Shown here one piece after another: positions 1 through 64,000 of a DNA stretch of 64,000 nt. This DNA comes from Natrinema sp. DC36 (GTDB lineage: Archaea; Halobacteriota; Halobacteria; Halobacteriales; Natrialbaceae), in assembly GCF_020405225.1 (NCBI RefSeq), contig NZ_CP084472.1, forward strand, positions 930,001 through 994,000. The letters are read 5' to 3'. How positions within the stretch are numbered: the first letter of the stretch is position 1; each line of letters begins with the position of its first letter. The position numbers and the translations under genes were made by a program. The notes beneath the pieces were generated by a model. That model had not been told where the DNA came from and did not search any database. It worked only from the letters and a program-made list of their open reading frames with translations.

Positions 1-238
1 CCACGACAGCCTCTCCTTTTTCGTCGGCGGCGACAACGTCATCGTCGTCTGTCCCGACCTCGAGCGGGCCGACTACGAGGAGGCGGCCGCTCACGTCGCC
101 GAGGCCGTCGACGTCGAGATGCAGGTCGGCGTCGGTCGCGGGAAGAGCGCCCACGAGGCGGGTTACGACGCGAAACACGCGCTCGAGACCTGCCGGGCCG
201 ACGGAACCAGAGTCGAACTCGAGTGGGAGACGGCCTGA
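1..238 (+). CDS. arfA: GTP cyclohydrolase III (ArfA), C-terminal part
   Basis: Truncated by the window edge; the frame starts at base 2 and ends in TGA at 236-238. The visible residues contain HDSLSFFVGGDNVIVVCPDL and a GVGRGKSAHEAGYDAKHALE stretch, typical of the C-terminal cyclase-like half of archaeal GTP cyclohydrolase III (MJ0145 type). The enzyme converts GTP to a formylamino-pyrimidine nucleotide, the first step of archaeal riboflavin and F420 precursor synthesis, in the cytoplasm. The next enzyme of that route, ArfB, is a creatininase-family protein; a creatininase-family gene lies at 19617 but is not linked to this one. Confidence 0.85.
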   Translation, partial: HDSLSFFVGGDNVIVVCPDLERADYEEAAAHVAEAVDVEMQVGVGRGKSAHEAGYDAKHALETCRADGTRVELEWETA

Positions 239-322
239 ATCCCGGAAGTAGAGAGCTTCACCGCCGGTTTGCTTAAGTGTGGCGGGGGTAGCTTTTAGCC
301 CGTCTGTGTCATCCATTCGCAT

Positions 323-931
323 ATGGAATCGGAACTGTCAGTTAGAGAAGTCCTGACGACCGACTACGTCGGAGTCAGCGAGTCAGACACCGTTCTCGAC
401 GTCGTCCCCCTCATGCGAGACGAACGGACGAGCTGTGCGCTGGTCGTTCGCGGTTCGGAGCCGGTCGGTATCGTCACCGAGTGGGACGTGCTCGGCCTCG
501 TCGCCGACGAGCGCGATCCCGCAACAACGACCGTCGACGAGGCGATGACGACCCCGGTCATCACGGTCGGCCCCGACCGGTCGCTCACCGACGTCGCCAC
601 GACGATGGCTCGCCAGAACATTCGCAACGTCATCGTCGAAAACGACGACGGGATCGTCGGCCTGGTCACCCAGCGCGACGTCATCGCCGCCGCGAGTTCG
701 TTCCAGGCGACGATGACCCCCACCCGCTCGAGCGAGCCGTCGATCGATCGGGGTCGCGAACTCGCGGATCCCGTAGCCGCCCGCGCGAGCGCGGCGGGCG
801 ACACCAGAGTGCTCCCCAACGGCGGCGACGAGTACACCACCCAGGGTATTTGCGAGGCCTGCGGCTCGCTCGCGGACGCGCTGTGGGACGCCAACGGCCA
901 ACTCGTCTGTGCGGACTGCCGGTCGGTGTGA
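323..931 (+). CDS. CBS-domain protein with C-terminal zinc ribbon
   Basis: 202 residues. Two CBS motifs cover about residues 1-125 (VREVLTTDYVGVSESDTVL and the MTTPVITVGPDRSLTDVA region), the usual pair that binds adenine nucleotides. A flexible Ser/Arg/Asp linker of about 45 residues follows, then a C-terminal CEAC...CADC zinc ribbon (about 176-199). CBS pair plus ribbon is a common haloarchaeal architecture with no settled function; a regulatory, ligand-sensing role is inferred. A TATA-like TTTTAG at 294-299 lies about 27 nt upstream of the ATG, so the transcript is probably leaderless. Confidence 0.85.
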   Translation: MESELSVREVLTTDYVGVSESDTVLDVVPLMRDERTSCALVVRGSEPVGIVTEWDVLGLVADERDPATTTVDEAMTTPVITVGPDRSLTDVATTMARQNIRNVIVENDDGIVGLVTQRDVIAAASSFQATMTPTRSSEPSIDRGRELADPVAARASAAGDTRVLPNGGDEYTTQGICEACGSLADALWDANGQLVCADCRSV

Positions 932-1032
932 CCGGGAACCGGACGGACGGCGGCGTGATCCGTGTCACCGGTCGCCGAGCCCTATCTCTCCGATAGAAAG
1001 ACCTTTCGGGGGCCGCGGTGCACGGATCGATA

Positions 1033-2256
1033 ATGATCGCGACCCTCGACGACCTGGACGTCGAAGGGACTACCGTCGGTGTTCGCGTCGACGTCAATAG
1101 TCCGATCGGCGATGATGGCACGCTCGCAGACGACGCCCGACTGCGCGCTCACGTCGATACCCTCTCGGAACTCTTAGAGCGCGACGGGCGGGTCGCCGTC
1201 CTCGCCCATCAGGGTCGGCCCGGCAGCGACGATTTCGTCTCCCTCGAATCTCACGCCGACCGCCTCTCGGAACTGCTCGGCCACCCCGTCGACTACGTTG
1301 ACGCGACCTTCACCGACGCCGCCCGCGAGGCCGTCAGGGACCTCTCGAACGGCGACTGCCTCGTCCTCGAGAACACCCGCTTTTACAGCGAGGAGTACAT
1401 GGAGTTCGAGCCCGAACGGGCCGCCCGAACGCACCTCGTCGAAGGGCTCGAATCGGTGCTGGACGCCTACGTCAACGACGCCTTCGCCGCGGCCCACCGC
1501 TCACAGCCCTCGCTGGTCGGCCTGCCGACTATCCTGCCGAGCTACGCCGGCCGCGTCATGGAGTCCGAACTCGACGTGCTGGGCTCCATCGAGGAGACGC
1601 CCGAACCCCGCGTCTACGTCCTCGGCGGCGCGAAGGTGCCCGACTCGATCGACGTCGCCTGGTCCGTCCTCGAGAAGGGGCTGGCCGATCACGTCCTCAC
1701 CGCGGGCGTCGTCGGCAACGTCTTTCTCATCGCGGACGGCGTCGATCTCGGCGACGCCAGTTCCGACTTCATCTACGATCAGGGCTACTGGGACGAGATC
1801 GACCGTGCCGCCGATCTGCTCGACGCGTACGGCGACCGGATCGCACTGCCCCGTGACGTCGCCGTCGCCCGGAACGACGAGCGCCACGAACTCGGCGTCA
1901 ACGCTCTCCCGCCCGGGGACGGCGAGTCCGCAATGGATATCGGCGAGTCGACGCTGGACTACTACCGGCGGATCCTCGCCGACGCGGAAACGGTGATCCT
2001 CAACGGTCCCGCCGGCGTCTTCGAAGACGAGCGCTTCCAATCGGGGACCCGACAGCTCTACGACGCCGCGACGGACAGTCCGATGAGCATCGTCGGCGGC
2101 GGCGACACCGCCTCCGCGCTGCGCAAACTCGGCGTGGACGGGTTCTCCCACGTCAGTACCGGCGGCGGTGCCGCGTTGCGGATGCTCACCGCCGAATCGC
2201 TCCCCGCCGTCACGGCACTCGAGAATGCCCCCGAACGACCCGCAGCCGACGATTGA
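1033..2256 (+). CDS. pgk: Phosphoglycerate kinase
   Basis: 407 residues from the ATG at 1033; an in-frame GTG at 1018 would add five residues not expected for the family. The enzyme interconverts 1,3-bisphosphoglycerate + ADP and 3-phosphoglycerate + ATP. Visible family motifs: RVDVNSP near residue 18, HQGRPG near 59, LENTRF near 113, NDAFAAAHR near 148, GGAKVPDS near 198 and the glycine-rich GGGDTASAL nucleotide loop near the C terminus. The length is normal. The last 32 bases overlap the acetyltransferase gene in another frame, so the two are probably cotranscribed. Confidence 0.95.
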   Translation: MIATLDDLDVEGTTVGVRVDVNSPIGDDGTLADDARLRAHVDTLSELLERDGRVAVLAHQGRPGSDDFVSLESHADRLSELLGHPVDYVDATFTDAAREAVRDLSNGDCLVLENTRFYSEEYMEFEPERAARTHLVEGLESVLDAYVNDAFAAAHRSQPSLVGLPTILPSYAGRVMESELDVLGSIEETPEPRVYVLGGAKVPDSIDVAWSVLEKGLADHVLTAGVVGNVFLIADGVDLGDASSDFIYDQGYWDEIDRAADLLDAYGDRIALPRDVAVARNDERHELGVNALPPGDGESAMDIGESTLDYYRRILADAETVILNGPAGVFEDERFQSGTRQLYDAATDSPMSIVGGGDTASALRKLGVDGFSHVSTGGGAALRMLTAESLPAVTALENAPERPAADD

Positions 2257-2740
2257 ACTCGCCTCCCGCGACGACCTCGAGCCGCTCGCGGACCTGTGGG
2301 TCCGACTCGCCCGCGATCAGCGCCGGTACGAGTCGGCCGTCCGCGCCGACGCGAACCGCGAGACGATGCGCGAGACGCTCGGTGCCTACCAGGTCGCCGA
2401 CGGGCTGCTCGTCGCCCGCCTCGAGGGCGACATCGTCGGCTTCGCGTCGGTCTCGATCGAACGCGGTACCCTCGAACTCGACAGCAATCGCGGGATGCTC
2501 TCGAACATCTACGTCGAACCGGCCTATCGCGGTCGCGGAATCGGCACCGCACTGCTCGAGGCGGCCGAGGAGTCGGTCGCCGAGCGGGGAGCCGACGAAC
2601 TGCTACTCGAGGTGATGGCGGACAACGAGGCAGCTCGCCGCTTTTACCGTCGCGAGGGATACGACGAGTTTCGGGTCACGATGTCACGCTCGCTCGAGGA
2701 CCGGGGCGAAAACGATACACATTCAAAGGAGGACGGCTAA
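2225..2740 (+). CDS. GNAT family N-acetyltransferase
   Basis: 171 residues from the ATG at 2225, which sits inside the end of pgk; the frame is open further upstream but that part has no family character. The GNAT acetyl-CoA loop is clear: NIYVEPAYRGRGIGTALLEAA (motif A, Q/RxxGxG type) at about residues 98-118, followed by the LLLEVMADNEAARRFYRREGY motif B and the terminal strand. Members transfer acetyl groups from acetyl-CoA to amines of small molecules or proteins; the acceptor cannot be told. Probably translated from the pgk mRNA. Confidence 0.85.
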   Translation: MPPNDPQPTIELASRDDLEPLADLWVRLARDQRRYESAVRADANRETMRETLGAYQVADGLLVARLEGDIVGFASVSIERGTLELDSNRGMLSNIYVEPAYRGRGIGTALLEAAEESVAERGADELLLEVMADNEAARRFYRREGYDEFRVTMSRSLEDRGENDTHSKEDG

Positions 2741-2752
2741 CCTACGGCCTGC

Positions 2753-2826
2753 GCCAGGGGAGCATGGGTGGTTCATGCACTCGACTTGTAATCGAGACTC
2801 CCGGGGTTCAAATCCCTGCTCTGGCT
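2753..2826 (+). tRNA. tRNA-Thr (anticodon TGT)
   Basis: Cloverleaf by eye: acceptor GCCAGGG (2753-2759) pairs with CTCTGGC (2819-2825, one G-T pair) followed by discriminator T. The D stem is GCAT/ATGC. The anticodon stem CTCGA/TCGAG encloses the loop CTTGTAA with anticodon TGT. The T arm is CGGGG-TTCAAAT-CCCTG. CCA is not encoded. No intron is visible. Position 8 is G instead of the usual T, which is odd. The AT-rich islet starts right after its 3' end. Confidence 0.88.
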
Positions 2827-2837
2827 TGAATCAGTAA

Positions 2838-2848
2838 GTTCAAATCCC
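2838..2848 (+). repeat. Partial copy of the tRNA-Thr T-arm
   Basis: GTTCAAATCCC at 2838-2848 repeats the T-arm of the tRNA that ends 12 bases upstream. A looser GGTTCAAAGTCC follows at 2911-2922. Such partial tRNA repeats can mark old integration at a tRNA 3' end, but the acceptor stem is not repeated, so this is only suggestive. Confidence 0.35.
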
Positions 2849-2952
2849 CTACCTGCAGGTCTCGGGACTTTCCGTAGAAGTCCGTCTACCAGTAGTCCGA
2901 ACCCGAGGTTCAAAGTCCATTCTCATCGGGACGTAACCGGCGGTGTCGCGAC

Positions 2953-3168
2953 ATGAGCACCGGGAGTGACTACTTCGACCAGCTCCCGTCGTGTCCGGAA
3001 TGCGGTCGGTTCCTTGGCGAGCCGACGCGGCTCGATAACGATCCAACACGTCGTGAGTGTTCCCACTTTCGCCTGATATTTGACGCTCACGAGGTGGTTT
3101 CGCCATGTCTAAAGCGGTCTGGGAAGAGCGTCTCAACGAGGCAGTGGTTGTTCTCGTCACCATCGTAG
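2953..3168 (+). pseudogene. Decayed small zinc-ribbon protein
   Basis: 71-residue ORF starting MSTGSDYFDQLPSCPECGRF. The first knuckle CPEC is intact; the second reads ECSHFR where a CxxC pair would be expected, so one ligand appears to be lost (Cys to Phe). Beyond residue 50 the sequence (KRSGKSVSTRQWLF) no longer looks like a haloarchaeal protein. Small proteins of this type occur in haloarchaeal accessory regions. Position between tRNA-Thr and a low-GC stress gene fits a remnant of an inserted element. It could still be expressed; function unknown. Confidence 0.4.
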
Positions 3169-3309
3169 TGGTCAAACATCTTGGACTTAGCTGAGTATCG
3201 CGGAAGTGCCTTTTCGTCAACCAACTCTCCGGCTGTTGCTATGATTTCCATTGGCCACTATCTATATATCTATTCCATCATCACAAACGTCCAAGCACTC
3301 CCAATTCAC

Positions 3310-3723
3310 ATGATATCAGAAAGTCCAATATGTATGGTCCCAATTAGATACCCGCTTACAGGTACAAGTATCCGTACACTTGAACATGCGAATGATCTTG
3401 TTAAGTCAGAGGATATAAGTGAGGTTTATGTTCTCCACATAAACATATTCCAGAACGGTGAAAATTACAACCGCTATGAGATAAGCCGCGCTATTAGCCC
3501 CTTCTTTGAGGATTGCAATCCCACTGTGGTCACCCGAAACGGATTTCTTGTTGAAAAATTAATCGCAACTGAAGCAATAGATATCGGGGCAGACATTATT
3601 GTGATCGGGGAGAATAAAAATCCGACATGGAAGCGGGTTTTGAGTAGAATTTTTGGCAACAATCCAGATGTAGGATCCTATCTCAGAGAGCAGACCCCTG
3701 CCAAGGTTACGGTTGTCAATTGA
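3310..3723 (+). CDS. Universal stress protein family, low GC
   Basis: 137 residues from ATG 3310 (ATG 3334 is an alternative that begins MVPIRYPLTGTS like a normal Usp first strand). The fold signature is the alpha/beta Usp/ATP pyrophosphatase type: EVYVLHINIF strand, then ATEAIDIGADIIVIGENKNP (the family's AD-ivmG motif) and a terminal TPAKVTVVN strand. The ATP-binding loop GxxGxxxxGS is replaced by NKNPTWKRVLSR..GNNPDVGS, so nucleotide binding is doubtful. Codon use is strikingly AT-rich compared with neighbours. A TATA stretch (about 3262-3271) precedes it. Likely acquired by transfer; stress role inferred only from the family. Confidence 0.7.
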   Translation: MISESPICMVPIRYPLTGTSIRTLEHANDLVKSEDISEVYVLHINIFQNGENYNRYEISRAISPFFEDCNPTVVTRNGFLVEKLIATEAIDIGADIIVIGENKNPTWKRVLSRIFGNNPDVGSYLREQTPAKVTVVN

Positions 3724-3967
3724 AACGTCTTCAACTATAGTATTTGCCACACTCTTCCTGATTTCACAACTCCTTCAGCAATAGTCGTGTAGTAGAATAT
3801 TCCGCTTCTTTCTCACTATGGGACTGTGGTGACCGATTCGAGGTGCCCAACGGCCACGAGCGAATCTGGGCCAGTTACGTCGTCGGGCTCGCGACGATCA
3901 CGTGCGAGGACTCGGTGGAAAGGAGGACGCCGTCCGACACGTAAACTCGAGTGCGTCGCGGACGGTC

Positions 3968-4588
3968 CTACTCGGTGTCGGTTCCCTTGGCGACCCGGGC
4001 CTCGCTCGTCACGGCGTCAACGTGGACGTGGACCGGTCCCGACTCGGTCTCGAGGGGGACGATCCAGGAGGCGCTGGTTCGGTGGGGACCCTCCGAGAGG
4101 CTGACCTCGTCGTACCCCTCCTGTTTGGCGGTTTTTCGGGCGATCTCTGCGGCTTCGTCAGTGTCTTCGATCCGTATCTCGTCGTTTAGGCGGACGGTGA
4201 CGACCGGGACGTCGGCCATTCGGACGATCCGTTCGGTGACGCTGCCGACGAGCACCCGATCGAGTCCGGTCCGGCCCTGCGTTCCCATGACGATCATGTC
4301 GATTCCGTGATCGTCGGCGTACGCGAGGATCTCCTCGTGGGGGACACCCTGCTCGACTGCCGTCACGACGTCGACGCCCTCCCGCGTCGCTTCGGCCTCG
4401 ATCCGCTCGACCGCCCGCTCCGCGGCGGGGATCGCTTCGTCGGTCTGGAGCGTCCCCAGCGGCCCCTCGGGGACGATCGACAGCGCGTGAATCGTCGCGT
4501 CGAATCGCTCCGCGATCGCCAGTCCGTGCGTGAGCGACCGACGGGTTCCGTCGCTCCCGTCCGTCGGAACGAGGATGTCCTGGTACAT
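3968..4588 (-). CDS. Universal stress protein with C-terminal PepSY-like domain
   Basis: 206 residues; start chosen at MYQDILVPTDGSDG, the canonical Usp beginning. Residues 1-140 form a standard Usp domain with the ATP-binding signature MGTQGRTGLDRVLVGSVTERI. From about residue 143 an extra segment (DTDEAAEIARKTAKQEGYDEV...W.V.L.ETESGPVHVHVDAVTSEARVA) has the helix, strand and VDA-x-TSE pattern of a PepSY domain, which is unusual on a Usp. The downstream 244 bp before it (3724-3967) hold nothing recognisable. The gene is divergent from the DUF6159 gene with 129 bp between them. Confidence 0.85.
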   Translation of the reverse strand: MYQDILVPTDGSDGTRRSLTHGLAIAERFDATIHALSIVPEGPLGTLQTDEAIPAAERAVERIEAEATREGVDVVTAVEQGVPHEEILAYADDHGIDMIVMGTQGRTGLDRVLVGSVTERIVRMADVPVVTVRLNDEIRIEDTDEAAEIARKTAKQEGYDEVSLSEGPHRTSASWIVPLETESGPVHVHVDAVTSEARVAKGTDTE

Positions 4589-4686
4589 CGATACCGCGAG
4601 GCTAGGCAACGCGGCCGTAAATACCCTCGAGTCCGTCTCCGTCCGGCCTCGAGGGTTCGAGCCAACGGTAGTCAACTGAACGACAA

Positions 4687-4698
4687 GAATATATATTC
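4687..4698 (+). promoter_or_regulatory. TATA box of the DUF6159 gene
   Basis: GAATATATATTC, centred about 26 nt before the ATG at 4718, which places transcription initiation at or next to the start codon (leaderless gene). Confidence 0.6.
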
Positions 4699-4717
4699 CG
4701 GAAGAGTAGTTGTGAAT

Positions 4718-5542
4718 ATGTCAGGACGATTCCGGCGCGCGGTTACGGTCACCGACGCCAGCCTCGACGTGTTCCGGGAGCGGCCCCGGCTCGCGGTTCT
4801 TCCGCTGTTGAGTCTCGTGGTCGTCGGAACTGCGTATGCAGTCGGCGGCGTCGCGGTACTTCATTACGGACTCGTCGACGAGGTGTTCACGAACCGGCTC
4901 GTCAAGTACGGCGTCATCTTCGCCGGCCTCGCCGTCTCCTCGAGCGTCGGCATCTTCTTCAACGCCGCGGTGGTCCACTGTGCCACCCGACAGTTCGCCG
5001 GCGAGGAGCCGACCGTCCGCGACGGGTTGGCCGCCGCGTGGGCGGTCCGCGGTCGGATCGCGAAGTGGGGGCTGCTGTCCGCGACCGTCGGCACTCTCCT
5101 CTCCGTCTTGTCCGACAACGTACCCGGTGTCGGAACGCTCACCCGGTCGATCCTCGACCTGACGTGGGGGCTTCTGACGTTTTTCGTCGTCCCGGTGATC
5201 GTCACTGACCGGAGCGATACGCTCCGGTCGGATCTGCGACGGAGCGGGAACGCCTTCGCTCGAACGTGGGGCGAGAGCGTGACCGTGACGCTCGGGATCG
5301 GGCTGGCGCTACTCCCGGTCGCGCTCGTCGGTGTCTGCCTCCTCGCCGTCGCGTACCTGTCTGCAACGGGCATTGCCGCGTACGTTATGGGCACGATCGG
5401 TGGCCTGCTGCTCGTCGCGACGATCGTCGTCACGCAGGTCCTCGGCATGATCGTTCGCGCCGCCCTCTACCGGTATGCGACCACCGGCGAACCGGTCGGC
5501 CCGCTCGAGGCCTTCTCGCCGGACGATATCTTCTCGGAGTGA
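4718..5542 (+). CDS. DUF6159-type integral membrane protein
   Basis: 274 residues from the ATG at 4718; the open frame extends upstream through the antisense of the Usp gene and was not followed. N terminus GRFRRAVTVTDASLDVFRERPRL is amphipathic, then about six hydrophobic segments (LAVLPLLSLVVVGTAYAVGG; YGVIFAGLAVSSSVGIFF; LTWGLLTFFVVPVIV; TLGIGLALLPVALVGVCLL; IAAYVMGTIGGLLLVATIVV) and a conserved-looking end ALYRYATTGEPVGPLEAF. This is the pattern of haloarchaeal DUF6159 proteins, whose function is unknown. The TATA box at 4687 indicates its own promoter. Confidence 0.75.
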   Translation: MSGRFRRAVTVTDASLDVFRERPRLAVLPLLSLVVVGTAYAVGGVAVLHYGLVDEVFTNRLVKYGVIFAGLAVSSSVGIFFNAAVVHCATRQFAGEEPTVRDGLAAAWAVRGRIAKWGLLSATVGTLLSVLSDNVPGVGTLTRSILDLTWGLLTFFVVPVIVTDRSDTLRSDLRRSGNAFARTWGESVTVTLGIGLALLPVALVGVCLLAVAYLSATGIAAYVMGTIGGLLLVATIVVTQVLGMIVRAALYRYATTGEPVGPLEAFSPDDIFSE

Positions 5543-5578
5543 CCGGCGGCGCCTCGTCAGGCCGTGTGTTTATGAACT

Positions 5579-6025
5579 ATGACACATAGAATGAGGGATT
5601 TGATACCTGAGTCGCTATTTAGCAGGCGATTTTCGGCCCCCATCTTCTGTGGCGCCTTACTCTGTTTATTTATAAATATTGTAGAGCTAAAATATAATAT
5701 GGCTGCATTGTTTGCCCCATCTGCTCCATCGGCTGGATCTGGCCAACTCGTCGGAGGATTCGTTGCTGGCTTCCTTCATAACGGGACACGGCGAGACGCT
5801 TTGAAAGCCGGTGGGTATGCCGGCGGACTACCGATTCTCGTTCTAGGCCCAGTGGCCCTTATTCTTCGCATCGGTACTCAATCGGCTGCTCTCCCGCTAG
5901 GGTCTATCGCTCTCCAATACGTATTCGGGTTCCTACTAGTATATCCATTTATGATCGGTATGGGTTCGCTCTTCGGCGGTATAGGGGCCTTTGGTGGACA
6001 GTGGCTATCGAGGAAACGCTCGTGA
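5579..6025 (+). CDS. DUF5518-type small membrane protein
   Basis: 148 residues (ATG 5591 also possible). Four hydrophobic segments with glycine-rich turns: FCGALLCLFINIVEL, then LVGGFVAGFLHNGTRRDALKAGGYAGGL, LVLGPVALILRI and VYPFMIGMGSLFGGIGAFGGQWL. The G-x-GG-VAG-(F/Y) repeat with a soluble GTRRDA turn is the DUF5518 signature common in haloarchaea; function unknown. Base composition is clearly lower in GC than the flanks, as for the Usp gene at 3310, so this may also be a transferred gene. Confidence 0.7.
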   Translation: MTHRMRDLIPESLFSRRFSAPIFCGALLCLFINIVELKYNMAALFAPSAPSAGSGQLVGGFVAGFLHNGTRRDALKAGGYAGGLPILVLGPVALILRIGTQSAALPLGSIALQYVFGFLLVYPFMIGMGSLFGGIGAFGGQWLSRKRS

Positions 6026-6415
6026 AGCAGACCGGAATCGTCCGCTCTTCGTATTTTTCCCGGTCTATCCGATGGTGAATCTCACCGTCGGTAAAACCAC
6101 CTACAGGGCGATCGGCATCGCCATCCTCCACTATGGTCTACTCAAGACGAAACAGCCGACACGATCTACAGTACGTCGCGCCGTTCACCGCCCATCTCAG
6201 ATTTTCTGCGCCCGAGGCCGTCTTCAACGACGCGAGATCCACTAACGGATCGGCGGTTCGACGGCCGTTCTATGCGTCGTTAGCCGCTCCAGAGCGCTAC
6301 TCCTCGGTACGGAAAGCGTGACTCACCGATCCACGTCGCGGTCGTTCGCTGATCGACAGCTGGCATCGTCTTTAATAATCTTTTTTACGATACACGGAAA
6401 CGTATTGCACGGACT
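6026..6415. other. Intergenic region upstream of the acyl-CoA ligase
   Basis: 390 bases. Short frames exist on both strands, but none has family motifs or halophile codon use I trust. The end holds AT-rich promoter sequence (TTTAATAATC at 6370-6379 and TTTTTACGAT at 6382-6391), about 30-45 nt before the ATG at 6416. Nothing else was recognised. Confidence 0.5.
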
Positions 6416-7987
6416 ATGACAAATCTTGTCACTAACGTCGCGGACGCCGTCGGGGAACACGGCGACAACACCGCGATCGGTTTTCAGGGGTCCGAGACGA
6501 GCTACGAGGAGTTCTGGGGGCAAACGGGTGCGTTCGCGACCGCGCTCGAGGAGCGCGGAATAGGCGCAGACGACCGCGTCGCACTCTATCTCCCTAACTT
6601 ACCGCAGTTCGTGATCTCGTTCCACGGTACGCTTCGCGCCGGCGGGGTCGTCGTTCCGATGAACCCGCAGTACAAGGCCCGCGAGATCGGCCACCTGCTC
6701 GAGGACAGCGAGGCCAAGGTGGTCGTCGCGCTGGCCGACCTCGTCCCGTTCGTGACGGAAGTACAGGACGAAACGGACGTCGAACACGTCGTCAGCGTCG
6801 GCGGCGACGCCGAGGGCGCCACTGCGTTCGGGGAGTTCCTCGAGCCCGGCGACCCGGCCATCGCCGACCGCGATGACGACGACGACGCGGTCCAGCCCTA
6901 CACCTCGGGGACGACCGGCCAGCCGAAGGGGGTCCAGCTCACCCACGGAAACCTCGCATCGAACGCGAACGCGGCGGCGGAGCTCATCCCCGATGGCATT
7001 CGCCCCGACGACAAGGGACTCGGTGTCCTCCCGCTGTTCCACATCTACGGGATGACAGTGACGATGAACGCGGCGCTGTTCAACGGCGCTGCGTACTATC
7101 CGATGGCCTCGTGGGACGCACAGGAGGCGATCTCGCTCATCGAGGACGAGGAGTTGACCATCATGCACGGTGTGCCGGCGATGTACAACGACGTGATCAA
7201 CCAGCCCGACGCCGAGTCGTTCGACATGTCGTCGCTGCGGCTCTGCGGCGTCGGCGGCTCCGGGATCCCGGTCGAGGTCCTCCGACAGTTCGAGGAGCTC
7301 TACGAGCCGAAGATCTACGAGGGATACGGCCTGACCGAGACCAGCCCGATCACCCACTTCAACAGCCCGATCGACGGCCGTCGCGTCGGCAGCGTGGGCA
7401 AGACCGTCCCCGGCGTCGACTCGAAGGTCGTCGACGAGGACTTCAACGAGGTTTCCCCGGTCGAGGAGGGGCCGATCGACGAAGAGGAGGCCGACCTCCG
7501 GGAGATCACCGGCGAGATCGTCATCGCCGGGCCGAACGTGATGAAGGGCTACTACGGCTTGCCCGAGGCCAACGAGGAGGCCTTCACCGAGGAGGGCGGC
7601 CGGCGCTGGTTCCACACCGGCGACATCGGCTACGAGGACGAGGACGGCTTCTTCTACGTCGTCGACCGCGAGAAGCACATGATCGTCACGGGCGGCTACA
7701 ACGTCTACCCGCGTGAAGTCGAAGAGCTCCTCTTCGAGCACCCCGACGTGGCCGACGCCGCCGTCGCCGGAATTCCCGACGAACGCCGCGGCGAGACCGT
7801 GAAGGCCTTCATCGTCCGCACGCCGGACGGCGACGTGACCGAAGAGGAGATCAAGGAGTACTGTCTGACCAACATGGCGGAGTACAAGCACCCGCGTGAG
7901 GTCGAGTTCGTCCAAGAACTGCCGCGGACGACCACCGGAAAGGTCCAAAAATTTAAGCTCCGTGAAGAGAAAGGAGGTGGCGAATAA
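6416..7987 (+). CDS. Long-chain fatty acid-CoA ligase (AMP-binding enzyme)
   Basis: 523 residues. ANL superfamily motifs are all visible: P-loop-like YTSGTTGQPKGVQLTH (about 161-176), the A4/A5 region GYGLTETSPITH, the A7 TGDIGYEDEDGFFYVVDR region, and the hinge/C-terminal GGYNVYPREVEELL with the catalytic lysine in RTTTGKVQKF. The enzyme adenylates a carboxylic acid and transfers it to CoA; the exact chain length cannot be read. It is cotranscribed with the enoyl-CoA hydratase gene, whose ATG overlaps this stop (TAATG), which supports a role in acyl-CoA degradation. Confidence 0.92.
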   Translation: MTNLVTNVADAVGEHGDNTAIGFQGSETSYEEFWGQTGAFATALEERGIGADDRVALYLPNLPQFVISFHGTLRAGGVVVPMNPQYKAREIGHLLEDSEAKVVVALADLVPFVTEVQDETDVEHVVSVGGDAEGATAFGEFLEPGDPAIADRDDDDDAVQPYTSGTTGQPKGVQLTHGNLASNANAAAELIPDGIRPDDKGLGVLPLFHIYGMTVTMNAALFNGAAYYPMASWDAQEAISLIEDEELTIMHGVPAMYNDVINQPDAESFDMSSLRLCGVGGSGIPVEVLRQFEELYEPKIYEGYGLTETSPITHFNSPIDGRRVGSVGKTVPGVDSKVVDEDFNEVSPVEEGPIDEEEADLREITGEIVIAGPNVMKGYYGLPEANEEAFTEEGGRRWFHTGDIGYEDEDGFFYVVDREKHMIVTGGYNVYPREVEELLFEHPDVADAAVAGIPDERRGETVKAFIVRTPDGDVTEEEIKEYCLTNMAEYKHPREVEFVQELPRTTTGKVQKFKLREEKGGGE

Positions 7988-8787
7988 TGGCACTCGGCGA
8001 TGCAGTCCTCCTCGAGATCGAGGACGACGGACCCGCGACGATCACGCTCAACCAGCCTGATCGGCGCAACGCCCTTTCCGACGAGATCAGCGACGGCCTC
8101 CTCGAGGCCCTCGAGGAGATTCAGGACAGCGACGCCCGCTGCGTCGTCATCGAGGGCGCTGGCGGTTCGTTCTCCGCCGGCGGCGACATCCAGCGGATGA
8201 CCGACGCCCTCGAGGACGACATGCCGGCCGATGATCGGGTGCGCAGCCTCGAGCGCTCGACGAACGATATGATGACCACGCTGGTCGACTATCCGATCCC
8301 GACGATCGCGGCGATCGACGGGGCCGCCGTCGGGGCGGGCGCGAACCTCGCGATCGCTTGCGACGTGCAACTGGCCAGCGACCGGGCCGCCTTCGGCTTC
8401 GTCTTCCGGCAGGTCGGGCTGAGCGTCGACGCCGGCACCTCCTACCTGCTGCCCCGCATCGTCGGCGAGAACGTCGCCAAGGAACTGGTCCTGACCGGCG
8501 ACATCTTCGGCGCTGACCGCGCGAAGGATCTCCGCCTCGTCAATCACGTCTACGACACCGAGGAGTTCGACGACCAGGTCGACGCGTTCGTCGAGAAGGT
8601 CGTTTCCGGGCCGCCGATCGCTCTCCGACACGCGAACCGACTGGTCGGCGAAGGCCTCGGGAAATCGCTCGACCAGGCCCTGACCGACGAAGCCGTCGCA
8701 CAGGGGATCGTCTTCGACACGGAGGACCACGCGGAGGGCGTCAACGCCTTCCTCGAGGATCGCGAGCCCGAATACGACGGGCAGTAG
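7987..8787 (+). CDS. Enoyl-CoA hydratase/isomerase family protein
   Basis: 266 residues, crotonase fold. The oxyanion-hole segments FSAGGDIQRM (about 58-67) and AAVGAGANLAIACDVQLAS (about 112-130) are present; the downstream acidic pair typical of true hydratases is not obvious, so isomerase or another crotonase reaction is possible. A strong Shine-Dalgarno (GGAGGTG, 7974-7980) precedes the ATG, and the start overlaps the ligase stop codon by one base. Operon with the acyl-CoA ligase; part of beta-oxidation type metabolism. Confidence 0.9.
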   Translation: MALGDAVLLEIEDDGPATITLNQPDRRNALSDEISDGLLEALEEIQDSDARCVVIEGAGGSFSAGGDIQRMTDALEDDMPADDRVRSLERSTNDMMTTLVDYPIPTIAAIDGAAVGAGANLAIACDVQLASDRAAFGFVFRQVGLSVDAGTSYLLPRIVGENVAKELVLTGDIFGADRAKDLRLVNHVYDTEEFDDQVDAFVEKVVSGPPIALRHANRLVGEGLGKSLDQALTDEAVAQGIVFDTEDHAEGVNAFLEDREPEYDGQ

Positions 8788-8807
8788 TATCGCTCACCGG
8801 GTTCAAT

Positions 8808-8822
8808 ACCGTTTTCTTTTTT
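8808..8822 (+). terminator. T-rich transcription terminator
   Basis: Run CCGTTTTCTTTTTT about 20 bases after the stop of the hydratase gene, the usual archaeal U-rich termination signal; it closes the two-gene operon. Confidence 0.5.
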
Positions 8823-8924
8823 CGGAGTTGCGGCCGATGGCAGGAGACGCTCCCGAGTCCGCGAGCCGTTTCTGTTTCCCCCGACGGGGACAACGTTTTC
8901 TCCGTCGATCGACGGATAGTAGGT

Positions 8925-10019
8925 ATGAACGCTCGGGAGCCGGAGGCACTCGTTCCAGCCGCGGTTGACACGCTTCCGATCAATTTCGCGATTCTCGACG
9001 AGGAGGGGACGATCCTGCATACGAATCGCGCGTGGCGGGAGTTCGGCGAGCAAAACGATATCGAACTCCGGCCGGATACGGTCGGCACCAACTATCTCGA
9101 GATCACCGCCCGGGCGGAGACGGAGACCGCACGGACTGTCGCCGCCGGGTTGTCCGAGATTCTCTCGGGCGACCGAGAGCTATTCGAATTCGAGTATCCG
9201 TGCCACTCGCCGGACGAACAGCGATGGTTTCTCATGCGGGCAGCACCCTTTACGGACGGCGATCGGAGGTACGTCGCCGTCGCCCATTTCGATATCACCG
9301 AGCGTCACGAGTACCGGCGCAGACTCGAGGAGTCGAACGAGCGACTGGAACAGTTCGCTTCCGTCGCCTCCCACGACCTCCAGGAACCGCTTCGAATGGT
9401 CACGAGTTATCTCCAATTGATCGAGCACCGCTACGCCGACGACCTCGACGCGGACGGGCGAGAGTTCATCGAGTACGCCGTCGACGGTGCCGAGCGGATG
9501 GCCGAGATGATCGACGGCCTCCTGGAGTATTCCAGAGTCGATACGCAAGGGGAGCCGCTCGAGCCGATCGACCTCGAGGCGGTACTGGACGACGTCCTCC
9601 GGGATCTCGAGCGACAGATTGCGGACGCCGACGCCGAAATTTCTAGGGAACCGTTGCCGACCGTCTCCGGTGATGCGAGCCAGCTCCGGCAGGTGTTCCA
9701 GAACCTCCTGTCGAACGCGATCGAGTATAGCGGCGAGCGAGCGCCTCGAGTGATGATTTCCGCCGTGCGCGACGGTGATGCGTGGATCGTTTCGGTCAGC
9801 GACGAGGGGATCGGTATCGATCCGGCGGACGAAGACCGCGTGTTCGAGGTGTTCCAGCGCCTCCACAGCCACGAGGAACACGAGGGGACCGGGATCGGTC
9901 TCGCGCTCTGTCGGCGCATCGTCGAACGCCACGGCGGCGAGATTTGGATCGATTCCGAACCGACTGATGGAACGACGATTTCGTTCACGCTCCCTGCTGC
10001 GCGCGGTCACGCTGAATGA
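8925..10019 (+). CDS. PAS sensor histidine kinase
   Basis: 364 residues, cytosolic (no membrane segments). One PAS domain (about 18-125, starting LPINFAILDEEGTILHTN and ending VAVAHFDITERHEYR), then HisKA with H-box SHDLQEPLRM (phospho-acceptor His near 148) and HATPase_c with N-box QNLLSNAIEY, G1 DEGIGID and G2 GTGIGLAL. All catalytic motifs are intact. The kinase core is nearly the same as that of the much larger kinase at 13177-16833. No response regulator is adjacent. Signal unknown. Confidence 0.9.
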   Translation: MNAREPEALVPAAVDTLPINFAILDEEGTILHTNRAWREFGEQNDIELRPDTVGTNYLEITARAETETARTVAAGLSEILSGDRELFEFEYPCHSPDEQRWFLMRAAPFTDGDRRYVAVAHFDITERHEYRRRLEESNERLEQFASVASHDLQEPLRMVTSYLQLIEHRYADDLDADGREFIEYAVDGAERMAEMIDGLLEYSRVDTQGEPLEPIDLEAVLDDVLRDLERQIADADAEISREPLPTVSGDASQLRQVFQNLLSNAIEYSGERAPRVMISAVRDGDAWIVSVSDEGIGIDPADEDRVFEVFQRLHSHEEHEGTGIGLALCRRIVERHGGEIWIDSEPTDGTTISFTLPAARGHAE

Positions 10020-10036
10020 AGGGAAACCGCGTTTCG

Positions 10037-10209
10037 CTCCGGACCGGCCAACCGGCCTGCGGTGGCGCGCGCTTGAAGCCGACCGAACGGAAGTGAGGGC
10101 GGCTGAAAACATTGCGCGAGGGATGAGCGAAGGAACGGAGTTACTGAGTGAATCGGTTGGGGAGGGCGTGGCGATTCCCTGTTGCCACGATAGCAGGACA
10201 CTTCCTTAC
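10037..10209 (-). repeat. Dispersed repeat, short copy
   Basis: Read on the minus strand it shares three blocks with 42929-43234: GTAAG..TCCTGCTATCGTG followed by CAACAGGGAATCGCCACGCC; CTCATCCCTCGCGCA; and GCGCGCGCCACCGC...GTTGGCCGG plus CCGGAG. About 130 bases of the long copy are absent. Both copies keep one open frame across all blocks (SCYRGNRESPRPPQPI ... SSLAQC ... ARATA ... LAGPE). No terminal inverted repeats or target duplications were found. It fills most of the 302-base gap after the kinase gene. Confidence 0.75.
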
Positions 10210-10321
10210 ACGAATCCATTCAGAACCCGCTGCACCGTTCATACGTCTACTGAGAAGGGTATTCACCGAACCGCAGAATCGCGACACAATTAGTGGCCGG
10301 TGACCGAAACCGACTGCGGGG

Positions 10322-10768
10322 TTACTGAGAATTGCTGTTGAGTTCCATCAGCGTCGACACCCGCGCGTTCTCCTTCAGTCGAAGCCCGCCGTCGGCCACC
10401 GACAGCGGCAGCAGTGGCAGGTGGTCTCGGACGTGCATCGAGGGATGGGACCCGCCTCGAGCCAACAGCTCGTTGCGCGGCTGGAGCTGTGCCGCTCCCT
10501 CGAGGCCCGTCAGAAACTCGTTGTGCTGGATCACGTACTGGCCCCCCTCGAGGTACCACCAGCCGTACTCGTCGTGGGGGCTCTCCTGTTCGGTCGGCAC
10601 CGGCTCGAGGTCGGCGTCCGCGAGTTCGTCACCGCCGAAGTCGATTCGACCGGGAGCGGCGACCTCGTAGATCGCACCGACGGTCAGGTCGATCCCGTGT
10701 TCGTGAACCTGTACCGGCTCGTACACCAGATTGTCGACGGAGTCGGCGAGGGGGTGTTCGGCGGACAT
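10322..10768 (-). CDS. dUTPase/dCTP deaminase-superfamily protein
   Basis: 148 residues from ATG at 10768 (MSAEHPLADSVDNLVYEPVQ); the frame is open 31 codons further but without family character. The order of segments resembles the dCTP deaminase/dUTPase beta-roll: an N-terminal LTVGAIYEV...IDFGGDEL part, YVIQHNEFLTGLEGAAQLQPRNELLARGG resembling the substrate loop before the conserved R-S, and a closing GGLRLKENARVSTLMELN strand. It is shorter than true dCTP deaminases and the canonical catalytic loop is not clear, so activity is unproven. Role would be nucleotide pool sanitation. Confidence 0.65.
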   Translation of the reverse strand: MSAEHPLADSVDNLVYEPVQVHEHGIDLTVGAIYEVAAPGRIDFGGDELADADLEPVPTEQESPHDEYGWWYLEGGQYVIQHNEFLTGLEGAAQLQPRNELLARGGSHPSMHVRDHLPLLPLSVADGGLRLKENARVSTLMELNSNSQ

Positions 10769-10920
10769 ATCGGGTTGGTAGACGGTCTCGAGCACAAAAA
10801 GGGTATCCTCGCTGCTCACAGGTGGTTCGCGGTTCCGACAGCGGCCCACAGAGATCGGCAACGCCGACGGCTGACAGGATCAACACAATCGTTTTCACGC
10901 GAGCCTGTAAATCCGTTCGA

Positions 10921-11874
10921 GTGAACAGGCTCCTCGGGTTCGGCTCGCTGGCAGTTGCGTTCGTCGCCACCGTCGCTGCAAACGCGGTGCCGGCGCTGGA
11001 TCTGACGTGGCTCTCGGTCGGCGATGTCGCCGGCGCAATAATCGCGCAGAAGGCTCTGCTGGCGGTCGCCGTCCTCGCCGGAACCTACGGGCTCTATCAA
11101 CTGGTGCGGCACCTACTGGTTCAGCGGATCGCGAACAAACGGCGGGCACACGACGCACGAAACGTGCTCCGGTTCGGCCTCGGTGCAGTCGCCGTTATCG
11201 GACTGCTCGGCGTCCTGACGGAGCAGTGGGTGGGCGTGCTCTTCTCGCTGGGCGTCGTCGGCTTCGCGATTACCTTCGCGCTGCAACAGCCGCTGTTCTC
11301 GCTGATGGGCTGGATCTACATCATGGTCAAACGGCCCTATCAGGTCGGCGACCGGATTCGGATCGGGAACGCCAAGGGCGACGTGATCGAGGTCGATTTC
11401 CTCGTCACGACCCTCTGGGAGATCAACGGCGAACTCGTCTCCTCGAACCAGCCCTCGGGGCGCGTCGTCACCCTTCCGAACAGCACGGTCCTCTCTTCGG
11501 AGGTGTACAACTTCTCCTGGGACAAGTTCCCGTACGTCTGGAACGAAATCTCGATTCAGCTCTCCTACGAGACCGATCTGGCGTTCGCCCGTCAGGAACT
11601 GACCGACGTCGCAGACGAGTATCTGGGGGAGCGCATGGCCGAGAACATCGCCCGCTACCGCGAACTGTTAGAGGAGACGCCGGTCGAACTCGAGGTTCGG
11701 GACGGTCCATCGGTCAACGTCGTCCAGCAGGAGTCGTGGGTCGAACTTCGGCTGCGGTATCTCGTCCACCCGCGGCGCGGACAGCGGGTGAAAAACGACC
11801 TCTACGAACGGGTCCTCGAGCGGTTCAACGAGCATCCCGATCGCGTCTCGTTCCCCGTGAGTCGGAACCGGTAG
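10921..11874 (+). CDS. MscS-family mechanosensitive channel
   Basis: 317 residues from a GTG at 10921 (VNRLLGFGSLAVAF); no ATG is available before the first hydrophobic segment. Four membrane segments: LLGFGSLAVAFVATVAANAV; IIAQKALLAVAVLAGTYGLY; FGLGAVAVIGLLGVL; and the pore helix VGVLFSLGVVGFAITFALQQ. The soluble MscS beta domain follows (YIMVKRPYQVGDRIRIGN, then VVTLPNSTVLSSEVYN), the family hallmark. It would open on membrane tension to release solutes during hypo-osmotic shock, which suits a halophile. Length is typical of small MscS proteins. Confidence 0.9.
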   Translation: MNRLLGFGSLAVAFVATVAANAVPALDLTWLSVGDVAGAIIAQKALLAVAVLAGTYGLYQLVRHLLVQRIANKRRAHDARNVLRFGLGAVAVIGLLGVLTEQWVGVLFSLGVVGFAITFALQQPLFSLMGWIYIMVKRPYQVGDRIRIGNAKGDVIEVDFLVTTLWEINGELVSSNQPSGRVVTLPNSTVLSSEVYNFSWDKFPYVWNEISIQLSYETDLAFARQELTDVADEYLGERMAENIARYRELLEETPVELEVRDGPSVNVVQQESWVELRLRYLVHPRRGQRVKNDLYERVLERFNEHPDRVSFPVSRNR

Positions 11875-11973
11875 GGATCCGTCGGGTGCGGAACGCGGAT
11901 GACGGGACGAGTGGGACGGAACGACCGTTTCCGGCTCCCCGAACCCTATAGGCTGGCGGTCGTACGCTCGCGT

Positions 11974-12642
11974 ATGACCGATGTCCTCACGGACGAGATC
12001 GCCCGCTTCGTTCGCGCCGTCGGGCCGGATCCCGACGAAACCCTGATCGAGATGGACGAGTACGCCGCCGCCGAGGGGTTCCCCCACGTCGGCCCCGAGG
12101 TCGGCGCATTCCTCCGGTTCGTCGCCCGCCTGAGCGACGCCGAGCGCATCTTCGAGTTCGGGTCGGGCTACGGCTACTCCGCCTACTGGTTCGCCGATGC
12201 CCTCCCCGCGGACGGCGAGCTCGTCCTCACCGAGGTCGACGAGGACGAACTCGCGCTCGCCCGCGAGTACATGGCCGCGGGCGGCTACGACGGGGTCGCG
12301 CGCTACGAGCTCGGCGACGCGATGGAAACGATCGATCGCTCCGACGGCCCCTTCGACGTCGTCCTGATCGACCACCAGAAGGACCGGTACGCGGACGCGT
12401 TCGAGGCCGTCCGCTCGAAGATTCCGGTCGGCGGCATCGTCGTCGCCGACAACGCGATCACGGCGAGCGTCCTCGACTTCGAGGCCCTGCTCGAGTGGGC
12501 CGAGGGCGACGCTCCCGTCAACTGTACCGAACACACGCAGGGGGTTATCGACTACCTCGAGACGGTTCGTACCGATCCGGCCTTCGAGACGGTCATCGTC
12601 CCGCTGGGAGAAGGAATCGCCGTCAGCTATCGTGTCGAGTAA
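11974..12642 (+). CDS. O-methyltransferase (SAM-dependent)
   Basis: 222 residues from the ATG at 11974. Class I methyltransferase motifs: motif I IFEFGSGYGYSAYWFADAL (about 60-78), motif II LTEVDEDELALAREY, and VLIDHQKDRYADAFEAV with the metal-binding Asp typical of catechol O-methyltransferase-like (methyltransferase_3) proteins, then GGIVVADNAITASV. It transfers a methyl group from S-adenosylmethionine to a hydroxyl group; substrate unknown. Its 3' end overlaps the convergent membrane-protein gene by 16 bases. Confidence 0.85.
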   Translation: MTDVLTDEIARFVRAVGPDPDETLIEMDEYAAAEGFPHVGPEVGAFLRFVARLSDAERIFEFGSGYGYSAYWFADALPADGELVLTEVDEDELALAREYMAAGGYDGVARYELGDAMETIDRSDGPFDVVLIDHQKDRYADAFEAVRSKIPVGGIVVADNAITASVLDFEALLEWAEGDAPVNCTEHTQGVIDYLETVRTDPAFETVIVPLGEGIAVSYRVE

Positions 12643-13088
12643 TCGGACGCGTCGCCGTCAAACACCTGATCGTCGGGTTCCGCTGCTGGAGCCGGAGAGC
12701 CGTACTCGCGGAAGCCGAGAAAGATCGTCGACGCGGCGGCGGCGAGCAGCGTCGCCCACGTGACCGCGGTGAGCGCGACGGTCGTCGCCTCAGCGGGGCC
12801 CGGTGCGACGGAGCCGATCGACTCGAGGCCGACGGCGTGAGCGCCGGCTACCCCGAGAAACGAGAGCCACAGCGCCAGCGCCGTGACGGCGAGCGTCCGT
12901 CGGGAGACGGACTGGGCGTAGCGAGCGACGCAATAGACGCCGACGACGGCGAGCCCGGTCGCTCCAAGTGATAGTCCGAGCCCGTCGATACCGGCGGCGG
13001 TCGCGACGCCGGCGACGGCGAAACAGGCGAGCGAGGCAGCGAGCAGGGATCCATCCGAACCGCGTATTGTCGGAATCACGTCGTGCAC
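12627..13088 (-). CDS. Small membrane protein, kinase-flanking type
   Basis: 153 residues, GTG start. Four hydrophobic segments (LLAASLACFAVAGVATAAGI; GLSLGATGLAVVGVYCVARY; LAVTALALWLSFLGVAGAHAV; ATTVALTAVTWATLLAAAASTIF) and a short acidic tail beginning GFREYGSPAPAAEPDD. Not a family I can name. It has the same topology and a similar tail (GFxxYG) as the protein at 16911-17363; the two flank the large kinase gene and read in the same direction. Probably in one transcription unit with that kinase or a partner of it; inferred. Confidence 0.65.
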   Translation of the reverse strand: MHDVIPTIRGSDGSLLAASLACFAVAGVATAAGIDGLGLSLGATGLAVVGVYCVARYAQSVSRRTLAVTALALWLSFLGVAGAHAVGLESIGSVAPGPAEATTVALTAVTWATLLAAAASTIFLGFREYGSPAPAAEPDDQVFDGDASDYSTR

Positions 13089-13176
13089 CGCTTTGACGGG
13101 TCGAGTCGGTGCTCGAATATATAGCTGTTGACTGACTGCAGTCGACTCGAATCGATCGCTCGAATCGCTGTGACGG

Positions 13177-16100
13177 CTATTCCGACGCCGGCGACGAGAC
13201 GGAACCGTCGTCGCCAGCGGGCAGAATCAGCGAGAACGTCGACCCCTCGCCGGGTTCGGAGTCAACGCGGATCTCGCCGCCGTGGCGCTCCACGATCCGG
13301 TGACAGAGCGCGAGGCCGATCCCGGTCCCCTCGTGCTCCTCGTGGCTGTGGAGGCGCTGGAACACCTGGAAGATCCGATCCTGGGCCGACGGATCGATGC
13401 CGATCCCCTCGTCGCGGACCGAAATCTCCCACTCGCTGCCGCTCCGATCGGCGCTGACGTGGATCCGCGGGGGCTCGTCCCCGCTATACTCGATCGCGTT
13501 CGACAGGAGGTTCTGGAACACCTGCCGGAGCTGGCTCGCGTCGCCCGCGACGACGGGAAGCGGCTCCGTCGTGATCTCGGCGTCTCGCTCCTCGATACTG
13601 ACCGCCAGATCTTCGCGGACATCAGCGAGAACGTCGTCGAGATCGACCGGCTCGAGGGGATCGCCCTGCGACTCGACTCTGGAATACTCCAGGAGGCCGT
13701 CGATCATCTCGGCCATCCGCTCGGCACCGTCGACGGCGTACTCGATGAATTCGCGGCCGTCCGCGTCGAGGTCGTCGGCGTAGCGGTGTTCGATCAGTTG
13801 AAGGTAGCTCGTGATCATTCGAAGCGGTTCCTGGAGGTCGTGGGAGGCGGCGTAGGCGAACTGTTCCAGCCGCTCGTTCGACTCCTCGAGTTTGCGTCGA
13901 TACTCCGTTCGATCGGTGATGTCCTGGACGACGAGCATGCCGCTTGCGACCTCGCCACCGGTCTGAACCGGCAGCGTCGTCGCACGGAGGGTTCGACCGC
14001 GATAGGTCACCTCGAAGGAGCGTTCGTCGCCGTCGAGAGCGGCCCGAAAGTGGGGCTCGATCTCCGCGACCAGTTCGTCGGGGTATCGTTCGTAGATCGT
14101 CTGCTCGAGTTCGGCCGCTCGATCGATGTCGAGGTCGTCGAGGAGCTGTCCGCCCGCGGCCGTGTACCGTAGCTCCTCGTTGAACAGGGCGACGACGCCG
14201 TTCGGGAAGTTCTCGGCGAGCGTGCGGTAGCGCTGCTCGCTCTCCTCGAGCCTGCGCTGGCGTTCCTTCCGTTCGGTGATGTCCCGGACGACGCCGATCC
14301 GTTCGGACCCGGACTCGGCGGTGGTGATCGACGCGACCGTCGCCTCGACCGGCCGTCGATCGCCGGACTCGGTCTCGAGATCCGTCTCGACGGTCGGCGC
14401 GTCGCTCTCGTCTTCCGCGACCGTCCGGGCGTGATCCATCACCCGTTCGTCGACGACGAGCGAAGCGTGGCTTCCGATCAACTCGTCGCGATCGTAGCCT
14501 GTGAGCGCCACGTACGCGTCGTTTACCATGGTGAACCGTCCGTCCCCGTCGAGCACGTAGATCCCGTCCTCGACGGTTTCGATGATCCGTTCGTACTGTT
14601 CGAGTTGGCGCTCGCGACGTTTCCGATCGGTAACGTCTCGGAAGTACACCGACAGCCCCGTCTCGGAGGGATACGCCTGAATTTCCATCCAGATGTCGAG
14701 TGAGTCGGAGTACCGCTCCCACGAGACCGATCGTTGGGTCTCCATCGCCTCGCGATACCGGTCGCCGAGATCGGAGCTCGTCGCGCTAGGGAACGCCTCC
14801 CAGATGGTCTCACCGAGGAGCTCAGTCTTCGCGTGGCCCAGCAGTTCCGCGGCGCGATCGTTGACGTGGGTGAAGCGCCACTCGTCGTCGAGCGCGTAGA
14901 ACGCGTCCGAGACGCGCCCGAGGATCTCACTCAGTTCGGTCTCGAGTTCGTGCTTGCGCCGCTCGAGGCGGCGTTCCTGTTCTTTGAGCGTCGTGATATC
15001 TTCGCCGGCGGAGATGACTTGCTCGAGCGAGCCGTCCGGCCCGAAGACGGGAACGGCGGTGACGGAGAACCACGTTCGGTCACCGGTCGAGTCCTCGACG
15101 ACGAACTCCTCGTCACGTACCGGCTCGCCGGTCGCTCTGACGCGCGCGGAGGGACCGTTCTCGGGATCGAACGGCTCGCCGTCCGCATCGAAGACGTCCA
15201 GCGCGGCGAGCAACTCGGTCTCGCCGAGAGGATCGCGGTCGCCGAGTCCGAGCTCGGTCTGCGCGTGACGGTTCGCCAGCACGGTCTCGCCGTCGGCGTC
15301 TTCGACCGAGATCGCGACCGGTGCGGTCTGGAGGAGCGTTTCGGTCTGGCTTCGCTCGCGTTCGAGCGTCCGTTCGCGGCCGATCCGGTCGAGGGTCGCC
15401 TCGAGACTCGAGGCGACGATCTTCGCGAGCGAGAGGTCGGTCTCGTCGAACGCGGTCCGCTCCTCGGAGCCGATGATGACGACGCCGTGGACCCCGATGG
15501 GGAGGCAGATCTCGCTCCGGATCGGCGTCTCGGGATTGTAGACGTTCGAATCCGTCGTCACGTCGTCGTAGATCGCCGGTTCGCCGGTATCGTAGACCTG
15601 CCAGGCGATCCCCTCACCGGCCGCGAACGTCGGCATTTCCTCGAACAGGGACGCCGCCGGCTGGGACCAGGCGACGGGCTCGAGCGCCGCTCGCTCCGGT
15701 TCGTAGAGGAAGACGCCGTTGATTTCGAGGTCGAGGATGTCGTACAGGTGCTGACAGGCCTGCTCGGCGACCGCTTCGCGCGTCCCGGTCTCGAGCCACT
15801 CGCGAACGGCCTCGTTCAGCCGGCGGAGCTGGTAGGTGCGTCGGTGCTGTTCGGTGACGTCGTAGTAGAGTTCGACGCGTCCACCCGCGTACGGGCCGGA
15901 TTCGATCGGTTTACTCCGGTGCTCGAGCCAGCGTTCCTCGCGGTTCTCGCTCGGCGTCACGTGACAGTCGAACCGTTCGGTGTCGCTGTTGTCATCGTAG
16001 GTCGCACTGAGCGTGTCGACGAACCGATCCGGATCGCTGACTCGCTCGGCGATGATCTCGTCCAGTAGCTCGCGTTTGTCCCGGCCGACGACCGCCGTCG

Positions 16101-16833
16101 AGTCGAGGCCGAAGTATCGCTCGATCGCGTCGTTGACCCACGCGACGTCGAACTCCTCGTCGAGGACGAAAACGCCCACGTCGGCCCCCTCGAGCACTGC
16201 AGTAATCGATTCGAACGAGCGAAACGAGCCCGGTTCGGACGCCGCGGCCGGCTCGACCGGCCGATCCGCGCTCTCGGTCGTCTCCGATTCCGCCGGCAAC
16301 GCGCCCTCGGACGGTCGCGACTCGAGGTCGCGAACGACGCCGACCGTCCCCCGCCGGCCGTCGTCGGCAGGCACCGTCCCGAGGCGTAGTTCGCAGGGAA
16401 TTTCGGTGCCAGCGGCCGTCCGGATCACTCCCTCGGTCGAGGTGACGCCACCCTCGTCATCGCTCGCTGTTCCGTCCCTCCCTTCGTCCCTGTCGGTACC
16501 TGCGTTCCCATCGGTATCTGCGTCCCCGTCGCCATCCGCACCCGGATCGCCATCCGCGTCCCCATCGCCACCCGCACCGCTCTCATCGCCCCCGAGCGCC
16601 TCGGTTTCGAACCCGTCGACGAGTTGCGAGACGTGCTCGCCGCGGATCGCCTCGCGGCCGTAGCCGGTCAGCTCGAGGAGGGTCTCGTCTACCGCGACGA
16701 TTCGATCGTCGGCGTCGAGCTGGAAGACTCCCTCCGCGACCGTGTCGACGAGCGTCCGGTACCACTGAAACCCCGCCCCGTCGCCGCCATCGAATCGGGG
16801 TGCAGGATCGGCCGATTCGACCCGTTCGGTCAT
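13177..16833 (-). CDS. Multi-PAS/GAF sensor histidine kinase
   Basis: 1218 residues from MTERVESADPAP; the frame is open 109 codons further upstream but overlaps the next gene. Order: PAS 1 (about 22-200, holding a long GD/DA-rich low-complexity insert), PAS 2 (about 255-380), GAF (about 385-560, Bat-type with LYDILDLEINGVFLYEPERA), then PAS 3 to PAS 6 (about 565-985), HisKA with H-box SHDLQEPLRM and HATPase_c with QNLLSNAIEY, DEGIGID and GTGIGLAL. All catalytic motifs are intact and no membrane segment is visible, so it is a soluble multi-input sensor. The core nearly equals the kinase at 8925-10019. No dedicated response regulator is adjacent. Confidence 0.9.
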   Translation of the reverse strand: MTERVESADPAPRFDGGDGAGFQWYRTLVDTVAEGVFQLDADDRIVAVDETLLELTGYGREAIRGEHVSQLVDGFETEALGGDESGAGGDGDADGDPGADGDGDADTDGNAGTDRDEGRDGTASDDEGGVTSTEGVIRTAAGTEIPCELRLGTVPADDGRRGTVGVVRDLESRPSEGALPAESETTESADRPVEPAAASEPGSFRSFESITAVLEGADVGVFVLDEEFDVAWVNDAIERYFGLDSTAVVGRDKRELLDEIIAERVSDPDRFVDTLSATYDDNSDTERFDCHVTPSENREERWLEHRSKPIESGPYAGGRVELYYDVTEQHRRTYQLRRLNEAVREWLETGTREAVAEQACQHLYDILDLEINGVFLYEPERAALEPVAWSQPAASLFEEMPTFAAGEGIAWQVYDTGEPAIYDDVTTDSNVYNPETPIRSEICLPIGVHGVVIIGSEERTAFDETDLSLAKIVASSLEATLDRIGRERTLERERSQTETLLQTAPVAISVEDADGETVLANRHAQTELGLGDRDPLGETELLAALDVFDADGEPFDPENGPSARVRATGEPVRDEEFVVEDSTGDRTWFSVTAVPVFGPDGSLEQVISAGEDITTLKEQERRLERRKHELETELSEILGRVSDAFYALDDEWRFTHVNDRAAELLGHAKTELLGETIWEAFPSATSSDLGDRYREAMETQRSVSWERYSDSLDIWMEIQAYPSETGLSVYFRDVTDRKRRERQLEQYERIIETVEDGIYVLDGDGRFTMVNDAYVALTGYDRDELIGSHASLVVDERVMDHARTVAEDESDAPTVETDLETESGDRRPVEATVASITTAESGSERIGVVRDITERKERQRRLEESEQRYRTLAENFPNGVVALFNEELRYTAAGGQLLDDLDIDRAAELEQTIYERYPDELVAEIEPHFRAALDGDERSFEVTYRGRTLRATTLPVQTGGEVASGMLVVQDITDRTEYRRKLEESNERLEQFAYAASHDLQEPLRMITSYLQLIEHRYADDLDADGREFIEYAVDGAERMAEMIDGLLEYSRVESQGDPLEPVDLDDVLADVREDLAVSIEERDAEITTEPLPVVAGDASQLRQVFQNLLSNAIEYSGDEPPRIHVSADRSGSEWEISVRDEGIGIDPSAQDRIFQVFQRLHSHEEHEGTGIGLALCHRIVERHGGEIRVDSEPGEGSTFSLILPAGDDGSVSSPASE

Positions 16834-16910
16834 TAGACGAATGATGCCGCTCGAACGGATAAGTCCAGCGCTGCCGCCGGTCTCGAGGACGGATCGATCG
16901 TCCGGGGACT

Positions 16911-17363
16911 CTACTCTTCGCCGCCGTCGGCGAGGACGCGCTCCTCCGGCGTGGGCCGTCCCGGATGGATACCGTACCGGGCGAAGCCGTACAGCACCGT
17001 CATCGACACCGCACAGCAGACCGTCGCGCCGGCGACCGACTCGAGGACGAGGCCGGCGACCGGACCGGCGAACGCGTCGCCGACGGCGGCCGCCGCCTCG
17101 CTGTCGGGGGCGGTCGCCAGCGCGTACGGGAGAAACGTCGCGAACGCGAGCAGCCACCATCGCTTCGCCGTATGGCGGAGCTGTGTCGTGCTGTACTCCC
17201 GGGTCGTACTGGTGACGCCGGCGACGCCGAGCGCGATCAAGAGGAGCGCGGGAACCGTTCGGCGGGGGGAGTCAAAGCCGATATTACCCGCGACGCCGAG
17301 GGCGACGATCGCGATGGAGCCGGCGAGGAACGGAATCGAGCGGCTGCGGCCTGTTCGAGGCAT
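16911..17363 (-). CDS. Small membrane protein, kinase-flanking type
   Basis: 150 residues from ATG at 17363 (MPRTGRSRSIPFLAGSIAIV). About four hydrophobic segments: FLAGSIAIVALGVAGNIGF; VPALLLIALGVAGV; WWLLAFATFLPYALA; and a final VAGLVLESVAGATVCCAVSMTVLYG, then the tail GFARYGIHPGRPTPEERV. Topology and tail match the protein at 12627-13088 on the other side of the large kinase. It precedes the kinase in the direction of transcription with 77 bases between them, so cotranscription is likely. Function unknown. Confidence 0.65.
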   Translation of the reverse strand: MPRTGRSRSIPFLAGSIAIVALGVAGNIGFDSPRRTVPALLLIALGVAGVTSTTREYSTTQLRHTAKRWWLLAFATFLPYALATAPDSEAAAAVGDAFAGPVAGLVLESVAGATVCCAVSMTVLYGFARYGIHPGRPTPEERVLADGGEE

Positions 17364-17502
17364 TCTGTCCTGCGGTAGTCGCGGATTGTACAAAACTCTC
17401 GCGAAGCACCGATCACCTCGACCAAGTGACAGTCTCGGCAGCTGATCGTCTCCGACAACAAAGGACGTATTACCGATGCCCGCAACTCGAACGTGAGAAC
17501 GA

Positions 17503-18036
17503 ATGAGGGAACGCGATGGCGCCGACGCCGGGACACTCCTCCGCCGGTACTCGTCGGCTGCAGCCAAGAGACTCACCGACGTCGCATCGGGATTGCCCGG
17601 TGCCGGAATCGCAGGGCGTCTCGGACGACTCTGGCAGCGCCACGTCCGGGAGCGTCCCGACCAGTATCGCGCGTCGATCACCTTTCCGACCGCCCCGGAC
17701 CGCCCGTCGGTCGGCGAGGTCCACGGCTGGATCGAGGATCTCGAGTACGCGTTCGAGGGCCGCCTCGACGTCTACGCCCGTCGCGGGAGCATCGCGGTCG
17801 AGACGGACAGGGTCTCGGCCGAACTGTTCGACGAGACCGAGTTCGACGCGATCTGTGAGCGCATCGAGGACGGGTACAGCGGCTCACACTCGATCGCTCA
17901 TCTGAAAAAGTGGCGACGGAACGACGGACGGCTCGTGCGAGCCCACGTGATCGTGCCGGTCAAGCCGCTGTTTCCGCGCGACGAGACCGCTGATCAGGAG
18001 GGCGCTCGAGCCGCGACCGGGATCGAAGCCGACTGA
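17503..18036 (+). CDS. Hypothetical protein
   Basis: 177 residues, ATG at 17503. N-terminal amphipathic Arg-rich helix region (about 10-50), then an alpha/beta body: RASITFPTAPDRPSVGEVHGWIEDLEYAFEGRLDVYARRGSIAVETD and ERIEDGYSGSHSIAHLKKWRRNDGRLVRAHVIVPVKPLFP. No membrane segments, no zinc ligands. Amino-acid and codon use are normal for the region, so it is probably a real gene. I do not recognise the family. Divergent from the membrane protein at 16911. Confidence 0.6.
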   Translation: MRERDGADAGTLLRRYSSAAAKRLTDVASGLPGAGIAGRLGRLWQRHVRERPDQYRASITFPTAPDRPSVGEVHGWIEDLEYAFEGRLDVYARRGSIAVETDRVSAELFDETEFDAICERIEDGYSGSHSIAHLKKWRRNDGRLVRAHVIVPVKPLFPRDETADQEGARAATGIEAD

Positions 18037-18064
18037 CCGCCGTAGCGCGATTCGGCGCGTGTGC

Positions 18065-18871
18065 TCAGTCGTCGTCGCCCGGACCGGGCTCGGATCCGGG
18101 CTCGCGGTCGGTGCTCGGACTGCTTCCGGCCCGCTCGCTGCTTCGGGATCGGCTCCCGCTGGACTCGTCGTCGCTCGGGGTGACGCTGCTCGTTCGGCTC
18201 ATCCAGCCACCGATGTTCTCGGCGACGTAGTCCTTGCCGCCCCAGCCGAACGCGATGCCGGCGCCGATGGCAATCGCCGCGCCGAGCCCCCACGCGAGCG
18301 CTCGTGCGAACACGTAGAGGATGCCGACGTCGATTCCCATCGTGTCGAGACCGATGACGACCGCCGTGAAGTAGAGGAACATCCGCGTTCCGGTCGCGAA
18401 CCAGCTGGCGTAGGCGGACTGGGTCGCCGCCTGCGTTCGTTCGATGGCGTCGCCGATGAAGTCCGCGACGACGAACCCGATGGTGATGACGAGCAGTCCC
18501 GCGATGAACGCCGGCAGGTACGAGACCGCCGTCGCGATCCACTCCGACAGCAACGGGATCGCCAACGCGTTCGCCGCCGCGAGGAACGCGAGCGCGTAGA
18601 CGAACCACTTGGCCAGCGATCCGAACGCGCTCGAGACGGCCTGTTCGGTGCCGCCGAGGACGCGCCCCAGCGGCGTCTCGAGGACCATTCGGTCGAGTTC
18701 GACGCCGTCGGCGATCCGTCGGACGACGCGCGCGGCTAGTCGGCCGATGATCCAGCCGATGAAGAGGATCACCAGCGCGCCGATGATCCGCGGGAGGAAC
18801 GTGATCAGCTCCGCGATCGGGTCCTGTAGCCAGTCCGGAACCTGTGCTTGAGCGGGGTACAGTGGTGCCAT
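18065..18871 (-). CDS. Mechanosensitive-channel-like TM-helix repeat protein
   Basis: 268 residues from MAPLYPAQAQVPDW (two codons after an earlier in-frame ATG). It holds the conserved TM helix repeats found in small-conductance-channel relatives: LPRIIGALVILFIGWIIGRLAARVVRRIAD near the N terminus and YLPAFIAGLLVITIGFVVADFI in the middle, with a further GLGAAIAIGAGIAFGWGGKDYVAENIGGW glycine-rich helix that resembles the pore helix and its downstream segment. The MscS beta domain is missing; a Ser/Arg/Asp tail of about 45 residues follows instead. Osmotic or membrane-integrity role inferred. Confidence 0.8.
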   Translation of the reverse strand: MAPLYPAQAQVPDWLQDPIAELITFLPRIIGALVILFIGWIIGRLAARVVRRIADGVELDRMVLETPLGRVLGGTEQAVSSAFGSLAKWFVYALAFLAAANALAIPLLSEWIATAVSYLPAFIAGLLVITIGFVVADFIGDAIERTQAATQSAYASWFATGTRMFLYFTAVVIGLDTMGIDVGILYVFARALAWGLGAAIAIGAGIAFGWGGKDYVAENIGGWMSRTSSVTPSDDESSGSRSRSSERAGSSPSTDREPGSEPGPGDDD

Positions 18872-19616
18872 GTGCAATCGTGGTTGGTGCCGACCGCCTT
18901 TCGTAATTGAGTGCGTATTAATCGGTCACGAAACCAACCGGTTCCGATCGCCGTCGCCTCGACGATTGAAGTGTCCGTTACGGCGAATTGCGCGACGACC
19001 GTACCGTGACAGATCGTGACGGGTTCGGTCCCGGACGACAGCAGTTCCGGCGAGCGATCGCGAGACGACCCTCGAGCCGGCGGGCGATAAACGCGCTTTG
19101 TGACCGAGTTCGGAATCGGCGGCGAACAGCTATCAATCGAGTGAGAACGACTGGCGGCACCGACTGGCCGAACCTGTCCAGTTTCACTCATAGGGGCTGG
19201 TCGACGGTTCGTCGGACGGGTGGGGGTTATCACGGCCGAACGCGACCGGTTTCGACACGGTAAGTGGCCGTCGTTGCCAGCGCTCAGCGGATCTCGATAC
19301 TCCAACTGTGGGGCGAATCGATTGGACGAACAACCGTTTCATAGCCAACTGTTCAAAATAATCCTCGGAATTTTGTGTCGATTCGTTCATCTCGACGGAA
19401 TGGGTCGGGTAGAGAGACCGGGAACCCCCACGAACACCGCCGGGCTCGGTAACCAACAATTACCGAGTTCGACGCGTCGACGCCGCCGGCGCCCCGAATT
19501 CGCATCCCGGCTCCGTCGGATTCGACGCTGGGACTGCGATCGGCGTCCGATCCGGGTTCGCTCGCGGGGCTGCCGTCAGCCACACGTTATTGGTGGTTCG
19601 CACACGAAACGCTCCC
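18872..19616. other. Long intergenic region without recognised genes
   Basis: 745 bases. Open frames exist on both strands (for example a minus-strand frame at 19184-19390 beginning MNESTQNSEDYFEQL), but I find no family motif, no convincing promoter and no RNA structure. AT content rises around 19320-19380. I leave it unassigned. Confidence 0.4.
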
Positions 19617-20387
19617 ATGTACCTCGGCGACGAAGCGTGGCCCGACCTCGAGTCGTATTTCGAATCGGAATCGCTCGCACTGGTCCCACTGGGATCGACG
19701 GAACAGCACGGGCCGCACCTGCCGGAGGCGACAGATCACCTGATCGGCGAAGCGTTCGCGCGGGCGGTCGCGGATCGGACGGGCTACCTCTGTACGCCGA
19801 CGATCAACGTCGGCGTCAGCGGCCACCATCGGCAGTTCCACGGGACGATGTGGGTCGAGCCGCCGGCGTTCCGACAGTATATGGAATCGCTGACTCGAAA
19901 CCTCACGTCGCACGGGATCGACCGGGTGATCTACGTCAACGCCCACGGCGGGAACGTCCCCCACCTGCGCGAGGTCGGGGCACGCCTTCGGCAGGACGAA
20001 GTCGCCTACGCAATCGAGTGGATGTGGAACGATTCGATCCCGGAACTCGTCGACGACCTGTTCGAACAGAACGGCCCCCACGGCGGCCCGAAGGAGACCG
20101 CCCTGATCCAGTACCTCGAGCCGGAGTTAGTTCACGACGACCGACTCGAGGAGGCCAGGGACACCGGAATCCCGGACGTCGAAGCGGCCGAGACGATCAA
20201 ACACGGCTCGCGAACGTTCTACGACGCGGCCGACAATACGAACAACGGCGTGTTGGGCGATCAGACGGATGCGACGGCGGCGAAGGGTGAGCAACTGTTC
20301 GAGGCGGCGAGTGACCAGCTCGTCCGGCTCTGTGAGTGGCTGGCGGCCCAGGAGTTCGAGGACCTGCTTCCACGGGAGCACGTTTGA
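19617..20387 (+). CDS. Creatininase-family hydrolase (possible ArfB)
   Basis: 256 residues from ATG at 19617 (MYLGDEAWPDLESY). Creatininase-fold metal motifs are complete: VPLGSTEQHGPHLPEATDH (Glu, His and Asp ligands, about 31-49), VNAHGGN near 116 and a downstream HGGPKET segment with the conserved Glu. The family hydrolyses amide or formamide bonds with divalent metals. In archaea it includes ArfB, the deformylase that follows ArfA in riboflavin/F420 synthesis; generic creatininase-like amidase is equally possible. Confidence 0.8.
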   Translation: MYLGDEAWPDLESYFESESLALVPLGSTEQHGPHLPEATDHLIGEAFARAVADRTGYLCTPTINVGVSGHHRQFHGTMWVEPPAFRQYMESLTRNLTSHGIDRVIYVNAHGGNVPHLREVGARLRQDEVAYAIEWMWNDSIPELVDDLFEQNGPHGGPKETALIQYLEPELVHDDRLEEARDTGIPDVEAAETIKHGSRTFYDAADNTNNGVLGDQTDATAAKGEQLFEAASDQLVRLCEWLAAQEFEDLLPREHV

Positions 20388-20475
20388 GCTGGAAGGAAAC
20401 GCGGCTACACTGGAAGCAAGCACCGCTGTCCCAGTCGGTTCTCGAGGCGCATCGACGGCCGCTCGTGATGATAAT

Positions 20476-20484
20476 CCTTAATAG
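20476..20484 (+). promoter_or_regulatory. TATA box of the NikR-like gene
   Basis: CCTTAATAG, about 26 nt before the ATG at 20506; the gene is probably leaderless. Confidence 0.5.
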
Positions 20485-20505
20485 CTGCAGCGGAAAGTTT
20501 ATTAT

Positions 20506-20931
20506 ATGGCAGTTGTCAGCGTTTCGATGCCGGACGAACTCTTGGAGCGGCTCGATCAGTTCGCCGAAGAGCACGGGTATACCGGTCGGAGCGAAGTCGT
20601 CAGGGAGGCCTCGCGAAACCTGTTGGGCGAGTTCGAGGATACCCGGCTGGAAGAGCGCGATCTGATGGGAATCGTCACGGTGTTGTTCGATTACGAGACG
20701 ACGAGCGTCGAGGAACGGATGATGCACCTGCGCCACGAACACGAAAGTCTCGTCGCGTCGAACTTTCACAGCCACGTCGGTAACCACTACTGCATGGAAC
20801 TGTTCGTCCTCGAGGGAGAACTCGAGGATATCTCGGCGTTCGTCGGAAAGATTCGAGCGACCAAGGACGCGCTGACGGTCGACTACTCGGTCATGCCGGT
20901 CGACAGTTTCGATCCGCTCGCTCAGGGGTAG
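20506..20931 (+). CDS. NikR-like ribbon-helix-helix regulator
   Basis: 141 residues. N-terminal ribbon-helix-helix DNA-binding domain ([20 protein letters not shown] then [14 protein letters not shown]), C-terminal ACT-like metal domain. Using E. coli NikR spacing, all four nickel ligands are seen: His in RHEHES (H76-like), HSH (H87/H89-like) and Cys six residues later in VGNHYC (C95-like). It should therefore act as a nickel- or cobalt-responsive repressor. No nickel transporter is adjacent; the one in the window lies at 29896-30708 next to a second NikR-like gene. Confidence 0.85.
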
Positions 20932-21077
20932 GATCGCGAGACGAATCTGGACGACGCGGACCGCACATACCACTACCCAGAATTCGTGATGGGTGAGTGA
21001 CGGGAAATTTCGGCGAATTCCGCAAACAAAGCCAGTCAACAGTATAGTTTTACTGTCGTCCTCACGTAAGGGTCCGT

Positions 21078-21455
21078 ATGACATACCGGAAGGTCAACTA
21101 CGAGGAGGTCGAGCAGGTCTCGAGCGCGATGCACGTACTGAGCGATCCGCTCGAAACGGAGCAGGTTGGGGTAACGGTGGCTCGCTGCGATCCGGGCTGG
21201 AAGAGCAAGCCCCACGATCACACGGACAACGACCACGAGGAGATCTACGTCCTCATCGAGGGGGAGGCGACGGTCGTCGTCGACGACGAACCGGTCGCGA
21301 TGGAAACCGGCGACGCGCTGTGGATCCCGCCGTCATCGACCCGACAGATCCGCAACGGCGACAGCGAAAGCGCGTTCGTTCTCGTGAGCGCGCCGAGCAT
21401 CGCTGACGACGAGGGCGACGGCGACGAGTGGCTCCTGTCGGGATTCGCCGGGTAG
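21078..21455 (+). CDS. Cupin-domain protein
   Basis: 125 residues. A single cupin barrel: motif 1 KPHDHTDNDHEEIYVLIEGEATV (metal-binding His/His/Glu set) and motif 2 METGDALWIPPSSTRQIRNG. The first motif has two or three histidines and a glutamate, so metal binding is likely. Substrate unknown. A TATA-like AGTATAGTTTTAC at 21040-21052 lies about 30 nt upstream of the ATG, suggesting a near-leaderless transcript. Confidence 0.85.
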   Translation: MTYRKVNYEEVEQVSSAMHVLSDPLETEQVGVTVARCDPGWKSKPHDHTDNDHEEIYVLIEGEATVVVDDEPVAMETGDALWIPPSSTRQIRNGDSESAFVLVSAPSIADDEGDGDEWLLSGFAG

Positions 21456-21576
21456 GTCTCGCTCGGTGACGGGACGGCCGTGGCGTCTGGAACCGCAAAG
21501 AGGCAGGACGGTTTAGTGGCCCCGCGTCGTCACCTCCCGTAGGTGAGTCTCGATCTACTCGAAACATCACGCGGCC

Positions 21577-22023
21577 GTGTCGCTCGTCGTCGCCGGGGTT
21601 CTGACCGCACTGCTCCCGTCGATAACGCTCTTCGGCCAGTCGGTCCCCGCCGCGGCCGTCGTCGCCTACGGCACCGCAGTCGGCGTCTTCATCGATCTCG
21701 ATCACTTCCTCATCGCTCGTCTCAAGACCGGCGACTGGGACGCCGTTCGGTTCTGTCTCACCGATCCGGGTGCGGCCGTCACGGACCAGTCGAAAATTTT
21801 CGAGCCCGGTGACGTCGGTGTCCTCTCGCGACTGTTGAGCCACGTCGTCCTGACCGGAATCGCGGTCCCGGTGATCGCCATCGCCAGCGTTCCCCTCGCC
21901 ATCGTCACCGGCGGCGTTCTCTACGCTCACCTGCTCGCCGATCTCGTCTGGGATATCACCCTGCTCGAGGACCACGCGGACGCGGCGACATCTGTCGACG
22001 ACCTCGCGCGGATGTTCGGCTAG
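21577..22023 (+). CDS. Small membrane protein with LDHF motif
   Basis: 148 residues as read from a GTG at 21577. The frame is open back to a TGA at 21544-21546 and would add YSKHHAAV before the first membrane segment, but no standard start codon exists there, so the N terminus is uncertain. Hydrophobic segments: SLVVAGVLTALLPSITLFG; AAAVVAYGTAVGVFIDLDHFLIA; and LLSHVVLTGIAVPVIAIASVPLAIVTGGVLYAHLLADLVWDI. The IDLDHF motif in a membrane helix and a late HLLADLVWD resemble DUF457-type membrane-bound hydrolases. Function unknown. Confidence 0.65.
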   Translation: MSLVVAGVLTALLPSITLFGQSVPAAAVVAYGTAVGVFIDLDHFLIARLKTGDWDAVRFCLTDPGAAVTDQSKIFEPGDVGVLSRLLSHVVLTGIAVPVIAIASVPLAIVTGGVLYAHLLADLVWDITLLEDHADAATSVDDLARMFG

Positions 22024-22126
22024 GGACGACCCGGCGATGCGCCGTCGAACCACGTCGCGCGCAGCGTCTTCTCAGGTTGCATTGTTCGACCGCGGCTATT
22101 TGCACCGTGCGACCGTTTCACGGGAC

Positions 22127-23278
22127 ATGGAGCTACTCGACGAGAGCATCGTTCCGGAGCACGCTCGAGACGTCAAGGCCGAGGCCCGCGAGTTCGCCCG
22201 CGAACGGATCAAACCTACTGCTCAGGAGTACTTTCAGTCCGGCGAGTACCCCGAGGAGATCCTCGAGGCTGGCCAGGAAGCAGACCTCGTTGCACAGGAC
22301 ATTCCAGAAGAGTGGGGTGGCCGGGGGCTCGATCTGGCGCAGTTGCTCGCGATCACGGAGGAGTTCTACCGGGCCGACGCGGGGATCGCGCTGACGTTGC
22401 AGTTGGCGAGTTTCGGCTGCGAGATTACCTACGAACACGGCACCGACGAGCAGTGCGAGGAGTATATCCGACCGGTGGCGGAAGGAGAACAGCGTTCGGG
22501 GCTGGCGGTGTCGGAACCCGACACGGGCAGCGATCTCTCGGGGATGCAGACCCGAGCGGAGAAAGATGGCGACGAGTACGTCATCAACGGCGAGAAGTAC
22601 TGGATCGGCAACGGGGTCGAAGCGGACTGGATAACGCTCTACGCCCGCACCGGAGACGACGAGGACAATCCCTACGGGAACCACTCGATGATCATCGTCC
22701 CGACCGATACCGACGGCTACGAAGCCGAGCACATCCCCGAGAAGATGGCGATGCGCGCCTCGAAGCAGGCGCACATCGAGTTCGACGATTGCCGGGTTCC
22801 CGAAGAAAACCTGATCGGCGAGGAGGGTGACGGCTTCATGCTGCTCGCGGACTTCTTCAATCACGGTCGCGTCGCCGTCGCCGGTCACGGGCTTGGCATC
22901 GCGGCGGCCGCCATCGAGGAGGCCTGGGAGTTCACACACGACCGCGAGGAGTTCGGGAAGACGATCAGCGACTTCCAGGCCGTCCAGCACGGCCTGGCCG
23001 ACATGCTCCTCGAGTTCGAGAGCGCCCGAACGCTCACCTGGCGCGCCCGCGAGAAGGTCGCGAACGAAGACAACGCGGGGTACTGGGCCGCGATGGCGAA
23101 GACGAAGGCGACCGAGACGGCCGTCGAGGTGTCCGAGCAGAGCATGCAGTTCCACGGCGGCCGCTCGATCCTCGACGAGCGACGGATCGCCCGCGTCTTC
23201 CGCGACGCCCGTATCCCGGTCATCTACGAGGGGGCGAACGAAATTCAGCGCAACCTCATTTACGGACAGGCTCCCTGA
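22127..23278 (+). CDS. Acyl-CoA dehydrogenase
   Basis: 383 residues from ATG at 22127 (MELLDESIVPEHARD); an in-frame ATG at 22037 would add 30 residues outside the family. FAD-dependent dehydrogenase: three-domain architecture with GLAVSEPDTGSDLSGMQTRAEKDGDEY (acyl-CoA/FAD loop), YWIGNGVEADWITLYART, the helical C-terminal domain ending QFHGGRSILDERRIARVFRDARI and VIYEGANEIQRNLI (flavin-binding motif). It introduces the trans-2 double bond into acyl-CoA thioesters, passing electrons to ETF. A paralogue lies at 28364. Alone in its unit. Confidence 0.9.
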   Translation: MELLDESIVPEHARDVKAEAREFARERIKPTAQEYFQSGEYPEEILEAGQEADLVAQDIPEEWGGRGLDLAQLLAITEEFYRADAGIALTLQLASFGCEITYEHGTDEQCEEYIRPVAEGEQRSGLAVSEPDTGSDLSGMQTRAEKDGDEYVINGEKYWIGNGVEADWITLYARTGDDEDNPYGNHSMIIVPTDTDGYEAEHIPEKMAMRASKQAHIEFDDCRVPEENLIGEEGDGFMLLADFFNHGRVAVAGHGLGIAAAAIEEAWEFTHDREEFGKTISDFQAVQHGLADMLLEFESARTLTWRAREKVANEDNAGYWAAMAKTKATETAVEVSEQSMQFHGGRSILDERRIARVFRDARIPVIYEGANEIQRNLIYGQAP

Positions 23279-23445
23279 TCGACGGCTGCGGTCCCGTCGA
23301 CCGCAGCGACGACCCGATTCGGCAGTCACCCACGGCGACGCCACTGTCACACGTCGGCCGAAAGAACAATCTCGGTCGATAACATGAGATCGAGCAGACT
23401 AACTACTGTGGTGCTCGAGATGACACTTGTCCACACTCTCCCGTT

Positions 23446-25446
23446 ATGAGTCGGCCACGTGTGCTCTGTGTGAGCGGCGATCGTTCGACACGAGCGGCCG
23501 TCACGCTCTCGCTGACGGACGCCCCTGTCGACGTCGTCATCGCCCAGCGGCCCGCAGCGGCGATCGACCGACTCGAGCGGGAAGGGATCGACGCGGTCGT
23601 CATCGACGCGAGCACGGTGTCGGACGTGCCGGCGCTCGTCGATACCGTCGAGTCCGAGGCCCCGGAGACGCCGACGTTCGTCTCCTGGGGGGCGAGCGAC
23701 GACGGTGGTGGGGTGTTGAGCGAAGTGATCGTCCGGGCTGCGGAGATCGAACCGGGAGCGCAGCTGGCGGCCGCCATCACCGATCGACTCGACGACGGCT
23801 CGAGCGCGGCACTCCCGAGAGCGGGCGACCCGAACACGAGCGATCTCACGACCGAGACGGCGGCGTCAGTCGGAGAGTTGCCCGCTGAGCTCGCCGGAAT
23901 CGTCGGTGCCGTTCGCCGCCGGCTGGTCGACGCGACCTCGCCGCTGGTAGTCGAACGGGTGCTCCGCGAGGAGTTGACCGGCAGCGATCGATTCGCGTTC
24001 GCCTGGGTCGGCGAGTACGACCGCGGCGAACGCGGGATCGTCCCGTGGCTGTCGGATCCCGAGGCGATGGCGTGGTCGCTCCACCGAACCGTCAGTATCG
24101 GCGACGGCGAGCAGCCGCTGCTCGAGCGAGCGATACACAGTGGGGAGATTCAGTATCGGCGGTACGGCGAAGACGATAGCGATGCCGTCCCGTTCGGTGA
24201 CCGTGCGTTCGAGCGCGGCGCTCGATCGGTCGCCGTTGCACCCCTCGCGGCGCGCGGTGAGCTGTACGGAGTGACGGTCGTCTACGCGACGGAGCCGATT
24301 TCCGCACGCGAACGGGATGCGATCCAGGTGATCGCCGCGACCGCGTCCCACGTCCTCGAGACGATCGCCGTTCGCGGCCGCCTCGACCAGCGAGAACGCG
24401 CCCTCCACCGGTACGAGCGACTCGTCGAAACGGCCGGCGACGGAATGTACGTCCTCGACGACGCGGGTCACTTCACGACCGTCAACGACGCTCTCGTCGA
24501 GATGACCGGCTACAGCCGCGAGGGGCTGCTCGGTGAACACGCGTCGATCCTGTTCGATCGCGAGGACGTCACCGCCGCGACGGCCCTCATCCGATCGCTA
24601 CTCGAGGCCGAGAACCACACCGAAACCATCGAACTGCCGCTCGAGACGAAAGCCGGCGAGCGGATCCCCTGCGAGGCCCAGATCGCGGTCCTCGTTCCCG
24701 ACGGCGAGTTTCTCGGCTCGGTGGGCGTCCTCCGCAACATCACGGAGCGAAAGCGAAGCGAACGAAAACTTCGCGAACGCAACGAGCGACTCGATACGTT
24801 CGCTCGGATCGTCAGCCACGACCTCCGCAATCCGCTCGGCGTCGCTCAAGGCTACCTCGAACTCCTCGAGGAGACCGGGGACGTCGAGCACGCCGAAAAG
24901 ACCCGCGAGGGACTCGATCGGATGGAGTCGATCATCGAGGACGTACTGGCCATCGCCCGCGAGGGCGACTGGGCCGCAGACACCGACCCCACCGATCTCG
25001 AGTCGATCGCTCACGACGCGTGGGATCACGTCTCGACCGCGGAGGCGACGCTGTCGGTCACGGGCACGATGACGATCGAGGCCGACCGTTCGCGACTCCT
25101 GCGGCTCCTCGAGAACTGCTTCCGGAACAGTATCGAACACGGTGACACGACCGAGACCGTTCGCGTCGGACCGCTCGAGCGAGACGGGGGAGACGAGCGT
25201 GACAGGCGAGACGGCCGTCGCCAACGGGACGGACGCGCCCGGGGATTCTTCATCGAAGACGACGGAGAGGGACTCCCCGAAGAACTCCGAGACGAAATCT
25301 TCGATCCGTCAGTTTCGTCGTCGACGGAGGGGCTCGGAATCGGGCTCTGGATCGTCAGAGAAGTCGCTACCGGACACGGATGGTCGGTCGTCGCGACCGA
25401 AAGCGAGAGTGGAGGGGCTCGGTTCGAGTTCGAAATCGGCGTCTAG
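23446..25446 (+). CDS. GAF/PAS sensor histidine kinase
   Basis: 666 residues. Residues 1-115 look like a degenerate receiver domain (RVLCVSGDRSTRAAV, phospho-acceptor region VVIDAST without a clear acceptor Asp set). GAF about 150-300, PAS about 325-440 (RYERLVETAGDGMYVLDDAGHFTTVNDA), HisKA with H-box VSHDLRNPLGV, HATPase_c with LENCFRNSIEHG, DDGEGLP and GLGIGLWIV. An odd Arg/Asp-rich insert (DGGDERDRRDGRRQRDGRARG) sits between N-box and G1. Convergent with the HalX regulator at 25443-26015, overlapping it by four bases, so the pair is probably a two-component system. Confidence 0.88.
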   Translation: MSRPRVLCVSGDRSTRAAVTLSLTDAPVDVVIAQRPAAAIDRLEREGIDAVVIDASTVSDVPALVDTVESEAPETPTFVSWGASDDGGGVLSEVIVRAAEIEPGAQLAAAITDRLDDGSSAALPRAGDPNTSDLTTETAASVGELPAELAGIVGAVRRRLVDATSPLVVERVLREELTGSDRFAFAWVGEYDRGERGIVPWLSDPEAMAWSLHRTVSIGDGEQPLLERAIHSGEIQYRRYGEDDSDAVPFGDRAFERGARSVAVAPLAARGELYGVTVVYATEPISARERDAIQVIAATASHVLETIAVRGRLDQRERALHRYERLVETAGDGMYVLDDAGHFTTVNDALVEMTGYSREGLLGEHASILFDREDVTAATALIRSLLEAENHTETIELPLETKAGERIPCEAQIAVLVPDGEFLGSVGVLRNITERKRSERKLRERNERLDTFARIVSHDLRNPLGVAQGYLELLEETGDVEHAEKTREGLDRMESIIEDVLAIAREGDWAADTDPTDLESIAHDAWDHVSTAEATLSVTGTMTIEADRSRLLRLLENCFRNSIEHGDTTETVRVGPLERDGGDERDRRDGRRQRDGRARGFFIEDDGEGLPEELRDEIFDPSVSSSTEGLGIGLWIVREVATGHGWSVVATESESGGARFEFEIGV

Positions 25447-26015
25447 TTCTCGGACTGGAGGTCTTGAAATGCGCCGACGAAATCGTCGTGGGAGGACATT
25501 CCGGAGACCGTCTCGTCGACGCGCTGCTCGAGCTCCGCGACGCGGTCGGTGAGGTCCTGATACTCCTCGTTGTTCGCGAGTTCTCGGTCGGCCTTCTCGG
25601 ACTCCAGTAGCGCCTTCTTCGAGACGAGCGCGTAGTACTCCTGTATATCGGACTCGTAGTCGGAACGGTCGGCGACGTCGTCGACCATATCGACGAGTTC
25701 GTCCTTCGAGACCGGTTTGACGAGGTAGTCGTCGAACCCCATCTCGATGATGTCGAAGTCCGGATCGACCGCCGTCACCATAACCACCCGCGAATCGTAG
25801 CCCTGCTCGCGGATCTGCTCGAGGACTTCGTCGCCGGAGAGACCGGGCATCCGCCGGTCGAGAAGCACGACTTCGACGGAGTCGGCCATCTTCTCGAGCG
25901 CCTCTTCACCGTCGTAGGCCGTTTCGACGTCCCAGTCGGCCTGTAGCCAGGCGGCGAACAGGTCCGCGAGCCGAGCCTCGTCGTCGACGACGAGCACCTC
26001 GGGCCCGTCACTCAT
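25443..26015 (-). CDS. HalX-domain response regulator
   Basis: 190 residues. Receiver domain 1-118: acidic pocket VVDDEARLADLF, phospho-acceptor Asp in VVLLDRRMPGLSGDE (about residue 52), Thr in VVMVTAVD and conserved Lys in YLVKPVSKDEL. The HalX domain (about 120-190) is the Glu-rich helical hairpin beginning YYALVSKKALLESEKADREL. HalX domains are haloarchaeal output or dimerisation modules without a DNA-binding fold. Paired tail to tail with the kinase at 23446. A close paralogue is at 45574-46161. Confidence 0.9.
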   Translation of the reverse strand: MSDGPEVLVVDDEARLADLFAAWLQADWDVETAYDGEEALEKMADSVEVVLLDRRMPGLSGDEVLEQIREQGYDSRVVMVTAVDPDFDIIEMGFDDYLVKPVSKDELVDMVDDVADRSDYESDIQEYYALVSKKALLESEKADRELANNEEYQDLTDRVAELEQRVDETVSGMSSHDDFVGAFQDLQSEN

Positions 26016-26275
26016 TGGGGGACCCCTCCATTCTCTTCATCGGTTACAGCCACGCGTCACCAATGGTACCTCTCTGTGATAAATCTCGCGACCAGATGTC
26101 AACTGTTCAAAATTACTACGGGTCAGTTCTGGGGCCCGGTTTGATAACCATCTGCCATGACGAACCCGACGCTCCGTTCGTCGGTGGTTGGCTTATACGG
26201 TCTGGTGTTCTACTGTCCCGGAGCAACCGCGAACCGTCCTGCGGTTGCGCCGGAACTGACCGACAACAGTCAGTC

Positions 26276-28249
26276 TTACTCCCCCTGGAAGTTCGGCTCT
26301 CCGTCTCCCATGAAGGCCGTAATACCCTCCATCAGGTCGTCGGTCGCCATCAGATGACCGAACGCGGACGCCTCGTACTCCAGTCCGGCTTCGGTATCGT
26401 CACGACCGGCGAGCATCGCGCGCTTGGTGAACTTCTGGGCGATCGGCGGCCCGCCGGCGAGATCGGTCGCCAGCTCGAGCGCGCGCGCTTCGAGCCCGTC
26501 GTTGTCGACGACTTCGTTGACGAAGCCGTAGTCGGCCATCGTCTCGGCGTCGTAGCGCTCGGCGGTGAGGATGATCTCCTTCGCGCGGCCCTCTCCGATG
26601 ATGTGTTTCAGTCGCTGCGTCCCGCCCCAGCCGGGGAGTAGTCCGAGGTCGAGTTCGGGCTGGCCGAACTGGGAGCGCTCGCTCGCGACGCGCATATCCG
26701 CACAGGTCGCCAGCTCCATCCCGCCGCCGAGACAGAAGCCGTCGATCCCCGCAATGACTGGTAGATCGCAGGCCTCGAGTTCGCCGAAGGTCGACTGTCC
26801 CAGTCGCGACAGCTCCTGGCCCTCGATCGGGTCGGCACCGTCGCCGGCCATGCTCTGGACGTCCGCGCCCGCGGAGAACGCCTTCTCACCCTCGCCGGTG
26901 ACGAGGATCGAACGCACCTCGTCGTCGTCTTCGAGCAGATCGATCGCCGCCGAGAGCTCCTCGAGGAGCTCGTCGCTGATGGTGTTCATCCGGTGTGGCC
27001 GGTCGAGGACGATGTGGCCGACCATGTCGCCGGGATACTCGACGCGGATCGCCTCGAAGTCGACCGCGTCCGAGTCACCATCGATCTCGTAGAAGCCGCC
27101 GCGTCCGGCGCGTTCCGCGAGGTACTCGGCGGGCGCATAGCGCTCGTGGCCGGTCTGGTCGTAGGCCTCCTCGAGCGTCTCGTGTAGCTCTGTGAGGCCG
27201 TAGTCGTCGACGAGTTTGACCGGACCGTCGGGGAAGCCGGCCCCGAGCTGGACCGCCTCGTCGATCGACTCCGGCGGGGCGACGTCGCCGCCGATCAGCT
27301 TGGCCGCCTCGTTGGCCATCGTCGCGAGGAGCCGCTTCTTGACGAACTCCGACTGCTCGTCGGTCGGGATCTGGACGCCCTCGCCGTCCTCGTAGTCGTA
27401 GAACCCCTTGCCCGACTTCTTTCCGAACTCCTCGTTTTCGACCTTCTCCGCCAGGAGCGGAGCCGGCTCGTAGGCCTCGCCCAGTACCTCGTGCATGTAC
27501 TCGAGGACGTGGTAACTGACGTCGTTGCCGACCTGATCGCCGAGTTCGAAGCTGCCCATCGGCAGGCCCATGTCGTACTTCGTCGTCGAGTCGACCTCGG
27601 CGATGGTCGCCTCGTCGTTGCTGACGAGCCACGCGGCCTCGTTCATCAGCGGCACGAGAATACGGTTGACGATGAATCCGGGCGAGTCCTTGTGGACGCG
27701 GACCGGCGTCTTCCCCAGATCTTCGGCGAGATCCTCGACGACCGCGAGCGTCTCCTCGGCGCTCTCGGCACCCGAGATCACTTCGACCAGCTGCATCCGA
27801 ACCGGCGGATTGAAGAAGTGCATGCCACAGAACCGCTCCGGTCGCTCGGTGAACTCCGCGAGGTCGGTAATCGAGAGGCTCGAGGTGTTCGTCGCGAAGA
27901 TCGCGTGATCGGGGGCGGCCTCCTCGAGTTCGGTGTAGACGTCCTTCTTGATCTCCATCTGCTCGGGGACGGCCTCGATGACGACGTCGGCGTCGGCGAC
28001 GGCCTCCGACATGTCGACGACGGGGGTCACTCGCTCCAGAGCGGCGTCGGCGTCCGCTTCGGAGAGTTGATCGTTCTCGGCGAGCTTGCCCAGTGACCAC
28101 TCGATCTGGTCGTAGCCGTTCTGGACGAACTCGTCTTTGATATCGCGCATGTTCACGTCGTAGCCCGCGATCGCGGCGACCTCCGCGATACCGTGGCCCA
28201 TGTTACCCGCACCTAGAACTGCGACAGTGTTGATATCCTCCAGGTCCAT
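26276..28249 (-). CDS. Fused 3-hydroxyacyl-CoA dehydrogenase / enoyl-CoA hydratase
   Basis: 657 residues from ATG at 28249 (MDLEDINTVAVLGAG). N-terminal NAD-binding dehydrogenase: VAVLGAGNMGHGIAEVAAI (GxGxxG), then EAVPEQMEIK, FATNTSSLSI and FCGMHFFNPPVRMQLVEVI with the catalytic His. The C-terminal crotonase half starts near residue 410 (HIVLDRPHRMNTISDELL) and contains AFSAGADVQSM and FCLGGGMELATCADM. The domain order is the reverse of bacterial FadB/FadJ, as in archaeal fusions. It carries out two consecutive steps of beta-oxidation. Divergent from the acyl-CoA dehydrogenase at 28364 (114 bp between starts). Confidence 0.93.
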   Translation of the reverse strand: MDLEDINTVAVLGAGNMGHGIAEVAAIAGYDVNMRDIKDEFVQNGYDQIEWSLGKLAENDQLSEADADAALERVTPVVDMSEAVADADVVIEAVPEQMEIKKDVYTELEEAAPDHAIFATNTSSLSITDLAEFTERPERFCGMHFFNPPVRMQLVEVISGAESAEETLAVVEDLAEDLGKTPVRVHKDSPGFIVNRILVPLMNEAAWLVSNDEATIAEVDSTTKYDMGLPMGSFELGDQVGNDVSYHVLEYMHEVLGEAYEPAPLLAEKVENEEFGKKSGKGFYDYEDGEGVQIPTDEQSEFVKKRLLATMANEAAKLIGGDVAPPESIDEAVQLGAGFPDGPVKLVDDYGLTELHETLEEAYDQTGHERYAPAEYLAERAGRGGFYEIDGDSDAVDFEAIRVEYPGDMVGHIVLDRPHRMNTISDELLEELSAAIDLLEDDDEVRSILVTGEGEKAFSAGADVQSMAGDGADPIEGQELSRLGQSTFGELEACDLPVIAGIDGFCLGGGMELATCADMRVASERSQFGQPELDLGLLPGWGGTQRLKHIIGEGRAKEIILTAERYDAETMADYGFVNEVVDNDGLEARALELATDLAGGPPIAQKFTKRAMLAGRDDTEAGLEYEASAFGHLMATDDLMEGITAFMGDGEPNFQGE

Positions 28250-28335
28250 GCTTACGAATCCTATTCGGACGCGTTTCAACGTTTCCCCTCGCATGATGGA
28301 AACTACACTTCCGTTTACAGACGGTTACAAAGTTC

Positions 28336-28341
28336 TTTATC
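28336..28341 (+). promoter_or_regulatory. TATA box of the acyl-CoA dehydrogenase gene
   Basis: TTTATC in TTCTTTATCGCT, about 26 nt before the ATG at 28364. The 114-base region between the divergent genes probably carries promoters for both. Confidence 0.5.
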
Positions 28342-28363
28342 GCTGCAATAGTAACGGTTGTGC

Positions 28364-29509
28364 ATGGAATTCGGACTCAGCGAAGAACAGGAGCAAATCC
28401 GCGGCGAGGTTCGTCGGTTCGCCGAAAACGAGATCGTCCCCAACGCGGAGGAGTACGACAGCGAAGAGAAGTTCCCCCACGAGATCGTCGACAAGGCCGC
28501 CGAGATGGGCCTGGTCGGCACCTCGATCCCGATGGAGTACGGCGGTGCCGGCTACTCGACCCTCGAGTCGGCGCTCATCGCCGAGGAGCTGTTCTCCCAC
28601 GACGCCGGAATCGCGCTCTCGATCATGGCCTGCTCGTTCGGCACCGAGGCCATCAGGGAGTTCGGAACCGAAGACCAGAAGGAGCGCTTCCTCGAGCCCG
28701 TCGCGCTGGGCGAGAAGATCTCCGGCGCGGCGATTTCCGAGCCCGACACCGGGTCGGACGTCTCCTCCGTCTCGACGCGCGCCGAGAAGGACGGCGACGA
28801 GTGGGTGATCAACGGCAACAAGATGTGGATCACCAACGGCACCGTCGGCGACTTCTTCGTCGTGCTCTGTAAGACCGATCCCGACGCCGACAGCCGCTAC
28901 GGCGGTTTCAGCCAGATCATCGTCGAGTCCGACCGCGACGGCTTCAGTTCGGACAAGATCACGGGCAAACTCGGCATCCGAGCCTCCGACACCGCCGAGC
29001 TCATCTTCGACGACGTCCGCGTGCCCCAGGAGAACCTCGTCGGCGACGAGGACGCCGCCTTCCTCCAGCAGATGCAGTTCTTCGACGCCACTCGGACCGG
29101 CGTCGCCGCACAGGGCCTGGGCATCGCCAAGGGCGCGCTCGAGGCCGCCCGCGAGTACGCCCAGGACCGCGAGCAGTTCGGCCAGTCGATCTCGGAGTTC
29201 CAGGCCATCCAGCACAAACTCGCCGAGATGGCCACCGAGACCGAGGCCGCGCGCAACCTGACCTACAAGGCCGCCTGGAACGTCGACCAGGGCAACGACA
29301 TCACCAAGCTCGCCTCGATGGCCAAGGAGTACGCCTCCCGCGTCGCCGTCGACGTCTCCAACGAGGCCGTCCAGATCCACGGCGGTGCCGGCTACGTCAA
29401 CGACTTCCCCGTCGAGCGCTTCTACCGCGACTCGAAGATCACCCAGATCTACGAGGGCACCACCGAGATCCAGAAGAACGTTATCGCGCGGGAACTCCTC
29501 GACGAGTAA
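28364..29509 (+). CDS. Acyl-CoA dehydrogenase
   Basis: 381 residues from ATG at 28364 (MEFGLSEEQEQIRGEVR); a TTG two codons earlier is unlikely. Full acyl-CoA dehydrogenase architecture: N-terminal helical domain, AAISEPDTGSDVSSVSTRAEKDGDEW loop, KMWITNGTVGDFFVVL, and C-terminal QIHGGAGYVNDFPVERFYRDSKITQIYEGTTEIQ with the flavin motif. The catalytic-base region resembles short/medium-chain enzymes. It sits beside the divergent fused hydroxyacyl-CoA dehydrogenase/hydratase, consistent with a fatty-acid oxidation cluster. Codon bias is strong (long runs of C-ending codons), which suggests high expression. Confidence 0.92.
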   Translation: MEFGLSEEQEQIRGEVRRFAENEIVPNAEEYDSEEKFPHEIVDKAAEMGLVGTSIPMEYGGAGYSTLESALIAEELFSHDAGIALSIMACSFGTEAIREFGTEDQKERFLEPVALGEKISGAAISEPDTGSDVSSVSTRAEKDGDEWVINGNKMWITNGTVGDFFVVLCKTDPDADSRYGGFSQIIVESDRDGFSSDKITGKLGIRASDTAELIFDDVRVPQENLVGDEDAAFLQQMQFFDATRTGVAAQGLGIAKGALEAAREYAQDREQFGQSISEFQAIQHKLAEMATETEAARNLTYKAAWNVDQGNDITKLASMAKEYASRVAVDVSNEAVQIHGGAGYVNDFPVERFYRDSKITQIYEGTTEIQKNVIARELLDE

Positions 29510-29895
29510 GGAACGAAATTTCACGTCACGAAATTTTGCTCTGCGGTCGCGGCCTTCGGCCGCTCCCTCGGCAAAATTTCGATCAAAAGCACTCCTCCTT
29601 CACCTCCACTTGGCTCGCGGCTTTGCCGCTCGCCTTTCCGCGGCGCTTCGCACCGCGCTTTCGTTCCGGGTCAGTCGTCGGCCCGCTCGCTCACCCTCCG
29701 GGTTCGCTCGCGGTCGTGCTTGGGTGGACTGCCTGCCCTTCCCCGAATCGCGCGACTCTCGCAGTCGCTCGAGTCGCGCTCACGGCCACTGATTTTCGTT
29801 TAGTTGAGCGTAATAGAACTCCTCACAAGGCCTTGGTTTCGGCCTAAATACGGTGAATTAGGTGGCGGAACGTGCACGCGAATCGAACAGGCGAG
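29510..29895. repeat. GC-rich hairpin region downstream of acyl-CoA dehydrogenase
   Basis: 386 bases without a gene. Nested inverted repeats: CGAAATTTTGC (29529-29539) pairs with GCAAAATTTCG (29571-29581) around an inner GCGGCC-TTC-GGCCGC hairpin. Further on, short palindromic pieces such as CGCGGCTTTGCCGCTCG and CTCGCTCACCCTCCGGG follow one another to about 29790. The outer stem may act as a bidirectional terminator; the rest looks like repetitive extragenic sequence. Confidence 0.5.
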
Positions 29896-30708
29896 TTAGA
29901 ATACTCCGATGATGAAACCAAATCCCATGACGATGAGGACAGTTGCGGAAAACGCTGGGAGGTACGGCGTGTACTGCTCGACCGTCTCCTCGGAATGTTG
30001 GTAGCCTGCAATCAATAGCATCGTCAGTCCGACGATACTCACGATGACGGTGAGGGCGTACGCACTCATCAGTTCGAGGCAATGGTTTGACCCGGCACAG
30101 AGCGCGATAATCTCGAACTCCTCTTCGTGGGCGAACCCGAGAACGAACGCGAACCACGCGATCCCGAAGAGGCCGCGGTCAGCGGTCTCTTCGGGGTCAT
30201 CGTGTGAGTGAGAGTTCCCACCGCCGAAGGGAACGAACCCTTTCGTACTGCTTACTCGCCCATCGTTGTGGTCGTGCGAATGGCTGGAATGCTCGTTCGG
30301 ATCGTGTTGGTGGTCGTGGCTGTGATGGGCGGAGTGGCCGTCATCATCGTGACTGCCGTGAGAAGGTCCGTGGGAGTATTCACGAATCCCAAGCGCGATG
30401 AGCAAGACACCAGCGACGAGACTGACTGGCCCGCCGATTTGGATACCACCGAGTATCGTCATCGGCTCGTTGACCTGCGTGAGGTTGAAGTACCCCTTCG
30501 CGTAGAAAAACACACCCACCATCGCGATACTGCTGATAAGGTGGCCGACGCCGATGATGAGACTCGCCGCGAACCCGTACACCCACTTGTTCGTCTGGTC
30601 GAGAGCGTACGAGGCGGCAACGGGCCATCCGTGACCTGGTTCGATGCCATGAACGGCACCGAGGGCGACCGCTCCGAGGAAGAGACCGAGCGCTTCGCCG
30701 TGTAACAT
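29896..30708 (-). CDS. NicO/RcnA-type nickel-cobalt transporter
   Basis: 270 residues from ATG at 30708, placing the start directly before the first membrane helix; the open frame continues upstream and into the NikR-like gene. TM1 carries GAVALGAVHGIEPGHGWP, the family's His-rich metal motif, followed by SLIIGVGHLISSI. A long His/Asp loop (SHGPSHGSHDDDGHSAHHSH and more) separates the two halves, then the LGFAHEEEFEIIALCAGSNH motif and three more helices. The family moves Ni/Co ions; import versus efflux cannot be decided here. Divergent from the NikR-like regulator at 30812, which probably controls it. Confidence 0.88.
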   Translation of the reverse strand: MLHGEALGLFLGAVALGAVHGIEPGHGWPVAASYALDQTNKWVYGFAASLIIGVGHLISSIAMVGVFFYAKGYFNLTQVNEPMTILGGIQIGGPVSLVAGVLLIALGIREYSHGPSHGSHDDDGHSAHHSHDHQHDPNEHSSHSHDHNDGRVSSTKGFVPFGGGNSHSHDDPEETADRGLFGIAWFAFVLGFAHEEEFEIIALCAGSNHCLELMSAYALTVIVSIVGLTMLLIAGYQHSEETVEQYTPYLPAFSATVLIVMGFGFIIGVF

Positions 30709-30737
30709 CCCGATTGAGAATCCGATACCGACGTGAA

Positions 30738-30752
30738 TAACGGTTGTTAATA
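30738..30752 (-). promoter_or_regulatory. Putative TATA and dyad of the nickel transporter
   Basis: On the minus strand TATTAAC (30752-30746) lies about 40 nt before the transporter ATG. It overlaps a small dyad TAAC-GGTT-GTTA (30738-30749), a possible NikR-type operator position. The dyad is short, so this is tentative. Confidence 0.3.
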
Positions 30753-30811
30753 CCGAAACGGGTGAATCGTCATACGAGAACCTCTTGTAGAATCCCGACG
30801 AGCCGGTACCT

Positions 30812-31207
30812 ATGCGAACGAGTTTCAATATTCCAGACGAAGTAATCGAAGAGTTCGACCGAGTCTGGCAAGAGCAGGACATCGAAAACAGGTCGCGAGC
30901 GGTCCGAGAAGCGATGCAGGAGTATATCGAGTCTCACTCCCGCCTCGGAGAGACGAGCGGGGAGGTCGTCGCGCTCGTCGCGTTCGATTATCGCCACCAC
31001 GAGGTGATACGGGAACTCCACGCAGTCCAACACGGATACCAAGACGTTATCCTCAACACGAGTCATACGCACCAAGGGGAGTGGTGCCTCGAATCGCTGT
31101 TTTGTCGGGGACCAGCCGAGCAGGTACGTAACCTCACCTACCGACTCCGCGACTTTGACGGCGTCAATCGGGTCAAGGTGATGGTCATCCGGGACGGCGA
31201 GGAGTGA
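30812..31207 (+). CDS. NikR-like ribbon-helix-helix regulator
   Basis: 131 residues. Ribbon-helix-helix (TSFNIPDEVIEEFDRVWQEQ then NRSRAVREAMQEYIESH), then the metal-binding ACT-like domain. Ligands by NikR spacing: His in VQHGYQDV (H76-like), HTH (H87/H89-like) and Cys in QGEWC. The Cys is five residues after the second His instead of six, a one-residue shortening compared with the NikR-like protein at 20506. Divergent from the Ni/Co transporter with about 100 bases between the start codons, so it probably regulates that gene according to metal level. Confidence 0.85.
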   Translation: MRTSFNIPDEVIEEFDRVWQEQDIENRSRAVREAMQEYIESHSRLGETSGEVVALVAFDYRHHEVIRELHAVQHGYQDVILNTSHTHQGEWCLESLFCRGPAEQVRNLTYRLRDFDGVNRVKVMVIRDGEE

Positions 31208-31464
31208 CGGTCTGCCAAGAACCTCCGAGAGGGGCACTCGCTATGTGCTTCACCCGTATTGAACGATTCGTAGCGGCTTCGACAAGGCACGAGAACGGTT
31301 CGATGACGCCGTCGGCTACTTCAGTTCCGCAGACGACCACAATCACCAGCGACAGCGCGACCAAGACCGCATGCGTAAAGACGTGACCGATCATGGCCGC
31401 CTCGAGGCGCCGACGACGGAAGCGGGCGGGAAACCCTTTGTCGCGTCGACCCCTTTCTCTCGGT

Positions 31465-32208
31465 ATGAGAGAGTTCGTCTTCGCCCTCGAGTACGAACCC
31501 GGCTGCAACGGGGTGGCGGACGCGCTCGCCGACCACCCCGACGCCCGGGTCCGTTCGCTGTCGCTGCACGCCACCGACGACCGCCTCTGGCGGGTCGACC
31601 ACGCCACCGGCACGCCGGACGCGCTCGAGGACATCGAGGACGCCTTCCTCACCAGCGACTACTACGCGGACTGCCTCGCGACCGACGACTGCGGTGCGAC
31701 CCAGACCACGCAGGTGCTCGACCGCACCGACGACACGCTCGTCCTCTACTCCGACTGGGAGCGCACCCCGGAGTGCGCGTCCGTTCCGCACATCGCGCGC
31801 GACCACTTCGGGGACGGTGTGCTGTTCGAGACCCGCCACGAGGGACGCCATTACACCTGGCGGATCGTCCACTCCGGCGAGGGCGACACGGCGGCGTTCT
31901 TCGATGTTCTCGAGGCCGCGCTCGGTGACCGCGCCCGGATGGAAATGCTTCGAGCGGCAACGACGGATACCGATGCGCCGACGGGCGACGCGAACGGCCT
32001 CGCCCCCGAGCAGGAGGCCGCGCTCCGAGCCGCCGTGGAACACGGCTACTACGAATCGCCTCGCGAAATCGACGCCGGCGACCTCGCGGACCACCTCGAC
32101 ATTCCGCGGTCGACGCTTACCTATCGGCTTCGCCGGGCCGAAGAACACCTGGCCAAGCACCACGTCGCGAGCGAGCAACTGGTCGACGGGCCGTCGACAC
32201 CGCTCTAG
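31465..32208 (+). CDS. Bat-type HTH-10 transcriptional regulator
   Basis: 247 residues from ATG at 31465 (MREFVFALEYEPGCNG), after a TATA-poor leader; the frame is open 24 codons further. The N-terminal alpha/beta sensing part (1-170) holds four or five Cys (C18, and YYADCLATDDC), possibly metal or redox ligands. The C-terminal HTH_10 domain (about 190-240) reads LAPEQEAALRAAVEHGYYESPREIDAGDLADHLDIPRSTLTYRLRRAEEHL, the haloarchaeal Bat helix-turn-helix. Its position 66 bases upstream of the metal P-type ATPase, in the same direction, makes it the natural candidate regulator. Confidence 0.85.
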   Translation: MREFVFALEYEPGCNGVADALADHPDARVRSLSLHATDDRLWRVDHATGTPDALEDIEDAFLTSDYYADCLATDDCGATQTTQVLDRTDDTLVLYSDWERTPECASVPHIARDHFGDGVLFETRHEGRHYTWRIVHSGEGDTAAFFDVLEAALGDRARMEMLRAATTDTDAPTGDANGLAPEQEAALRAAVEHGYYESPREIDAGDLADHLDIPRSTLTYRLRRAEEHLAKHHVASEQLVDGPSTPL

Positions 32209-32223
32209 CGGCCCCAAAGACCA

Positions 32224-32250
32224 TTGGAATATTCCAACGAAGGCTTATCG
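32224..32250 (+). promoter_or_regulatory. Palindromic operator and TATA of the metal ATPase
   Basis: TTGGAATATTCCAA (32224-32237) is a perfect 14-base palindrome. It ends a few bases before a TATA-like CTTATC (32243-32248), which is about 29 nt upstream of the ATPase start, so it sits where haloarchaeal activators or metal-responsive regulators bind next to the BRE. Confidence 0.6.
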
Positions 32251-32274
32251 AACTGACGCCCCTACTCTGAAGTA

Positions 32275-34653
32275 ATGAGTGATGAATCGAACGCGACGAG
32301 GGGAACGGAGGGGGGCGGCCAGCGACGGGAATTGACCGCTCGACTCGCCGTCCCCGAGATGGACTGTCCGTCCTGTGCGGGGAAGGTTGACAAGAGTCTC
32401 GGGCGCGTCGACGGGGTCGTCAACGCCGACCTCAATCCGACCACCGGGACGGCCACGGTCACGTACGATCCCGATCGAACCAGCGAGGCTGACGTGGTCG
32501 ACGCGATCAACGGTGCCGGCTACGAGGTCACCGGGGGAACGGACGACGACGATGCGGCGACCGAGTCGGCCTCGAGCGCCGACGGTGTCGACGTCGCACC
32601 GCCGTCGGAGGTCTGGACGAGCCCCCGCGCGAAGAAAACGTGGCTCGGCGCAGTGTTCGTCGCCCTCGGGCTGGGCTTCGAGTTCCTCCTGACGGGCGGG
32701 AACGTCGCGGTTGCGAGCGTCCTCGAGTATCCGCTTCACGTCGCAGATCTCCTCTTCCTCGGTGCGGTCGCCGTCAGCGGCGTCCCCGTCGTCCGGAGCG
32801 GCTACTACTCCGCGAAAAATCGGAGCCTCGACATCGACCTACTGATGGGGACGGCGATCATCGCCGCGACCGGCATCGGTTACTTCGTCGAGGCCGCGAC
32901 GCTGGCCGTTCTCTTTAGCATCGCCGAGTTGCTCGAGGATTACGCGATGGACCGGGCGCGGGACTCCCTGCGCGAGTTGATGGAGCTCTCGCCGGACGAG
33001 GCGACCGTTCTGCGCGACGGCGAGGAGGTGATCGTCGACGCGGACGACGTGGCGGTCGGCGAGACCGTCGTCGTTCGGCCCGGCGACAAGATCCCGCTCG
33101 ACGGGACGGTCGTCGAGGGCGAGAGCGCGGTCGACGAGTCGCCGATCACCGGCGAGAGCGTCCCCGTCGACAAGTCAGTCGGGGACGAGGTGTACGCCGG
33201 CGCCATCACCGAGGAGGGCTACCTCGAGGTCGAAGTCACTTCATCGGCGGGCGATTCGACGCTCTCGCGGATCATCGAGCTGGTGCAGGGTGCACAGGCC
33301 GAGCAGACCGAGACCGAGCAGTTCGTCGATCGGTTCGCGGGCTACTACACGCCCGTCGTGGTCGTGCTGGCGATCCTGACCGCCGTCGTCCCCCCGCTCG
33401 TTATCACCAATCCCGTCACCGCAGGTGTCGCCGGCTACGAGCTCGTGTTCGCCGGCGACTGGGGGACGTGGTTCGTTCGCGGTCTCACGTTACTGGTGAT
33501 CGCCTGTCCCTGCGCGTTCGTCATCTCGACGCCCGTCTCGGTGGTCTCGGGTATCACCAGCGCCGCGAAGAACGGCGTCCTGATCAAGGGCGGCAACCAC
33601 CTCGAGGCGATGGGCGAGGTCGATGCCGTTGCCCTCGACAAGACCGGCACGCTCACGAAAGGCGAACTCGCCGTCACCGATGTCGTTCCGGTCGGCGACA
33701 CCGACGAGGCGACGCTCCTCCGTCACGCCGCCGGACTGGAGCGACGAAGCGAGCATCCCATCGCCGCGGCAATCCTCGCCCGGGCCGACGAGGCGGGCGC
33801 GACCGATCTGCCCGAACCGACGGGGTTCGAGAGCTTGACCGGCAAGGGAATTCGCGGCGAGATCGGCGGCGAGACGTACTACGCGGGCAAGCCCGCGCTG
33901 TTCGAAGAGCTGGGGTTCGACCTCTCGCGGGAACGGAGTGCGACCGACGGTGGTGTCGTATCCACTGACACAGTCGAATCCGGCAGCGGGTCGTTCGACG
34001 GAGAGACGCTCGCCGCGCTCGAGCGCGAGGGCAAGACCGTCGTCCTCGTCGGGACGGAGACGGGGCTGTTGGGGGCGATCGCGATCGCCGACGAGGTGCG
34101 CCCCGCCTCGGGGCGGGCGGTCGAGCGCCTGCGGGAACTCGGCGTGGAGCGCGTCGTGATGCTGACCGGCGACAACGAGGGGACTGCGCGGGCGATCGCC
34201 GAGCAGGTCGGCGTCGACGACTACCGCGCCGAACTTCTGCCCGACGAGAAGGTCGCCGCCGTCGAAGCGTTGCAGGCGACGTCCGGCGACGTGGCGATGG
34301 TCGGCGACGGGATCAACGACGCGCCCGCGCTGGCGACCGCCGAGGTCGGCATCGCGATGGGTGCAGTGGGCACCGACACCGCCCTCGAGACGGCGGACAT
34401 CGCGTTGATGGGTGACGACATCGGAAAGCTGCCGTACCTGTACGAACTGTCCCACACGGCCAACGGCGTCATCCGACAGAACGTCTGGGCGAGCCTCGGC
34501 GTGAAGGCCCTGCTCGCGCTCGGCGTACCGCTCGGGCTGGTGAGCGTCGCGCTGGCGGTCGTCGTCGGCGACATGGGCATGAGCCTCGGCGTGACCGGCA
34601 ACGCGATGCGACTCGCGAACGTCGAACCCGAGACGCACCCGGACCTCGAGTGA
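32275..34653 (+). CDS. P1B-type heavy-metal ATPase (Zn/Cd/Pb class)
   Basis: 792 residues. N-terminal HMA domain with MDCPSCAGKV (C31, C34). The core has six or more membrane helices, the A-domain SPITGESVPVDK loop, the CPC motif at C411-P-C413 in TM6, the phosphorylation Asp 455 in DKTGTLTKGE, HP-type SEHPIAAAIL, and GDGINDAPALA. Asp 766 in VVVGDMGMSLGVTGNAMRL marks the Zn2+/Cd2+/Pb2+ class, not the copper class. It exports divalent heavy metals from the cytoplasm at the expense of ATP. Promoter dyad upstream; Bat-type regulator gene adjacent. Confidence 0.93.
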   Translation: MSDESNATRGTEGGGQRRELTARLAVPEMDCPSCAGKVDKSLGRVDGVVNADLNPTTGTATVTYDPDRTSEADVVDAINGAGYEVTGGTDDDDAATESASSADGVDVAPPSEVWTSPRAKKTWLGAVFVALGLGFEFLLTGGNVAVASVLEYPLHVADLLFLGAVAVSGVPVVRSGYYSAKNRSLDIDLLMGTAIIAATGIGYFVEAATLAVLFSIAELLEDYAMDRARDSLRELMELSPDEATVLRDGEEVIVDADDVAVGETVVVRPGDKIPLDGTVVEGESAVDESPITGESVPVDKSVGDEVYAGAITEEGYLEVEVTSSAGDSTLSRIIELVQGAQAEQTETEQFVDRFAGYYTPVVVVLAILTAVVPPLVITNPVTAGVAGYELVFAGDWGTWFVRGLTLLVIACPCAFVISTPVSVVSGITSAAKNGVLIKGGNHLEAMGEVDAVALDKTGTLTKGELAVTDVVPVGDTDEATLLRHAAGLERRSEHPIAAAILARADEAGATDLPEPTGFESLTGKGIRGEIGGETYYAGKPALFEELGFDLSRERSATDGGVVSTDTVESGSGSFDGETLAALEREGKTVVLVGTETGLLGAIAIADEVRPASGRAVERLRELGVERVVMLTGDNEGTARAIAEQVGVDDYRAELLPDEKVAAVEALQATSGDVAMVGDGINDAPALATAEVGIAMGAVGTDTALETADIALMGDDIGKLPYLYELSHTANGVIRQNVWASLGVKALLALGVPLGLVSVALAVVVGDMGMSLGVTGNAMRLANVEPETHPDLE

Positions 34654-34732
34654 GTCGCGCCGCTCCGATCGTCACTGCCGACCGAGACGCATATGCGCTC
34701 TCGGTACTGTACTCCCGTATCCGTACCTTCGC

Positions 34733-35323
34733 ATGAACGAAGAGGCACACGCCGTCCTCCGCGAGGACCCCGTTATGGCGGGGCTCCTCGACCGGCACGA
34801 CCCCTACGCCGAACCGGACTGGGACGAGTACGAGCGGCTCTGTATCTCGATCATCAACCAGCAGCTCTCCACCGCGAGCGCGGCGGCCGTCCGCGAGCGC
34901 GTGTTCGACCTCCTCGAGGGCGACGTGACGCCGGCGTCCGTCTTGGCCGCGGACGAGGCAGCTCTCCGGGATGCGGGGCTCTCCCGGAACAAGGTCGAGT
35001 ACGTGCAAAACGCCGCCTGCGCCTTTCGAGAGAACGATTACACGCAAACTGGATTGGCCTCATACACTGACGACGAGGTCGTCGACCTCCTCACCGATAT
35101 CAAGGGGATCGGCGCGTGGACCGCACGCATGTACCTCCTGTTCGTCCTCGAGCGTCCGGACGTGCTTCCCCTCGGTGACCTCGCCGTTCGCCGCGGGATC
35201 GAGCAGCTGTACGGCGACGGCGAGGAGCTGACCCGCGCGGAGATGCGCGAAATCGCCGAGCCGTGGCGGCCGTATCGGAGCGTCGCCACGCGGTACATCT
35301 GGGCCGAATACGAGTCGGATTGA
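34733..35323 (+). CDS. DNA-3-methyladenine glycosylase, AlkA/HhH-GPD type
   Basis: 196 residues. HhH-GPD fold: CISIINQQLSTASAAAVRERVF near the N terminus, hairpin-helix-hairpin LTDIKGIGAWTARMYLLFVL (about 119-138), then PLGDLAVRRG with the catalytic Asp. The short length corresponds to AlkA-like glycosylases without the N-terminal domain. It removes alkylated purines as the first step of base-excision repair. Neighbours give no further clue; 79 bases separate it from the ATPase. Confidence 0.88.
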   Translation: MNEEAHAVLREDPVMAGLLDRHDPYAEPDWDEYERLCISIINQQLSTASAAAVRERVFDLLEGDVTPASVLAADEAALRDAGLSRNKVEYVQNAACAFRENDYTQTGLASYTDDEVVDLLTDIKGIGAWTARMYLLFVLERPDVLPLGDLAVRRGIEQLYGDGEELTRAEMREIAEPWRPYRSVATRYIWAEYESD

Positions 35324-35640
35324 ACCCGTTCGATCTCCGACCTGACGGAATTCGTACCGACTCGATCGGTCCCGCGTCCCGGTTCCAGGGCAGGCCGTCA
35401 GATATCACCGCGTGGTGATGAAGAGGGGGGCAAGGGAGTTCGAATCACGCCCCGATTCTCTCGAGCGGTAAGCACGTCCTACACGCGTCTCGGGCCGTGA
35501 AACGGTTACCGGCAGAGACGACAATTACGGATTACGACCCGGACACTGCCGGCCGAACGAGGGGTCTCGAGAAACGAGACACTGATCCGACGGGATGGCC
35601 CTGTTGACTGAAGTACGGATCGGTCCCAGTGCCACGGGAG
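35324..35640. other. Intergenic region with a small hairpin
   Basis: 317 bases. TCACC-GCGT-GGTGA (about 35405-35418) forms a small hairpin that could end transcription of the glycosylase. A T-loop-like GTTCGAATCACGCCC (about 35439-35453) has no matching arms, so no tRNA. Otherwise unassigned. Confidence 0.4.
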
Positions 35641-36906
35641 ATGGTAAACGATACATCCTCCACGGAGACTGGCGAAGCCGAGCAGCGGCGAATGACCACC
35701 GACCCCGAGCGAATCCGAGAGTGGGCCGAGGCGCGCGACGCCGTTCCGGTCAGGGTTCAAGACAGCGAGGACCACGGCCACTCCTTCGCCCGGCGCGACG
35801 AGATGGACGAGCACCACGAGGAGTACACCTGGGACGAGTTCGAGCAGCGATTCGACGACGACAATCTCGTATTCGTCTACCACGAGGAGGAGCCGACCGG
35901 CGAGGAGATGGGCTTCTTCGAGATCGTCGAGCGCGAACACGCGTTCGAACGCGCCGATCTCGGCCGTGACGAACTCGAGGACTCGCTGCGGAGCGGCGAG
36001 ACGGTAACGACCGAAATCGTCGAAACGCAGGTCGTCGAGCGGGAGGTCGTCGAACGGGACACGATCGAGAGCGAGGTGGTCGACACCGATCTGGTCGAGC
36101 GGGACGTCGTCGACTCCGAACTGGTGAGCCGCGACATCGTCGAGACGGAATTCGTCTCCGACGACATGATCGAGGTGACCGTCGACGAAACGCATCTGGA
36201 CACCATCGAGGAGATCGAACGCTATATCGTCGAGAGCGAGGTCGTCGACGTCGATATCGAGCAGGACGAGGAGCTCGAGCGAGACGACATCCAGACGGAC
36301 ATCGAACTCGAGAGCGTCCAGCGATCCATCCTCGAGAGCGACGTCGTCCGCTCGAACGTGACGCCCGACGACGTGGTCAAGCAGGAGGTCATCCAGAGCC
36401 AGCGGACCGAGGGAGACGCCGTCCAGAGCGAACTCCTCGAGCGCCGGACGATCGAAGAAGAGCTCACCGAACGACTGCGGATGCGGTACATGCTCGAGGA
36501 CACCGAACTGATCGAGTCCGAAGTGCTCACCAGCGAGGTGCTCGAGGGCGAGATCATCGATGTCGACGAGTACGAGTCCATGGGAACCGGCGAAATGGAA
36601 CCTGGAGCGATGGACGAGACGACGGCGGGTACCGGAGCTGACGCCGAGATGGGAACGGCGGAGCCGTCGGCGATGGAACTCTCTCACGGCGACCAGGGGA
36701 AAGACGTCGTCGACGAGTCGGGCCAGCAGATCGGCATGGTCGCCGAAGTCGAGGGCCAGACGGCGTACGTCGATCCGGAGCCCGGCCTGACGGATCGGCT
36801 CAAAGCGCGCATGGACTGGGGCGGCCACGGCGACGACGACTACCCGGTCGAGTCCTCGCAGATACTGGAGATCACGGACGACGAGGTCGTCATCCGAAGC
36901 GAATAG
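35641..36906 (+). CDS. Acidic pentad-repeat protein with C-terminal PRC-barrel-like domain
   Basis: 421 residues from ATG 35641 (an ATG at 35629 and one at 35692 are alternatives). N-terminal domain about 22-110: DPERIREWAEARDAVPVRVQ ... TWDEFEQRFDDDNLVFVYH, an alpha/beta domain I do not recognise. Residues 121-180 consist of 12 near-regular five-residue units of the form hydrophobic-V/I-E/D-x-D/E (VVERE VVERD TIESE VVDTD), with weaker repeats to about 305. The C-terminal part (about 350-421) reads KDVVDESGQQIGMVAEVEGQTAYV...YPVESSQILEITDDEVVI, PRC-barrel-like. The overall scheme recalls YsnF/DUF2382 stress proteins; function unknown, no membrane segments. Confidence 0.7.
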   Translation: MVNDTSSTETGEAEQRRMTTDPERIREWAEARDAVPVRVQDSEDHGHSFARRDEMDEHHEEYTWDEFEQRFDDDNLVFVYHEEEPTGEEMGFFEIVEREHAFERADLGRDELEDSLRSGETVTTEIVETQVVEREVVERDTIESEVVDTDLVERDVVDSELVSRDIVETEFVSDDMIEVTVDETHLDTIEEIERYIVESEVVDVDIEQDEELERDDIQTDIELESVQRSILESDVVRSNVTPDDVVKQEVIQSQRTEGDAVQSELLERRTIEEELTERLRMRYMLEDTELIESEVLTSEVLEGEIIDVDEYESMGTGEMEPGAMDETTAGTGADAEMGTAEPSAMELSHGDQGKDVVDESGQQIGMVAEVEGQTAYVDPEPGLTDRLKARMDWGGHGDDDYPVESSQILEITDDEVVIRSE

Positions 36907-37002
36907 AGAAGCCGGTCGCGGCGGGGGTCCGCGACCGGGTGATGATCGGTCCCAGCGAACGCGATCGGTCGTCAGCGATGCGTCAACGGCGCGACCGCTC
37001 GA

Positions 37003-39585
<2,583 letters not shown>

Positions 39586-40929
39586 TTACTCTTCCTCTTC
39601 GGGCGTATCAGATGCGTCGGCGTCGATCCGGCGGCTCACGTCGACCTGATAGTTTCCGAGGATATCTCGTCCGAGCAAGACGGGGTAATCCATGTGGCTT
39701 CGGTCCTCGACGCTGGCCGTGACGGTGTGTTGGTTGCCGCCGACCCCGACGACGACGTCGACGACGGGGCGGCTCTTGGACTGTTTGCTGCTACCGGATC
39801 GAATGCGGGTGATGGACTTGATCGGGCCGGCCCCGATGTCGGCGGCGAGACTGGTGTCGATGCTCGTCCGCGTGGCACCGGTGTCGGACTTCGCGAGAAC
39901 CGTCTTCGACCCGCTGGTCCCCGAGAGAATGACTTCCTCCGTGTAGCCGATCACCGCGGGTTCCGTATCCTGTCCCCGCACATCCGGGGGCTGGGCCGCC
40001 GGTCGGGAATCGTCGAGGACGTGCGAGAGGTCTCGAACCCGATCGTCGTCAACCTCGCCGCCGGCGCGCTCGATCGCCAGTTTCGCGATGTAGGGCGCCG
40101 GGCTGACCTGCGTCGCCTCGTAGAGACCCTTGAATCCCGCCGTCGGGTTAACCTCGAGGACGAACCAGCCCTCGTCGCCCTCGACGAGGTCGACGCCGGC
40201 GTAGTCGAGGCCGACGATATCCGACGCTCGCTGGGCCATTTCGCGGGCTTCGTCGGGGAGGTCGTCGGTCGCGTCCTCGACCGATCCGCCGAGCGCGACG
40301 TTGGTTCGCCAGTCGTTGTCCGGCGCGTAGCGATACATCGCGGCCACGACCTCGCCGCCGACGACGTAGACGCGAAGGTCGCGGTGGCGAACGTCCTCCT
40401 GATCGACGAGTTCCTGCAGGAAGGCGTACCGGTTACCGACCTTGGCGTTGATCGGGTCGTCGGGGCCGACCTTCCACGTCCCACCGCCGTGGGTGCCGAT
40501 GGCGGTCTTGTAGACGGCCTCCTCGCCGTAGCGGTCCCGCGCAGCGTTCAACTGCTCGCCGCTCAACGCGAGCGTCACGTCCGGCGTCCGCACGTCGTTC
40601 GACGCGAGCGCGGTCGCCGTCGAGAGCTTGTGGATCGCCGTCATCACCGCCATCGGTTCGTTGAGTGTCGGAAGCAGCTGAGAGAAGGCGTTTACCAGCC
40701 CGAGTTCCTCGGCGGGCTGTTCGGTGTTCGACAGGAGCACCCTGTTCGCGATGACGTCCACCGCCGGCTCGAGGGTGGGACTCCCATCGGTGACGCTAAC
40801 CGACGTGTTCTCGGTGCGAAGCCACTCGGTGTCGTGTCCGAGATCCTCGACGGCGTTGAGAATCGCCTTGGTTTCCTTGCTCGTATGGAGACTCAGTACC
40901 CCGACGGTCACGGGATCGGCAACAGCCAT
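39586..40929 (-). CDS. RimK-type ATP-grasp ligase fused to a RimB-like aspartyl protease domain
   Basis: 447 residues. The N-terminal three quarters is a RimK-family ATP-grasp enzyme: VYKTAIGTHGGGTWKVGPDD, DLRVYVVGGEVVAAMYRYAP, and the Mg-binding VDLVEGDEGWFVLEVNPTAGFKGL. Members add glutamate or other amino acids to peptides or proteins. From about residue 320 a DUF785/RimB-like segment follows with DTGATRTSIDTSLA (aspartyl protease-like DTG motif) and a distal VLLGRDIL strand. Separate rimK and rimB genes are known elsewhere; fusion here links ligase and protease activities. Same direction as the flippase gene, 93 bases away. Confidence 0.85.
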   Translation of the reverse strand: MAVADPVTVGVLSLHTSKETKAILNAVEDLGHDTEWLRTENTSVSVTDGSPTLEPAVDVIANRVLLSNTEQPAEELGLVNAFSQLLPTLNEPMAVMTAIHKLSTATALASNDVRTPDVTLALSGEQLNAARDRYGEEAVYKTAIGTHGGGTWKVGPDDPINAKVGNRYAFLQELVDQEDVRHRDLRVYVVGGEVVAAMYRYAPDNDWRTNVALGGSVEDATDDLPDEAREMAQRASDIVGLDYAGVDLVEGDEGWFVLEVNPTAGFKGLYEATQVSPAPYIAKLAIERAGGEVDDDRVRDLSHVLDDSRPAAQPPDVRGQDTEPAVIGYTEEVILSGTSGSKTVLAKSDTGATRTSIDTSLAADIGAGPIKSITRIRSGSSKQSKSRPVVDVVVGVGGNQHTVTASVEDRSHMDYPVLLGRDILGNYQVDVSRRIDADASDTPEEEE

Positions 40930-41022
40930 ACGAACTAGAGACCGAGCCGTCGGATAAGCGTTGATAGTTCATTCAGTGATCGCGGGATTGGATGGGGAAC
41001 GTCCGGACGGTTCGAACCGACG

Positions 41023-42492
41023 TCACCCGATTACCGACCGAACCTGTCCTGGATCGACCAGCCCGCTTAGCACCGCCAGCACGGCCCAGGTGACGGCACC
41101 GAGAGCGATCGCCCCGAACAGCATGAGCAGATTCGAGACCAGCGGCGTCACGAGCAAGACGGCGCCCGCCATAACGCCCGTAATCACACAGATCAGCCCC
41201 GTCGTCCGCGCGATCCGTCCCACGTGCAGGCCGAGTTCGGTGTGGACGATGTAGAGGTTGACTGCGACGTACACCGAGTGGGTCGCCACCGTCGCGATCG
41301 CCGCCCCCACGACGCCGATCACCGGAATCAACGCGATGTTCAGTCCGAGATTGGCCAGCGCCGTCGCGCCCTTCGCGACCGCTCGAGCGCGAGCGCGACC
41401 CAGATAGTCCAGGCTATCGCTGGTCAGGTTCGTGATCGCCTGTAGCACGACGAATCCGGCGAGCACCTGCAGGACGGGAATCGCGCCAGCGTAATCGGCC
41501 CCGAACACCATCGTCAAGAGCGGTCCCGCGACGATCGTGAGGCCGGCCGCTGCCGGAATGTAGAGCAATAGGATGTTGGTCAGCGAGGTCTCGTAGATCC
41601 GTCTGGCTTCCTCGAGTTCGCCGGCCGCCTTCTGTTCGCCGAAGTTCGGCGAGATGGTGAAGCCGAGCGACGCAGCCGGCGCGAGAACGAACTCGGTGAT
41701 CTGCTTCGCGAGGGTGTAAAACGCGACCGCGGCCGGATTGATGAAGGCCCCGACCAGCACGATGTCGATCTGTTTGTCGATGACGTTCGCGCTCTGGGTC
41801 GCCGTCAGGGGAACGCTGTACTCGAGAAGGCGGCGCGAGAGGCCGTCCTCGTATTCGTCCGCGGCGTCGTATCGGACGTAGAATCCGTAGTAGAGGATTC
41901 CCATCCCGATGACGGCGGCGATGGCGTAGCCGACGATGTACCCGAAGAACGCGCCGAGCGCACCGAACCCGGCGAGGACGAACGCGACGACGAAGACGAG
42001 TCGGGCAGCGCCGCTGATCGCCTGAATGAGCGCGCTGTAGCCGAGGTGGTTGAAGCCCTGTAACGCCACCCGCGCGAACGCGCTAAAAGAAAAGACGCCG
42101 AGATAGAGCACGCCCGCGGCGAGAAACGGGGTCGCGTCCGGTGCGCCGAGCGCGACCGCGATCTGCTCGTGAAACAGCAACAGGGCGTAGGAGACGAACG
42201 CGATCAGAACGAGCTTCACCGTGACCGTGGACCTGAGCAGGTACGGGATCTGGCCCGGATCCGCCTCGCGGTACTCGGAGATATACCGCGCGACGGATCG
42301 GCTGAGGCCGAGGTCCGCGAACAGTTGGATGATCGCCAACACGCCGATCGCCCAGTAGAGCGCGCCGTAGCCGTCCGGCTCGAGCAGGTACCGCGCCAGG
42401 ACGAACATCAACAGCGCGCTCGAGAGCATGTAGACGGCGCGCGCGGCGAGCGTTGTCTTGAAGCCGCTGACGATGTGGTCTTCCCTATTCAT
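41023..42492 (-). CDS. Polysaccharide flippase (MATE/Wzx-type)
   Basis: 489 residues from ATG at 42492 (MNREDHIVSGFKTTLAARAV); the upstream frame is open but lacks hydrophobic character. Twelve to fourteen membrane segments, starting AVYMLSSALLMFVLARYLLEPDGYG and including PAVAFYTLAKQITEFVLAPAASLGFTISPNFGEQKA, typical of the polysaccharide biosynthesis/O-antigen flippase family. It likely moves lipid-linked sugars for S-layer glycosylation or exopolysaccharide. No glycosyltransferases are adjacent, so the substrate is unknown. Confidence 0.9.
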   Translation of the reverse strand: MNREDHIVSGFKTTLAARAVYMLSSALLMFVLARYLLEPDGYGALYWAIGVLAIIQLFADLGLSRSVARYISEYREADPGQIPYLLRSTVTVKLVLIAFVSYALLLFHEQIAVALGAPDATPFLAAGVLYLGVFSFSAFARVALQGFNHLGYSALIQAISGAARLVFVVAFVLAGFGALGAFFGYIVGYAIAAVIGMGILYYGFYVRYDAADEYEDGLSRRLLEYSVPLTATQSANVIDKQIDIVLVGAFINPAAVAFYTLAKQITEFVLAPAASLGFTISPNFGEQKAAGELEEARRIYETSLTNILLLYIPAAAGLTIVAGPLLTMVFGADYAGAIPVLQVLAGFVVLQAITNLTSDSLDYLGRARARAVAKGATALANLGLNIALIPVIGVVGAAIATVATHSVYVAVNLYIVHTELGLHVGRIARTTGLICVITGVMAGAVLLVTPLVSNLLMLFGAIALGAVTWAVLAVLSGLVDPGQVRSVIG

Positions 42493-42928
42493 AGTAGACT
42501 GGGTCGGTGAGAGACGCGCGACCGACAGATGCGACGATGAACTCGACCAACGTGGTCGTCCACTCGAGGGATCGGACATTTGTAATGCGGCGACAACACG
42601 GGGAAATGGGCCGCAACAGAGACCGTGACGGGATCGGTCCGACGAACGGATCCGAAACGACCTGCGCGCCGGATCGACGGAGTACAACCCGGGTGTACCG
42701 TCACGCAAACGATCGAAAGCGATCCATACACGGGGCCAAAACGCTGGTGGACGGACTATGGAACACCTCCTAGAGCAACTGATGGGGTGTATCGTCGCTA
42801 AGCAGGCGGTTCGTGATTCTCGACTCGGTCGTGTCTCTCGGTCCTCTATTCCGATGCTCCGAACGTCTCCAATATTCCCGCTGAGTGTCACGATACATGT
42901 GAATGGAGCAGTCGGTTTTGATGGGAAT
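42493..42928. other. Intergenic region upstream of the flippase
   Basis: 436 bases. Frames are open on both strands, but none has codon bias or motifs that I trust. It runs into the dispersed repeat at 42929. Confidence 0.4.
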
Positions 42929-43234
42929 GTAAGAGACGAAGCGTCCTGCTATCGTGACAACAGGGAATCGCCACGCCCTCCCCAGCCGATTTCTACTCAC
43001 GGGCCGAAGGCCCGTTCACGGGTCACTCCGTTCCCCGTTCACCTCGCGGTTCTCGCTCCCGACGATCGCTCCGAACCGCGCACCGTTCGTATGGTTCGCG
43101 GGACCGTCGGTCCCGCGCTAACGTTCACTCTCAGGCTCGCTCACTCATCCCTCGCGCAGTGTCGGGTCGCGGCTCACCAATCAGTTCGCCGCGACACAGC
43201 GCGCGCCACCGCTCGTCCGTTGGCCGGCCCGGAG
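42929..43234 (+). repeat. Dispersed repeat, long copy
   Basis: Inverted partner of 10037-10209. Shared blocks lie at both ends and in the middle; about 130 extra bases hold two strong hairpins, CGGGCC-GAA-GGCCCG (about 43000-43014) and GCGGGACC-GTC-GGTCCCGC (about 43098-43116). A continuous frame runs through all shared blocks and ends GPE-stop at 43235-43237. Either a mobile-element remnant (MITE-like) or a conserved small gene family; no ends resembling terminal repeats are seen. Confidence 0.75.
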
Positions 43235-43529
43235 TGATATGCAATTTCTCTATGCTGATCAGCTGGTTCTCGAGCCGGTCACTGACTCGGCGTGGCGCAA
43301 TCAGTCACGTTTTCGCGTGCGATACCGTCGGCTCTCAGTCGATTCGGTCGTGGTGAACGCGTCGAACACGTGTGGGTGAGTCACACGCCACGGCCACGAC
43401 ACTGAAATAGGGGTTGGACGAACTATGTGTTAACTGTCTGTCGATGATGCAAACGGCTGTGAGAGGCGATTGCCTCGAGCGGAAGGGGGAGACGACTCCT
43501 TCGTGGGGCGGGGGTGGAGAGCCGTGACG

Positions 43530-45386
43530 ATGCGATCCGTTCCGATCGTCGACCGAGTTACCGACGCCTTCTTCGCCCTCGATACCGGCTTCCGGTTCAC
43601 CTATCTCAACGAGCGAGCCGAAACGCTGCTGAAACGCTCGCGCGAGGAGCTGATCGGTCGGGTCATGTGGGACGAGTTCCCCCAGACCGTCGAGACGCAG
43701 TTCCCGGACGGCTTCCACCACGCGATGGACGAGCAGGTGCCGGTCTCGTTCGAAATCTATCACACGCCCCTCGAGACGTGGTTCGAGGCCAGAGCCTACC
43801 CCTCCGAGACCGGCCTCTCGGTGTACATGCGGGATGTCAGCGAGCGGAAGGCCCAGGAGACGACGCTGGCCCAGCACGCCGCGGTCGTCGAGGCGATCCG
43901 GGACGCCGTCGTGACGCTCGATCGCAACCGCGAGATCGTCACCGCCAACGGCGCGACCGAGTCGGTCCTCGGCATCGACCGATCGCAACTCGTCGGCGAG
44001 CACGTCGAGACCCTGACCGAACTAGCGGGGATCGACGACGAACGCGCCGTCGAGATCGGCCGAGCGATCGCCGACGTTGACGTCGGCAACGCCGGCCGTC
44101 GCCAGCTGGAACTCCCCTACGTCGGACCGGACGGCACCGATCGAATGGGCGAGTTCCGGTTCGTCCCCGTCGAGGACAACAGGGCGACCGTCGCCGTCGT
44201 CGTCCGGGACGTTACCGACCGACACGAGTACGATCGCGTCGTCACGTCGTTGCACGAGGTCACCCGGTGGCTCCTCGAGTCCGACGACCCCGAGGAAATC
44301 TGCGCGATCGCCGTCCACTCCGGTAGCGACCTGCTCGATCTCCCCATCAGCGGCATCTGGCTGCTCGAGCAGGAGCAGGGCTACCTCGAGCCGGTCGCCG
44401 GCACCGCCGGCGCGCACGACGAGTTCGGTGGCCTCCCGCGGTTCAATCCCGGAGAGGGGCTCGTCTGGGACGTCTTCGAGGCCGGCGGCGTCGAACTGTT
44501 CGACGACCTCGAGACCGTCGACGACATCTACAACCCCGATACGCCGCTGCGCTCGGAGATTATCGCACCGATCGGGACCCACGGCGTGCTCATGACGGGC
44601 TCGCTCGAGCCCCACCGGTTCGACGAGAGCGACGTCGACCTCATCTCGACGCTGGTCGAAAACACGCGGGCCGCCCTCGATCGAGCCGACCGAGACCGGA
44701 TCCTCAGAGACCGCACGGCCGAACTCGAGCGCCAGACCGAGCGCCTCGAAGCCGTCGCCGACGTGCTCTCGAACGACCTGCAGCGCCAGCTCGAGGCCGT
44801 CGCTGACGCGCTCGAGGACGACGGTGCCGACGAGTGGGAGTATCCCCTCGCGGAGGACACCGTCGAAACGACTCTCGACCGAGCCGAGCGTCTCGTCGAC
44901 GACGTTCGGGAGTTCGCCCGCAACGCCACGGCCATCGGCACCCGTACCCGGCTCGAGGTCGAGCCGGCGATCGACGACGCCGTCGGGGAGTCTCGCCTCG
45001 AAGCGGACGCGCTCGTCGTCGACGCCCCGGCCACGCTCCGGGCGGACCCCGATCGGTTCGTCCACCTGCTCGAGACGGCGTTCGACAGCGCCGCCGCGCG
45101 GGCAGACGGCGGCGTGACGATCCAGATCGGGCTGATCGGCTTCGAGAACGGCGGCAGTCGCGGCTTCTTCGTGCTCGACGACGCCGCGGAGATCCCGCCG
45201 AACGCACACGAACGCGTCCTCGATCCGACCGCCGACGACGACACCGCAGTCGACAGCCTCGGCCTCGCGCTCGTTCGGGCCATCGCCGAAGCCCACGACT
45301 GGGAGTGTACCGTCACCAACGGCCAGAACGGCGGCACGCGGATCGAAATCCGAGACATCACGACGCTCGAACGACGACTCGAGTAA
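43530..45386 (+). CDS. PAS/GAF sensor with degenerate histidine-kinase core
   Basis: 618 residues from ATG 43530 (GTG 43524 possible). PAS 1 (about 1-110, DAFFALDTGFRFTYLNERAE), PAS 2 (about 120-235), GAF (about 245-410, Bat/DUF-type with DLLDLPISGIWLLEQEQG), then a kinase-like core. The expected H-box reads SNDLQRQLEAV: the phospho-acceptor His is replaced by Asn. The N-box reads FDSAAARADG, without its Asn, and G1 is DDAAEIP. Only the DSLGLALVRAIAEAH box is intact, so autophosphorylation is unlikely. Convergent with the HalX regulator at 45574. Confidence 0.85.
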   Translation: MRSVPIVDRVTDAFFALDTGFRFTYLNERAETLLKRSREELIGRVMWDEFPQTVETQFPDGFHHAMDEQVPVSFEIYHTPLETWFEARAYPSETGLSVYMRDVSERKAQETTLAQHAAVVEAIRDAVVTLDRNREIVTANGATESVLGIDRSQLVGEHVETLTELAGIDDERAVEIGRAIADVDVGNAGRRQLELPYVGPDGTDRMGEFRFVPVEDNRATVAVVVRDVTDRHEYDRVVTSLHEVTRWLLESDDPEEICAIAVHSGSDLLDLPISGIWLLEQEQGYLEPVAGTAGAHDEFGGLPRFNPGEGLVWDVFEAGGVELFDDLETVDDIYNPDTPLRSEIIAPIGTHGVLMTGSLEPHRFDESDVDLISTLVENTRAALDRADRDRILRDRTAELERQTERLEAVADVLSNDLQRQLEAVADALEDDGADEWEYPLAEDTVETTLDRAERLVDDVREFARNATAIGTRTRLEVEPAIDDAVGESRLEADALVVDAPATLRADPDRFVHLLETAFDSAAARADGGVTIQIGLIGFENGGSRGFFVLDDAAEIPPNAHERVLDPTADDDTAVDSLGLALVRAIAEAHDWECTVTNGQNGGTRIEIRDITTLERRLE

Positions 45387-45424
45387 CCGACCCGGGCGCT
45401 CGAGTCGGTGTTACGGGTGGGTCC

Positions 45425-45502
45425 GATTCAGCGTTGGGCCGATTCAGCGTTGTGCTGATTCCGCATTGGGTCGATTCCGCATTGGGTCGATTCCGCATGA
45501 GG
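45425..45502. repeat. 16-base tandem repeat
   Basis: Nearly five units of 16 bases: GATTCAGCGTTGGGCC, GATTCAGCGTTGTGCT, GATTCCGCATTGGGTC (twice, identical), and a partial unit GATTCCGCATGAGG. It lies between the stop of the sensor gene and the end of the convergent HalX gene, outside any trusted coding frame. Confidence 0.85.
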
Positions 45503-45573
45503 ACGTTTCCGCGTGGACGATTTCTTCGACTCGTCGGTTGATACCCCCCGTCTCACCACGCTGTATGATCCCG

Positions 45574-46161
45574 CTACTCCTGAAAGACGGATTCGCGAGC
45601 AATGTCCTGACAGAGCTCCCGATAGCTGTCCTGTTCCAGGAGTTCCCGCATCGTGTCGTTGACCTGCACGCGAAGGACGGCCATTCGGTCCTCAAGTTCG
45701 GCGTACTCCTGGCTGGACCGGCGTTCGGACTCGGTCTTCTGGTCGTCCAGCAGCGCCTTCTTGGAGGCGAGTGCGAAGAACTCCTGGAGCTGCTCGTCGT
45801 GGGTCGCTCGGAGGAGCAGCTGGTCGATGATGTCGACCAGTTCGTCCTTCGAGACGGGCTTGACGAGGTAATCGTCGAATCCGAGCTCGACGATGTCGAA
45901 ATCGGGTTCGACCGCCGTCACCATCGCGACCCGGCACTCGAGTGACTGCTCTCGAATGGTCTCGAGGACGGTATCGCCCGAGAGACCGGGCATCCGACGA
46001 TCGAGGAGGACGACGTCGATCGCGCCGTCGATCGCCTCGAGCGCTTCGCTGCCGTCGTAGGCCGTCTCGACGTCGCAGTCGTCCTCGAGCCACGCGGCGT
46101 AGAGGTTCGCGAGGTCGGGCTCGTCTTCGACGATCAGGACGGACGGGGTGTCTGTGGACAT
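45574..46161 (-). CDS. HalX-domain response regulator
   Basis: 195 residues. Receiver 1-118: LIVEDEPDLANLY acidic pocket, phospho-acceptor Asp in VVLLDRRMPGLSGD, AMVTAVEPDF and Lys in YLVKPVSKDEL. HalX hairpin from about residue 130 (EFFALASKKALLDDQKTESERRSSQEYAEL). Very similar to the regulator at 25443-26015; in both loci the regulator gene is convergent with a sensor gene. Here the sensor partner seems inactive as a kinase, so the phosphate donor may be another kinase. Output mode unknown. Confidence 0.9.
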   Translation of the reverse strand: MSTDTPSVLIVEDEPDLANLYAAWLEDDCDVETAYDGSEALEAIDGAIDVVLLDRRMPGLSGDTVLETIREQSLECRVAMVTAVEPDFDIVELGFDDYLVKPVSKDELVDIIDQLLLRATHDEQLQEFFALASKKALLDDQKTESERRSSQEYAELEDRMAVLRVQVNDTMRELLEQDSYRELCQDIARESVFQE

Positions 46162-46277
46162 CGAACTTCCTCCAGTCTGGCGGTTCGTTGGACGAATCGG
46201 CCCGGTCGTATATCAATATACCGGACAATACGGCGAAAAATCCGTCGAATCGGTTCGGAGACTCTCGATCGGTCCCG

Positions 46278-48455
46278 TCACTCGAGTTCGCGTTCGATCG
46301 TCGCGCGTCGCTCGCGGATCGCGGTCGCGTCGGTCTCGAGCGTTCGATCGCCGAGATCGATCGCGAGCCGACCGTCGTCGGTCGCCGTCCCGAGTTCGAC
46401 GACCGGTCCGACGCCGTCGAACGCCTCGCGAACGGCCGCGACCGATTTGGTCTGGATCAGCGCGCGGCCCGGCTGTTCGTGGAACAGCGCGCCCGCGGGA
46501 TCCGCCGCCGGGATCGACACCTCGAGCCCGGCGTCGTCGCCAACCATTTCGGCGAGCGCGACGGCGAGGCCGCCGTGGCTAACGTCGTGAACGGCTAGCG
46601 TCGAGTTATCGTTCGCGACCGCCGCCAGCGTCTCGACGACGCTCGCGGGATCGTCGGGGAGGCCGGGGAACCGATCGCTGCCGTCGAAGCGCGCGAGGTA
46701 CTCGGAGCCGCCGAGCCGGAACTCGTCCCGCTCGAGGCCGAGATCACCGACGAGGACCAGATCGCCCTCGGACTCGACCGACAGCGGCGGCGCGTCGTAG
46801 CCGTCCTTGGAGCCGACCATCGCCAGCGTCGGCGTCGGCGGAATCGGCCCCGTGACGGAGTCGTTGTACAGCGAGACGTTCCCGCCGACGACCGGCGTCG
46901 ACAGCGTCTCGCACATCTCCGCGAGGCCATCGACGATGTCGGTGAAGCCGCCGTAGACATCCGGTTTCTCCGGGTTGCCGCCGTTAAGGCAGTCCACTGC
47001 GGCCAGCGGCGTCGCGCCCTTCGCCGCGATGTTCGTCGCGTTCTCGAGCGCGATCGCGCGAGCACCCTCGTAGGGCGCGACGGCGGTCCAGTTCGGCGCG
47101 GCACCGGCGGAAATCGCGAGTCCTTGCTCGGCTTCTCGCACCGCGATGATCGCCGCGTCGTCGCCCGGCCCGACGCTCGTCCGCACGCCGACCTCGTGGT
47201 CGTACTGCCGGTAGACCCACCGCTTCGAGGCGGTGTTCGGACTCGAGACGACGGCATCGAACGTCGTCTCGAGATCCGCGTCGGGCAGGTCCGTCGCCGG
47301 CTCTTCGAGGTCTTCGGTCTCGAGATCGTTCATCGGCGCGCCCTCGCCGAGGAAGTATGCGTCGACGTCGACGACCGTTTCTCCCTCGAAGAGACACGTG
47401 TAGTTTTCGTCGGTGACCTCGCCGATGACCGAACAGCCGAGATCGAACCGCTCGACGATCTCGCGCACGCGGTCGACGTTCTCCGGCTTAACCTCGTAAC
47501 ACATTCGCTCCTGAGACTCGGCGAGTAGGATCTCCATCGCGTTCATGTTCGGCTCGCGCTGGTGAACTCGCTCGAGTTCGATACGGGCGCCGAGGTCAGC
47601 CTTGGCGACCATCTCGCTCGAGGCCCCGCCGAGGCCGGCCGCGCCGAGGTCGCGGGCGGACTCGATCAGGCCGTCGTCGACGAGTTGCTCGTTGGCCTCG
47701 ATAAGCAGCTTTTCGGCGTACGGATCGCCGACCTGCACCGCGGGCCGATCCGCCGTCTCGGCGTCTTCGGCGAGGTCCTCGCTAGCAAAACTCGCGCCGC
47801 CGAGCCCGTCGCGGCCGGTAGCGTTCCCGACGAGGACCAGTTTGTTGCCCGGCTCCTGCGCTTCGGCGGTGACGAGTCGCTCCTCGTTCGTCAGCCCGAC
47901 GCAGGCCACGTTGACCAGCGGATTCCCCTCGTAATCGGGGTGGAAGTCGACGCTGCCGGCGACCGTCGGGACGCCGATACAGTTGCCGTAGTGGCTGATT
48001 CCCTCGACGACGCCCTCGAACAGGTACCGCGAGTGGTCGTCGTCGAACTCGCCGAAGTACAGCGAGTCCGCGAGCGCGATCGGATACGCGCCCATCGAGA
48101 GCGTGTCCCGGACGATGCCGCCGACGCCCGTCGCCGCGCCGTCGACCGGGTCCACGTAGGAGGGGTGGTTGTGGCTCTCGATGCCCATCGTGATGTACGT
48201 CCGCTCGTCGTCTGTGCGCCCGCCGGTGCGATCGCCGTCGGCGTCAGTCGACGGCAACGCGACGACCGCCGCGTCGTCGCCCGGCCCGACGACGACTTGC
48301 TCGCCCTCGCTGTCGAACGCCGACAGCAACGGTCGCGAGGAGCGGTACGCGCAGTGCTCGCTCCAGAGGTTCTCGAACAGCGCCGCCTCCGCTCGAGTCG
48401 GTTCCCGTCCCAGCTCGGAGACGACGAGTTCGCGGTCCGAATCGGCAAGACTCAT
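46278..48455 (-). CDS. purL: Phosphoribosylformylglycinamidine synthase, large subunit PurL
   Basis: 725 residues, the small-PurL length that needs separate PurQ (glutaminase) and PurS partners, neither in this window. PurM/PurL fold motifs: [15 protein letters not shown] near the N terminus, [14 protein letters not shown] with the catalytic His, [37 protein letters not shown], and later GNVSLYNDS. It makes formylglycinamidine ribonucleotide from FGAR, ATP and ammonia in purine synthesis. Cytoplasmic. The 3' end approaches the HalX gene on the same strand with 116 bases between. Confidence 0.95.
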
Positions 48456-48585
48456 TCATCTAGGTGGTGAAAGTCGGCCGGTAAATGGGTTTCTATACGC
48501 ACGAACGTGGATACATTCGGCCGATAGCCGGAATCGAAATTTGCGGACCGAGTCGTTTTTCATCAGCCCCGCTAAACGTCCGTCC

Positions 48586-49269
48586 GTGCTGTCGGTCGAA
48601 CTTCACACGCATTCGTCGTTGTCCTACGACGGTCGCGACCCGGTCGAGCTCATTTTGGAGCAGGCCGAGGCCGTCGGTCTCGACGCGATCGCGGTCACGG
48701 ACCACGACGAGATCGACGCGAGCCTCGAGGCCGCCGAGCTGGCCCCCGACTACGGCCTCGTGGGCATTCCGGGGATGGAGATCTCGAGCAAGGCGGGCCA
48801 CGTCCTCGGACTCGGCCTCGAGGAAGCGGTTCCACCGGGGCTCTCCTTCGAATCGACGCTCGAGGCAATCCACGACCAGGGCGGACTGGCCGTGGTTCCC
48901 CACCCGTTCCAGGAGTCGCGCCACGGCGTGATGGCGCGGATCTCCCGCGAACAGCTCGCGCTCGGCGACGCGATCGAGGTCTACAACTCCCGGCTGTTCA
49001 CCGGTCGGGCGAACCGGCAGGCCGAACGCTACGCCAGGTCCAGAAATCTGCCGATGACCGCCGGGAGCGACGCGCATATCAGCGAGATGGTCGGGCAAGC
49101 GATCACCCGCGTCGACGCCGACGACCGCTCCGCCGAGGCGATCCTCGAGGCGATCGCGGCGGGTCGGACGACCGTCGAAGGGAAGCGAACGCCGTGGCGG
49201 ATCAGCATTCGACAGTTTGCCGGTGGCGTCACGCGACGTGTGGGTCGCGTTTTCAATCTTATCCGATGA
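48586..49269 (+). CDS. PHP-domain metal-dependent phosphoesterase
   Basis: 227 residues from a GTG at 48586 (VLSVELHTHSSLSYDG); the open frame goes far upstream antisense to purL and is ignored. PHP motifs: ELHTHSSLSYDG, AVTDHDEID, GMEISSKAGHVLGLGL, VPHPFQ and AGSDAH, which supply the three-metal site. The family includes nucleotide and phosphate ester hydrolases and histidinol phosphatase relatives. The C-terminal GKRTPWRISIRQFAGG...GRVFNLIR is a basic tail. Its TGA overlaps the ATG of the following asparagine-synthase-like gene. Confidence 0.85.
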   Translation: MLSVELHTHSSLSYDGRDPVELILEQAEAVGLDAIAVTDHDEIDASLEAAELAPDYGLVGIPGMEISSKAGHVLGLGLEEAVPPGLSFESTLEAIHDQGGLAVVPHPFQESRHGVMARISREQLALGDAIEVYNSRLFTGRANRQAERYARSRNLPMTAGSDAHISEMVGQAITRVDADDRSAEAILEAIAAGRTTVEGKRTPWRISIRQFAGGVTRRVGRVFNLIR

Positions 49270-50408
49270 CCGACACAACGCTTCGCGGTGCCGAGCCGCC
49301 GATCGTTCGCGACGCGCTCGAGCGCGGCGACCCGCTTCCGGGAACGGCCGGCTTCGGGGGGGAAATCGACGGCCGGTTCGTTCGCGACGTACTCGGAAGA
49401 GTTCCGCTGTTCGTCGAAGCAGAATCGAGTTTCGCGCGCGCGGGACCGACGTGGGCGTTCGAGCCGACCGCGCTCGAGGACCCGGTCCTCTTTCCAGCCG
49501 GTGCGGTGGCAGCCGCGGACGGTCCCGTTCCCGACGCCGAATCCTGCTGGGCGCTCCCCGATCCGGCCCCCGTATCGGACCACGAAGCCGCGATCGATGA
49601 CCTCGAGGGCGCAATCGAGACGGCGACCGCGAGCGTTCGGCAGGACGATCGCGATATCGCTGTCGCCTTCTCCGGTGGCGTCGACTCGGCGCTGGTCGCC
49701 GAACTGCTCGACGCGCCGCTGTACGTCGTCGGCTTCCCCGACAGTCACGACGTCGCGGCCGCGCGGACGGCCGCCGACGCGATGGGCCGCGAGCTCACGG
49801 TCGTCGACCTCGAGCCGGCCGACCTCGAGCGCGCCGTTCCGGAGGTGGCGCGTGCGACCGGCCGCACGAACGCGATGGACGTCCAGATCGCGCTCCCCCT
49901 CTATTTGGTCGGCGAGCGCGTCGCCGCGGACGGGTTCGACGCGCTCGCCGTCGGCCAAGGAGCCGACGAACTGTTCGGCGGCTACGAGAAGGTCGTGCGG
50001 CTCGACCACCGGGTCGAGGCCGAGACCGTCCGCGGAGCCGTCCGCGAGGGAATTCGAAGCCTCCCGGACCAACTGCCGCGGGACGTGCTGACGATCGAGG
50101 CGACTGGTCTCGAGCCGGTCGCGCCCTTCCTCCACGACACCGTGGTCGAGGCGGCGCTCCGACTGCCGGACGAGCTACTGGCCGACGCGGACGAGCGAAA
50201 GCGCGGGTTCCGACGAGTTGCGGACCGGCATCTGCCGACCGAGGTCGCCAGCAGGGACAAGAAGGCGGTCCAGTACGGTAGCCTCGTCGCCCGCGAACTC
50301 GATCGACTCGCCCGGCAGGCCGACTACAAGCGCCGGATGGACGATCACGTCGGGAAGTACATCTCGTCACTGCTCGAGGACGCGGAAACGCGGGTAGGCT
50401 CCGACTGA
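49266..50408 (+). CDS. Asparagine-synthase-like ATP-pyrophosphatase
   Basis: 380 residues from ATG at 49266, four-base ATGA overlap with the PHP gene. PP-loop motif VAFSGGVDSALVAELLDAP (about 138-156) and AVGQGADELFGGYEKVVRLD typical of the asparagine synthetase AsnB C-terminal domain. The N-terminal about 110 residues are short, start without the Cys-2 of a glutaminase and contain RDALERGDPLPGTAGFGGEIDG, so no glutamine amidotransferase domain is seen. It would adenylate and amidate an acid using free ammonia; the substrate is unknown. Coupled to the PHP protein, which suggests a joint pathway. Confidence 0.8.
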   Translation: MTDTTLRGAEPPIVRDALERGDPLPGTAGFGGEIDGRFVRDVLGRVPLFVEAESSFARAGPTWAFEPTALEDPVLFPAGAVAAADGPVPDAESCWALPDPAPVSDHEAAIDDLEGAIETATASVRQDDRDIAVAFSGGVDSALVAELLDAPLYVVGFPDSHDVAAARTAADAMGRELTVVDLEPADLERAVPEVARATGRTNAMDVQIALPLYLVGERVAADGFDALAVGQGADELFGGYEKVVRLDHRVEAETVRGAVREGIRSLPDQLPRDVLTIEATGLEPVAPFLHDTVVEAALRLPDELLADADERKRGFRRVADRHLPTEVASRDKKAVQYGSLVARELDRLARQADYKRRMDDHVGKYISSLLEDAETRVGSD

Positions 50409-50424
50409 CTGCGGCACTGCCCCC

Positions 50425-50751
50425 TCAGGACGGCATCGGACAGAGGCTCGCAGTAAAGACCACCCGCTCGTCGGTCTCGTTTTCCGCACCGTGGTCGACA
50501 CCGCGCTCGTGGTGGACGACTCCGGGCGCGTCGATTTCCTCGCGCTCATCGTCCTGAATCACCGTGACTGTCCCCTCGAGCACGTGGAAGACGTTCGTGC
50601 TCTCCGCGTGTTCGTGGGCCTCGAGTTCAGCACCCGGTCCGAGCGCGAACGCCTTCACGAGGACGTCGTCGCTGACGACCAGTTCCGCGGTTTCGACCTC
50701 ACCGTCGGCGGGCTCGAGGTCGTCGATCGAATCGGCGTACGTATCGAGCAT
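50425..50751 (-). CDS. Cupin-domain protein
   Basis: 108 residues. Single cupin barrel with FALGPGAELEAHEHAESTNVFHVLEGTVTVIQDD (motif 1 with His-x-His and Glu absent or replaced) and IDAPGVVHHERGVDHGAEN (motif 2 with the usual His). Small cupins of this kind act as metal-dependent enzymes or sugar/oxidant sensors; the function is not identifiable here. Tail to tail with the asparagine-synthase-like gene, 16 bases apart. Confidence 0.8.
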   Translation of the reverse strand: MLDTYADSIDDLEPADGEVETAELVVSDDVLVKAFALGPGAELEAHEHAESTNVFHVLEGTVTVIQDDEREEIDAPGVVHHERGVDHGAENETDERVVFTASLCPMPS

Positions 50752-50860
50752 CCCTTCTCGATTCGACGGACGACGCTATAATGGCAGGGGAAAAGAGAAT
50801 CGGGTCTGAGAACTCGGATTCGGTGATAAGCCCAACCGGGAGCGCGCGGCGATCGAGCGA

Positions 50861-51952
50861 TCAGTCTTCCGTCTCGGTCGGCAGCTTGTTCGCCGGTTCC
50901 TGGGTAATGTTTTCCGAGACCGTGCGCCGGTTGGCCTCGCCGATTCGATCGGCGACCTCGCCGACGAGGTCCTCGAGATGGCTCTGGACCTCGCTGCCGT
51001 CGTCCTTGACGAGCGCCCCCTCGCTGCCGTCGGCTCCGAAATCGGGGTGGATCGGGATCTTTCCCAGCAACGGAACGTCGTACTTGTCGACGATGGTATC
51101 CGCACCGCCGGTCCCGAACAGCCCGTGCTGGTCGCCACAGGACGGGCAGATAAACGAACTCATGTTCTCGACGACGCCGAACACCGGCGTGTCGTGTTTG
51201 TTGAACATCTGAATTCCCTTTCGGGTGTCGTCTAACGCCATCTCCTGAGGCGTCGTGACGACGACCGATCCGGTCACCGGCATCGACTGCAACAGGTTCA
51301 GCGTCGCGTCGCCGGTCCCCGGCGGGAGGTCGACGATGAGGTAATCGAGCCGTCCCCACTCGACGCCCTCGAGGAACTTCATCATGAACTTGTTGACCAT
51401 CGGCCCGCGCAAGATTGCGGGATCGTCGTCGTCCTCCATCATCATGCCCATACTGATGACGCGGACGCCGTCCGAGCGTGGCGGCACGATTTCCTCGTTG
51501 GGCGTGACCCCGGGGTCGCTCTCGGGCGGGAGGATCTGCGGCACGTTCGGCCCGTGAATGTCGGCGTCGAGCAGGCCGACCATCGCACCGCGTTTCTCGA
51601 GCCCGGCCGCGAGGTTGGCCGCGACCGTCGTCTTGCCGACGCCACCTTTGCCGGAGGAGACGGCGATGACGTTGCGCACTTTCGGGAGGACCTCGTCGTC
51701 GAACCCGTGCTCCTCGCCGACGTGGGCCCGCAGGTCGGGCTCGAGGCCGGCGTCCTCGATGACGTCGCGGATCTGATTCCCGATCGCCATCTCGGAGGGA
51801 GCGTAGGGCGCGTTGAACGCGAGCGAAACGCGGGCCGTCTCGTCGTCGATTACGACGTCGTTGACCAGTCCGAGCGAGACGATGTCCTCGCCGATGTCCG
51901 GATCTTCGACGTCCTCGAGTTTGATCTCGAGTTCGTGTTCTGTAATGCTCAT
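50861..51952 (-). CDS. Mrp/NBP35-family iron-sulfur carrier ATPase
   Basis: 363 residues from ATG at 51952 (MSITEHELEIKLEDV). N-terminal DUF59/MIP18 domain (about 1-85: DPDIGEDIVSLGLVNDVVIDDET), then deviant Walker A VSSGKGGVGKTTVAANLAAGL (about 97-117), DADIHGPNVPQIL, GMMMEDDDDPAILRGPMV, YLIVDLPPGTGD and CPSCGDQHGLF with the CxxC that holds the transferred 4Fe-4S cluster. It builds and delivers Fe-S clusters to apo-proteins. The next gene cluster upstream encodes a four-cluster Fe-S protein, a natural client. Same strand as that operon, 137 bases away. Confidence 0.93.
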   Translation of the reverse strand: MSITEHELEIKLEDVEDPDIGEDIVSLGLVNDVVIDDETARVSLAFNAPYAPSEMAIGNQIRDVIEDAGLEPDLRAHVGEEHGFDDEVLPKVRNVIAVSSGKGGVGKTTVAANLAAGLEKRGAMVGLLDADIHGPNVPQILPPESDPGVTPNEEIVPPRSDGVRVISMGMMMEDDDDPAILRGPMVNKFMMKFLEGVEWGRLDYLIVDLPPGTGDATLNLLQSMPVTGSVVVTTPQEMALDDTRKGIQMFNKHDTPVFGVVENMSSFICPSCGDQHGLFGTGGADTIVDKYDVPLLGKIPIHPDFGADGSEGALVKDDGSEVQSHLEDLVGEVADRIGEANRRTVSENITQEPANKLPTETED

Positions 51953-52089
51953 AGTGGCTGTGTTAATCGGAGAAAGGATGTGGAACGGGATACGTGTGAT
52001 GGTTCGGGACCGAATGGCTGCCGAACGGCACCGCTCACGGGCTGTCGGTCGCGAAAAATGAATCGGTGTTCGTCGTGAGACGGCGACGG

Positions 52090-52401
52090 TTACGGCGGGC
52101 CGACGCCGCTGATCGGCTCCGGCGGGCCGCCGTAGAAGACGATGCCGATCAGAACGGTCAGGACGAACATCCCGACCCACATCGACGTCGTCAGTCCGAC
52201 GAGGTAGCTCACGCCGAGTAGCCCGGTCTTCGTGTCGCGGGGTTCACCGAGGAACCACGCCGCGAGCATGATGTAGACCGGAACCAGGATGACCGCGAAG
52301 ATGATCCAGGTCCCCTCGTTGGCGAAGCCGGTGAAGCCGGCGGTGCCGTCGTAGCCGTGGTACAGGAGTTCCGATGGGATCGCTGTCAGTGCTGCGTTCA
52401 T
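52090..52401 (-). CDS. Small membrane subunit of the Fe-S/NrfD complex
   Basis: 103 residues. Two hydrophobic segments: GTWIIFAVILVPVYIMLAAWFL and a long VGLTTSMWVGMFVLTVLIGIVFYGG with a short hydrophilic hinge. Its ATG overlaps the stop of the NrfD gene by four bases (ATGA), so it is translated as part of that operon. No known family is recognised; position and composition suggest a third membrane subunit. Confidence 0.75.
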   Translation of the reverse strand: MNAALTAIPSELLYHGYDGTAGFTGFANEGTWIIFAVILVPVYIMLAAWFLGEPRDTKTGLLGVSYLVGLTTSMWVGMFVLTVLIGIVFYGGPPEPISGVGPP

Positions 52402-53750
52402 GCTTCCACCTCGGGTTCGGTCGCTTCGTCATCGTGTGCGTGGTCGCCGCGCAGGTGTTCGACCGCGTGGAGTTCGACCACGGGAACGAGCTTCGAGAGG
52501 TTGAGGAATAAAAGTGCAACCAGCGCAGTCGTTCCGACGAGCGAGAGCCACTCGATAAGGCTCGGGAAGTAGGTCCCGGGCGTATTGGCGTAGATGTCGA
52601 ACGTCGGGTGCAGGAATCCCTCGACGACGAACAGGATCTTCTCGGTCAGGGTCCCGGCGAGGATGATACCGCTGGCGAGGAGCGCTCGCTTCTTACTGAA
52701 CAGGGCCGGACGGATCCCCTGCAGGAAGATGTAGACGAGCGTGCCGAAGATCATCGTCATCGCAACCTGGTAGACCGGGTGGCCGATCTTCGCCTCGATC
52801 GCGACCGCCTTGTTGGTCGGTCCGAGGAAGACGCCGTTAATGATCGTCTGCAACTGGAACCACAGGAACAGCAGGGTGAAGAATCCGAGCCACAGGAGCA
52901 GTCCGCGGAAGATGTCGTCGGTGATGATGTGATCCCAGTCGTAGGCTCGGCGGAACGCGTAGGAGATGATCATGATGCCGCTGATCGCCGACATCAGCGC
53001 GATACTGAGGAACATCGGCCCCTGAATCGCACCGGTCCAGCCGGGCATCGCCGGCAGGAGTGCGAACAGCCACGGGATCACGCCGCCGTGGAGCAAGAGC
53101 GGGGCCATGATGATGACTGCGGCGGCGAGCCACCAGACCATCCGATCGATGACCTTGTCTTCCTTCTTGCTGTAGCCGATAGTCAGTATCTTGTAGATCG
53201 GTTCGAACTTGTCCGGCAGATCGTCACGTAGGCGGTTGACGTCGTAGCGCAGCGTCAGGCCGAGATAGGTCGCCGACAGCACGAAGTAGGCCGTGATGAC
53301 GGTGACGTCCCACACCAGCGGTGAGTTGTTGACCGTGATGTGGTAGTGACCGATGACGCTCGTCACCATCCGGTCCGGACGTCCCATGTGGACCAGGATG
53401 TAGAAGCCGGCGGCCGAGAGGCCGCCGATCGTCGTCATCTCTGCGAGTCGAGCGACCGGCATGTACCGGTCCATATTGAGCAGGCGGACGGCGGCCGAGA
53501 GGATGATCCCGCCGTGAGCGACGCCGACCCACCAGATGAACGCGCCGATGTACAGTCCCCAGGTCGAGCCGCCACCGCTTCCCCAGTCGCCGAGGCCGGT
53601 GACGATCAGGCCCTGTTGGAGCTGGTAGGCCCAGGCGATGAGGAAGGCGACGAGGCCCAGTGCAGCGACACCGTACATGATGAAGTACTTCGTCGTGAGC
53701 GTGTTGATCGGACGAAGGATGTCCGCTTCCGTTGGCTCCTTCGTGCTCAT
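52398..53750 (-). CDS. NrfD/PsrC-type membrane subunit
   Basis: 450 residues with about ten membrane helices (ALGLVAFLIAWAYQL; LYIGAFIWWVGVAHGGIILSAAV; DVTVITAYFVLSATYLGL; AAAVIIMAPLLLHGGVIPWLFALL and onward to LSLVGTTALVALLFLNL). The NrfD family binds and oxidises or reduces quinones at the membrane and passes electrons to an Fe-S subunit. ATG overlaps the Fe-S gene stop by four bases, and its own stop overlaps the next gene, a tight operon. N terminus MSTKEPTEADILRPIN is cytoplasmic-looking. No catalytic subunit follows in the operon. Confidence 0.9.
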   Translation of the reverse strand: MSTKEPTEADILRPINTLTTKYFIMYGVAALGLVAFLIAWAYQLQQGLIVTGLGDWGSGGGSTWGLYIGAFIWWVGVAHGGIILSAAVRLLNMDRYMPVARLAEMTTIGGLSAAGFYILVHMGRPDRMVTSVIGHYHITVNNSPLVWDVTVITAYFVLSATYLGLTLRYDVNRLRDDLPDKFEPIYKILTIGYSKKEDKVIDRMVWWLAAAVIIMAPLLLHGGVIPWLFALLPAMPGWTGAIQGPMFLSIALMSAISGIMIISYAFRRAYDWDHIITDDIFRGLLLWLGFFTLLFLWFQLQTIINGVFLGPTNKAVAIEAKIGHPVYQVAMTMIFGTLVYIFLQGIRPALFSKKRALLASGIILAGTLTEKILFVVEGFLHPTFDIYANTPGTYFPSLIEWLSLVGTTALVALLFLNLSKLVPVVELHAVEHLRGDHAHDDEATEPEVEA

Positions 53751-55396
53751 AAGGACACCCCGTCAATGCGCCCGACCGTGCCCTCGTCGAGGTCTTTCTG
53801 ACGCTCGTCGAGCAGGTCGACGTCCTCGTAGTCGGTCGGTCCGTCGACCTGATGGGCCTCCGGACCGGGCTGTTGGCCGAGGTAGGTGATGTTCGGGTTC
53901 GTTCCGATGTCTTCGAGCAGTTGGAACGAACTCGGGTTGCCCGTGTACTGCTCGAGTCGGAACTGGGCCTGCTGTTCGCTGCCATCGCCGAGTCTCAGTT
54001 CGGTGTACGCCTCCTCGGTGTCGAGGGCGACGTACTGTTGGAAGGCCTCGACCGCGGAGAGGATTTCCTGTTGGTTCTGGAGAATGGAGTTGTTCTCCTT
54101 GTCGCCGGGCTCGGTGCCCTCACTGACGATTTCGATCGCCTTCATGACCGCGAGGATGTCCACGGTGAGGCCCTCGATATTCTCGATCGCGGTCTCGAGA
54201 TCGTCGCCCTCACTGAGGGCGCTGTTAATCTGGTCAGCCGACGGAGCTTGTTTGCTGCTTTCAGTGGCGTTCGTCAGGTGAATGACCGCGCGACTCTTGA
54301 CCGGGTGCTCGCGGTGCTGGGACGGATCGCTCTTCTCGTCTTTGACGTTGCCGAACTGGATCGCGCCCGGCGGACAGGCCGACTCGCAGGCGGTCGTCCC
54401 GATCTTGTCTTCTCCCTGTCTGCCGTCCTGCATGGACGGACACATCGTACACTTGCTCATCGTCCCGCGAGGCGCGCGACTGTCGACCCAGCGCTCGCCG
54501 TATTCGTACTCGGCGTGCGTGATCTGATCGGGGTCGTCGGCATCGCGACCCTCTGGGATGTTCTCGTAGGCCGTATCGGGTTCGTCCCACTGGAAGTAGT
54601 TGACGCCGTAGGGGCAGGCGACCTGACAGTACCGGCAGCCGATACAGACGTCGTAGTCGGTGAGAACCAGTCCGTCCTTGTCGCGCGTGTGACGCGCCGT
54701 CGTCGGGCAGACCTTCTCGCAAGGAGCGTCCGTGCAGTGCTGGCACGGTCGCACGAGCATGTTGAAGTCGCTCCCCATGTTGAAGTCGGTGTAGACGTCG
54801 TGCTCGGTGTCTTCCTCCTGGCCGTGGTGGAGCTCGTCCTCCCAGGCCATGACGTACATCCAGTTGACGCCCTGGTCGAGATCGTTCTCCTCGGAACAGG
54901 CCGTCATACAGGAGAGACAGCCGTCACACCGCTCGAGGTCGATCGTCATCCCCCACTGGGTGTCGCGCTCCTCGGTGGTCTCCTGGCGCGGGCCTTCGGC
55001 CACGCTGTGCTCGGGACCGTCGCTGACGGTGCCGAACGCACCGAGACCGACGGCCGCCGCGCCGACGCCCATCTTCTTCATCGTCTCGCGACGGGTTTCG
55101 TCGCCGTCGCCGTCGAACTTGTCGACCATTCGGGAGAACGTGCCCTTCGCCTCCTCCTGGGCCGCCTCGTAGGCCTCCTTGGTCGGTCGCTCGTCCTCGC
55201 CGAACTCCTCCATCACGTCCTCGTGATACTTCTCGTGGAAGTCGGCTTCGGAGAGTTCGCCCTTGGTGACCCGCATCGCGTCGCGGGCCATATCCATACC
55301 GAGCTGGCTGTCGTACTCGGTATCGTCGAGCATCGTCTCGAGTTCGCCTTCCCACTCGTCTCCGAGGGGGTGGAATGATTCATCGTCCGTGCTCAT
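53747..55396 (-). CDS. 4Fe-4S ferredoxin-type subunit with long N- and C-terminal extensions
   Basis: 549 residues. The acidic N-terminal 95 residues precede a Tat-like stretch, DETRRETMKKMGVGAAAVGL (about 99-118). Then comes a four-cluster DmsB/PsrB domain: C157, C160, C163, C167; C218, C221, C226, C230; C251, C254, C257, C261; C316, C319, C337, C341. A long insert in cluster three (DEPDTAYENIPEGRDADDPD) and about 200 residues of C-terminal extension without Cys follow. It transfers electrons between the NrfD subunit and a partner, probably a molybdopterin enzyme that is not encoded in this window. First gene of a three-gene operon. Confidence 0.9.
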   Translation of the reverse strand: MSTDDESFHPLGDEWEGELETMLDDTEYDSQLGMDMARDAMRVTKGELSEADFHEKYHEDVMEEFGEDERPTKEAYEAAQEEAKGTFSRMVDKFDGDGDETRRETMKKMGVGAAAVGLGAFGTVSDGPEHSVAEGPRQETTEERDTQWGMTIDLERCDGCLSCMTACSEENDLDQGVNWMYVMAWEDELHHGQEEDTEHDVYTDFNMGSDFNMLVRPCQHCTDAPCEKVCPTTARHTRDKDGLVLTDYDVCIGCRYCQVACPYGVNYFQWDEPDTAYENIPEGRDADDPDQITHAEYEYGERWVDSRAPRGTMSKCTMCPSMQDGRQGEDKIGTTACESACPPGAIQFGNVKDEKSDPSQHREHPVKSRAVIHLTNATESSKQAPSADQINSALSEGDDLETAIENIEGLTVDILAVMKAIEIVSEGTEPGDKENNSILQNQQEILSAVEAFQQYVALDTEEAYTELRLGDGSEQQAQFRLEQYTGNPSSFQLLEDIGTNPNITYLGQQPGPEAHQVDGPTDYEDVDLLDERQKDLDEGTVGRIDGVSL

Positions 55397-55413
55397 TAGA
55401 TCAGAACACCTCT

Positions 55414-55455
55414 GTATATGACACTGGTGTCATGCCGAGAATACTCGACGGCATG
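55414..55455 (-). promoter_or_regulatory. Promoter with two dyads of the Fe-S/NrfD operon
   Basis: TATA-like TATAC lies at 55414-55418 (minus strand), about 20 nt from the ATG. It is followed upstream by TGACAC-TG-GTGTCA (55419-55432) and by the stem CATGCCG (55431-55437) / CGGCATG (55449-55455). The first dyad abuts the TATA region, the usual place for a regulator. Confidence 0.45.
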
Positions 55456-55832
55456 CACTTCAAATCGTTCATTTGTGGATCCTCATTCCTCGTCTCATAA
55501 CCGTACTCGCATGAAGGAGTGAGCCGATTTCCACACCGTGAGAATCGAACCGATTATGTTCGGTTGTATAAGTCAACCGGCGGTGGAACCGAGTATCGAA
55601 CCAACTGGACGGGCGAGCTTCTGTGACGGAAGCCCCGACGCATCAGGAGGGAGGATTTCATTGCTTCCTCCCGGAGTTCGAGGCTGGGAAACCGGCGCAA
55701 AGCTGCGTCTCACACTCGGTTCGATTGCAGGAACCCCAGCGTTCGACAGACTGCCGATTCCCACGGGTCGTCCGACTGGAACGATGCAGACGGAAGGGGA
55801 GTACCGACGTAATTCGAATCTTTCCCCTCGAA
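55456..55832. other. Intergenic region between the Fe-S operon and the HTH-10 regulator
   Basis: 377 bases. It contains a short AT-rich TATAAG stretch near 55566-55574 and some short frames without motifs. No RNA gene or repeat was recognised. Confidence 0.4.
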
Positions 55833-56507
55833 TTATTGACTCGCGATCTGTTCCTCGAGATTCTCCTCCTCGGTGACGCCCGGGATGTCGTCGACGAACC
55901 GCTTGATAATCGCTTCCTCTGCCCGGTGGATCGTTTCGCTACACGTGGACTTGGCGATCTCGAGGTGGCCGGCCAGCTCCGTCAGTGAACAGCGCCGCGG
56001 GGTGTCGTAGTAGCCGGCTTCGACGGCGGCGACGATCACCTCGAGTTGACGGTCCGAGAGGAGTTGGCTCTCGTGGAGCCGCTCGCGGACGTGATCGATC
56101 CGATACTGGAGGCCGAAGTGTTCGAGCTGTTCGGCGAGTTCGGCCAGTCGCTCGCGGGAGCCGGTGACGTCGATCGTCGCCTCGCCGTCCTGGATTTCGA
56201 TCGGCAATTCAATCGGCATCCCCGACTCTCGAGAGGAGAACAAGAGGAGCGGTGCGGTGGTCTCGAAGTGGACCGTCGCCTCGTCGTCGCTCCACTGGGC
56301 GAGCGAGAGTTCGGTGATCTGGGGGTGTTCCTCCATGGCTTCGACCACCGCAGGGGTTTCCGCACCGGCGATTCGGACGAGGGCGAAGCCGGTGTCTGAG
56401 CCGGGAACGGCCGCGAGGACCCGAAAGGTCGATTCGGGGAAGTCCGTCGAAATCTGTTGAATCCAGATCGACTCGGGCATCGTGAGCGTGAGGGTTGCGT
56501 GGGCCAT
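55833..56507 (-). CDS. HTH-10 (Bat/DmsR-type) transcriptional regulator
   Basis: 224 residues. Alpha/beta sensor part (1-150) starting HATLTLTMPESIWIQQIST. The C-terminal HTH_10 (about 155-215) reads LLSDRQLEVIVAAVEAGYYDTPRRCSLTELAGHLEIAKSTCSETIHRAEEAI. The N-terminal Cys-rich cluster of NarO-type regulators is absent, so redox/metal sensing through Cys is not evident; DmsR-like regulators look like this. A minus-strand TATA (GTATATAG, about 56537-56530) lies about 26 nt before the ATG. Two GAAC-type dyads, at 56510 and 56546, surround the promoter. Likely controls the Fe-S/NrfD or DUF2249/nirK genes. Confidence 0.87.
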   Translation of the reverse strand: MAHATLTLTMPESIWIQQISTDFPESTFRVLAAVPGSDTGFALVRIAGAETPAVVEAMEEHPQITELSLAQWSDDEATVHFETTAPLLLFSSRESGMPIELPIEIQDGEATIDVTGSRERLAELAEQLEHFGLQYRIDHVRERLHESQLLSDRQLEVIVAAVEAGYYDTPRRCSLTELAGHLEIAKSTCSETIHRAEEAIIKRFVDDIPGVTEEENLEEQIASQ

Positions 56508-56509
56508 AC

Positions 56510-56557
56510 GAACGTGTTCCGTTCGGAGCTATATACTGGCGGTGACGAATATGTTCG
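56510..56557 (-). promoter_or_regulatory. Promoter and two dyads of the HTH-10 regulator gene
   Basis: TATA-like CTATATAC at 56529-56536 (read on the plus strand). CGAATATGTTCG (56546-56557) is centred 45 nt before the ATG, and GAACGTGTTC (56510-56519) sits at the expected transcription start, three bases from the ATG. Suggests autoregulation. Confidence 0.55.
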
Positions 56558-56591
56558 GCAAATTCCCGCGTCGCGGGAAGATCGACTGCCA

Positions 56592-56603
56592 CGAACACGT
56601 TCG
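56592..56603 (+). promoter_or_regulatory. CGAAC-N2-GTTCG dyad before DUF2249 gene 1
   Basis: CGAACACGTTCG, arms of five bases with AC between, centred 45 nt before the ATG at 56643. Part of the shared motif set at 56546 and 56936. Confidence 0.6.
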
Positions 56604-56642
56604 GACGAACGGCCAACTCGCCGCGGACCGAACGACGGTTCG

Positions 56643-56870
56643 ATGACGATCGAATCCACAGAACGAACGCTCGACATCCGTGAGATCGACGGACCGCCGT
56701 TCGACGACATCGTTGCGACACTCGAGTCGCTCGAACGCGGCGGTCAGTTACGACTGATCGTGCCGTTCGAACCGGTTCCGCTCTACGACGAACTCCACGA
56801 CCGCGGATTCGCTCACGAGAGCGAGCGACGCGAGGGCGACGTCTGGCACGTGCGTATCGAACACGTGTAG
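56643..56870 (+). CDS. DUF2249-domain protein 1
   Basis: 75 residues from ATG 56643. One DUF2249 unit: TLDIREIDGPPFDDIVATLESLERGGQLRLIVPFEPVPLYDELHDRGFAHESE, the family pattern L-D-[VI]-R-x-[IL]-x-P-P-x-x-[IL] and a V-x-F-E-P-x-P-L strand-turn. Such small proteins resemble TusA-fold proteins and are often found near denitrification and copper-enzyme genes; biochemical role unknown. Gene starts a row of three on the same strand. A dyad lies 45 nt upstream. Confidence 0.85.
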   Translation: MTIESTERTLDIREIDGPPFDDIVATLESLERGGQLRLIVPFEPVPLYDELHDRGFAHESERREGDVWHVRIEHV

Positions 56871-56935
56871 CACCGCTCGAGCCACTTCGTCGACCGTGTG
56901 AGACGCGGCGACGGTTCGCGATCGATCGGCCATCC

Positions 56936-56947
56936 CGAACATGTTCG
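56936..56947 (+). promoter_or_regulatory. CGAAC-N2-GTTCG dyad before DUF2249 gene 2
   Basis: CGAACATGTTCG, a perfect 12-base palindrome, centred 46 nt before ATG 56988 (34 nt before the alternative ATG at 56976). Third member of the shared motif set. Confidence 0.6.
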
Positions 56948-56987
56948 CACGAATTGCCATGCGGAAGCCGTTCCGATGCACCAGTAC

Positions 56988-57221
56988 ATGACGCGACTCG
57001 ACATCAGAGACATTCAACCGGTGAACCGCCACCCGACCATCCACGACGAGTTCGAGGCCCTCGAGCCGGGCGAGACGCTCACGATCGTCAACGATCACGA
57101 GCCCAAGCCGCTGTTCTACGAGTTCCAGGCCGAAGTCGAGAGCTTCGACGCCGACGGGTACGAGGTCGAACAACACGCCCCTGACGAGTTCGTCGCCCGA
57201 TTCCCGAAGCTGGAGGCCTGA
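56988..57221 (+). CDS. DUF2249-domain protein 2
   Basis: 77 residues from ATG 56988 (four codons longer from 56976). DUF2249 unit: TRLDIRDIQPVNRHPTIHDEFEALEPGETLTIVNDHEPKPLFYEFQAE, then DADGYEVEQHAPDEFVARFPKL. The HEPKPLFYEFQAE segment matches the conserved NDHDPKPLYYQF region of the family. The histidine pair HP/DH could bind metal. Same direction and probably same regulon as the flanking DUF2249 genes; function unknown. Confidence 0.88.
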   Translation: MTRLDIRDIQPVNRHPTIHDEFEALEPGETLTIVNDHEPKPLFYEFQAEVESFDADGYEVEQHAPDEFVARFPKLEA

Positions 57222-57260
57222 CCGATCGCATTCGGTCGAGATATCGCTACCGACACCGCC

Positions 57261-57554
57261 ATGCCCACGACAGCAGCCATCGTCGACCGCACGGACGCAC
57301 CGTCCGACCGACCGCGGGAAACGATCGACGTTCGCTCGCTCGGTCCCCCGGAGCCGCTGAAACGGACCCTCGAGACGCTCGCCGAACTCCCCGCGGAGAC
57401 GGTTCTGGTCCAGCGAAACGACCGCGTCCCCCAGTTTCTGTTTCCGAAACTGGACGGCCGCGGCTATACCTACGAACCAGTCGAACGCGATGACGACATC
57501 GTGACCGTCATCTGGCGGACGAAAGCGTCGCTCGAGACGATAGACGACGCGTAA
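57261..57554 (+). CDS. DUF2249-domain protein 3
   Basis: 97 residues. N-terminal extension of about 20 residues (MPTTAAIVDRTDAPSDRPRE), then a DUF2249 unit: TIDVRSLGPPEPLKRTLETLAELPAETVLVQRNDRVPQFLFPKLDGRGYTYE. The third in a row with the proteins at 56643 and 56988, but with more divergence and without the CGAAC dyad 45 nt upstream. It may be cotranscribed with the second gene (39 bases between). Function unknown. Confidence 0.82.
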   Translation: MPTTAAIVDRTDAPSDRPRETIDVRSLGPPEPLKRTLETLAELPAETVLVQRNDRVPQFLFPKLDGRGYTYEPVERDDDIVTVIWRTKASLETIDDA

Positions 57555-57616
57555 CCGGAAACCGACTTCGTGGGGCACCCTCACGACCACCGACGAGACG
57601 ATACTACCGATACCAG

Positions 57617-57972
57617 ATGATTGATGACCTCAACCGACGGCAATTTGCGGACCTGCTCGCAGCGACGACGATCGCGGCCTACGTTCTCGTCGCGCTCGGG
57701 ACTGCCGTCTCCGCGACGCTCGCCGGTGGCGTCCTCGCGATCGGCGCGAACGGGACGTTCAATCACGTGTACGAACGCGACCGCGATCGGCGGATGAACC
57801 GGACGGCCGACCGACCGACGAGGTCGCGCTCCGTTCGTTTTACGTCTCGAACTACTACCTCGGCGCGATCCTTCTCGCGATCGTCCTCGAGACGCTCGTA
57901 ATCGCCGGCCAACTGCCGTCGAACGCCACGTCGTCACCCGCTCCCGTCGGCAGTTTTCTGAGGAGTATATAG
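57617..57972 (+). pseudogene. ctaB (heme O synthase) remnant with internal deletion and frameshift
   Basis: The first frame (from ATG 57617) ends in LAIGANGTFNHVYERDRDRRMNRTADRP, matching the UbiA-type aspartate-rich motif NxxxDRDxDRxMxRTxxRP of protoheme IX farnesyltransferase. From 57817 the sequence continues in another frame as DEVALRSFYVSNYYLGAILLAIVLETLVIAGQ, resembling the C-terminal helices of CtaB, ending at TAG 57970-57972. About 200 central residues are missing and the junction is out of frame, so no functional enzyme is made. Confidence 0.7.
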
Positions 57973-58071
57973 TAGCCCACAGTATAGCGGGAAGTGCCAA
58001 TTCTATTACCGGTTCTCGGGAATCGTCGCTGCTATTGAACGGTTGTCTCCCTTCTCTTCAGATGTAAGACG

Positions 58072-59169
58072 ATGACCCAACACAACGCTCACCGACGACG
58101 GTTCCTGCAGGCGATGGGTGCAGCTGGAGCGGTCGCAGTCGCCGGCTGCCTCGGCGGTGACGAATCGGGCACCGAAGCAAACAGCGGCCAGAACGGCGGC
58201 GAGAAGGAGAAGGAGGGACTGGCGGCAGCGAAGTCAGTCGACGTCGACCGGATCGCGCGAGATCCGACGGACGTTCCGGCGCCGGTCGACTGGAGCGAGC
58301 CCCGCACGCACGACATCACGCTTCAGACCGAGCGAGTGACCGCGGAGATCGAACCCGGGGTCACGTTCGACTACATGACCTTCGAGGGGCAGGTGCCGGG
58401 GCCGATGGTTCGGGTCCGCCAGGGTGACACGGTCAATCTCACCTTCGACGTCCCCGAGGACATGAACATGGTGATGCACAACGTCGACTTCCACGCGGTC
58501 TACGGCCCCGGCGGCGGTGCTGACGCGACGACGATCGCCCCCGACGATGACCCGACCCAGATCAAATTCCGCGCGGAGTACCCAGGCGTGTTCATCTACC
58601 ACTGTGCGGTCCCGGCCATGGACTACCACATCAGTAGCGGCATGTTCGGTTCGATCCTCGTCGAACCCGAAGACGGCCTCCCCGAGGTCGACAACGAGCT
58701 CTACCTCGGCCAGCACGAGATCTACACCGCCGGCGAGGTCGGCGAAGAGGGCCACCATCCGTTCGATCACGACGCGATGATGCGCGAAGAACCCACCTAC
58801 GTCGTCTTCAACGGCCAGGCCTACGGCTTCACCGAAGACGGCGTCGGCCCCATGCAGACCAACACCGGCGAGACCGCCCGGGTCTACTTCGCCAACGGCG
58901 GCCCCAACCTGCTGAGTTCGTTCCACCCGATCGGCAACGTCTGGAGCAACCTCTACCGCAGCGGCGACCTGCTGAGCGACCCCGCCAACAACGTCGAAAC
59001 GACCCCCGTCCCGCCGGGTACCACCACCGCCGCTGAGATGGAGTTCCCCGTCCCTGGGCCGGTCAAGCTCGTCGACCACGCCCTCTCGCGGGTCGTCCAC
59101 CGCGGCGCGCTCGGCGTCGTCAACGTCCATGGCGAGGAGAACCCCGACGTCTACGACGAGGATCCGTGA
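58072..59169 (+). CDS. nirK: Copper nitrite reductase NirK
   Basis: 365 residues. Tat/lipoprotein signal: RRRFLQAMGAAGAVAVAGCLGG with twin Arg and a lipobox-like Cys near residue 25, so the enzyme acts outside the membrane. Two cupredoxin domains. Copper ligands by eye: His in HNVDFHAVYG (type 1 and type 2 sites) and the C-H-M set in YHCAVPAMDYHISSGMFG. The enzyme reduces nitrite to nitric oxide in denitrification. Located next to the DUF2249 genes and an HTH-10 regulator; no nitric oxide or nitrous oxide reductase gene is in the window. A TATA-like TTCTATTACC (58001-58010) lies about 65 nt upstream. Confidence 0.92.
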   Translation: MTQHNAHRRRFLQAMGAAGAVAVAGCLGGDESGTEANSGQNGGEKEKEGLAAAKSVDVDRIARDPTDVPAPVDWSEPRTHDITLQTERVTAEIEPGVTFDYMTFEGQVPGPMVRVRQGDTVNLTFDVPEDMNMVMHNVDFHAVYGPGGGADATTIAPDDDPTQIKFRAEYPGVFIYHCAVPAMDYHISSGMFGSILVEPEDGLPEVDNELYLGQHEIYTAGEVGEEGHHPFDHDAMMREEPTYVVFNGQAYGFTEDGVGPMQTNTGETARVYFANGGPNLLSSFHPIGNVWSNLYRSGDLLSDPANNVETTPVPPGTTTAAEMEFPVPGPVKLVDHALSRVVHRGALGVVNVHGEENPDVYDEDP

Positions 59170-59405
59170 GCGGGAGTAGGTATCCCGCCGCGAACAGCCT
59201 CGAGCGGAGAACGACCGCCCGACCCCCTCTTTCCACCGTCGAGACACTCCCGTCTTGGCACACCGTCCGTCACTCGTCCACTCGTGCAGTCAGAGTCGCC
59301 CACGTCATGCGATCCCACTCCTGAACGCGCTACGGTCGGGTAACGCGAGCCTGGTATCCGGTCACACGCAACCGAGTGTGGCACGCCAGCCGACAACCGA
59401 GGAGA

Positions 59406-60326
59406 CTACTCCCCGCTAGCGTGCTCGAGCAACAGTTCCGTCAGTCGCTCGGGTTCCTCGTGGGGGACCCAGTGACTCACTCCCGGCAGCATCTCGAGGC
59501 GGCGCTCCGTACAGAACGCGGCGCTGTCGACCGCCAGCGCGGGGACGAGCGTCGTATCGTCTTCGCCCCAGACGACGAGCGTCGGCGCGGCGACGCGGTC
59601 GATCGGCGGGTTCGGTGGATCTCGCGCGGCCGCCCGGTACCAGTTGAGCATCCCGGTGAGCGCGCGGTCCCGGCTCCAGGCCCGTCGGTACCGGGCCAGA
59701 TCAGCCTCGGTGAACGTTCCCGTCGCGGCCGTCTCTCGAAGCGCTCGCTCGAGCAGGCGGTACTCGTCGTACCGACACGCGAATTCGGGGAGCCACGGCG
59801 GCTGAAAACAGACGGCGTACCAGCTCCGGCGCAGTTGCTCGAGGTTCGCGAGTAGCTGCCGACGATACGCGGTCGGATGCGGCGCGTTGACGACGGCGAG
59901 GCGGTCGACGGCCCCGGGGAACCGACACGCGACCTCCCAGGCGACGACCCCGCCCCAGTCGTGGCCGACGACGTGGGCGGCGTCGCGTTCCTCGGTCGCG
60001 ATCAGGGCGACGACGTCTCGTGCGAGTTCATCCGTTCGGTACGCTCGAACCCCGTCTGGCTTCTCGCTGCGATTGTACCCTCGCTGATCGGGAGCGAGGA
60101 CGCGATAGCCGGCGTCGACGAGCGGCGCGATTTGCGTCCGCCACCCGTACCAGTACTCGGGAAAGCCGTGGAGCAAGACGACCAGCGGATCCGCTCGATC
60201 GCCGGCGGTGACGACGTGTAACTCGATCCCGTTGACCCGTCGGCGAGTCGACTCCGCGTCGACCGCCGACGGGACTGCGGCTCCGACTTCCGCATCCGTC
60301 GCCATCGACCGTCCGTTCGTTTCCAT
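59406..60326 (-). CDS. Alpha/beta hydrolase (epoxide hydrolase-like)
   Basis: 306 residues. Alpha/beta-hydrolase core: VVLLHGFPEYWYGWRTQIAPL (HGxP oxyanion motif), nucleophile elbow VVGHDWGGVVAWEVA with Asp in place of Ser (Asp nucleophile of epoxide hydrolases and haloalkane dehalogenases), the acid in VVWGEDDTTL and the base His in GVSHWVPHEEPER. Cap region has two Tyr (RRSWYAVCFQ and YDEYRLL). It probably opens epoxides or removes halides; substrate unknown. Monocistronic. Confidence 0.9.
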   Translation of the reverse strand: METNGRSMATDAEVGAAVPSAVDAESTRRRVNGIELHVVTAGDRADPLVVLLHGFPEYWYGWRTQIAPLVDAGYRVLAPDQRGYNRSEKPDGVRAYRTDELARDVVALIATEERDAAHVVGHDWGGVVAWEVACRFPGAVDRLAVVNAPHPTAYRRQLLANLEQLRRSWYAVCFQPPWLPEFACRYDEYRLLERALRETAATGTFTEADLARYRRAWSRDRALTGMLNWYRAAARDPPNPPIDRVAAPTLVVWGEDDTTLVPALAVDSAAFCTERRLEMLPGVSHWVPHEEPERLTELLLEHASGE

Positions 60327-60422
60327 GAGACGTCTCCTGTTCCGTCTGTCGTCACGTTGATCCGGGAGGACTGTCCCGGCAGGGCTCGCTCTTCGAGCGT
60401 TCCGATCCGGTCCGGCGGTTCA

Positions 60423-60548
60423 TCACGTCCAGACGCGGAGACAATCGGTCGAGCAGAAGTGGAGGTCGACGCTCTCCCCGACGTCGGACTCGACGTAGGT
60501 CGTTAGCGTGTACGCAACCTCGTCTGCCTCGCAGTTATCGCAGTCCAT
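60423..60548 (-). CDS. 41-residue zinc-binding protein
   Basis: ATG at 60548; protein begins MDCDNCEADEVAYTLTTYVE and ends CSTDCLRVWT with TGA at 60425-60423. Two CxxC/CxxxC pairs (CDNC and CSTDC) would bind one zinc. Haloarchaea carry many such mini zinc-finger proteins of unknown function. The gene is shorter than most annotation cut-offs. Confidence 0.65.
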   Translation of the reverse strand: MDCDNCEADEVAYTLTTYVESDVGESVDLHFCSTDCLRVWT

Positions 60549-60890
60549 ACGTTTCGTCCCGTGACAACTCTCTTGAGTATGAACCTATTAGCCGCATCGT
60601 CTGCGCGGTTAGTTCTCTATTAGAACGAGGTAATATCGTATTGAGATCGCAGTCTCGTCCCCGTTTCAAACGCGGCGGGACCGATCGACGATGCGAACCG
60701 TGACTGACGGTTGCGGATCGTCTCGCTCGAGGGAGTGGCGCTACTCGGCCTCGAGTCGCTCGCGAAATCGATTTCGGACGCTGTCCGCGGAGCCGACGGC
60801 GATTTGATCACCCGTTTCGTCTCCTCGGTTCGGCGCGCGGGGTGGGGCGGTATCGAAACCCTTACTCTCCGGAGGCCGGTGCGAACACGT
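60549..60890. other. Intergenic region upstream of gatC
   Basis: 342 bases. AT-rich around 60600-60650 and otherwise GC-rich. The frame of gatC is open upstream to 60711 but without family residues. No gene or RNA recognised. Confidence 0.4.
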
Positions 60891-61169
60891 ATGAGCGACG
60901 ACGCCGTCAGTCCCGAGGAGGTCCGCCACGTCGCGGAGCTGGCTCGCGTCGACCTCGACGACGACGAGGTCGACCGGTTCGCCGGGCAGTTCGCGGACAT
61001 CCTCGAGTACTTCGAAACCCTAGACGAGGTGCCGGAAGTCGATCGCGACGCCGATCTCGCGAACGTGATGCGACCGGACGAGGAACGTCCCTCGCTCGAC
61101 AGCGAGGAGGCGCTCCGGAACGCGCCGGAGACCGAGGATGGCTACTTCAAGGGGCCCAACGTCTCGTAA
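60891..61169 (+). CDS. gatC: Glu-tRNA(Gln)/Asp-tRNA(Asn) amidotransferase subunit C
   Basis: 92 residues from ATG 60891 (MSDDAVSPEEVRHVAELARV). GatC pattern: VSPEEVRHVAELARVDLDDDEVDRFAGQFADILEYFETLDEVPE. It stabilises GatA in the heterotrimeric amidotransferase that makes Gln-tRNA or Asn-tRNA. gatA starts two bases after its stop codon, a clear operon. gatB is not in this window. Confidence 0.94.
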   Translation: MSDDAVSPEEVRHVAELARVDLDDDEVDRFAGQFADILEYFETLDEVPEVDRDADLANVMRPDEERPSLDSEEALRNAPETEDGYFKGPNVS

Positions 61170-61171
61170 TC

Positions 61172-62443
61172 ATGTCGGAGAATATTTTCATCACGGAAGA
61201 ACGGATCGAGGGCGACGACGACGGCCCGCTGGCCGGCAAAACGGTCGCGGTCAAAGACAACATTTCGACGGCAGGCGTCCGGACGACCTGCGGCTCCCGG
61301 ATGCTCGAGGAGTACGTCCCGCCCTACGACGCGACGGTCGTCTCCCGACTGAAGGAGGCCGGGGCGACCATCGTCGGCAAATCTAACATGGACGAGTTCG
61401 GGATGGGGACGACCACCGAGACCTCTCACTTCGGCGCGACGGACAACCCCGCCGCGCCGGGCCACGTTCCCGGTGGCTCCTCGGGCGGTTCGGCGGCCGC
61501 CGTCGCCGCCGGCGAGGCCGACCTCGCGCTGGGCTCCGACACCGGCGGCTCGGTCCGCTGCCCGGCCGCCTTCTGCGGCGTCGTCGGTATCAAGCCCACG
61601 TACGGGCTGGTCTCCCGATACGGCCTCGTCGCCTACGGCAACAGCTTAGAGCAGATCGGTCCCTTCGGCGAGACCGTCGAGGACGCCGCGGGGTTGCTCG
61701 ACGTGATCGCCGGGAGCGACGAGCGGGATGCAACGACGCGTCCACCCCAACTCGAGGGCGAACGCTACGCCGACGCTGCGACCGGCGACGTCGACGGCCT
61801 CCGGATCGGCGTTCCGACGGAGCTGCTCGAGGGTGCCGACGAGGGCGTCGTCGAGACGTTCTGGGCGGCAGTGGGCGACCTCGAGGACCGCGGCGCGGAG
61901 TACCACGAGGTCAGCCTGCCCTCGGTCGAACACGCCGTCGAAGCCTACTACGTGATCGCGATGTCCGAGGCGTCGTCCAATCTCGCGCGCTTCGACGGCG
62001 TCCGCTACGGCCGTTCTGGCGGCTACGACGGGAACTGGAACGAGGCCTTCGCAGAAGCTCGTGAGGAAGGGTTCGGTGACGAGGTCAAGCGCCGGATCTT
62101 GCTGGGGACCTACGCGCTTTCGGCGGGCTACCACGACAAGTACTACAAGAAGGCCCAGGACGCTCGCGCGTGGGTCAAACGGGACTTCGACGAGGCCCTC
62201 TCGGAGGCCGACGTGCTCGCGAGTCCCACGATGCCGGTTCCACCGTTCGAACTCGGCGAGAGCCTGGACGACCCCCTCCAGTTGTATCTCGCCGACGCGA
62301 ACACCGTTCCAGTGAACCTCGCCGACCTGCCCGCGATATCGGTTCCGGCGGGCGAGACCGACGGCCTCCCCGTCGGACTCCAGCTCATCGGTCCCGCGTT
62401 CGGCGAGGAGCAGTTGATTCGCGCCGCGAGCGCGCTCGCCTGA
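61172..62443 (+). CDS. gatA: Glu-tRNA(Gln)/Asp-tRNA(Asn) amidotransferase subunit A
   Basis: 423 residues from ATG 61172. Amidase-signature protein: catalytic Lys in LAGKTVAVKDNISTAGVRTTCGS, and the Ser-cisSer-Lys triad region PGGSSGGSAAAVAAGEADLALGSDTGGSVRCPAAFCG. It frees ammonia from glutamine (or asparagine) for transamidation of mischarged tRNA. Length is at the short end of the family (bacterial forms near 480), a common archaeal trait. Operon with gatC. Confidence 0.94.
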   Translation: MSENIFITEERIEGDDDGPLAGKTVAVKDNISTAGVRTTCGSRMLEEYVPPYDATVVSRLKEAGATIVGKSNMDEFGMGTTTETSHFGATDNPAAPGHVPGGSSGGSAAAVAAGEADLALGSDTGGSVRCPAAFCGVVGIKPTYGLVSRYGLVAYGNSLEQIGPFGETVEDAAGLLDVIAGSDERDATTRPPQLEGERYADAATGDVDGLRIGVPTELLEGADEGVVETFWAAVGDLEDRGAEYHEVSLPSVEHAVEAYYVIAMSEASSNLARFDGVRYGRSGGYDGNWNEAFAEAREEGFGDEVKRRILLGTYALSAGYHDKYYKKAQDARAWVKRDFDEALSEADVLASPTMPVPPFELGESLDDPLQLYLADANTVPVNLADLPAISVPAGETDGLPVGLQLIGPAFGEEQLIRAASALA

Positions 62444-62571
62444 ACGGACCGCGACGACCGCGACTCACTTCTCGCCCGATTCGGCCGCGTCTCTATCTTC
62501 GTCGACAGATACATTTTTATACAGTTCTGTCAATTAGGACCATACCGAACGGATCACTGCAGGAGACTCTC

Positions 62572-62985
62572 ATGAAACTCTCACAGAACCAGGAAGTCGA
62601 ATTCGACGAGTTCTCGAGAGCGTGCGACCTCGTCGAGGAGTACTTCGCCGACACCGTCGACGACGTCGCGTTACACGCTCCCGTCTCTCGCCGTCAGCTC
62701 ATCGCCGTTCTCGCACGCGCACAGCTCTCCGGTCGCCAGCTCGCGGTCGACGGACTCACGGAGGAGGGAGAGGTCGTCTATCAGTCGAACGACGAAACGC
62801 TGCTCTGGCTCGACGGTGGGTTCTGGACGGACATGCGCGGGCAGCATCACCTGGCGCCCGACGAGGGTCGAGCCGCACGCGAGGTCCACCGGCGACTCAT
62901 CGAAGCCCTCGACGGCGACGTCTCGTACTATAACCGCGAACGCGACCCCTTCGTTCTCATCGAACGGTTCGACCCCTACGAGTAG
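62572..62985 (+). CDS. Hypothetical acidic protein
   Basis: 137 residues from ATG 62572, with a Shine-Dalgarno GGAG 9 bases upstream and an AT-rich promoter CATTTTTATACAG near 62512. Predicted all-soluble helical protein: FDEFSRACDLVEEYFADTVDD, SRRQLIAVLARAQLSGRQLAVDG, then WLDGGFWTDMRGQHHLAPDEG and EALDGDVSYYNRERDPFVLIERFDPYE. It does not match a family that I recognise; the length and halophile codon use indicate a real gene. Confidence 0.65.
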   Translation: MKLSQNQEVEFDEFSRACDLVEEYFADTVDDVALHAPVSRRQLIAVLARAQLSGRQLAVDGLTEEGEVVYQSNDETLLWLDGGFWTDMRGQHHLAPDEGRAAREVHRRLIEALDGDVSYYNRERDPFVLIERFDPYE

Positions 62986-63158
62986 TCCCGCCGGCACCGC
63001 CGGTGGACGTCCGTTGACGGAACTCGAGCGGCGCTCCCTGCGATCGTTCGAGGGAACTATCTATCAGCACTGACCACTCTCACGCTCGAGACGACGGAAC
63101 GCGTTCGTTCGAGATCGTTCCGTAGCCACCTCGAGCTCTCGATTGCCACGGCGTATTC

Positions 63159-63977
63159 ATGTCGAGCCGTTATCTATCAGCGAAGGGTAATCAGGGTGTG
63201 CCCATCGCTCCGGACCCCGACGAGATATTCGAACGGGCAGTCGAGGAAGGCGAACGGCGACTCGATCAATCACTGCTCGAGCTGACGGCGACCAGCTTTA
63301 TCGCGGGATTCACGATCGTCTTCGGTATCGCGACGCTCGGGGTCGTCGACGGACTGGTCGAACCCCGGTTCGGCGACGTTGCACATATCGCGGGAGCGCT
63401 GACCTTCGCCGTCGGCGTCGTCTTCCTGGTCGTCGGCCGAACGGAACTGTTCAACGAGAACTTCTTCGACCCGGCTGCGAAGGCGGTCGATGAGGACGGG
63501 TCCTGGCTGCTCGGCCCGCTCCTTCGACTGTGGACCGTCACCCTCGTCGTCAATCTCATCGGGGGGTTCCTCTTCGCGTTCGTCTTCGCCGTCGACGGCG
63601 TCCTCCCGTCGGGGTCGGCACACGCGCTGTCCCGGACCGCCGAAGGGATCGTCCACCGGCCGATGCGGGGGATGTTCGCGAGCGCCATCATCGGCGGCGC
63701 GCTCGTGAGCCTCCTCTCGTACCTCCTCGAGGCCGTCAACAGCGTCCGAAGCCGAATTACACTGGCGTACATCGTCGGGTTCCTGCTGGCTCTCGGCCCG
63801 TTCGATCACGTGATCGTCACCGCGATTCACGTGTTTTTCGGGTTCCTGTTCGATGCCGGTATCGGGTACTGGGCGCTGGCCGAGACGGTCGTCATCGCGA
63901 CTGCGGGAAACTTCGTCGGCGGAATCGGTCTGGTCACGTTTACTCACATCGCGCAGGTGAAGGGTTCGAATGAGTGA
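63159..63977 (+). CDS. Formate/nitrite transporter family protein
   Basis: 272 residues. Six membrane segments: LTATSFIAGFTIVFGIATLGVV; IAGALTFAVGVVFLVVGRTELFNENFFDP (FNT-like LxxxNxFFxP turn), LWTVTLVVNLIGGFLFAFVFAV; GMFASAIIGGALVSLLSYLL; ITLAYIVGFLLALGPFDHVIV; and WALAETVVIATAGNFVGGIGLVTFTH. The N terminus (about 40 residues) is soluble and acidic. FNT channels move formate, nitrite or related anions; nitrite would fit the nearby NirK but the genes are 4 kb apart. A GAACGCGTTC dyad lies 58 nt upstream of the start. Confidence 0.85.
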   Translation: MSSRYLSAKGNQGVPIAPDPDEIFERAVEEGERRLDQSLLELTATSFIAGFTIVFGIATLGVVDGLVEPRFGDVAHIAGALTFAVGVVFLVVGRTELFNENFFDPAAKAVDEDGSWLLGPLLRLWTVTLVVNLIGGFLFAFVFAVDGVLPSGSAHALSRTAEGIVHRPMRGMFASAIIGGALVSLLSYLLEAVNSVRSRITLAYIVGFLLALGPFDHVIVTAIHVFFGFLFDAGIGYWALAETVVIATAGNFVGGIGLVTFTHIAQVKGSNE

Positions 63978-64000
63978 CGGGCCGAACCCGGACGAACCGT
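63970..64000 (+). CDS. Possible start of the next gene (truncated)
   Basis: ATG at 63970 inside the last codons of the transporter gene begins MSDGPNPDEP and runs off the window. An overlapping start is common in haloarchaeal operons, but ten codons are not enough to recognise anything. Confidence 0.25.
   Translation, partial: MSDGPNPDEP

Follow-up and report, generated by a model that had tools for sequence, protein, structure and literature searches.

A conserved haloarchaeal Fe-S/NrfD cassette is probably a heme-free minimal relative of alternative complex III

With what does a membrane-bound Fe-S/NrfD module exchange electrons when no catalytic subunit is encoded beside it? The question is raised by a 64,000-nucleotide stretch of the Natrinema sp. 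DC36 genome (NZ_CP084472.1, positions 930,001 to 994,000; hereafter the window), in which genes for an FeS subunit, an NrfD protein and a small membrane protein (the trio) are followed by an ATPase gene to form a cassette. A sequence-only reading had described the trio as an operon lacking its catalytic subunit, to be found elsewhere or replaced by a partner in the DUF2249/NirK neighbourhood. The features are as follows.

50861-51952, minus strand: Mrp/ApbC/NBP35-type P-loop ATPase, 363 aa; fourth conserved gene, downstream of the trio
52090-52401, minus strand: small membrane subunit P0003, 103 aa; third gene of the conserved cassette
52398-53750, minus strand: NrfD/ActC-like quinone-reactive membrane subunit P0002, 450 aa, ten helices
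53747-55396, minus strand: FeS subunit P0001, 549 aa, with Ferredoxin_N (aa 9-73), the motif RRETMKKMG starting at aa 102, four [4Fe-4S] motifs within aa 157-341 and a variable acidic insert at about aa 370-485
55034-55093, minus strand: twin-Arg motif and hydrophobic stretch of P0001 (aa 102-121), behind a pre-signal domain
55833-56507, minus strand: HTH_10/BAT-type regulator, 224 aa; conserved gene upstream of the trio
58072-59169, plus strand: NirK copper nitrite reductase; variable neighbour of the trio

We recovered all three ORFs of the trio at the positions given earlier on the minus strand, with ATGA overlaps joining both neighbouring pairs. P0001 matched Pfam PF16947 Ferredoxin_N (aa 9-73, 117 bits) as well as Fer4 domains, and all 16 cluster cysteines were found, as expected from its earlier description as a four-cluster ferredoxin-type subunit. 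In a pattern search, all four cluster motifs were present in 79 of 84 FeS homologues. The AlphaFold model of this subunit was poor (pLDDT 52) and was left out of the analysis. P0002 matched PF03916 NrfD, and its predicted structure, of moderate confidence, contains ten long helices, which agrees with the previous helix count. The domain scan assigned no family over cut-off to P0003, and the ATPase matched PF10609, 'iron-transfer P-loop NTPase'. DUF2249 and NirK genes adjoin the trio in the window. The conserved unit is wider than the trio noted before, as the downstream ATPase and the upstream BAT-type regulator belong to it too.

The order FeS, NrfD, small protein and ATPase is repeated across eight haloarchaeal families. 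Within the 51-locus set the FeS-NrfD pair is intact in 46 loci, a BAT-type regulator gene lies upstream in 42, and the small-protein gene occurs as two tandem copies in 14. There is one NrfD per cassette, split over two frames in L125. Genes were called with a codon-based caller, except that plain ORFs were used for L126, a locus of lower GC where the caller recovered few genes; in one of 60 regions (L132) the FeS gene is absent from the calls and the region was assigned to no class. Since this arrangement is the norm from family to family, we rejected a simple local rearrangement in DC36.

No molybdopterin gene was found adjoining the trio in the window, nor does the trio operon include a MopB catalytic subunit of the DmsABC/PsrABC type. 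Had relatives regularly carried a molybdopterin gene next to the trio, the sequence-only reading would have been contradicted; within the locus DNA examined, a MopB gene was seen at only 2 of 82 loci, 4.3 and 4.9 kb away and each time accompanied by another gene of FeS type. PF00384 searched against the complete DC36 genome gave two matches, its only MopB proteins; one matches NasA, the assimilatory nitrate reductase, and the other the formate dehydrogenase alpha subunit, both over cut-off, with no twin-Arg signal seen in their N-termini. The suggestion of a molybdoenzyme encoded elsewhere is thus not supported. Because the order recurs in eight families, MopB is so rare at these loci and the DC36 pair is NasA and formate dehydrogenase, the trio, judged by its gene context, is not an operon stripped of its molybdoenzyme.

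The closest relatives of the NrfD protein point in another direction. When its profile was searched against PDB, four sequences were returned at E<=1, all of them ActC (E 1e-26 to 1e-28), and Foldseek with the NrfD model placed the same four ActC chains on top (TM ~0.67). The ActC quinone residues H139, S164 and D169 correspond to H121, S143 and D148 of the trio NrfD in 22 of 22 sequences, and the fourth, D253, corresponds to L228; the alignment thus indicates that three of the four quinone-site residues are kept. Most printed proton half-channel residues of ActC are conserved as well. The best PDB match of the FeS subunit is ActB of 6lod (E 5e-37). Alternative complex III (ActABCDEF) is therefore nearest to the trio NrfD by sequence and fold, and the role proposed below is identical; according to a passage of PMC8552683, the enzyme of R. 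castenholzii also gives electrons to a blue-copper protein, auracyanin. However, ActB has a cofactor-less, fused MopB-like domain, whereas the trio FeS subunit corresponds to the Fe-S part only. Heme subunits carry electrons in the bacterial enzyme, but the called genes that flank the trio in the window include no heme-c subunits ActA/ActE, and no second NrfD (ActF) or ActD was seen in the cassette. The Ferredoxin_N domain, the small membrane protein and the Mrp-type ATPase are additions of the cassette. Table 2 of PMC10100899 gives an archaeal ActB count of 0. DsrOP, HybAB and QrcCD are likewise FeS and NrfD modules, and the best NCBIfam matches, DsrO and DsrP, are far under cut-off (124 vs 200 and 75 vs 350).

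The haloarchaeal cytochrome b6f/bc1-type PetABD has the same proposed step, from menaquinol to halocyanin; the trio is without cytochrome b, and the two distributions are largely complementary. Among 391 genomes of the class, the trio NrfD was found in 129 and PetB in 283 (both in 33, trio only in 96, PetB only in 250, neither in 12), so that 96 of the 108 PetB-negative genomes carry the trio. Weak trio matches in G318 and G360 (E ~1e-133; class E paralogues) were dropped before this count. The trio-only genomes fall in four families. PF00033 cytochrome b gave no match at E<=1e-3 in the 92 trio-only genomes searched (0/80 and 0/12; all except G300, G363, G367 and G381), and the DC36 genome likewise had none. 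In the family of the window (f1), where 90 of 101 genomes have the trio, 80 are trio only, 10 have both, 11 PetB only and none neither (Fisher p 2e-9), and in its genus (g41) the respective numbers are 6, 1, 4 and 0 (p 0.015), although both p-values overstate independence since the genomes are related. The trio largely replaces cytochrome b across the 391 genomes; 33 genomes have both, so it is not simply a substitute there. The 12 genomes with neither comprise three without COX1, eight with COX1 and a long cytochrome b, and one draft. A Rieske-motif protein adjoins the long cytochrome b in 10 of 10 loci read from these genomes, and all five such proteins scanned were over the Pfam Rieske cut-off. 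COX1 was searched in 21 genomes; the trio is present but COX1 absent in G129, from which L126 comes, and G366 has COX1 and neither trio nor PetB.

A copper-protein gene lies directly upstream of the cassette on the same strand, at 46-152 bp, in 8 of the 31 loci of the 31-locus set. The halocyanin profile had been built from the same upstream genes that it later scored, and for this reason independent Pfam scans were run. All eight genes were over the Copper-bind cut-off, and the two run against the NCBIfam halocyanin model TIGR03102 (from L105 and L106) were over its cut-off too. In L126 a copper gene divergent from the cassette was also over the Copper-bind cut-off, and the copper gene of L112 narrowly missed it (20.1 vs 21.2). 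All four family-f1 loci in the set that have a halocyanin next door (in G224, G047, G345 and G045), as well as L112 (G257), come from genomes with both trio and PetB; only the four g60 loci and L126 represent trio-only genomes. No halocyanin gene was found beside the trio in the window, and the halocyanin profile recovered nothing beyond NirK and a weak match from the window and nine other DC36 pieces. COX1, COX2 and CtaA-UbiA genes lie about 2-7 kb from the FeS gene in L005, L006 and L017, which are loci of close relatives. DC36 itself has five COX1-type loci, and three COX2 genes at these bear a CuA motif. The CuA motif in COX2 marks oxidases that are fed by one-electron carriers.

All 19 FeS proteins in the alignment carry the twin-Arg pair R102 R103, and in the pattern search 82 of 84 homologues had RR followed by a hydrophobic stretch. 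The FeS subunit therefore has both elements looked for in a Tat signal, at an unusual place about 100 aa from the N terminus. This distance was noted correctly before; that it rules the motif out as a signal is doubtful, because the twin-Arg pair does not vary in the alignment, a hydrophobic stretch comes directly after it and a pre-signal domain precedes both. The subunit is putatively Tat-exported.

We consider it likely, with a probability of roughly 0.7, that the trio works as a menaquinol:halocyanin oxidoreductase and is related to alternative complex III, in a minimal form without hemes. It would thus be a small membrane machine that takes electrons from the quinone pool and hands them to extracellular copper proteins. 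The computed basis is the gene order, the ActC homology, the quinone-site and most half-channel residues, the copper and oxidase neighbours, the replacement of cytochrome b and the CuA motifs; from it we infer which reaction is run and in which direction, what accepts the electrons, that the FeS subunit is exported and protons are translocated, and what the small protein and the ATPase do. Menaquinol would be oxidised at the outer side of the NrfD/ActC-like subunit, and electrons would pass through the four Fe-S clusters of the exported subunit to a blue-copper carrier. This could be halocyanin, or a cupredoxin domain like the one in NirK could take the electrons directly. The carrier would feed cytochrome oxidases of the CuA type, and also NirK in genomes that have it. 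The small subunit may stabilise the membrane part, and the adjoining ATPase may load the Fe-S clusters. For the wider claim, that this is a proton-translocating, Fe-S-only archaeal minimal alternative complex III and the general complex III of haloarchaea with the trio and without PetB (96/391, about one quarter), passing electrons from menaquinol to halocyanins, we see somewhat better than even odds.

Quinol oxidases could also suffice on their own, with no complex III needed and the trio doing other work, e.g. passing electrons from an outside donor to menaquinone. A passage of PMC6176080 describes natronoarchaeal genomes without complex III and its alternative homologues and argues for quinol-type oxidases there, and possible donors are encoded at all seven variant MopB-less FeS-NrfD-small loci, five of which lie next to a 2Fe-2S ferredoxin gene and two next to an EB_dh gene, a pattern that we also count in favour of the complex III reading. 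However, the three CuA-bearing COX2 genes of DC36, the association of the trio with the absence of cytochrome b and the halocyanin adjacency make this explanation unlikely.

We regard it as quite improbable that the trio exists specifically to supply denitrification with electrons via NirK under the BAT-type regulator. NirK and DUF2249 are next door in the window, a NirK-like gene lies directly upstream and divergent in L128, and a NarG-like gene is 4.3 kb away in L112, but NirK is near the trio in only 14 of 51 loci, against 46 with intact FeS-NrfD, and the trio is nearly general in family f1. A NirK-dedicated module is weakened by NirK being such a variable neighbour. The earlier idea of a partner in the NirK neighbourhood thus had the right direction in pointing to a copper protein, although the recurring copper neighbour elsewhere is halocyanin; NirK is a possible end user of electrons from the trio.

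A DMSO/polysulfide-reductase-like complex with its molybdenum subunit encoded elsewhere is very hard to sustain, and we reject a relic of one: the FeS subunit resembles DmsB/PsrB types and haloarchaeal dms-like operons share PF16947, a four-cluster FeS protein, NrfD and, in several, the BAT-type regulator, but in those operons (L145-L152) PF16947 is a separate small gene accompanied by a MopB subunit and a further gene of about 190-230 aa, the trio NrfD stands apart from 7 of 8 dms-like NrfD in the tree (split 97/93, long branches), the MopB results speak against both forms, and the strong conservation of the cassette speaks against a relic.

The bc1 complex genes are described in a passage of PMC3403918 as absent from Nab. 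magadii, Htg. turkmenica and Nmn. pharaonis, and electron transfer to halocyanin in these three haloarchaea is called unresolved there. The trio is a candidate answer to this published question of electron flow in Natrialbales without complex III, and, for that gap, a specific and knockable one. If our reading is true, an ActC-like membrane module with a four-cluster Fe-S protein can act as complex III without hemes.

The DC36 genome also encodes a second NrfD, unlinked to the trio. A TAG noted in its match is read as an ordinary stop near the match end, since the ORF is open up to it.

The window sequence bears out the three genes of the sequence-only reading, all on the minus strand and joined by ATGA overlaps:

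52090-52401, minus strand: small membrane protein, 103 aa
52398-53750, minus strand: NrfD protein, 450 aa (Pfam NrfD, PF03916)
53747-55396, minus strand: FeS protein, 549 aa (Pfam Ferredoxin_N, PF16947, at residues 9-73, ahead of the twin-Arg motif; four cluster motifs after it)

The small protein had no match above cut-off in the family scan, and any role for it is a guess. An Mrp/ApbC-type ATPase gene 137 bp downstream of the trio and an HTH_10/BAT-type regulator gene upstream were counted as parts of the same unit. We propose that the trio probably acts as a heme-free, minimal alternative complex III, a menaquinol:halocyanin oxidoreductase, where cytochrome b (PetB) is missing.

Relatives of the FeS protein turned up at 51 named loci in the genome-collection scan, and 60 further regions were fetched around PF16947 matches in other genomes (locus lengths vary from 4.5 to 21.8 kb). 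NrfD is the next gene after FeS in 46 of the 51 named loci, the other five (L035, L041, L044, L047, L052) having a lone FeS paralogue. Among these 46, the small protein is present in 45 and the ATPase in 43; the three loci without the ATPase are explained by L028, which stops within NrfD, and by L053 and L054, which carry other genes. The regulator was found in 42 and NirK in 14 of the 51. In 14 of the 51 (L014, L015, L019-L021, L023, L029, L031, L033, L034, L037, L038, L046, L051), NrfD is followed by a tandem pair of the small membrane protein. The same cassette was recovered in 32 of the 60 fetched regions, from families f1, f2, f3, f4, f7, f9, f10 and f11. Seven others carry an FeS-NrfD-small variant without the ATPase (class E), in five the NrfD next to FeS is a different protein, 331-340 aa long (above the Pfam NrfD cut-off in 5/5), six are FeS-NrfD-MopB with a MopB of about 1,100 aa, eight are dms-like operons with PF16947 as a separate small gene, one has a lone FeS (L096), and in L132 the caller found no FeS gene. 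The gene caller supplied 31 of the 32 cassette regions and plain ORFs supplied L126, where the ATPase was not found. Of the 31 called loci, 24 have FeS-NrfD and NrfD-small gaps of no more than 3 bp and five have 40-50 bp in one gap or both; the exceptions are L125, with a split NrfD, and L122, in which the small gene was not called.

A molybdoenzyme gene lies within the locus DNA of two of the 82 named and cassette loci, at 4.9 kb (L094) and 4.3 kb (L112), each time with an additional FeS-type gene adjoining it. The whole Natrinema sp. DC36 genome encodes two PF00384 proteins, one matching NasA (NF041323, 1240 bits, cut-off 1000) and the other formate dehydrogenase alpha (TIGR01591, 740 bits, cut-off 666). 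There is no molybdenum partner for the trio in this genome.

The twin-Arg pair at FeS residues 102-103 is invariant in all 19 aligned FeS proteins, including three lone paralogues, and by pattern an RR followed by a hydrophobic stretch occurs in 82 of 84 FeS homologues. Extended pre-Tat regions occur in some molybdoenzymes, and we therefore read the motif as a real but late, putative signal. In the dms-like operons (L145-L152), PF16947 makes up a protein of its own, about 74-121 aa long and encoded before MopB, which we take to be the dmsE position; in the trio the pre-Tat domain may thus be a fused maturation factor.

A profile built from 22 trio NrfD proteins (alignment A1) matched four PDB sequences at E ≤ 1, all of them ActC of alternative complex III (8k9e, 6lod, 6btm, 6f0k). 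The structure search with the AlphaFold model of NrfD (pLDDT 64, ten long helices) placed the same four chains on top (TM about 0.67), with ActF next and polysulfide reductase PsrC after both (E 0.03). According to the available text of PMC8076601, the quinone site of R. marinus ActC consists of His139, Ser164, Asp169 and Asp253. The first three correspond to H121, S143 and D148 of the trio NrfD, each conserved in 22/22 proteins, and the fourth is not kept, being L228. For the N-side proton half-channel the same text gives, in an incomplete list, His97, Thr100, Ser103, Arg114, Arg119, Glu122, Thr125, Tyr176, Ser180, Asp191, Arg196, Asp197 and His247. Invariant in A1 are the counterparts of His97, Ser103, Arg119 and Glu122 (H79, S85, R101, E104) and of Thr125, Tyr176, Asp191 and Arg196 (T107, Y155, D170, R175), Arg196 being aligned by eye beside Asp197; Asp197 is D176 in 19/22, Ser180 is S or T, and Thr100, Arg114 and His247 are not conserved in this alignment. 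In a tree of 48 rows with long branches, trio and variant NrfD proteins fall with ActC, trio NrfD forms one clade (94/97), and a split supported at 97/93 separates the trio/variant/ActC group from seven of eight dms-like NrfD proteins and the class with the 1,100-aa MopB; the remaining dms-locus protein, the long-branched B_L150, falls on the trio/ActC side. The FeS profile retrieved ActB of 6lod first (E 5e-37), then 6cz7_B (2e-34; entry title 4Fe-4S ferredoxin) and ActB of 6f0k (1e-33). Trio NrfD had its best match outside the haloarchaeal class at E 1e-35, among 392 phylum genomes searched.

Natrialbales and some others are described as lacking the bc1 complex, and electron flow to halocyanin is called unresolved, in the available text of PMC8305020 and PMC3403918. 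Among the matches listed, PetB proteins hit PF00033 at E 1e-39 to 1e-49 and mostly have frames of about 265-320 aa; longer cytochrome b proteins hit it at 1e-26 to 1e-33 and have frames of 437-591 aa, with one of 727 aa. We called trio NrfD at E ≤ 1e-130, with two weak paralogue matches removed, and PetB at E ≤ 1e-38 over 391 class genomes. The trio was found in 129 and PetB in 283: both in 33, trio only in 96, PetB only in 250 and neither in 12 (Fisher odds ratio 0.017, p 2e-48, for related genomes and uncorrected for kinship). Family f1, which includes the window genome, has 80 trio-only, 10 both, 11 PetB-only and 0 neither, and the genus g41 has 6, 1, 4 and 0, respectively (p 0.015). Trio-only genomes were found in f1, f3 (two genera), f10 and f11; of these 96 genomes 92 were searched, and none gave a PF00033 match at E ≤ 1e-3. 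As for the 12 with neither, COX1 was not found in G001, G007 and G093; in eight (G002, G010, G039, G221, G222, G237, G347, G380) COX1 occurs together with a long cytochrome b; and G366, with about 150 contigs and 91% completeness, has COX1 and neither system. The 108 PetB-negative genomes thus comprise 96 with the trio, eight with another cytochrome b, three without COX1 and one draft. In the 33 genomes that carry both systems, the trio may be used only under certain conditions.

A Rieske-motif protein adjoins the long cytochrome b in 10/10 such loci read (L183-L192; 5/5 scanned above the Pfam cut-off), and L183-L185 also have a narG-like gene by motif. L186-L192 (G222, G039, G002, G221, G010, G237, G380) represent another type of Rieske/long cytochrome b complex in PetB-negative, trio-less haloarchaea; no narG-like gene was seen in these short loci.

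Eight of the 31 called cassette loci (L093, L101, L103, L105, L106, L108, L109, L121) have a copper protein gene immediately upstream of FeS in the same orientation, at 46-152 bp, and in L103 and L105 a second one stands behind it. Divergent copper protein genes occur in L126 (f10, about 400 bp) and L112 (f9, weak match). All eight same-strand neighbours and that of L126 passed the Pfam Copper-bind cut-off, and both neighbours tested passed that of TIGR03102 halocyanin. Four copper-neighbour loci of genus g60 and L126 come from trio-only genomes, but PetB is also present in the source genomes of L093, L101, L106, L121 and L112, which counts against a simple reading. No halocyanin gene adjoins the trio in the window. 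All seven class E loci have an adjacent gene for a 2Fe-2S ferredoxin (L102, L104, L110, L111, L117) or of the EB_dh family (L107, L120), the ferredoxin being assigned by Pfam in these five loci and in L130. Neighbours of the trio in f11 are CcmF-like and di-haem peroxidase genes at L122 and a heavy-metal ATPase gene at L116. The shared theme of trio-type neighbourhoods is an electron carrier, not a molybdoenzyme. Together with the seven class E loci, L130, L131, L134, L137 and L139 are further MopB-less FeS-NrfD operons beside 2Fe-2S ferredoxin or EB_dh-type genes.

Regarding terminal oxidases, COX2 genes with the CuA motif are present at three of the five COX1-type loci read in the Natrinema sp. 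DC36 genome (L205, L207, L208); the motif was not seen at L206, and L209 looks like a nitric oxide reductase. CuA motifs also lie beside COX1 in the trio-only genomes G036, G117 and G218. COX1, COX2 and a CtaA-UbiA fusion stand upstream of the cassette in the named Natrinema loci L005, L006 and L017, with SCO1 and a copper protein as well in L005 and L006 (identities by Pfam for L017 and L006, by clustering for L005), and at L052 a cox operon has a lone FeS paralogue next to it. Two features of the window belong here:

57617-57901, plus strand: truncated UbiA/heme-synthase remnant, 94 aa (Pfam UbiA, 39 bits)
58072-59169, plus strand: NirK

At the place of the remnant, L005, L006 and L017 have the CtaA-UbiA fusion, of 476-485 aa, beside the cox genes. 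The window may have lost its oxidase cluster, with NirK now beyond the remnant.

Bacterial alternative complex III takes electrons from menaquinol and delivers them to cytochrome c or HiPIP or, in the case of R. castenholzii, to the blue-copper protein auracyanin (PMC8552683 and PMC5928083, available parts). Table 2 of PMC10100899, as far as available, has no archaeal ActB, and the natronoarchaeal genomes studied in PMC6176080 lack complex III and alternative homologues according to its accessible part; a search of that kind could miss an ActC-like protein that has neither ActB nor hemes. The available text of PMC8076601 groups 42 euryarchaeal 'DmsC' sequences from 24 species with ActC, and some trio proteins may be among them. 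No proposal of a halocyanin-reducing complex or alternative complex III in haloarchaea turned up in searches of the accessible literature, mostly outside subscription journals.

The Natrinema sp. DC36 genome also holds second copies. A second FeS paralogue stands alone next to PEP carboxylase at G000:C1:1442135 (L092:9585-11258), as in L035 and L047. The fourth cluster motif fails the pattern in all three, with Asp replacing one cysteine in L035, so this paralogue may hold a different cluster. A second trio-type NrfD lies at G000:C1:3109341-3110666 (L086:9342-10664), with no FeS or small gene adjoining. Two copies each of NrfD and PF16947 occur in many genomes of the family, pointing to a second, unlinked complex.
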